DNA of 26,455 bases, from IMG/VR virus record IMGVR_UViG_3300007265_000032, positions 1 through 26,455 of that record; one strand, 5' to 3'. Made by a program: the position numbers and the translations under genes. This DNA comes from a virus. Below the pieces are notes generated by a model. That model worked only from the letters and a program-made list of their open reading frames with translations. It made no database searches and was not told the DNA's origin. Below, piece by piece: positions 1 through 26,455 of this stretch. The stretch's first letter is position 1; every line of letters begins with the position of its first letter.

Positions 1-1
1 C

Positions 2-112
2 CGTTTCTGCGGCAACAAGCCGTCCCTCGTGGTGGTCAAGCAGCGGCGTGATGGCGAGTGGGACTCCAGAGAGGCGGTGCTGCTGATTGGCTGGAAGCCT
101 GTACCGCATTGA
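2..112 (+). CDS. C-terminal end of an unidentified plus-strand protein (partial)
   Basis: The reading frame is open from the window edge to a TGA at 110-112 and gives 36 residues beginning RFCGNKPSLVVV and ending GWKPVPH. The composition (Val-rich strand, charged turn, Trp and Leu pairs) looks like a real beta-rich protein end. The opposite strand here gives only a Ser/Thr/Arg-rich low-quality frame. The 5' end lies outside the window, so the function cannot be assigned. The gene converges on the minus-strand late operon, whose last stop codon is only 4 bases away, so this is the border between two oppositely transcribed modules. Confidence 0.55.
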   Translation, partial: RFCGNKPSLVVVKQRRDGEWDSREAVLLIGWKPVPH

Positions 113-116
113 AGGG

Positions 117-500
117 TCATTGCGCGCGATTGCTAGGCACGACCATTTGCGACAAAAGGGATTGAATCTCGCTGGGAACAAGCTCAGAACGCAGCACGGT
201 TACGCGATTGTCTGGGCTGATCTCTACGTGGAACTGTCGCCCCTTGCGGATTTGCCGCTGGTACACCACATCGTTGTGCGTGAAGTACAGCCAGGAAATA
301 GCGAATGGCCAGTTCAAGTAGGGCGCAAAGGCGAACGCCACTGCCGCATAAGCTCCCGCCCAAACAGACAAGCACCTCGGGCATTGCCAGAGATAGTGAG
401 GGAATCTTGTGCGCAGCTTCGCAGTGATGCGGTCCATCGTGAAGAGTTCCACGATTCGCCATGCCGCGAGAACCGCAAATGCTAAGTGGATATATTTCAT
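117..500 (-). CDS. Small membrane protein with CPRC motif, DUF1360-like
   Basis: A 127-aa protein. The start at 500 is chosen because its ATG overlaps the tailspike stop as ATGA; a longer frame reaching 587 would run inside the tailspike gene. Residues 1-20 are hydrophobic. C40 and C43 lie in the motif CPRCLSVWAG, followed by a second hydrophobic stretch (about 48-72). A CxxC-x-SVWaG motif between membrane segments resembles the DUF1360 family of small phage and bacterial membrane proteins; that assignment is from memory and tentative. The C-terminal third is soluble and charged. As the last gene of the operon, directly after the tailspike, it could be lysis- or exclusion-related, but nothing shows this directly. 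Confidence 0.75.
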   Translation of the reverse strand: MKYIHLAFAVLAAWRIVELFTMDRITAKLRTRFPHYLWQCPRCLSVWAGAYAAVAFAFAPYLNWPFAISWLYFTHNDVVYQRQIRKGRQFHVEISPDNRVTVLRSELVPSEIQSLLSQMVVPSNRAQ

Positions 501-2392
501 TGGCACGTCCAATTTGTTCCGTTCGAGACCGCCATGTGTCCCGTTCCAGCCCCAGCGCAGGTAGCAGCTGTCGTGCAATCGGTGCAATATTTAATGATTC
601 CGGCTGCTGGAACCGCGCCTAAAGCAGCGAACGCAGATGTGCCGATAGCTGGCGTAGTCAAAGCAGGACTGGTAAGCGTTTTGTTCGTCAGCGTGTCGGT
701 TGTGCCCCTGTAAACGAACGTGTCATTCGCGCCCTGCAACGTATTCGTAAAAGCGCTCGCGCCCGTGGCTGGAGCCGTGATCGTGACAGGGGTGTTGAGT
801 AGCCCAGTCGTTCCGCCGATGGCCAGCGGTCCTTCCACATTCCAAAGGTATGGATTGGCGCTGTTAGGCTGCGTCGAAAAGTCGCTGATAGCCTTTGCAT
901 TCCCGCCGTTCACGCGATTAGTAAAGGCCAGCGGGCTGTTGACCATGAAACTGACAAGGCCCCGCGTGGCTCCCGGCCCAGGGACATTCAAGATAGAAGT
1001 AATTCCAGCGGTGCGCGTCGAAGAAACAACCAGTCCGTCAATTCGCACATGGTTGCCACCAACGGAAATCATCCAATCGCCAAGCGCTCCCGCTGTAAAA
1101 TCGTCCAGCATCGTTCCGCCAGAGATCGTCACGTTAATGGGACCGGAGATATAGTGCTGGGTCAGATTCGGAAGATTCTCGAAATGGACCCCGTAGAAGT
1201 TCGCACGCGCTAAACCGGATGCTCCCGTGTAGATAAAATTATTGACTGTATTCGATTCGATGCCCCCGCCATAGAACGTAACTTCACCACTGGCCATACT
1301 AAACCCCGTCGCATTGCTCTGAGCATAAAAGCCGTTCATCATCAGGCTTTCATAGCCGATGAAGTTGCAGCCCGTGGTGTTGTAAACCACTGACAAATTG
1401 TTCCACGTCATCCCGTAGGCGACGGTGGCGGCGTTGTTGTCCAAAATTCCGGTACCAAAGCCCTGTACGGTTACGCCATTGAACAGGCCGTTCTCCACAC
1501 CGCCGTTTGTTTTTGAGATGCGAATCCCGTTCGCCGAACTGCCGCACCCTCCGATGGTGAAGCAGCCATTGTTTACCAGCGTGATGTAGTTGATGCCGGA
1601 ACCGGATTTGATTCCGCCACCCGCTAAAGGAGTCCAGTCGATGGACATCGCGTCGGTTGCCGTCGTAGGCGTGTAATTCAGGCAAGCGCCGCCAGGGTTG
1701 GCATTGTTCGATGTTCCGGGCGCTAGACCATTTAGGATTAAGTATTTCCCAGCAGTCGCAAAGACAATCGGCGTGGAGTAGTTGTAGCAAGAACCGTTCG
1801 CCTGCGGCAGAAGATAGATCGTGCCGCCAGTGGCGGGAAGCGCGGCATAGGCTGCATTGAGTTGCGCTCCGATGTCCCCGGCACCCCAACGGGTAATTGC
1901 GCCGCCGACACAGAGGACGTTGTTAATCTGGTCACTGACGAGCGGAGAATTGTTCAGTGTGAACGGGGCATTGGTAAGTGTTAATGGCTGCCCGGTGATG
2001 GCCTGCGGGACAAGTGGAGCGCTGACGATGGCTGAAGGAACAAAAACGGGAGGGCTCGTCACGTTAGCTGCGATGGCGGTGTTTAGATTGAAAGACGCGC
2101 CGATGATGTTGTACAGCACCGGCCCCATTGAGTTGCCGAGCGCGTCGAAGAACGTAACGGAGTAATGCGTGTTCGATGGATTGATGTTGTCGTTGCCCCA
2201 CAGGCTGATTGAAAAGGTTCCGTTCTGGGCGGTGACGATCGAATAGGTCAACTGTGGGATGATGGCTGTGCCAGTGACGCCAATGGGGTTACCTGTTCCA
2301 ATGTTGGTGAGCTGGAACAGAATTTTTCCCTGTCCGATAAGCCCGCCTGTCAGTTGATTGAGGGTGCCTGTAACCGTGCAAGGTGTTGGCAT
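497..2392 (-). CDS. Tailspike / tail fibre with beta-helix domain
   Basis: A 631-aa virion protein that probably binds or degrades the host surface polysaccharide. The N-terminal 110 residues form a beta-rich domain ending in a GNDNINPSNTHYSVT stretch, typical of phage tail-fibre attachment domains. From about residue 172 (GDIGAQLNAAYAALPATGG, then TIYLLP) it reads like the first rung of a pectate-lyase-type right-handed beta-helix, followed by Asn/Gly/Ser-rich short repeats to about 480. Near the C-terminus is DTLTNKTLTSP, a recurring tail-fibre motif, and the protein ends with several Cys and a terminal WTCQ. The ATG lies immediately after the stop of the FN3-like gene. I cannot see a catalytic set, so enzymatic cleavage is inferred only from the fold class. 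Confidence 0.85.
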   Translation of the reverse strand: MPTPCTVTGTLNQLTGGLIGQGKILFQLTNIGTGNPIGVTGTAIIPQLTYSIVTAQNGTFSISLWGNDNINPSNTHYSVTFFDALGNSMGPVLYNIIGASFNLNTAIAANVTSPPVFVPSAIVSAPLVPQAITGQPLTLTNAPFTLNNSPLVSDQINNVLCVGGAITRWGAGDIGAQLNAAYAALPATGGTIYLLPQANGSCYNYSTPIVFATAGKYLILNGLAPGTSNNANPGGACLNYTPTTATDAMSIDWTPLAGGGIKSGSGINYITLVNNGCFTIGGCGSSANGIRISKTNGGVENGLFNGVTVQGFGTGILDNNAATVAYGMTWNNLSVVYNTTGCNFIGYESLMMNGFYAQSNATGFSMASGEVTFYGGGIESNTVNNFIYTGASGLARANFYGVHFENLPNLTQHYISGPINVTISGGTMLDDFTAGALGDWMISVGGNHVRIDGLVVSSTRTAGITSILNVPGPGATRGLVSFMVNSPLAFTNRVNGGNAKAISDFSTQPNSANPYLWNVEGPLAIGGTTGLLNTPVTITAPATGASAFTNTLQGANDTFVYRGTTDTLTNKTLTSPALTTPAIGTSAFAALGAVPAAGIIKYCTDCTTAATCAGAGTGHMAVSNGTNWTCQ

Positions 2393-2917
2393 TTACTGTG
2401 TAGTCCTCGGCCCTGGACGGCCTGGCAATGCGCCGCCGCCGCCGACTCCGCCGCCGACTCCGCCTTGATTTACTGGCGTTTGCGAAATGGGGACGATAGC
2501 TGCTGCGGTAGAAAGTGCGAAGCCGGAAGCGCCCGCTGAAAGCGTTCCGCGATTACCTGAATTGTCATAAGCCTGCACAAAATAGAATCTAGTCGTCGTA
2601 TCGTTTAGCCCTGTGCGCAGATAGGAATTGCTAACAGCGCCGTGATTCGATGGAATGGTTACCAATGGCACGCCCGGAGGTGCGCTCGACGTGCCGCTTT
2701 CAAACAGCGCGTAGTGGTTGGCATTCTGAATTTCGTTGAAGATAATTTGCACCGCTCCGGGCTGAGAGATCGTCGTCACCGCTGGCGCAGGGAGGGGGAA
2801 CAAACTGGACTGCGATTGCAAGGCCACGCTCAAGAGGTACTGCAAAAAATCTCGCGTAGCCCCCTGGATGTAGGCGTCATCTGGAACGCTAGTGAAGGGG
2901 CGGCTAGGTCCGGGCAT
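2393..2917 (-). CDS. Virion protein with fibronectin-III-like domain and Gly-rich tail
   Basis: A 174-aa protein. The start at 2917 is chosen because its ATG overlaps the upstream stop (TAATG); the frame extends further upstream but there it only shadows the previous gene. Residues about 50-135 look like one fibronectin type III domain (a NEIQNANHYALFESG strand, later RFYFVQAYDNSGNRG), a fold often used in virion surface proteins. The C-terminus is a Gly/Pro linker (GGVGGGVGGGG) encoded by a short GC-rich tandem repeat. It sits between the phosphatase-like gene and the tailspike, so a tail appendage, connector or baseplate role is likely. I do not recognise a named family. Confidence 0.7.
   Translation of the reverse strand: MPGPSRPFTSVPDDAYIQGATRDFLQYLLSVALQSQSSLFPLPAPAVTTISQPGAVQIIFNEIQNANHYALFESGTSSAPPGVPLVTIPSNHGAVSNSYLRTGLNDTTTRFYFVQAYDNSGNRGTLSAGASGFALSTAAAIVPISQTPVNQGGVGGGVGGGGALPGRPGPRTTQ
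2438..2461. repeat. Two perfect 12-bp tandem repeats coding a Gly-rich linker
   Basis: The unit gccgccgactcc occurs twice back to back. On the minus strand it encodes the GGVGGGV part of the FN3-like protein's C-terminal tail. It is probably a slippage-prone linker; unit number could vary between relatives. Confidence 0.7.
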
Positions 2918-3450
2918 TAGCCTCTGCCTACCTTGTAGATTTTGTCGCGCTTCACGGGGTTGCCGTTGGGCACTAAGGCGTGAGCGGTCATACCATCTCT
3001 TATGAAAGCGATGGTCAGCGGGTCCGTCACAAAGGCCACCGGCGAAGTGTTCTTCAGGAGCGTATTGAAACGCGAAGCGAAGCGCTTCATGAAGCTCGTC
3101 AGCGAATCGCCCTCTCTTATTGGGATGTCCGGATTTTTTCGCCACTTCTGCTCGACTCGCTCCATTGCAATTCCCAAATCTGATAAGCGGATACCGTGGA
3201 ATCGGCCAATTCTAAAACGGCGGAATGCAAATTCATGTCGGAGCGGAACGTGTAGCTCGGAGGCGAGTAACTGAGCTGCTTCGGTATCAAGGTCAGAGCT
3301 ATAAACATCAGTGACTCCCTTGTCCTTGAGTTGCGCGATAAGTTCGAGCCACTCGCGCTTTGCCTTGCGGTCGAGCTTGACCACGGTCCAGCTAGGCACA
3401 CGCTGTTTGCGCTCCATGACGCTTTCAGGGGTTGGTACTATGAATATCAT
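2917..3450 (-). CDS. Histidine-phosphatase-fold protein lacking the catalytic residues
   Basis: A 177-aa protein that lines up with the phosphoglycerate-mutase / histidine phosphatase superfamily. It has an N-terminal MIFIV strand where LVRHGE is expected, then a helix, then GVTDVYSSDL at 45-54 (the family's 'VYSSDL..A..TA' block), then a FRRFRIGRFHGIR block at 76-88, and a C-terminal FVTDPLTIAFIRD at 140-152 where 'vvsHg..ir' is expected. The catalytic RHG is replaced by PTP (6-8), the acid residue of the 'LrE' block by Arg, and the second His by Asp. The fold is probably kept while phosphatase activity is lost. The ATG start at 3450 keeps the whole N-terminal strand; no strong ribosome site is seen. 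Superfamily assignment is from motif order only. Confidence 0.6.
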   Translation of the reverse strand: MIFIVPTPESVMERKQRVPSWTVVKLDRKAKREWLELIAQLKDKGVTDVYSSDLDTEAAQLLASELHVPLRHEFAFRRFRIGRFHGIRLSDLGIAMERVEQKWRKNPDIPIREGDSLTSFMKRFASRFNTLLKNTSPVAFVTDPLTIAFIRDGMTAHALVPNGNPVKRDKIYKVGRG

Positions 3451-3506
3451 TTTCGCTTTAGGTTCTCTCTTGCGCTCGGTAAGAATTGAGGCGCAGACTC
3501 TCGGGC

Positions 3507-3749
3507 ATGGTTTCGCTGGCTGCCAATGTCGCCGCCTTCCTGTTTCTGCTATTTATTGGCCTGTGCGCGTTGGGCCTCATGAGTTCGCTTTTTGGTTGGG
3601 GCCTCATATATTTGAGTGGACTTCTTGACCGTCCTTCAAAAACTCAGAGACAAGCGAATGACGGATACGAATGTCCAGAATGCGGTTATCGACATCCTAG
3701 GGAAGCGTTTTGCCCAACCGCCAATCCTCTCGCCTGGCGACTACTGTGA
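3507..3749 (+). CDS. Small membrane protein with C-terminal zinc motif, isolated on the plus strand
   Basis: An 80-aa protein starting at the ATG at 3507 (an upstream in-frame TTG at 3486 would add 7 residues). Residues 1-40 are strongly hydrophobic, with one long or two short membrane segments (AAFLFLLFIGLCALGL and the FGWGLIYL region). A short basic linker is followed by YECPECGYRHPREAFCP, a zinc-ribbon-like CxxC...C cluster. The hydrophobic block plus Cys/His tail is hard to explain as chance antisense, and no minus-strand gene covers this interval. It diverges from the phosphatase-like gene and converges on the 635-aa ejection protein. No good ribosome site or promoter is visible. A moron-type gene such as superinfection exclusion is possible but unsupported. 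Confidence 0.55.
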   Translation: MVSLAANVAAFLFLLFIGLCALGLMSSLFGWGLIYLSGLLDRPSKTQRQANDGYECPECGYRHPREAFCPTANPLAWRLL

Positions 3750-3756
3750 AATCGCG

Positions 3757-5664
3757 TCATTGATTTTCTGCAAGCATCTGGCGGAAGTCTGCTAGATGGC
3801 CTTCGATGCGGCTGCGTTCACTCTTGGGAAGTTTGGCGTCTTTCAGCGCCTTCTCATCGCTGGCGATGGTCTCCTCGATCACAGACTGCTTGATAGCTGC
3901 TTTGGCAGCGTCCGTACCTTCTACGGTTCTTGGTGCAGATTTACCGCGAACCCAATTTGGGGCGCTTCCCGGTCCACCGCCCTGCCCTCCTCGCGTGAAT
4001 GGCGTAGGGTTTCCGGGCGGGATTGAGTTTCCTTTCGTGGACGCCTTCGCTGCGGCTTTCGAGGACGGGTAAATCTTTTCTGGCGATACATTCGGGACAT
4101 TAGGAAGCCCTTCGCCATATAGGTGCTCGGTCATGCCAGCAGCGCGCGCGATGCGCGGCAAGCCAACACGTATGGCGGCCATCTTCGGACTGATTGCAGC
4201 AAGGATCGGCGTCATGCGCGAAGGCTCATTCAGCATGTCCATGCGCTCGCCGTAGCGGTAGCCGTTCACCGTTTCCTGTAATTTGTCAGTGTCTAAGCCG
4301 TAGGGAGCAATCTTGTCGAGCAACGGCTTGACTTGTGGGCCAAGGTCGTCGCTGATTAACGGCTTCATAATTGAGCCGTGGTTCCCGCCGAAATACGTGT
4401 CTTTGAGCGGCGAACGGTAGGCGGTGTCATAGAACGTCTTGACCTTACTCGCGCCTTCCGTCCATTCATTCAACATTCCGTGGCTTTCGGCTTTGTTGCG
4501 TAGCATCTCGCCCAGCTTGGCGTAGGCCCCTTTGACGCCAGCTTCTACCGCGCCTTCTGCGTTGGCGATCTGTTTCCCGATGTCGGAGTGAATTTGCTTC
4601 AATTCCTCGAAGGACATCTTCCCTTCCCCACCGCCGCCTTCCATGCGCTTTACTTCTTCCGGTGTAAATGCTCCCGATGCCTTGAGCCGCTGGTAAGCCT
4701 TGAGGTCGCTGGGATTGCTCAGGTCGAAGTGGCGCCCGCCAACGGTTGGCCCTGTGGAGCGCGGGCCAGTCGGTTCACCGGATTCAAGTACCTTGGTGAT
4801 CGCCGCGGGGACTCTTTGTTCGGCCTTGACGACTCCCATCGCGTCTTTCACCGCGGCGTGTACGTCCGCGCGATTGAATGCTCCGCTAGGCTCGGCGGCA
4901 TCGATTGTCTGACTCACCGTGCTCATCAGCCCCTTGCCGTCCTCATGCACGGCGTCGAGCGTGGATTTGACGGCTGATTGCACCGCGCTTGCTCTTTGGA
5001 CTTGGCGCTGAATGAAGTTGGCCTTTGCCGGGCCTTGGTTCATCACGTTCTGGATGGACTCTTTGCCTAGCGGGTCGCCTATGGTGAGCTTCCCGCGTGA
5101 AGTTATAGATGGGCCCGCTTCTGCGGGGTTTTCCTTGAGGAGTCCCAGACTGGCGAGATTGCCGAGAAGCGCCCCTCCGCCATGCGCCACCTTTTCAGTG
5201 TCTTTGTTCCACGCCCCGCTGCCCATCTCTTCCACGCCACTGGCTGCGCCATGCGCCCCGCCCATGAGTCCTTTAGCCAACATCGAGATAACGCCCCAGA
5301 GCGGCCCGCCTTGGCCCCACGGTGTCGTGGCAGCCGTGTTTACCTGCTCATTGAGACCTTGGCCTATCGTGGAGAGGTTTGTGCGGCCAGACGTGCTCTG
5401 GGCGCCCTCTGGAATGATTGCGCTGGTTACGCCCATTGCGCCTGAGCGTGCCACGCTGCCCAGCGTCGGACCTTCCTCCGCTGGCGCGGCAACGCCTTTG
5501 GCGTTGATGATTGGCCCGCCCGGACGTGTCTGCATTGCGCCCGGTTGCCGTTCCGAGGCGTAGCGCTTCATCACGCCATCGACTACGGCCATATCCGTAC
5601 CAGCCGGAAAGACGTGCTGCGTTCCGTCTGCCGCGTTCGCTGTGATTTGCTGTCCGTCAGGCAT
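3757..5664 (-). CDS. Large internal virion / DNA-ejection protein
   Basis: A 635-aa protein starting one base after the previous stop (TAAATG). The first 40 residues hold DGTQHVFPAGTDMAVVDGVMKRYAS, shown here in part as DGTQHVFPAGTD; this 'DG..h.FP.GT...V...MK.Ya' block recurs at the N-terminus of phage internal proteins. A Gly/Ala-rich, mildly hydrophobic segment follows (about 120-175), then long Lys/Glu/Ala helices (about 200-480) and a Pro/Gly-rich low-complexity linker (about 545-580). This mix of glycine-rich hydrophobic and helical segments fits proteins that leave the capsid and line the DNA channel on infection. There is no lysozyme or transglycosylase motif. It follows a coiled-coil protein and two other ejection-like genes. 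Confidence 0.65.
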   Translation of the reverse strand: MPDGQQITANAADGTQHVFPAGTDMAVVDGVMKRYASERQPGAMQTRPGGPIINAKGVAAPAEEGPTLGSVARSGAMGVTSAIIPEGAQSTSGRTNLSTIGQGLNEQVNTAATTPWGQGGPLWGVISMLAKGLMGGAHGAASGVEEMGSGAWNKDTEKVAHGGGALLGNLASLGLLKENPAEAGPSITSRGKLTIGDPLGKESIQNVMNQGPAKANFIQRQVQRASAVQSAVKSTLDAVHEDGKGLMSTVSQTIDAAEPSGAFNRADVHAAVKDAMGVVKAEQRVPAAITKVLESGEPTGPRSTGPTVGGRHFDLSNPSDLKAYQRLKASGAFTPEEVKRMEGGGGEGKMSFEELKQIHSDIGKQIANAEGAVEAGVKGAYAKLGEMLRNKAESHGMLNEWTEGASKVKTFYDTAYRSPLKDTYFGGNHGSIMKPLISDDLGPQVKPLLDKIAPYGLDTDKLQETVNGYRYGERMDMLNEPSRMTPILAAISPKMAAIRVGLPRIARAAGMTEHLYGEGLPNVPNVSPEKIYPSSKAAAKASTKGNSIPPGNPTPFTRGGQGGGPGSAPNWVRGKSAPRTVEGTDAAKAAIKQSVIEETIASDEKALKDAKLPKSERSRIEGHLADFRQMLAENQ

Positions 5665-6597
5665 TTATTGCGGCCCTGCGACTCGATTTCCTTGCGCGTC
5701 GTAGTGGAAGGCGCTTCCACTCGTTGCTGCGGGCGGATTCTTCTGCCTGCTTTTTGCCGCTGCTTTTGGATTGCTCGGCAACGGTGCAGCGGGAAGAGGT
5801 GCGGTTGGCGTTCCCGTGGTTGGCGGCTGGCCTCCGGGCGATACTCCCGGCATCCCCGCGCCGCGTGCTTCGCCAACCATCGAAGTTACGTCCTTCAGCC
5901 CAAACAGTTGGTCGAGAATCGGATGCTCGTAGGCGAGCCCTTGAATAGCGGTCACCGCCTTAACGCCTTCCTCGGTTCCCTTCTGGCTGAGCGCCGTTCG
6001 TGCAAGATCGAGGAATCCCTGCTTGATGCCCATGCCCTGCTCGGCCAATTCCAGCTTCGCTTGTTCGATACCAACCTGTTGCGCGCGGAGCTTGAATGTT
6101 TTCTCAAACTGAGCAGCTTGATTGCTGATGCGCGTTTTGGCCTGGTCGAGCCGTCCCTGCGCCATGTCCTTCTGCCAATTGCTCTTTTCCTGTGCGAGGT
6201 CGGCCATTTGCTGCTTGATGGCGTTCGCTGTTTCGCGGGCCTCACCCTTACTCTTTACATCGGTGGCGTAATCTTGCTCTCTGGATGCCGCTGTCGCCGC
6301 AAGGTTCTTGCGATTCTCCAATTCTCCCTGCTGGTACTCTCCGGTCTGCGCGAGCCGCGCCATCGTCTCCGCTTTTTGCTGCTCCATGTTTTGCGCTTCC
6401 ATGCGTTGCTGTGGCGGCATGGAGGTCCAGCCGTAGGACTGCGCTCCGCCAGCAATGGCCTTGATGATTGCGGCCACGACGGGATGCACGCCTGCATCAA
6501 TCCCGCCTGACGGTTGCGGGACCGCTGAAGCAGCAGGATTCTGTAGCGTCTGCTGCGCCATGTTCATCAGTGGAGCGGTTGCGTTGGGAGAGTTCAT
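5665..6597 (-). CDS. Coiled-coil internal virion protein
   Basis: A 310-aa protein whose ATG overlaps the 49-aa gene's stop (ATGA). A short hydrophobic Ala/Gly/Ile segment (about 40-55) is followed by a long Gln/Glu/Lys/Arg-rich helical stretch (about 60-200) with heptad-like spacing, and a Pro/Ala/Thr-rich tail. The layout resembles podovirus ejection proteins, and it sits just before the larger ejection candidate. A named family is not recognised. The alternative is a tail-associated chaperone or scaffold for the internal proteins. Confidence 0.6.
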   Translation of the reverse strand: MNSPNATAPLMNMAQQTLQNPAASAVPQPSGGIDAGVHPVVAAIIKAIAGGAQSYGWTSMPPQQRMEAQNMEQQKAETMARLAQTGEYQQGELENRKNLAATAASREQDYATDVKSKGEARETANAIKQQMADLAQEKSNWQKDMAQGRLDQAKTRISNQAAQFEKTFKLRAQQVGIEQAKLELAEQGMGIKQGFLDLARTALSQKGTEEGVKAVTAIQGLAYEHPILDQLFGLKDVTSMVGEARGAGMPGVSPGGQPPTTGTPTAPLPAAPLPSNPKAAAKSRQKNPPAATSGSAFHYDAQGNRVAGPQ

Positions 6598-6743
6598 AGT
6601 TTTTCTCGTGTATTAATAAGAGCCAGAAGGATTTCCTTGAACGCTTCAGCGCGAATCCGTGCCTCTGCTGTGCGGCGCACTTGGAGTTTCCAATGCTTGC
6701 GATATATTTTTGCGGTCAGCTTATACTTGGCCAGGTCTTTCAT
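6594..6743 (-). CDS. Short basic protein, 49 aa, unknown function
   Basis: This short gene has a good ribosome site (TGGAG, 6 bases before the ATG) and its stop overlaps the next ATG as ATGA, so it belongs to the coupled operon. The product is strongly basic and helical: it starts MKDLAKYKLTAKIYRKHWKL and continues with an Arg/Ala/Glu-rich helix ending NTREKL. No motif is recognised. It is the first minus-strand gene after the interruption by the plus-strand 64-aa gene, so it would restart transcription or translation there. Confidence 0.65.
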   Translation of the reverse strand: MKDLAKYKLTAKIYRKHWKLQVRRTAEARIRAEAFKEILLALINTREKL

Positions 6744-6771
6744 GCTAGACTCCAGTCGTTCTTCATGCGGG

Positions 6772-6822
6772 CCTCCCTTCCTGGGGCATCACCTATGCGC
6801 GGCCTGCCCATTTGAAGGGAGG
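6772..6822. repeat. 9-bp perfect inverted repeat with structured loop
   Basis: CCTCCCTTC (6772-6780) pairs with GAAGGGAGG (6814-6822). Inside the 33-base loop, TGGGGCA and TGCCCA can pair with one bulge, which would extend the hairpin. It lies between two divergent genes, the minus-strand 49-aa gene and the plus-strand 64-aa gene. No T-run follows on either strand, so it is not a simple terminator. It could be an operator, an RNA element, or the end of an inserted cassette. Confidence 0.55.
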
Positions 6823-6860
6823 TCCGAAAACCTCCGCTCAAAGGGGCAGCCGGGCCGCCA

Positions 6861-7055
6861 ATGGAACCAATGTCCGAAGAAGAATTGAAAGCGGTCATGC
6901 TCGACCTGATGAAGCGGGCAGGGGCAGACCCTGCACTGATATACGCCTTCGAAAAAACTGGGCGTCTCGTCTCAGAAGAAAACGCTAAACAGCTATCGGA
7001 TGAGGACATTGCTGAATGGAATGCTGCGATCGAAGAATATCGGGCAAAGCACTGA
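6861..7055 (+). CDS. Small acidic helical protein, isolated on the plus strand
   Basis: A 64-aa acidic protein (55-61 aa if a later ATG at 6870 is used). It has a clear protein-like pattern: an EEELKAVMLDLMKRAG helix, then DPALIYAFEKTGRLVSEEN, then DEDIAEWNAAIEEY. It reads like a compact helical domain rather than an antisense shadow. Its last 71 bases overlap the end of the convergent minus-strand zinc-ribbon gene. No strong ribosome site is visible; the AAAGGGG upstream is too far away. The function is unknown. Its orientation and the inverted repeat just upstream suggest a separately expressed inserted gene. Confidence 0.6.
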   Translation: MEPMSEEELKAVMLDLMKRAGADPALIYAFEKTGRLVSEENAKQLSDEDIAEWNAAIEEYRAKH

Positions 7056-7476
7056 CAGTCGCTAGATGCTTCGCTTTCTCGTTTCGCGCCCAGTTAAAAA
7101 CTGCCTGGTAATCGTCTTCGTTCCAGACCTTGCTATGCGACACATCGGCCAAGCAGTTCATGCATTTCCCGGTCCATCCGCCACGGACAGTAAACACTGC
7201 ATCGCAACTGTTACACCATCCCATTATCCCGGCAGGAGGAAGAGGCGGCACCCAGCTATGCATAATTGGCCTTGGTGGATTCGCTCTAACAAACTGTGGA
7301 GGAATATATTTCACCCCCACCAAATTGCATTCCTTCGGAGTCTGGTTGCCCCACACTTTGCGCTGTAATGAGTCTTTCCAGTTAGCGCGGGGCTTGCCCT
7401 CGTCTAGCAGCGCATCAATAGCGGCCATCTGGTCCCAAGTACATCCGCGTGCTTCGCCAAGAGTGATGATTTCCAT
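6985..7476 (-). CDS. Zinc-ribbon protein of unknown function
   Basis: A 163-aa protein. The N-terminal 45 residues are helical (GEARGCTWDQMAAIDALLDE). A Pro-rich middle leads to a four-Cys cluster at about 105-130: WCNSCDAVF, 10 or so residues, then KCMNC, consistent with a zinc ribbon. The C-terminal helix region carries a late CPH. The start at 7476 is an ATG without a strong ribosome site. In the same frame upstream are an amber codon and then a 14-codon ORF with a good ribosome site. The 3' end overlaps the convergent 64-aa gene by 71 bases. No family is recognised. Confidence 0.6.
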   Translation of the reverse strand: MEIITLGEARGCTWDQMAAIDALLDEGKPRANWKDSLQRKVWGNQTPKECNLVGVKYIPPQFVRANPPRPIMHSWVPPLPPAGIMGWCNSCDAVFTVRGGWTGKCMNCLADVSHSKVWNEDDYQAVFNWARNEKAKHLATVSALPDILRSQHSIQQCPHPIAV

Positions 7477-7479
7477 GCG

Positions 7480-7524
7480 CTAACCGTGAACGCGTGCTAA
7501 GTCGAATGCAAGTATTTTCTTCAT
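7480..7524 (-). other. 14-codon ORF ending in an amber codon, in frame with the zinc-ribbon gene
   Basis: The ATG overlaps the ejection protein's TGA as ATGA and has AAGGA 8 bases upstream. It reads MKKILAFDLARVHG and then TAG, and the same frame continues directly into the zinc-ribbon gene. The peptide resembles the first strand of RuvC-type nucleases (ILalDlar.tG), but this is only 14 residues. It may be a leader peptide, a decayed gene start, or the true N-terminus cut by a stop. Confidence 0.3.
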
Positions 7525-8204
7525 ACGCTCCATCCTTGCGTGGTTCCGGGATTAAAAGCAGTAGCTCCTGGTTGCCCTGGAGGGCCCGAGGGCACAGTCG
7601 GCCCTGGCTTGTTCGGAGTTGTGGAAGATGGCTTGATGAGTCCCTTCAGAATGTCCGCCAGCCCAGATAGTCCGTTGCCGAGGCTGGGTGCGTTGAGTGA
7701 GTTCAAATCCGCCGAGACGTTCGGTTGATTCTGTGACGCTCCCGCCATTGCGCCAGCATCCTTAAGTCCTTGTGCGGCCTGAAACTTTATTGCTTCATTG
7801 TTTAAAAGATTTGAGAGGTAATTGCTGGAAGATGTCTTAGTCGTCTCCGCGCCAAGTTCGCTGATCGCCGCGCCGGTCGTGCCTGACGGTCCAAAGCCCA
7901 AGCCGCTTGCTCCTACCGTGCTGCGTATCGCTCCCGCTGCGTTGTTTGCGCCGGTGGCGGTAGTCGCTGCCGAGGCTTGCTGAATCATTTTCAGGAACGG
8001 GCTGCCTTCTTTCAGGTAGGGAGTGAAAAAGTCGGTGAGCTGTTTGAATGCTTGCTGCTTATCCGCCATCTCCTGCTGGGCGATTTGCTCTTGTTGCGTG
8101 AGGGCTTTTTGCTGACGACCACCAGCCTGCGCGCCTTCTACGACGCCAGCAACCCCGGTAGCTCCGGCGATTAGCGCGGGAATGAGAGGAATGAGAAATG
8201 GCAT
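7521..8204 (-). CDS. Ejection / internal virion protein with glycine-zipper-like N-terminus
   Basis: A 227-aa protein. The start at 8204 is chosen because its ATG overlaps the upstream stop (TAATG) and GGGAG lies 8 bases before it. The N-terminus is hydrophobic and glycine-rich (MPFLIPLIPALIAGATGVAG). A Gln-rich helix follows (about 30-60), then Ala/Gly/Ser/Thr low complexity, and a Pro/Gly-rich tail. A membrane-active N-terminus with a Gln-rich coil is typical of small podovirus ejection proteins (P22 gp7-like role). This is a role-by-architecture call, not a homology call. Confidence 0.6.
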   Translation of the reverse strand: MPFLIPLIPALIAGATGVAGVVEGAQAGGRQQKALTQQEQIAQQEMADKQQAFKQLTDFFTPYLKEGSPFLKMIQQASAATTATGANNAAGAIRSTVGASGLGFGPSGTTGAAISELGAETTKTSSSNYLSNLLNNEAIKFQAAQGLKDAGAMAGASQNQPNVSADLNSLNAPSLGNGLSGLADILKGLIKPSSTTPNKPGPTVPSGPPGQPGATAFNPGTTQGWSV

Positions 8205-8554
8205 TACGCTACTCCCTTCCACACTGAATAAGGCGTCTTAGAGAGGTTGATGTGCGCGCAGATGCGCTCAATCGTCTCGTCAGGAGCGAAGGCATAAAAT
8301 TGCTGGCCTTTTGGCATCGTCCTTTTCAGCACATCAAGCAATGGCCTGAATTGCACCCTTCCGCGAAAGTCCTCTCGTATCCAAATAGGTTCAACGTGCA
8401 TGACTGGTTGGCGGCAGTGGAATCCCACAATCTCGTTGCCATGCCGAGCCACAGCGATTGCGGATAATTCGGGCGATGGAAGAATGGTGCCGTTCTGAAT
8501 GAACACGTTTTCAACTTTCGACCACTCCTCGGAAGCTAAGAGTTCGTATCTCAT
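8204..8554 (-). CDS. GNAT-fold-like protein in the tail module
   Basis: A 116-aa protein with the order seen in small GNAT-like proteins: an N-terminal helix, a LSAIAVARHGNEIVGFHCRQ strand pair (about 30-50), a VEPIWIREDFRGR strand and loop (about 54-67), a following helix, a YAFAPD strand and a C-terminal VWKG strand. The usual acetyl-CoA loop (Q/R-x-x-G-x-G/A) is not clear; RGRVQF occupies its place, so activity is doubtful. Its ATG overlaps the preceding gene's stop (ATGA). Similar short proteins occur among podovirus tail/ejection genes as I recall, but their role is not established. Confidence 0.5.
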   Translation of the reverse strand: MRYELLASEEWSKVENVFIQNGTILPSPELSAIAVARHGNEIVGFHCRQPVMHVEPIWIREDFRGRVQFRPLLDVLKRTMPKGQQFYAFAPDETIERICAHINLSKTPYSVWKGVA

Positions 8555-9081
8555 TCGAGTATCGGACTCCTTGGATTGCGTCCCCCGCCACGGCCAACGG
8601 GCTCACGAATAGGCCGTGCGGGAGTCGCTGTTGACGCTGGCGCTCCAAAGCTGAACCCTCCACCGTTCAATGCTTGTTGCAGCCAAGTCAGCGGAGCGCC
8701 AAATCCCGCAGCGTTTCCTGTCTGTCCCGATGGTGGACTTACTTCGTTCAAGTTCCCCAGCGGATTGAAAGAAGTGACATTCCCCGCGCCGGCTGGCTTC
8801 GCGAACAAAGAGCCGATGAACGTGGAGAGGTTTTGCAGATAGGATGGATCATAGCCCGCGCTTGGACCCGATGCGCGTGTGGCTTGCGGTCCTACAACGT
8901 TCGGAGGGAGTGCTGGCGGTGCGACATCTCCTTGCGCTGGGCGCAAGGGATTGGTTGGCGGAGTTGCGCCTGCACCACCTCCCGCTCTTGGCGCTACGCC
9001 ACTACTGACAGCGGGGCTAAATCCCGGTATTCCAGAGTTGCCGACCATCCCCGAATTGCCGAGATACATTGCGTTTGCCAT
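8551..9081 (-). CDS. Pro/Gly-rich low-complexity virion protein
   Basis: A 176-aa protein. The start at 9081 is chosen because its ATG overlaps the upstream stop (TGATG); an alternative ATG at 9108 would add 9 residues. Composition is dominated by Gly, Pro, Ala, Ser and Asn. A slightly more ordered helix lies near the middle (YLQNLSTFIGSLFAKP), and the C-terminus is basic and Gly-rich. No domain is recognised. By position between the nozzle and ejection genes it may be a flexible tail-tip or internal component. Confidence 0.6.
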   Translation of the reverse strand: MANAMYLGNSGMVGNSGIPGFSPAVSSGVAPRAGGGAGATPPTNPLRPAQGDVAPPALPPNVVGPQATRASGPSAGYDPSYLQNLSTFIGSLFAKPAGAGNVTSFNPLGNLNEVSPPSGQTGNAAGFGAPLTWLQQALNGGGFSFGAPASTATPARPIREPVGRGGGRNPRSPILE

Positions 9082-9263
9082 CAGCGGCCCACCACTTGGT
9101 GCGGACATACACCAAACTTACCGATTGCAAAATTGCAGTTCATGCATAGGAGTCGGTAATCGTCAGTCGGAAATCCCGATTTAATTAGGAAGCGATAGAA
9201 GGCAAGCGGGTCTTCTGTTTGTGCCTTGATTCCGCCAACTGGAATCCTCGGTTTAGTTCTCAT
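9081..9263 (-). CDS. C-terminal half of an HNH-type zinc-finger endonuclease domain
   Basis: A 60-aa protein whose ATG overlaps the nozzle stop (ATGA). Residues about 22-55 contain FYRFLIKSGFP, then YRLLCMNCNFAIGKFG, then VCPH. This block closely resembles the C-terminal half of a phage HNH-like family whose complete members carry an upstream CxxC and an IDHxxGG motif before 'fYrwL...gyP..yqvLCfNCN.akg.yg.CPH'. The N-terminal zinc pair and the catalytic His are absent. It could be a decayed homing endonuclease or a small zinc-binding protein kept for another purpose. The precise stop/start overlap argues that it is still translated. Confidence 0.6.
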   Translation of the reverse strand: MRTKPRIPVGGIKAQTEDPLAFYRFLIKSGFPTDDYRLLCMNCNFAIGKFGVCPHQVVGR

Positions 9264-11869
9264 CGCCCGGTCACGTTCGTGTACTGAATCTCAAAACCAC
9301 GCAACTCATACAATCCCGGCGCGGATGGAAAGTTGGTATTGATTTGGAATCGACGGCCTTTCGAGGAGCGTGTCGCACCGAACTTGTACAGTGCAGGGGA
9401 ATATTCCAATCCAAAGATGTTCGTCTTGCTGTCCACGCCCGGCCTGAGCGTCACCGTGTTCCCACTGTCGTCCGCAAGTCCCACAACGTACTTGTCGTCG
9501 TCGTAGCTGAATACCTGCCATGTCCAGTTTTGGCTAGGAATGTTTTGCGGAAACTGATTGGTCAGCACGCGCATCCAGTCAAATGTTTTCACCATCTGCG
9601 GATTCTGATTGCCGAAAGCATGGAGGCGGCAACTTCCAGTGACGTTTTGCTCCGCAGAAATGGTGTAAAAAGTGGGCTGCCAATCCGCATCGGTAATCAG
9701 GTCCACATCTCCTGCGAGCAGGTGATTGACGGAATTCCCATCATAGGCGGTACAGATTCCTTCGCAGTTGATGTCGAACTCGTACCACGTCGGTTGATTC
9801 GTCGCCATGTCGAAAGTGAAGAACGATGGCTGGCCGTTCGAGGCAAGCAAGTCGAGGTCCAGCAAAAGCAGCTTGTTGTTGAAGGTGGAATTATCGAGGG
9901 CTACGGCAAGGGCCAGCCAAGAACGGTCGCCGCGCTTGTAGTACGTCATTTTGGCGAATTGAAGCCGTGCGCCATTGATGCGGTTCAGCGTGGATTGTTT
10001 GGGCTTCCCGATATTCTTTGGCGCGTAGTGGTCGGTGAACAACCACACTTCACGGTCAGAGGAAAGCCAGATAGCACCCAGCGGTGTAACCGCCGTCGCG
10101 TATGGTGAACCACACCCAATCTTGTAGGGGAGTCTCTGAATGGTCGCGCCTAGCTGGAAAGGACTGGCTACCGTGTTGTCGGAAAGCAGGCCAGTCATCT
10201 TGAACATGTCCTGATGGTTCGACCAAATAATTAGTCCTGTAGGCAGGTTTACCGAGCCGTTTAATTGCCCGTCGCCAATCGGTAACGTGACCGTATTCAA
10301 CGGCGCGGAGTTTTCGGGAGGCTGCCCAACCACAGTCGCTTCGATGTTGGTGTAGAAAAATGTCGATGGCGCGGCAGGAACTCCGTAGATGATTATGCGC
10401 CCCTGATACTGCTCAAGGGATTGGCCAATCGGCGGAGGGACATTGTAAATCTGCGTGATCTCGCTGGAGAACGGAACGTTAGGAGGAGCGGAGTTGGCGG
10501 TATCAATAAACCGGAATCCTGCCGCAGTAATTGTGAGTCCGCTTCCAAGAAAGAGCGAATTCCTGCCAATTTTGAAATACACCGCTCCGCCATCCCCAGT
10601 AGCGTAGAGACGGACGTGCGTGGCTTGCGGGTCGATAACCTGAAAACGGGAATTTGTTGCTGCTAGCGTCGCGTTGAACGGAGCCGCCAAAGTCATCGCT
10701 GTGGTGCTCGCTACGGAAGCGATGACCGCGCTACCTACTGCGCCCGTAACCGTTTCGAGCCACAGAATTTTGCCTACCCATGCGGATGTGAAGCTGGTTC
10801 CGACTCCGGCAACCGATGTGCTGTTGGCCGTAACGCTGACCGTGCCTGTCTCTACAAGGTCGATGGTTCCGGTTTGACTCGTGTATTTTACGAACTGAGA
10901 CGCCGGCGACGGGGCGCTGACCTCTCCGGTATTCGCGTTTTCCCATGCGTACTGATAAGAACGGCCTACCGTTTGCGTAATCCCCAGTGTCACCGTGCCA
11001 GCGCCGCTAGTTGTTGGCGGTCCCACATTGGGGTAGGTAAACGCCGAAGCGCCTGTAACGGTGATTAGCGCAGCCACGCCCGTTGCCGTGTTGAAGCTCG
11101 TATCCGCGACGCCGGAGATGCCGACGTACTGACCCGTGACTAATCCGTGCGGTGCGGTCGTTGTGATCGTGGCAACGTTGTTAGCGCGCACAGCCCCGGT
11201 CGGCGCAGTAGAGATAGTTGACGTGGTGCCAGCGGTCAGCGTAATCGTTGCGGATACATCCGGTGCATCAATGCCCCAGAACTCGATAAATGGCTGATTC
11301 CCTCCCGTGTGCGAAATCCCTACAAGTACCTTGCTTCGGAATTGCCCGTTGGCCTCGAACACGATGTTGTTGAGTAATTGACGGCTGTACGGCCCATTCA
11401 GAAGAGACTTCGGTAGAGGAAAGGATGTTGTCCCGCCAACATTCAAAATCGTATAGATGTCGAGGAGTGGGCCAGCTTGCACCGTTCCAAAGAATCCACT
11501 GTTGTAGGCAGCGAGCGGATATTGGATTATCCATCGCGGGCCAGTCGTTGCTGTATCGTTGTTCTCAAACATCAGCCAGGTCACGACGTTGGGAATGTCC
11601 GTAAAAGAGAACATGGAAACAATGCGCTTGCTGTTCGCCGCGAATCCCGTAGCGGAACTGTTGAACACCGGAGCCCAGCGCGCCCTGCGTATCGTTCCGA
11701 ATTGCCCAGCATAGACATTGGAGCTTTTGGCCCAGAACTGCGGAGAGAGTAGATCCGGCGAGGTGTAGTCATTCCCTCCGCCGATGAGCGAATCGAGAAT
11801 TTCCGATTGCGGCCCAGTTTCCGGCTGCGCGCTTTCAAACTCCGCTGTCGGTCGACGGCGTGCTGGCAT
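9260..11869 (-). CDS. Tail nozzle / DNA-stabilisation protein (short-tail hub)
   Basis: An 869-aa, beta-rich protein that probably forms the tail tube/nozzle closing the capsid (role as in P22 gp10 or T7 gp12). The N-terminus is charged, and a GGNDYTSPDLLSPQFWAKSSN start leads into blade-like repeats ('NvyaGqfGtirrarW', 'GaiWlSsDreVWLFTDHY') suggesting a propeller. Two inserted domains are visible: residues about 226-298 (NVATITTTAPHGLVTGQYVG, a common phage beta-domain) and about 341-412 (GTVSVTANSTSVAGVGTSFT), the latter also found in the adaptor gene next door. The ATG is 3 bases after the adaptor stop. Size, position after the adaptor and before ejection genes all fit. Confidence 0.7.
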   Translation of the reverse strand: MPARRRPTAEFESAQPETGPQSEILDSLIGGGNDYTSPDLLSPQFWAKSSNVYAGQFGTIRRARWAPVFNSSATGFAANSKRIVSMFSFTDIPNVVTWLMFENNDTATTGPRWIIQYPLAAYNSGFFGTVQAGPLLDIYTILNVGGTTSFPLPKSLLNGPYSRQLLNNIVFEANGQFRSKVLVGISHTGGNQPFIEFWGIDAPDVSATITLTAGTTSTISTAPTGAVRANNVATITTTAPHGLVTGQYVGISGVADTSFNTATGVAALITVTGASAFTYPNVGPPTTSGAGTVTLGITQTVGRSYQYAWENANTGEVSAPSPASQFVKYTSQTGTIDLVETGTVSVTANSTSVAGVGTSFTSAWVGKILWLETVTGAVGSAVIASVASTTAMTLAAPFNATLAATNSRFQVIDPQATHVRLYATGDGGAVYFKIGRNSLFLGSGLTITAAGFRFIDTANSAPPNVPFSSEITQIYNVPPPIGQSLEQYQGRIIIYGVPAAPSTFFYTNIEATVVGQPPENSAPLNTVTLPIGDGQLNGSVNLPTGLIIWSNHQDMFKMTGLLSDNTVASPFQLGATIQRLPYKIGCGSPYATAVTPLGAIWLSSDREVWLFTDHYAPKNIGKPKQSTLNRINGARLQFAKMTYYKRGDRSWLALAVALDNSTFNNKLLLLDLDLLASNGQPSFFTFDMATNQPTWYEFDINCEGICTAYDGNSVNHLLAGDVDLITDADWQPTFYTISAEQNVTGSCRLHAFGNQNPQMVKTFDWMRVLTNQFPQNIPSQNWTWQVFSYDDDKYVVGLADDSGNTVTLRPGVDSKTNIFGLEYSPALYKFGATRSSKGRRFQINTNFPSAPGLYELRGFEIQYTNVTGR

Positions 11870-11872
11870 CTG

Positions 11873-12838
11873 TTATCTCTGCGAAGGTAAAACGGTGTAA
11901 CGTGCAATCGACTGCGGGAACCTGCGTCTCCGGGCAGGCTCTTGTCTCTGCCGCGTCATGATGCTGTCCCGCATCGAATCCAGTTCCTTTTCGGCCAAAG
12001 CAGCCCATGTGCCGAAGCGTGAATCATTGCCCGGCGTGGACATGACGTTGCGCGTGGCCACTGTCGAAATAACGTTGTGATGCCCATCGGGAATGTCGGG
12101 CACTGAGGCCAGCGTGTAAGGCGTTGCGCTTCCAATCGCCGGATTAACCGCGTTGAGCGTGGTCAGCGCTATGTCGCTGGTGATTGCTTTTACTCTGTAG
12201 GTTTGCTGGCCTGTGGGGTCGAGAATGATTTCCACGCCCACATCGGTGTCCAAGTCGTTCCCCGGCAAGCCCAACTGGTAATCCGCTGCCAGCACCTTCG
12301 TGAAATTAGTGCTCGCTCCAGTCACCGCAGTGCCAGAAGTCGTGACCGTTCCGCTCGAAAGTAGAACCAGCGGGAGCCAAATGAAGGTGTAAACCACTTC
12401 GATCTGCGCGCCTACTGGAAGAGGCCGCCCCCACAAAATGCTGCCTTTCGAGAATATCTGATACACATACGGACTCGCTGTAGCGGGAGGCTGTGGCGTT
12501 AACTGTTGCTGCGAAAGGTAGTCCGGCTCGTTCCAGTTCCTCGGGTGCGCCGGCGTCCAGTTCGCATCTCCAGGCTGAAGCACGCGAATACGGTCAATTT
12601 GAAACAGTCGAAACGATACCGGACTGTTCAGGTTCCCGTTTTGATTGGCGATAAGGTCGAATTCCGCGGCTTGTGTCGTGACTGTGACAATCTTGATGTC
12701 CGTGAAATAACTGTCGTCCAGTTGGAGAATGTAATCCCAGGTCTCCTTGTACGCTGCGTTTATCTCATCGAGATATTCGCTAACGTCGTAGGCAGGATTA
12801 CGTCTGGAGACGCGCTGTACGAGCGAAAGTGCGTTCAC
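11873..12838 (-). CDS. Head-to-tail adaptor protein
   Basis: A 321-aa protein with a GTG start (no better ATG nearby, weak ribosome site). The N-terminal 60 residues (SLVQRVSRRNP, EYLDEINAAYKETWDYIL) resemble the helical bundle of podovirus adaptors that dock under the portal (role as in P22 gp4 / T7 gp11). Residues about 163-241 are an inserted beta-domain (GTVTTSGTAVTGASTNFT ... SDIALTTLNAV) that is also present in the nozzle protein. The C-terminal helix is Arg-rich (EPARRRRFPQS). It lies between small head/neck genes and the nozzle, as expected for a connector. Confidence 0.65.
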   Translation of the reverse strand: MNALSLVQRVSRRNPAYDVSEYLDEINAAYKETWDYILQLDDSYFTDIKIVTVTTQAAEFDLIANQNGNLNSPVSFRLFQIDRIRVLQPGDANWTPAHPRNWNEPDYLSQQQLTPQPPATASPYVYQIFSKGSILWGRPLPVGAQIEVVYTFIWLPLVLLSSGTVTTSGTAVTGASTNFTKVLAADYQLGLPGNDLDTDVGVEIILDPTGQQTYRVKAITSDIALTTLNAVNPAIGSATPYTLASVPDIPDGHHNVISTVATRNVMSTPGNDSRFGTWAALAEKELDSMRDSIMTRQRQEPARRRRFPQSIARYTVLPSQR

Positions 12839-12841
12839 TTT

Positions 12842-13474
12842 TTAGATTTTGCGGGGAGCAGCCTTCTGTGAAGCTAGATATTCCTCAAACTTCTGAGCGA
12901 CTAGTTGCTGAATCATCTCTGGGTCGGGCTCGATGATCTTGACTTCGCGTGTCGGCGCTTCAAGTGGCCGTGACTGCACAACTTCGGGCGGCGTCATCTT
13001 CAGGATGTCGTAGCATTCATGCTCGTAGCCCGCGGGAGTCAAGCGCCCCGGCTTGCCCTGAATGGCCAAGCGGAACTGAATCTCGTAGGCTTTTACAACC
13101 TGCTTGCGAAACTCCAGATTGCGTTTCTTGCCTTCCGCTTCCAGCGCCTTGATGGTTTCCGGCGTTTCCTTGTCGGTGTTGCAGTACATCAGGCCGGTTG
13201 GGAAAAACTTGCCATTGATCGGGAAGGACTGCCCTTTGTCGCGGCAAATGCGCGAGGCAACATCCTTCGCGGAAGTCACCACTTCCTTGTAGTCGGCTTC
13301 CTTGTCCACCCAGCTCTGGCAGTAGTCGTCACGGTAAAAACCATCAGGGTCGAGCAATGTCCACTCGCCGGCTTTCAGAATGACTTGAATGCGGTAAGCG
13401 ATGGCGTAGTCGATTAACGACCCATCTTCGCCTCGCTTTGGAAAATCTTCAGGAGAGTAAATTGCCCACGGCAT
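12842..13474 (-). CDS. Conserved-looking 210-aa head/neck-region protein
   Basis: The ATG overlaps the preceding stop (TAATG), with AAAGGA 8 bases upstream, so the start is firm. The N-terminal half has mixed strands and helices with WTLLDPDGFYRDDYCQSW. The middle has NGKFFPTGLMYCNTDKETPE, followed by a long Lys/Glu helix. The C-terminal helix ends in a basic PRKI. No recognised domain. Position before the adaptor suggests a virion or assembly role. Confidence 0.65.
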   Translation of the reverse strand: MPWAIYSPEDFPKRGEDGSLIDYAIAYRIQVILKAGEWTLLDPDGFYRDDYCQSWVDKEADYKEVVTSAKDVASRICRDKGQSFPINGKFFPTGLMYCNTDKETPETIKALEAEGKKRNLEFRKQVVKAYEIQFRLAIQGKPGRLTPAGYEHECYDILKMTPPEVVQSRPLEAPTREVKIIEPDPEMIQQLVAQKFEEYLASQKAAPRKI

Positions 13475-13851
13475 TAGATGTTTCCTTTCTGCTGTAACCG
13501 CTCAAAAGCCTGTGCGTAGGCCCGGCTGTATCCCGCGCGTGACTCCGACAAGTGCAACCCGGCATGAACTACCTTGTCCGCTCCGTCCATATATTCGCTG
13601 TCGAGTGACTTTTCCCAGTTCTTGCGGTAATCGTCGCGCTGCTTCTCGTAAAACCTGACAACCTCGCGCGCCGTGGAATTCTCTCGATTCCCTACAGCGA
13701 GAATCTGTAAGTCTTGCTCGGTGACGTGCGTCCCTTCGCAGGTGCGCGCCACGTACTCTTGGCCCGCGTCGTCCTTGCCGACGACTTCGCAGCGGCCATC
13801 TTTGGGCCGTCGCCGCGCCTTCAGCTTCCATCCCGCGGGGAGCGAAGCCAT
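13474..13851 (-). CDS. Hypothetical 125-aa protein
   Basis: It starts 2 bases after the preceding stop, and its own stop overlaps the next ATG. The N-terminal half is basic and may be beta-rich (GWKLKARRRPKDGRCEVVGK). The C-terminal half is helical and Arg/Tyr/Glu-rich (AREVVRFYEKQRDDYRKNW ... SRAYAQAFERLQQ). No family is recognised. It lies in the run of small genes between capsid and adaptor. Confidence 0.6.
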   Translation of the reverse strand: MASLPAGWKLKARRRPKDGRCEVVGKDDAGQEYVARTCEGTHVTEQDLQILAVGNRENSTAREVVRFYEKQRDDYRKNWEKSLDSEYMDGADKVVHAGLHLSESRAGYSRAYAQAFERLQQKGNI

Positions 13852-13853
13852 AG

Positions 13854-14093
13854 CTACGCGACTTGGTACACGCCGGGCAAAGGGCTCTCGGCTGCCGCGA
13901 AATCGAAGTTCGTCACCGTAGTCGCGGCAGCAGCAAGCGCCGTTTGCAGCGCGGCGTTCTGTGCCGCCGTCAATTCCATGTCCACAAGAATCGACTGGTA
14001 GGGCAGCGTGCCCGTGTAGATTTTCAGCCGTGCGGCGCCGGAAGCTCCAGCGATGGCGGTTACTTCAAGACGAGTCGAGACTAACGTAGCCAT
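13854..14093 (-). CDS. Hypothetical 79-aa protein
   Basis: A very good ribosome site (AAGGAGAG, 5 bases before ATG) supports it. The product begins with two short strands (MATLVSTRLEVTAIAG, then RLKIYTGTLPYQSILVDMEL) and continues with an Ala/Thr-rich helix. It may be a small head decoration or connector. No family is recognised. Confidence 0.6.
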   Translation of the reverse strand: MATLVSTRLEVTAIAGASGAARLKIYTGTLPYQSILVDMELTAAQNAALQTALAAAATTVTNFDFAAAESPLPGVYQVA

Positions 14094-14102
14094 GTTCTCT
14101 CC

Positions 14103-14525
14103 TTAACCGAGATGCGCGTAAATGTTGAAACCTGTTGCGGTGCCGAGCGTGACGCCGGAAGCGGTGATTGCCAGCTTCCCACACCCGCCAAGCCCTGAAA
14201 CGTTGAAAGAAACCAGCGTGGAAACGCCGCCAGTCCATGCAGCCTGCGCAGCGCCTATGGGCTGAAACGTCGTACCTCCATCAAAAGAGGCAAGCAACTG
14301 CAATGAGATAGCTCCCGTCGCGCCCGGCGCCGCATTCGGAACTGCTTCCACCCAGAGCGTGCCGCGCGGGATGGATGACTGTGGCGGCAAGCCAAACGCT
14401 GGCCCTTGCACCGTCCCAGCGAAGAATCCCGCCGCTGTGAAATACAGCGGCAGGTCCTCGCCAATCAGCAGCGTGTACGAGCCGACATTGGGACTATTCG
14501 CTGATGGAATGTTGGCGATCGGCAT
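14103..14525 (-). CDS. Small beta-rich capsid-region protein (decoration candidate)
   Basis: A 140-aa protein. The pattern is that of a beta-sandwich: SYTLLIGEDLPLYFTAAGFFAG, TLWVEAVPNA, ISLQLLASFDGGTTFQPIG (a 'dGGttf' turn), VSTLVSFNVSG, KLAITASGVT, GFNIYAHLG. Such proteins downstream of the major capsid gene are often head-decoration or cement proteins. No specific family is recognised. It follows the 114-aa gene by 5 bases. Confidence 0.6.
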   Translation of the reverse strand: MPIANIPSANSPNVGSYTLLIGEDLPLYFTAAGFFAGTVQGPAFGLPPQSSIPRGTLWVEAVPNAAPGATGAISLQLLASFDGGTTFQPIGAAQAAWTGGVSTLVSFNVSGLGGCGKLAITASGVTLGTATGFNIYAHLG

Positions 14526-14530
14526 TTAGG

Positions 14531-14875
14531 TTAGTGTCCGAAAGCGCAGAGGGCCGTGGTCACTGCGGCGGCGCTGCTGGCGTTGGCCTGCTCGACTCCA
14601 GTCGAAGAAACCGCGTAAATCAGGTTTCCCGTGGAGCTGCTGATGATGGAGTAGGTGGCTACCTGTCCGTCTGCCCAGATCCCCACCGGCCCGAAGGTCG
14701 GAGAAGACTGAAGCTGCGAATCGGAAGTAGCCGCGAAGGTGTTGAGCGTGAATAGGGCGGGAGTCATGGCGTACCCACCAGTCGCGTAGTTCCCCGAATC
14801 GTTGACAGATACGATCACGAAAAACTCGCTCGCTCCCCATGCCCACTTATATTTTGGTGTTGCGGCAAGTGCCAT
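14531..14875 (-). CDS. Hypothetical 114-aa beta-rich protein
   Basis: It starts 3 bases after the upstream stop, with GGAAAA upstream as a ribosome site. It is rich in Ser, Thr, Ala and Gly with strand-like segments (SEFFVIVSVND, VATYSIISSSTGNLIYAVS). A second beta-rich small protein next to the capsid gene, it may be a decoration or head-stabilising protein. Low specificity. Confidence 0.6.
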   Translation of the reverse strand: MALAATPKYKWAWGASEFFVIVSVNDSGNYATGGYAMTPALFTLNTFAATSDSQLQSSPTFGPVGIWADGQVATYSIISSSTGNLIYAVSSTGVEQANASSAAAVTTALCAFGH

Positions 14876-14878
14876 CGG

Positions 14879-15049
14879 TTATTTTCCGTTCTCCGGGTCA
14901 TACTCCGAGTCTTTCGACTTGGTAGGCCCGTTGATTTTGTTGCTGAAAAACTCGTCGGCGCTTTCCATTGCCTGACTGACCACGGGGCCAACTTCCTTTT
15001 CAGGGGCGTGCCCGTAAATGCTCGCTCCGCTGCCGTTATTCTTCGCCAT
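14879..15049 (-). CDS. Small 56-aa protein, paralogue of its neighbour
   Basis: The ribosome site is excellent (AAGGAGG, 4 bases before ATG). The product starts MAKNNGSGASIYGHAPEKEV and continues GPVVSQAMESADEFFSNK, then a charged tail ending in DPENGK. The IYGxxPxxxVxxVxxxAM pattern is shared with the 59-aa gene immediately upstream, so the two look like a tandem duplication. Function unknown; encoded directly after the major capsid protein. Confidence 0.65.
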   Translation of the reverse strand: MAKNNGSGASIYGHAPEKEVGPVVSQAMESADEFFSNKINGPTKSKDSEYDPENGK

Positions 15050-15058
15050 GATTCCTCC

Positions 15059-15238
15059 TTAAGGCTTTGCCTGGCCCAAGTTGCCAGTGATGTCGCGGGA
15101 ACTGGAGGCGTCCGCGCCAGTCGCGCTTTCCGCCTCCGTGGTCTTGCCTACACCCTTCATGCACTTCATGGCCATGTCTGTGACCTTTTGCACGTCGGGC
15201 TGCGGGTCATCGCCGTAGATAGTTTTCTTGTCAGCCAT
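15059..15238 (-). CDS. Small 59-aa protein, paralogue of its neighbour
   Basis: The ATG at 15238 lies 2 bases after the capsid stop; a longer frame to 15301 would start inside the capsid gene. It starts MADKKTIYGDDPQPDVQKVT and continues DMAMKCMKGVGKTTEAESATG. The IYG-x2-P-x3-V...AM pattern is shared with the 56-aa gene downstream, which points to duplication. It could be a small capsid-associated or assembly peptide. Confidence 0.65.
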   Translation of the reverse strand: MADKKTIYGDDPQPDVQKVTDMAMKCMKGVGKTTEAESATGADASSSRDITGNLGQAKP

Positions 15239-15240
15239 GA

Positions 15241-16533
15241 TTAGTAGCCAGCAGGAACACCGAGCGCCGGGATTGCGGTGTTGGCGTTCGGGAAATAACA
15301 CCCAAGGTTAAGCCGGGCTTCGAGATACGCCACAAACGCATCGTTGTAGCCGCCCGTGGTCGTCGGCACGCGGTTCAAAATCGAGCCGGTCCGGTCGTCG
15401 AAACTCAACTTCCGCGCCGTGACTTTCAGCATGGAATCCTTGTTCAGGAAGTACAGCGTGTCGCGCGGCGCGTCGGTGTCGATGACCCACGGAATGCCTT
15501 CAAACTCAAAGGCTGTATACCCAAGGTCCATCTTCATCGCGTTGCCGTTGAACTGCTTGAGCGTCCAGCCCATGTCCACGTAGGCATGGAGCTGGGCACC
15601 GTGGCTCCAGATGCGCAGCTTGTTCAAATCCACAGCGCCGCGGGCCTGTTGAATGACCCAGATGCCGCGCCGCATGAAGTCGCGGGTCAGCGCCGGAGTC
15701 CCTGAGAGGGAAATCACGTTGGCGTTGTAGTTCGGGTTGGCGGCCCGGTTGATGTTCTGGAAGTTGGCCGCGAACGTCCCATTGTCCACGATGACTTTGA
15801 GCCCAGCCATCGCTTTGTTGAACGACCCAGAAGCCACAAGGCCATCGCCGGAAACTAGCACGCCAGCCGCCGAAGCCGGCCCGACAACGATCGTGACGTT
15901 GCCGCCAGCGGATGTCAGGTTCGTGGTGCCTGCCACGCCAAGAATGTTGGACACGGAAACGATGGTCGCGGTGCCCTTGACCGTCGAAGTGACGCCGGTC
16001 AGGAAGTCCACGGTCAAGCCGGGACGCAGGTAGCGCGCGCCGTCGCCAAGCCCGGTAACGTCTACCGTGGTGTTGACAGTGGTCGAGAGCGTTACGCCAG
16101 CGCCAGCCTTGGCAATGACGCCTGTACCGTCGAGGAACGAATACCAGTTGAGTTCCTTGACCGCCTGCACTACGGCATTGCGCACGTTGAAGCCGAGCGT
16201 CTTGACGTAGTTGGTGGCATCCCCACCGCCGCCCGCGTCGAGCGCCGCGCCGGTAAACTGCACGGGCTTGACGTAGGAGTAGAAGCCAACGATGGCGCGG
16301 TTGGTCTTTTCGGAGTCGCCAGAAGGCAACGCCCCGCCGTCTCCGTACCAGGCGTGCTGGCCGTTCGGAGCCATGTGGACGGGAATTTCCAGCCCACGGT
16401 TGGAAATCATGGTGCCGGAACCTTCAAACACATCGTTCCAGAGCACCGCTGCGGTACTGAATTGCTTCTCTACTCGTGGATTGAATACCTGCTTGAAAAT
16501 CGGGTCTGCTGCTGAAAGGTCTAATTGTCCCAC
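15241..16533 (-). CDS. Major capsid protein
   Basis: A 430-aa protein forming the capsid shell. It follows the scaffold gene, and its features fit a HK97-fold coat: an N-terminal helix region (FNPRVEKQFSTAAVLWNDVFEG), a loop (NGQHAWYGDGGALPSGD), a spine-like helix (FNVRNAVVQAVKELNWYSFL), an inserted beta-rich part (about 150-235), and a C-terminal domain (TRDFMRRGIWVIQQARG ... RTGSILNRV ... YLEARLNLGC). The start is GTG; the next in-frame ATG (residue 42) would remove conserved-looking N-terminal sequence. A 7-bp hairpin lies 4 bases upstream of the GTG, over the place where a ribosome site should be. The exact coat family (P22-type or N4-type) is not determined. Confidence 0.8.
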   Translation of the reverse strand: MGQLDLSAADPIFKQVFNPRVEKQFSTAAVLWNDVFEGSGTMISNRGLEIPVHMAPNGQHAWYGDGGALPSGDSEKTNRAIVGFYSYVKPVQFTGAALDAGGGGDATNYVKTLGFNVRNAVVQAVKELNWYSFLDGTGVIAKAGAGVTLSTTVNTTVDVTGLGDGARYLRPGLTVDFLTGVTSTVKGTATIVSVSNILGVAGTTNLTSAGGNVTIVVGPASAAGVLVSGDGLVASGSFNKAMAGLKVIVDNGTFAANFQNINRAANPNYNANVISLSGTPALTRDFMRRGIWVIQQARGAVDLNKLRIWSHGAQLHAYVDMGWTLKQFNGNAMKMDLGYTAFEFEGIPWVIDTDAPRDTLYFLNKDSMLKVTARKLSFDDRTGSILNRVPTTTGGYNDAFVAYLEARLNLGCYFPNANTAIPALGVPAGY

Positions 16534-16537
16534 TTCG

Positions 16538-16555
16538 GGCCTGCTTTGGCAGGCC
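16538..16555. promoter_or_regulatory. Perfect 7-bp hairpin over the capsid ribosome-binding region
   Basis: GGCCTGC pairs with GCAGGCC around a 4-base loop. It sits in the scaffold-capsid gap, ending 4 bases before the capsid GTG, and no T-run follows, so it is not a canonical terminator. In mRNA it would mask the partial ribosome site (CAGG). It may limit capsid translation or protect the capsid message. Confidence 0.55.
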
Positions 16556-16566
16556 GCTGCGAGGTG

Positions 16567-17463
16567 TTACTTTTTGCCAGCGTACAGGGCTGCGGCTTCG
16601 CGGCCCATCTGCTTATCGTCCCAGATGTCTTTCGACTCGGTATCGCGTGAGCCGTTGACGTTCTCTGCGGCTGGCACAATTTCTCTGGCGGCATTGTCAC
16701 GGACGTTGGAGCGCCGTGAATGCTCGTCGGTTGCAGCGGCTTTGGTTTCAGCAGTTACGCGCTTGGTGGCTTCCGCGTAGTATTTCGGCACGTCGATGTA
16801 GACCCCTTTGTTGACTCGCCCCTGCGCTTGTCCATCCTGCCAAAGCATCTTCTCTGCCTTGAGCCGAATGTATTCGCGGTCGCGTGCGGTTGTGCCTTCA
16901 GGGAGTTTCGCATCGAGTTCGTCAAACGCCTTGTTCCAACCTTGGTTGATTCGGGCGTTTTCCTTCTCGGTGCGTTCCTGCTGGCGCTCATCGCGCAACG
17001 ACTTTACTTCGTTGATGAGGCTATCGAGTCGTGGGTCCGGTGCCGATGGATTGGTTCTGCTCACACCATTCTTTCCGCTATCTTCGGGATGCTCGCGCTG
17101 GTAGCGTGCGAACCAACGGTCGGAAATCACTTCCTCAAGCTGACTGGCGAGTGCCGGGTCGTTCTTGGCGATCTCGTCCAGCAACACGTTCGGGTTGTTC
17201 TTGAGGATGAGCGGCAAATTGTCCAAGGCGGTTTTGGCTTCCTTGAACTGCTTGGCCGACTCTACGGTGATTCCCATATCAGACAGTTGGCGGTACGCCG
17301 CAACGTCAGCTTCCGTGAACTGGGGTTTCGTTTCCTCTGTGACCGTTGTTGAGCCGGTTGCAGTAGGAGTGACCGTCGCGGTCTCGGCAGTTGTAGCGGT
17401 TGTCTGCTGAGTTGCGACCGTCTCCAGTTCTTCAAAAGAAATCCTCGTATCTGGTTCGGGCAT
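16567..17463 (-). CDS. Capsid scaffolding protein
   Basis: A 298-aa protein with a clear ribosome site (AAGGA, 5 bases before ATG). A Thr/Ala/Glu-rich disordered N-terminus (about 1-45) is followed by long charged helices (SAKQFKEAKTALDNLPLILK; LDSLINEVKSLRDERQQERT; RDREYIRLKAEKMLWQDG) and a basic C-terminus. Scaffolds are typically helical, charged and placed just before the capsid gene, as here. The sequence has no protease signature. Confidence 0.7.
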   Translation of the reverse strand: MPEPDTRISFEELETVATQQTTATTAETATVTPTATGSTTVTEETKPQFTEADVAAYRQLSDMGITVESAKQFKEAKTALDNLPLILKNNPNVLLDEIAKNDPALASQLEEVISDRWFARYQREHPEDSGKNGVSRTNPSAPDPRLDSLINEVKSLRDERQQERTEKENARINQGWNKAFDELDAKLPEGTTARDREYIRLKAEKMLWQDGQAQGRVNKGVYIDVPKYYAEATKRVTAETKAAATDEHSRRSNVRDNAAREIVPAAENVNGSRDTESKDIWDDKQMGREAAALYAGKK

Positions 17464-17514
17464 CGTTATCCTTCTACAGTTCCCTTGCTAGGGTTGTCAA
17501 GAGAAATCGTATAC

Positions 17515-17571
17515 TCACTTATTTTGTTCTGCCGCGCCCAGCAGGAGAGTGAGGAGGAGGAGGGGTTTCAT
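17515..17571 (-). other. 18-codon hydrophobic ORF (signal-peptide-like)
   Basis: It begins 2 bases after the SGNH stop with a GGGGAA ribosome-like stretch. The product is MKPLLLLTLLLGAAEQNK. It may be a micropeptide or the remnant of a second secretion signal. The polyleucine part is encoded by a purine/pyrimidine repeat, so it may also be chance. Confidence 0.2.
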
Positions 17572-17573
17572 GG

Positions 17574-19748
17574 CTAGTTCCCCATCGCCATTGCTTTGAA
17601 CTTGTACACATTTCCCGCGGTGCAGGTGCCTTGCATCGTGATCGTCAAGGTCGTGGCAGCTTCTACCCAAGTGGGAAAGAACGTTGCTGGAGTGGGAGCA
17701 ACAATGTCGTTGCGCGAAACCATGTACTGTGGCGTTTGCGTCCAAGTACCGTCTTTGAACGTAACGGTGATGACTGGGTTTGGCGCTGGTGTCGTTCCGC
17801 ATGTCACAGACCATGAGAATGCTTGGTCGAATCCCGCAGCCGCAGAGACGGCAGGACCAGTACCCCATCCGCTGGTTGGAACGATAGCCGCATCAGCGCC
17901 AGAATAGGCTGTGCCATTGACTCTCAGCCGTTTAAGAAAAAGATTGTTGGGCGCTTGCGAGCCGGGGTTCTGAAATATTCCTACTGTGTTAGCGTCCAGC
18001 TCCGCTATCCATGGTCCCTTTGCGCCAGTTTCGTTACTGAATATAGATGTCTGAAAAGGCGGCATGTAGTTAGTGGCTTGCCCATAGGAAGTCTTTGTAG
18101 AAGCGAGGTTACCGAAAGCATTACCGGCGAGGTCTTGAAACTGCCAACTCCGCGTTGGCTTCGCATACAAATCGAATCCGTCAATGGCCAGAATCTTTCC
18201 GCCGGGAGGGTTTAGCCCTGCGATGTCAGTGCTTAGGGTGAGCGATGTCAGTGTGCTCGTGGGGGCATTTACCCCGCCCATCCTAGGACTGGCCCCGTTG
18301 ATGAAATCATTGAAGCCGAGTTGCTGCCACAGAAGATTCGCCTCTGCCGCCTGCCCGAGCGTGGTTTGGTGTGGGCTGCTGATGTCCGTAATCCAACCGA
18401 GAGCCTTCTCTGTTGCGTAATTGAGGTTGGGATAGTAGCCATCAAAATAGATGGCATTGTTAGCCAACGCCACGCTGCGCGTTCCGGTATTCCATACGAC
18501 CTGGCAAGCATCGTTAGGTGAGATTACGGGTGATGTGCCGAAGAACAGAAAATCAACCAGAGAGTTAGCGGTTGTCCAATTTGAGGCAAATATAGTGAGG
18601 TTCGACGGCCATGACGAACTATCGCTGGCGAAGAGACAATTTGCGTTATTGGCCCCATTCGTTTTCATCTCGAACAAAATCAGGTCAGGGGCCAGTGCCG
18701 CAAACCACGGCGCAGTTACCGCCGAAGGCGTGGAGTTGGCGTTGTTTAAGGCCAGCCCACCGCGAGAAACGTTAATTATCACAACGCCGTTGATGAGGGA
18801 GTTTTCAAAAGTTGGACCAAAAACGTTCACCGTCGCGCCCGTCGCGCAGGCTTGAATTTTATACGGGCCTGTATCGGGAGCGGTGTAGGTTACGACCGAG
18901 CCGATGGTCGAAGCATTGGCAGCACTCGTTGTGCTCTGCGTCACGAATCCCGCGCCATTTTTGTTGGTCTGGAATTGGAGACTACCCGCCCCCGGCTCAC
19001 TCACGTAAAGAAGTGAGAGTTGATTCGCAACTGCATATCCGCCGCCCAAGCCAAAGAGAGCGCAACCGCCAGCAGGTATGGAGTAATAGACCCCGGTCGG
19101 GCTTCGCGTGTAGTCGTAGGCGTGAACGCTGCCGTCGATGACAAAGGCCCCACCGCTAAGGGCGTCATTTGTGACGCACGATCCACCCTGTCCCGTGGCG
19201 ATTGTTCCTTGGCAGGAAATGTCCACGCCAGCATTGCCAAAGCTATCTCGCAGCCCCGCCGCAACCGCATTATTATGAAACCCCGCAACCGAGTCGCCCC
19301 ACACCAGCACTCGCAACTGAGCAGGAGAAGCCGTCTGCATTTTGGCAATTTTGGTGAGCGTCGAGCGAAACGAAGATAGACCCCCTTGAATGGTAGGTGC
19401 GGGGCTGCTCACTGAAGAAGAGCCGCCTGCCACGACGTAACGATTCTGCGGCCCATAGCCCTGCCCAAGCAGTTGCACCGTCCACGAGGATGTGCCCGCA
19501 GCGAAGTACACGCTTAGATTCCCGCCAGAACCTACTGAGATCGGCTGCGCGACTACCTGCGTAGCGGCAGAATTACTGTAAACCGTCAAGGGGGACGGGC
19601 AGGGATAGCCGCCATCCGGCACTGGGCAGAACTGGACCTGCGCGTTCGGCGCTGGAGGATTAAGCTGGTAAGGAACGCCTTGACCGCGGGCGGCAGGAGC
19701 CAGCAGGAGGAGCAAGGCCGGTAAAAACCTTTTACCGCGTCCGGCCAT
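17574..19748 (-). CDS. Secreted-type SGNH (GDSL) hydrolase with tail-like domain
   Basis: A 724-aa protein. The start at 19748 overlaps the portal stop and has AAGG upstream; the frame extends to 19961 but only shadows the portal gene. Residues 1-24 form a signal peptide (RFLPALLLLLAPAARG). Residues 25-110 are a small beta-domain. The hydrolase has VLVWGDSVAGF with Ser153 (block I), NVSRGG with Gly330 (II), KTNGANN with Asn364 (III), and DISSPHQTTLGQ with Asp455/His460 (V), so the full catalytic set is present. The C-terminal part (about 485-724) is beta-rich and may bind carbohydrate. Such enzymes deacetylate or de-esterify surface polysaccharides; the substrate here is unknown. A signal peptide is odd for a virion part, so it may act as an exported host-surface modifier. 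Confidence 0.7.
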   Translation of the reverse strand: MAGRGKRFLPALLLLLAPAARGQGVPYQLNPPAPNAQVQFCPVPDGGYPCPSPLTVYSNSAATQVVAQPISVGSGGNLSVYFAAGTSSWTVQLLGQGYGPQNRYVVAGGSSSVSSPAPTIQGGLSSFRSTLTKIAKMQTASPAQLRVLVWGDSVAGFHNNAVAAGLRDSFGNAGVDISCQGTIATGQGGSCVTNDALSGGAFVIDGSVHAYDYTRSPTGVYYSIPAGGCALFGLGGGYAVANQLSLLYVSEPGAGSLQFQTNKNGAGFVTQSTTSAANASTIGSVVTYTAPDTGPYKIQACATGATVNVFGPTFENSLINGVVIINVSRGGLALNNANSTPSAVTAPWFAALAPDLILFEMKTNGANNANCLFASDSSSWPSNLTIFASNWTTANSLVDFLFFGTSPVISPNDACQVVWNTGTRSVALANNAIYFDGYYPNLNYATEKALGWITDISSPHQTTLGQAAEANLLWQQLGFNDFINGASPRMGGVNAPTSTLTSLTLSTDIAGLNPPGGKILAIDGFDLYAKPTRSWQFQDLAGNAFGNLASTKTSYGQATNYMPPFQTSIFSNETGAKGPWIAELDANTVGIFQNPGSQAPNNLFLKRLRVNGTAYSGADAAIVPTSGWGTGPAVSAAAGFDQAFSWSVTCGTTPAPNPVITVTFKDGTWTQTPQYMVSRNDIVAPTPATFFPTWVEAATTLTITMQGTCTAGNVYKFKAMAMGN

Positions 19749-22104
19749 TGCGCCTTTTCTGTTGCGAAGATTCAGACATGCCGCGGCGGCCTGTGCGGTT
19801 CTGGTTTCCACCGGGCGGCTGAGGCCGGTTGGGTTTCGCGGCAGCACCAGCCTGCGCTCTGTTCTGTCGGAACTGCGCATTATCATTGGGGTTTTGCTGC
19901 TCCCCGCCTTGCTCTGGCTGGCCTCCCGCTTCCGTATGCGCGCCTTGAATCGCGCCGGCAATGGCCATCTTGGTTGCTTTGTTTTGGATGTGATCGAGGA
20001 AATGCTGTTGAGTCGCTACCTTCACTTCAGGTGGCTGTGTATCAAACTCATCGGAGTTGGCCCAATGTGAGAGCGAATCCATGTGCGCGTCATCGTTCTG
20101 CCAGATAGCAGGCTTCGGGAATTGCCCTGTTTGTTTCGCGCCGTCAATCTCTTTTTGCTGCACTTTCTCGTCGCCGCTGTAGGAATCGAGGTCCGTGGGC
20201 ATCTGGTAGAGTTCGAGAACCTTACGACGGACGGGCGGAGGCAACTGCGGATTAAAAGCCCCGGCAGAGATGGCCTGCACGAGCGATTGCTGCTTGTTGA
20301 AGTCCTCGGGGATGATTCGCGCAACGATGCGCACGCGGTCCATCTTGAGCAGTTCCCCGCGAAGCTGCTTGAACTCCCACTGCCCGTTTACGCCCATTGC
20401 CGCTTGCACGCGGTCATCGAGCCAGTTCTTTGCCGCCAGTTTCAACATCTGCACGGCCCACAATTCGTTCTGCTCTTTGTACATGAGCTGCAAAGGCCCG
20501 AGCATGGCCTGTGAACGTGAAACGGCGTTTTCTTGCCCGCCGAACGTGTTGATTCCCGGCTCATGCTGACCGATCGCGGCGGGAGAAACGCCGGAGTGAA
20601 ACTGCATATCCTGTAAGCGGGTGTTCTTCCATGCCCAGACATCGGGAGAAATCTGCCCACCAGGAAACCATTTCACGACTTGTTCAAGATTGCGCTGGCC
20701 GAGATTCTTTACTTCCATCACGTAACCGGCGTCGTTCCAGATGTTATTTTTGTCCACCTTCTGCGCGTCGGCCATCATTACCGGCATGGTGTTCCAGTCC
20801 ACATGGCGCATCAACATGCGGTCGCATTCATCGTTCTGCATCTGGATGGGAATTAGATCGTCGTCGCCGTCGCCCCAAACTCTGCCTTCGACGTGGATGT
20901 GCTTGAAGTGCGTCCAATGGTCGTCCATCGACTCGTTGCGCGTTTCGAGCAGGCAATCATCGGTGACAGCGCCGTAGAGTCCGTCCTTGAACTGTTCCGC
21001 TAATTCGGAATCGAAATAGTACATGTTGGGCCGGACCCAGCCCTGAATCAGTAAAGATTTTGATTGCGCGGTGGCTCGTTCGTACCAGCCGGGATACTGC
21101 GTTGGGTCGTTCGGTAAATCGGCGGCGGCTTGCTGATAGATAAGTCCGATGTCCTCGGAAGCGGTCATGCCCTCGACGGGCGAAGAGTTCGCGCCGAAAT
21201 CAGCCTTCGGAAAAGTGGCGTGTAGAGCTACTGTATCCGCCATGCGCACGCGCAAAAAGAACGGAGCGACTGAAAGTGACTTGGACGACGAGCGCATGTA
21301 TGCCTCAAACGGCCATACCACTTCGCACATCTCCTGCCCTTTGGGATAAGAAGTTTTCCCCTTGAGCACTGGAACTTGGCCCATTTGCGGAGGGATATTC
21401 ATGGGTGGCATCTGCGCGTCGGGGCCGCACTGCGGACAAACATCGGCATTACCTTGGCCTTGCATTCCGCACTGCGGACAGTAGAACTGTCCTTCCGCGA
21501 CGGCCATCTCGACATCTTCGTAGACGGGCGCATCTTGGAAGCCATAGCGCGGGTCAACGGAGTAGTAGGAGTAGCGGAAAGAGTTGCCATACAGCCTGAG
21601 ATTTTGCGCTTCGATGGCTCGGATGGCATCGTAGCCGATGTTTTCCTTAATCATCTCCAGCGCGGAGCGCGCGGCGGAAGCTACGCCTTGAGACTCAGGA
21701 TCGGGGCTTGTTGGCTGGGCGACAAACTCAGGAGCCGTCTGAACGTACATGGCCGTGCCGTACCGGATATAGCTGCGATAATAGTTAGAGGCGAATCCGT
21801 ATTCAGCAGAATTAACGCCAAGGCTGTCGAACGTGAACCCGATGTCACTGAGTACGGAATCGTGGTACCCCCCGAAAAAGAGATGGTTACGGAACCATTT
21901 TCTGTGGAGCTGGAGTTTTTCATACTGCGCCTCGTAATAGAATCTTTTCAGCAGCCACTTAATGCGCTCTTCTTTCTTCTGCGCGCGAGGATACTCCGGC
22001 ATCCCTTTCCATGCTTCGCGCAGCTTGTCGCGCACCAAATCATCTTTGCCGCCCTTGAAGAGGTCGGTGATGCGGCCCATCATCCCGGTCAGAGCGGAGG
22101 CCAA
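19732..22104 (-). CDS. Portal protein with inserted zinc ribbon
   Basis: A 790-aa protein forming the DNA entry/exit ring. It starts with TTG directly at the upstream stop (TAATTG), with AAGGA 6 bases before it; the next ATG (residue 8) has no ribosome site. The helical N-terminus, the long stem-like region (DVWAWKNTRLQDMQFHSGVS, GQHEPGINTFGGQENAVSRS) and the Pro/Gln/Asn-rich basic C-terminus fit large podovirus portals. Unusually, residues 209-226 carry CPQCG, ten residues, CPQCG: a complete four-Cys zinc ribbon inside the wing region. It follows the terminase cluster and precedes the scaffold/capsid genes, the usual order. Confidence 0.8.
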   Translation of the reverse strand: MASALTGMMGRITDLFKGGKDDLVRDKLREAWKGMPEYPRAQKKEERIKWLLKRFYYEAQYEKLQLHRKWFRNHLFFGGYHDSVLSDIGFTFDSLGVNSAEYGFASNYYRSYIRYGTAMYVQTAPEFVAQPTSPDPESQGVASAARSALEMIKENIGYDAIRAIEAQNLRLYGNSFRYSYYSVDPRYGFQDAPVYEDVEMAVAEGQFYCPQCGMQGQGNADVCPQCGPDAQMPPMNIPPQMGQVPVLKGKTSYPKGQEMCEVVWPFEAYMRSSSKSLSVAPFFLRVRMADTVALHATFPKADFGANSSPVEGMTASEDIGLIYQQAAADLPNDPTQYPGWYERATAQSKSLLIQGWVRPNMYYFDSELAEQFKDGLYGAVTDDCLLETRNESMDDHWTHFKHIHVEGRVWGDGDDDLIPIQMQNDECDRMLMRHVDWNTMPVMMADAQKVDKNNIWNDAGYVMEVKNLGQRNLEQVVKWFPGGQISPDVWAWKNTRLQDMQFHSGVSPAAIGQHEPGINTFGGQENAVSRSQAMLGPLQLMYKEQNELWAVQMLKLAAKNWLDDRVQAAMGVNGQWEFKQLRGELLKMDRVRIVARIIPEDFNKQQSLVQAISAGAFNPQLPPPVRRKVLELYQMPTDLDSYSGDEKVQQKEIDGAKQTGQFPKPAIWQNDDAHMDSLSHWANSDEFDTQPPEVKVATQQHFLDHIQNKATKMAIAGAIQGAHTEAGGQPEQGGEQQNPNDNAQFRQNRAQAGAAAKPNRPQPPGGNQNRTGRRGMSESSQQKRRNGRTR

Positions 22105-22395
22105 TTATTTTCCTTTGAACTCCGGCATACCGGGAATGTTGAAATGGATTGCTTTTTTCTGGCGCTCAATTTTCTTTTCAATCTCGGCTAGTTTTTTGTC
22201 CACGGGGCGCGGCTCGCGATGCTCCTTGAAATCCTCTAGCAACTGCTCGACGGGTGAGGCGGGTAGTGCTTCACTGCCCTTGCTTACCAGAATCTTGTCG
22301 ATCAGCCCTTTCTGAATCCGCTGGTTCTGGCTCTCCCTGACCAACAACAGCACTGCCAAAACGACGACGCAAATCAACCAAGGAACCTGCCACAC
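22105..22395 (-). CDS. Single-span membrane protein with coiled-coil tail
   Basis: A 96-aa protein from a GTG at 22395 with AGGAG 7 bases upstream; an ATG at 22431 would add 12 residues but has a weaker site. Residues 2-19 are a strong membrane segment (WQVPWLICVVVLAVLLLV). A charged, Lys/Glu-rich helix follows (DKKLAEIEKKIERQKKA), then PGMPEFKGK at the end. This is the topology of inner-membrane spanin or holin-like proteins, but no lipoprotein partner with a lipobox is visible. Its first 125 bases overlap another ORF (58 aa) out of frame. It lies directly before portal. Confidence 0.55.
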   Translation of the reverse strand: MWQVPWLICVVVLAVLLLVRESQNQRIQKGLIDKILVSKGSEALPASPVEQLLEDFKEHREPRPVDKKLAEIEKKIERQKKAIHFNIPGMPEFKGK

Positions 22396-22447
22396 GTAGT
22401 AGCTCCTCTCTCGAATAGCTGTCCCAATCATCCCGCTGGTCGCTCAT
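22271..22447 (-). CDS. 58-aa ORF overlapping the membrane-protein gene out of frame
   Basis: The ATG overlaps the upstream stop (ATGA) and is preceded by GGAGAG with 6-base spacing, so initiation looks strong. The product starts MSDQRDDWDSYSREELLRVA and continues GSLVDLRRRFGS, a believable amphipathic helix, then turns Gln/Glu/Asp-rich. The last 125 bases overlap the membrane-protein ORF in another frame. One of the two could be a shadow, but each has its own good start site. Confidence 0.4.
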   Translation of the reverse strand: MSDQRDDWDSYSREELLRVAGSLVDLRRRFGSAVVGQGEPEPADSERADRQDSGKQGQ

Positions 22448-22665
22448 GAATTTCTCTCCGGGTGGCAGCGAGGGCACGCCTCGCGCTGCTTCAATCCCTG
22501 ATGCACTTCATGGAATCCTTCACGGAAGGGCTGTATCTCATTGGCGGGAACTACGGCGCCGCAGATGTGGCAGCGGGCAATTGCGCCGATGATAGGCTGG
22601 ATTACAGGAGCTTCCTTTAGCTCCTTGGCCTCTTGCGCGATTTGCCCTTCGAGCTGGCTATCCAT
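22444..22665 (-). CDS. Small zinc-ribbon protein
   Basis: A 73-aa protein. Its ATG overlaps the previous stop, and its stop overlaps the next ATG. The N-terminal helix is acidic (LEGQIAQEAKELKEAPVIQP); then RCHICGAVVPANEIQPF and EACPRCHPE give a CxxC...CxxC zinc-binding pair. Function unknown. It is one of several zinc-motif proteins between terminase and portal. Confidence 0.65.
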   Translation of the reverse strand: MDSQLEGQIAQEAKELKEAPVIQPIIGAIARCHICGAVVPANEIQPFREGFHEVHQGLKQREACPRCHPERNS

Positions 22666-22813
22666 GCTTGACCTTGACGGAAACTTTTTGCTTCATTTTC
22701 ACTTCGGCTTTTTTCTTGGACTTATCGCCGCCCTTGCCCTTCGACAGTTTGATTGCGGCCATGAGTAGCGGCTTCATCAGATTTCCAGAGGAAGATACGT
22801 CAGCTCCGGCCAT
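22658..22813 (-). CDS. Basic Lys-rich 51-aa protein
   Basis: An excellent ribosome site (AGGAGAG, 4 bases before ATG) and overlap with both neighbours support this short gene. The product starts MAGADVSSSGNLMKPLLMAA and ends in a dense Lys run (KKKAEVKMKQKVSVKVKHG). The highly basic tail may bind nucleic acid. No family is recognised. Confidence 0.6.
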   Translation of the reverse strand: MAGADVSSSGNLMKPLLMAAIKLSKGKGGDKSKKKAEVKMKQKVSVKVKHG

Positions 22814-23447
22814 CAATCTCTCCTATCAGCCTGTCTGCATCTTGCCATTGAAGAACATCGTCATCTCTCCACTGGCAGCAGACATCCCCAGCGGCCACGG
22901 TGATTTGCAAGGCGCGGCAGAATCCCGTTACGGATTCCCACTTCGGCTTGTCGCCTTCGGTCGTGTAGTGGTCGCAGTCGTCGCCGCCGCTTGTTCCGCC
23001 ACAATTCGCTCCACCGCATTCCTGTCCGGGTTTCGGTGCGTTAATCCAGATGAGCCCCATGTAGTCGGGGTCGGACTGCGCCTTGTAAACCGCCTCGCCT
23101 TTGTTCGGCTCTCCGTAGATGTGGCGGCTGCAACATGGCCAATACTCAATTTGCTTGGCGTCGGGTTTCGGCTCCATCGGCCAGATGATTTTTCGGATGG
23201 TAGGGCGCTTGCCAATTTCACCGCACGTCTGCGCTTTTACATTGTATTGCTGGCAGTTGTAGCAGGAAGCAGGCTCGTTGTTCATCTCCTCGGCGGTAGT
23301 GAATAGAGCTTCGCCTTTGGTGTTGATGACCGGAGCTAAACTGCTTGGCGCGGAGAACGCGCGGCGCATGGCGTTGATCTTGGAGAGCTGGCCCTGTCCG
23401 TAAATCGGAAAGCCGCCCTGCTCAATCTTCAGGTCGCTGCGAGTCAC
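22800..23447 (-). CDS. Cys-rich metal-binding protein, 215 aa
   Basis: The ATG overlaps the upstream stop (ATGA). The product has about 14 Cys in two clusters: SCYNCQQYNVKAQTCGE ... EYWPCCSRHIYGEP (residues about 60-115), and ECGGANCGG ... DDCDHY ... GFCRALQ ... DVCCQW (about 145-200). The spacing CxxC...C...WpCC resembles the cysteine pattern of high-potential iron-sulfur proteins and of short phage proteins with the same arrangement, but I cannot confirm the cofactor; zinc is equally possible. The rest is soluble and mixed. It lies between TerL and portal, where a virion-assembly or packaging accessory is plausible. Confidence 0.6.
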   Translation of the reverse strand: MTRSDLKIEQGGFPIYGQGQLSKINAMRRAFSAPSSLAPVINTKGEALFTTAEEMNNEPASCYNCQQYNVKAQTCGEIGKRPTIRKIIWPMEPKPDAKQIEYWPCCSRHIYGEPNKGEAVYKAQSDPDYMGLIWINAPKPGQECGGANCGGTSGGDDCDHYTTEGDKPKWESVTGFCRALQITVAAGDVCCQWRDDDVLQWQDADRLIGEIDGRS

Positions 23448-23749
23448 TGGATTTTCTTGGTCACCGGCTCAGGAAATTCTTTTACCGCTTCGTTCAATTC
23501 GCGCTGCATGTTGTGCAAGGCTTTGGTGAGCTTCTCGATGAACTGGCCTTCAAGGAAGATAGGTGTGAAGTTTGCGGCGTCGATTACGTCTGTTCCCTTT
23601 TTGTGCAGCAGCACCCGCCACTGATCGTTCCCGTAGACCTTGTAGAGCAACTGGCCACCGGGAGCGTGATATTCATAGCCTTCAGGCGGGACGAGCGTTT
23701 CAAAAAACAGTGATTCCACGAGCTCATCGGGTTCGGGCGGTGTCATCAT
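23444..23749 (-). CDS. Hypothetical 101-aa protein after TerL
   Basis: It starts with an ATG overlapping the TerL stop (ATGA) and ends overlapping the next ATG. An acidic N-terminus leads to a beta-rich core (GGQLLYKVYGNDQWRVLLHK, then DVIDAANFTPIFLEG), and a C-terminal helix (FIEKLTKALHNMQRELNEAV). No family is recognised; its tight coupling to TerL suggests a packaging accessory. Confidence 0.65.
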   Translation of the reverse strand: MMTPPEPDELVESLFFETLVPPEGYEYHAPGGQLLYKVYGNDQWRVLLHKKGTDVIDAANFTPIFLEGQFIEKLTKALHNMQRELNEAVKEFPEPVTKKIQ

Positions 23750-25233
23750 TGGACCGGAATCTGCCTTTCCTGCCGCGCGTGCATAAGCTGCCTTGTCGAG
23801 AAGCCGCGGCGCATCGTCTTGGCCTCTTTTTCGTCAGCTTCATGCTTCCTGAGCCAGAACATCTTGGAGGCGTAGTCGAGGGCAGGGTTTTCCCACGTTT
23901 CGACCTTTTTGATTTCGCTTGGGAGGGGTCGGAAAGTATGAAAAGCGTATCGCTTGGCGTCGGGGGAATGGGAATTTTCGTGTGAGGGCTCGTTCTTAGC
24001 GTTGCCTGACCGGTCTTTCGCCCATTTGTAGCTGCCATGCTCGCGGACGGAATGTTCACAGGATTTCGCCATGAACGCGCGCGGTGAGCCTGGCACTCGG
24101 GGATTGAAGGGATGCACGAGCGTCGGGTCGATGTGGAAATACTGGGCACATTTGAAAAGGCCGGGCTTTACGTCCTTGATGGCGGACTGGCCGGAGATGT
24201 CGTAGTCCTCAAGCTCGATCGCTGCGGCCCTTTGAGCATAGTCGTAGGCCATGCCTTCGAGGTTTCGGCCCTGCATGATTTGCTGGAATTGCTCGGCAAT
24301 CGGCGCTACACGCAGATCCGAACCGTAAATCTCCGCAAACTGGTACATCCGGCCGTCCGGGGCGATGGCATCGAACGTAAGCGCCCACGGGTCGCCTTCT
24401 TCCCCTCCGCCAATGTCCATACCAACTACCACAGGCCACTCAAGAGGGGGATTCGGGCGCCCACCAAAGACTTCCCAGCCCTTCGAGTCATCCCAGACAT
24501 GCGAGATGTCCGAAAATTCCTTGTAAATCAGGTCGGTAAAGTCGGTGAAGGAGCCCAAAACGAAGCGGTCGTACCAATCTGGCGGGTAGAGAGTCTTTCG
24601 GCGGGTGTGATACTCCTCGGGTAGAAAGACGTTCTCCATTGAGGCTGCGCCAATGCCTAAATTCAACTCTTTCAGTTCCGGCTTGCGGTCGGGATCGAAG
24701 AAATTGCGCCATTGCCAGTCGTGGCCGGCTGGATTGGAGCTCCCTCGATAGATGCGCCGATTGACGTTCTTGCGGCGCAACCGGCCCGTGAGCATGAAAA
24801 ACACTTCTTCGTTGATTTCGCTCTGCTCGTCTACCCCCGCAAAGCTCAAATTCAGCGACCGGATATGGCCGGTTACTTTGGGATCGGAAATGTCGAGGTG
24901 GCGGAACATGACCGGATGGCCATTGCTGAAAGTCCAGGTCTTTTTGGCCTCGGCCCATTCCCCCATGTCGGCAGGAACCAACTCTAAGAACGTCCGCATG
25001 GTCGTGGATTCAAGGGCGGGCATGTTCAGGCGTCCAAGGAGAGAAAGGCCATTCGGCTCAATCAAGGCGTTGCAGATGCATGAGGTGCAGAGAGCGACCG
25101 ATTTGCCAGCCCCCTCACCGCCGACGTAGGAAGAGGCGAAGTGCGAGGAAGTCACGAACTGCTTTTGCTTGGGCATTCGCTCCAGCCCGGCAATCGCGTC
25201 CTTCAGCTCTAATTCACCTTGGTAGTAGCCCAA
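23746..25233 (-). CDS. terL: Terminase large subunit
   Basis: A 495-aa packaging motor and nuclease. Walker A is GGEGAGKS (38-45), Walker B is LSFAGVDEQ (129-137, D135/E136), and the coupling motif is SSNPAG (165-170). The nuclease part starts at VVVGMDIGGGEEGDPWAL (D273), with a further acidic site in AYDYAQRAA and a late Asp/His region (SHSPDAKRYAFH). The start shown is a TTG at 25233 with a weak ribosome site; the ATG at residue 20 is an alternative and would still leave all motifs. It overlaps the preceding Zn-motif gene by 25 bases. Confidence 0.9.
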   Translation of the reverse strand: MGYYQGELELKDAIAGLERMPKQKQFVTSSHFASSYVGGEGAGKSVALCTSCICNALIEPNGLSLLGRLNMPALESTTMRTFLELVPADMGEWAEAKKTWTFSNGHPVMFRHLDISDPKVTGHIRSLNLSFAGVDEQSEINEEVFFMLTGRLRRKNVNRRIYRGSSNPAGHDWQWRNFFDPDRKPELKELNLGIGAASMENVFLPEEYHTRRKTLYPPDWYDRFVLGSFTDFTDLIYKEFSDISHVWDDSKGWEVFGGRPNPPLEWPVVVGMDIGGGEEGDPWALTFDAIAPDGRMYQFAEIYGSDLRVAPIAEQFQQIMQGRNLEGMAYDYAQRAAAIELEDYDISGQSAIKDVKPGLFKCAQYFHIDPTLVHPFNPRVPGSPRAFMAKSCEHSVREHGSYKWAKDRSGNAKNEPSHENSHSPDAKRYAFHTFRPLPSEIKKVETWENPALDYASKMFWLRKHEADEKEAKTMRRGFSTRQLMHARQERQIPVQ

Positions 25234-25427
25234 TTTTTAGGGGTGTTCGGGGAAAGTGTCCAAGTTTGCAGTTCTTCAGACCAATCGAGATGGGATGTCT
25301 CAATGGGCTGGTGGCGTTCGCATAACCAAACGAAATCCAGCCTGTCTTCGGCGCGTACCGCAACGAGGTTGGCCGATTCCTTGCAAACCAGACATCCTTG
25401 CTGTTTCAGGCACTCAGAAAGAAGCAT
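25209..25427 (-). CDS. Small CxxC/CxxxH protein before TerL
   Basis: A 72-aa protein. Its ATG overlaps the upstream stop (TAATG). The N-terminal half has GCLVCKE then LCERH, a CxxC...C-x2-H pattern consistent with one zinc site. The second half is Trp/Thr/Pro-rich (ELQTWTLSPNTPKNW). It is placed just before TerL and overlaps it by 25 bases, so it is coupled with the packaging gene. Function unknown. Confidence 0.6.
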   Translation of the reverse strand: MLLSECLKQQGCLVCKESANLVAVRAEDRLDFVWLCERHQPIETSHLDWSEELQTWTLSPNTPKNWATTKVN

Positions 25428-25885
25428 TACAGCCCGTAATCCTTCCGCTTCTTCACGCAGGTTCCGCAGAGACAGGTGCGCCAGTTTGATTCGGCAGTGT
25501 GGCGGAAATTGGGGATTGAACCTTGTCCGAGTCGCCCTTTTGCGTCGTAGGGTCCGGCTGCTGTGTTGATGGATGGGCTTTCAGCTTCGGCATGAGCGGC
25601 CATGTCACGCTCCTTTGGAGGCTTTCGCGGAGTGTCTTTCGACGCCTCTCCGGTACTAACTTGTCGTGCCAGCCGCCTACTCGCCCTTCCCTCATGCACT
25701 CCCCGTCTCGACTCCGTGCCGGAATCCACGGGGTTGACACCTTGGGTAAGCTCATTGCGCAGGACATTACGCGCCCACTCCACAAGCGGCTCGCCTGCTT
25801 CCTTGGCCTTGGAGGTCATGCGGATTACGTCCGACTGCTCCAGGTAAATCACAAGCCGTGCGCGTTCCGTAAAGAGCTTCTTCAT
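25427..25885 (-). CDS. Ribbon-helix-helix-like protein with C-terminal Cys motif
   Basis: A 152-aa protein from the ATG at 25885 (in-frame ATGs at 25894 and 25897 are alternatives). Residues about 8-45 (ARLVIYLEQSDVIRMTSKAK, then EWARNVLRNEL) match a ribbon-helix-helix pattern: one basic-start strand and two helices, similar to MobC/CopG-type DNA binders. The middle is disordered and charged. The C-terminus ends TCLCGTCVKKRKDYGL, a compact Cys cluster. The upstream promoter with a palindrome between its -35 and -10 elements suggests self-regulation. It could be a packaging-site DNA binder or a regulator of the late operon. Confidence 0.6.
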   Translation of the reverse strand: MKKLFTERARLVIYLEQSDVIRMTSKAKEAGEPLVEWARNVLRNELTQGVNPVDSGTESRRGVHEGRASRRLARQVSTGEASKDTPRKPPKERDMAAHAEAESPSINTAAGPYDAKGRLGQGSIPNFRHTAESNWRTCLCGTCVKKRKDYGL

Positions 25886-25887
25886 GG

Positions 25888-25918
25888 CACACATCATTCG
25901 GCATGTGGCACATGTGTG
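25888..25918. promoter_or_regulatory. Palindromic operator candidate
   Basis: Outer arms CACACAT (25888-25894) and ATGTGTG (25912-25918) are a perfect 7-bp inverted repeat. A second palindrome, CATGTG-G-CACATG (25902-25914), lies within. Ribbon-helix-helix proteins bind such short dyads, and the adjacent gene encodes one. Confidence 0.45.
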
Positions 25919-25922
25919 TCAA
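25893..25922 (-). promoter_or_regulatory. Sigma70-type promoter for the ribbon-helix-helix gene and TerL cluster
   Basis: TTGACA (perfect -35, at 25917-25922) and AATGAT (4 of 6 to the -10 consensus, at 25893-25898) are spaced by 18 bases on the minus strand. Transcription would begin about at the ATG at 25885, giving a nearly leaderless message. The palindrome lies between the two elements. Confidence 0.4.
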
Positions 25923-26052
25923 GTCAAATCCCAAAAGTTGTGTGCGAAACAGTGCATTAGCAAGCGACCCACCCCTCCTCTCGGCTGCTTCCCATAGGGG
26001 TATGCCTGCCTGAGTACTGGTAATCCTGATGCGTCCTATAAGGTCCAAAACG

Positions 26053-26454
26053 TTAACTAGCCTTTCCTTTGTTTTCAATCACTTGCGAGGACGTTGCACC
26101 ATTTTCGGGCAGTGCTATAGTTCCGGTACTCGCTTGTATATCGAGCGTCTTTACAGGGTCAACTGCTTTACTATCAGTAGCTTGCGCGTTAATCTGCACA
26201 TTGCCCATGAGAGTCTGAATTGCGAGCACCAACCCTTGATCTGCTGGCCCTTTGCCATGCTTCTGATTAATCGGCCAAATCGTTGATTCGAGAGTCTTTA
26301 TTGCTGCATTCTCGCTGTTGGCTTGCAAGCGGACACGCATTACCCGGAGTGCTTCGGGAACTAAATTAACGCTCTGATCTGCATAGGTTTGCAGGTGCAG
26401 GTCAATATCGGACTCTTTGATGATTCCACGCGTGGTATTGCGCGTAATCCCCAA
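26053..26454 (-). CDS. Probable terminase small subunit (partial at the window edge)
   Basis: At least 133 aa. The frame runs off the right edge; a TTG at 26454 may be an internal Leu rather than the start. The visible part begins with helical GITRNTTRGIIKESDIDLHL, then VNLVPEALRVMRVRLQAN and AAIKTLESTIWP, resembling the helical DNA-binding/oligomer region of small terminases ('peA...l..lL......aa..iLe'). The C-terminal 60 residues are Gln/Thr/Ala/Ser-rich and probably disordered. Position upstream of TerL fits. The call is by position and helix pattern only. Confidence 0.45.
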   Translation of the reverse strand: MGITRNTTRGIIKESDIDLHLQTYADQSVNLVPEALRVMRVRLQANSENAAIKTLESTIWPINQKHGKGPADQGLVLAIQTLMGNVQINAQATDSKAVDPVKTLDIQASTGTIALPENGATSSQVIENKGKAS

Positions 26455-26455
26455 G

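Follow-up and report, generated by a model that had tools for sequence, protein, structure and literature searches.

Pseudoenzymes are known in cells. Within the histidine phosphatase (HP) superfamily, flea XcAP proteins bind biogenic amines and leukotrienes (PMC10728186), and tau55 of the transcription factor TFIIIC carries a histidine phosphatase domain (PMC4490372). In the open-access literature, we found no phage pseudo-histidine-phosphatase and none in a phage structural block; the preliminary description of the present locus knew of no described role for such a protein in virions. Here we describe a pseudo-HP family from uncultured phages that is new to the sources consulted, although pseudoenzymes as a general kind are already known. 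The window analyzed is a 26,455-nucleotide stretch of viral DNA (IMG/VR record IMGVR_UViG_3300007265_000032).

Identification and predicted fold of the pseudo-HP protein

The pseudo-HP gene is an ORF with an ATG start that occupies exactly positions 2917..3450 (-) of the window and encodes 177 residues. In the Pfam scan, its product matched PF00300 (His_Phos_1) with an E-value of 2.2e-9 and a score of 37.7 bits, compared with a curated cut-off of 21.7. This cut-off was passed separately by all 11 family members scanned, which indicates that the match of the window protein was not due to chance. The nearest NCBIfam family was CobC/alpha-ribazole phosphatase (E 8.7e-10), with a score far under the family cut-off. 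A match to IF2_N, seen in one member only at an E-value of 0.001 and under the cut-off, was set aside.

An AlphaFold2 model built with six family members showed a pLDDT of 84.8 and a pTM of 0.83, and a Foldseek search of the PDB with this model revealed 217 matches at E<=0.001. Among these 217, the 50 that were listed all belonged to the HP superfamily of phosphatases and mutases, with TMq values of 0.6-0.7; the best of those listed was PhoE (1h2e; E 7.1e-9, TMq 0.67), and 9mmh showed a TMq of 0.70. A viral structure library likewise gave HP proteins as its best matches; these came from giant viruses and a few phages and showed approximately 11-16% identity. As judged from the profile match and the model, the window ORF is a branch 1 homologue of the HP superfamily, with the HP alpha/beta fold predicted. 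The phosphoglycerate-mutase type of fold proposed in the preliminary description was therefore borne out by PF00300, the model and the PDB matches, and the structure prediction and fold search suggested there returned an HP-like protein rather than an unrelated fold.

Replacement of the catalytic residues

The catalytic sites were placed by alignment to phosphoglycerate mutases and by a profile alignment to CobC (3hjg). The window residues V5-P6-T7-P8-E9-S10 aligned on the "IRHGES" of active members, so that residues 6-8 (PTP; 3427..3435 (-)) take the place of the catalytic RHG, which was found in none of the 13 members of the family. Where active members have the second catalytic Arg ("SxLxRA"), the window protein has Thr56 (3283..3285 (-)); this position is T, K, R, S, G or E across the 13 members, with Arg in G006 only. 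Residues 77-79 (3214..3222 (-)) are RRF, and Arg78 stands at the acidic Glu of "LNE"; Arg is present here in 12 of the 13 members and Gly in L088, and no member has Glu. Asp143 (3022..3024 (-)) replaces the second catalytic His ("VTHGG"), at a position that is D, A, E or P in the family and His in none of the 13. With all four sites replaced, the entire catalytic set of the window protein is gone. The three replacements named earlier (RHG by PTP, the acid by Arg and the second His by Asp) were thus correct by alignment; the set was incomplete, as the exchange of the second catalytic Arg for Thr56 had been overlooked.

From these alignments, the best explanation is that the window protein is catalytically dead and would perform no phosphate chemistry. 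One point against this reading comes from a passage of PMC10728186, which quotes a His-to-Ala exchange in rat fructose-2,6-bisphosphatase that cost less than tenfold in activity; loss of the His does not always mean loss of activity in the HP superfamily.

Family members and sequence conservation

With the single window protein as the query, no relatives were found in IMG/VR or in GTDB genomes, and the family alignment as the query likewise found none in GTDB genomes. When five members were compared by tblastn with 50,697 phage records, no hits or only hits at chance level were obtained. The relatives were first reached through scans with the capsid protein, a 310-residue neighbour and the large tail protein g_9260, which led to a clade of IMG/VR contigs, and further members came from searches inside these contigs and from scans with the growing family alignment. 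The family comprised 13 members on 12 contigs, with the near-identical L086 and L087 treated as one; 12 of these members, on 11 contigs, lie beyond the window. All 13 are intact ORFs, and their pairwise identity ranged from 22 to 81%, with a mean of 38%. One 78.7-kb contig, G007 (IMGVR 3300020579_000009), contains two members. Two divergent tail blocks, each with its own dead HP, were seen there at approximately 4-26 kb and 49-72 kb, and the two g_9260 copies were 66% and 44% identical to that of the window; the double block may come from two prophages, or else be a composite or an assembly error.

In the pairs compared, dN was 0.14-0.25, and dS was approximately 1 in one pair and saturated in six; changes were by far most frequent at third codon positions. 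Together, these values indicate strong purifying selection. Eleven residues were invariant in the 13 members (R17, L41, D53, R77, F79, W103, G114, D115, S116, S119 and R123), and positions 7 (the nucleophile) and 56 (the Arg) were among the more variable columns of the alignment. The most conserved stretch covers residues 101-120 (W..NP.IP...GDS..S), with the invariant GDS of residues 114-116 (3103..3111 (-)) at its center. His85 (3196..3198 (-)) appears to be specific to the family and is kept in 12 of the 13 members; L088, which still has the gene, lacks both R78 and H85. Several invariant residues are scaffold positions of active HPs (GES/R and SSDL), so that their conservation alone is no evidence of an interface; R78, H85 and W103 look specific to the pseudo-HP family. 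As evident from the alignment of homologues that had been proposed earlier, RHG and the second His are both missing from every one of the 12 homologues; the dead form is a conserved state and not a decayed copy.

Position in the late gene block

We found the pseudo-HP gene in a conserved structural block. Its stop codon overlaps, as TAATG, the ATG of a gene for an FN3-like protein with a Gly-rich C-terminus (2393..2917 (-)), a homologue of which matched phrog_31, central tail fibre J (E 4.8e-5); the model of this neighbour was poor, with a pLDDT of 49. The FN3-like gene follows pseudo-HP in all 13 loci and is itself followed in the window by a tail-fibre-like gene (497..2392 (-)), assigned by position and with homologues in nearer relatives. 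Upstream lies g_3757 (3757..5664 (-)), a putative ejection or internal virion protein by its position, a homologue of which precedes pseudo-HP in 12 of the 13 loci; no match was found upstream in L088. The same block contains the Gln-rich g_5665 (5665..6597 (-)), with 64-73% identical homologues in nearer relatives, and the conserved large tail protein g_9260 (9260..11869 (-)), which shows partial tail matches to phrog_24607/1980, is present in all relatives and served as the clade marker. The order g_11873 - g_9260 - g_8551 - g_7521 - (g_5665) - g_3757 - HP - FN3-like - fibre-like was found in 11 loci, and the order in L086/L087 agreed with it. The preliminary description had placed the gene in a tail operon, which was right in substance, given the putative ejection and tail genes upstream and the FN3-like and fibre-like genes downstream.

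The distances among the pseudo-HP proteins correlated with those of g_9260 (r=0.93), g_3757 (r=0.88) and the FN3-like protein (r=0.90; Mantel p=0.0002 each), and mean conservation was higher for pseudo-HP (0.40) than for g_3757 (0.27). The window also encodes a terminase (phrog_2, PF04466) and a major head protein (phrog_14242). Both the order of the genes and distant capsid relatives, among them "Podoviridae sp. ctLwi270", suggest that the particle of the clade is probably of the short-tailed podovirus type. PF00300 was absent from the distant capsid relatives Arthrobacter phage Jasmine, Microbacterium phage Shocker and ctLwi270.

Additional features were observed in these contigs. Between g_3757 and pseudo-HP, the window has an opposite-strand ORF at 3507-3749 (+) with a hydrophobic helix, a rubredoxin/zinc-ribbon-like C-x2-C end and a weak Pfam match to DUF7129 (E 0.044); the corresponding insert is missing in the nearest relative, L024, and the ORF is possibly a moron gene. 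A small protein at 8204-8554 (-) resembles GNAT acetyltransferases by eye and has a 36% identical homologue in the 3300050821_004524 contig and none in the other 10 loci surveyed. Signal-peptide-like sequences, for example MRKILFFMLLLLAPLARAQQ, occur at or near the N-termini of several fibre-like proteins (L022 6657-8963 (-), L022 18224-19096 (-) and window 17574-19961 (-)) and are unusual in phage structural proteins.

Relatives without the gene

The pseudo-HP gene was absent from five of the 18 relatives (L072, L074, L075, L084 and L085), in which the g_3757 and FN3 homologues are present with nothing HP-like between them. These absences rule out that the gene is essential in the whole clade and indicate that pseudo-HP is not a universal structural part and that the basic tail plan can do without it. 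In the midpoint-rooted g_9260 tree, carriers of the gene occur in both halves, and the presence/absence label requires one change. Because the carriers span the deepest split, the simplest history is an ancestral, already dead HP followed by one loss in one sublineage, although the branch behind it is weak (69/71) and the root is no more than a midpoint.

In four of the five relatives without the gene, the FN3-like ORF extends beyond the Gly-rich end that closes the versions of the carriers; L072 is the counterexample. As this pattern comes from one clade, it gives only a hint that pseudo-HP and the FN3-like protein work together. The C-terminal extension in L084 (17405-18364 (+)) resembles a Hint/intein-type domain by eye and ends in ...GHNLKPF, and a Pfam scan of this ORF gave no match. 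In L085, an HNH endonuclease (17264-17800 (+); PF13392, E 8.6e-15) was observed at the place of pseudo-HP in other genomes.

Proposed role and alternative explanations

The predicted fold, the loss of the catalytic residues in all 13 members, purifying selection, synteny and co-divergence with tail genes support a binding or scaffold role. We consider it an even chance that the phage clade has kept a dead branch 1 HP fold as a non-catalytic binding or scaffold protein of the late tail/DNA-ejection block. Somewhat more tentatively, the undescribed family may serve as a structural part or adaptor in the tail or ejection apparatus of an uncultured podovirus-like clade, in which case a virion machine would have recruited an enzyme fold that had lost every catalytic residue. 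Regarding virion location, partner and function, we infer that pseudo-HP would bind the product of a neighbouring gene, most likely the FN3-like protein encoded by the next, overlapping gene and otherwise the upstream ejection-type protein, through the conserved 101-120 stretch and the RRF/H85 face. In doing so, it would help to assemble or decorate the tail or ejection machinery. The reuse of the fold for binding or structure, as suggested in the preliminary description, remains the best reading, with the restriction that five of 18 relatives do without the gene.

Alternatively, pseudo-HP might be a chaperone or adaptor that folds or docks the FN3 or fibre proteins and then leaves the particle. 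We regard such a non-virion assembly factor as unlikely; the protein is small, soluble and single-domain, its gene overlaps the FN3 gene, and it is missing in the subclade with extended FN3-like proteins, but no likeness to known fibre chaperones was found, and the association with extensions (four of five) stems from one clade with L072 against it. It is less likely still that the dead fold binds a phosphorylated or nucleotide-type small ligand or a host protein in the cell, in counter-defence or host takeover. Dead HP folds can turn into ligand binders, as in the flea XcAP proteins (PMC10728186), and the gene can be lost, like accessory genes; against this, the positions of the former catalytic pocket vary, and vertical co-divergence with the tail genes and a fixed late-block position are unlike typical accessory genes. 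A rebuilt active site with a new reaction, using for example R78, H85 and D115/S116, appears improbable: although R78 and H85 are kept in 12 of 13 members and D115 and S116 in all 13, L088 keeps the gene without R78 and H85, and the invariant residues correspond for the most part to motifs of the HP scaffold. A functionless former metabolic gene caught by chance in decay would agree with the loss of all catalytic residues and the absence from five relatives, but is hardly credible and is contradicted by 13 ORFs that remain intact at identities as low as 22%, a dN well below dS and fixed synteny.

If pseudo-HP is truly a part of the virion, it would be a clear example of phage hardware derived from the fold of a metabolic enzyme.

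Comparison with known systems

Upon comparison with active branch 1 HPs (PF00300; PhoE 1h2e, CobC 3hjg and the phosphoglycerate mutases), the window protein was similar in predicted fold and motif order and shared the scaffold residues SSDL, L-R and G-D/E-S...R. In contrast to these enzymes, it lacks RHG, the second Arg, the acidic Glu and the second His, is somewhat shorter and has its gene within a phage structural block. Members of the HP superfamily with lost catalytic residues and a reported binding role also include the flea XcAP proteins (PMC10728186); these differ in that they belong to the acid-phosphatase branch, are salivary, bind small ligands and have lost one or two residues. TFIIIC tau55 (PMC4490372) carries its HP domain inside a large protein assembly, as is proposed for pseudo-HP, but is a subunit of a eukaryotic transcription factor. 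The HP/PGM proteins of Tenacibaculum phage PTm1 and Acinetobacter phage ME3 also have a viral HP fold and were found by structure, being only 11% identical to the window protein in fold alignments. Finally, five of seven members matched phrog_12933, a family of unknown function, the best being L022 9596-10102 (-) (near full-length, E 3.1e-7), while the window copy itself gave no match. Judging from these matches, phrog_12933 is probably a histidine-phosphatase-fold family, for which pseudo-HP provides a function hypothesis, together with a caution against labelling such genes phosphatases or auxiliary metabolic genes.
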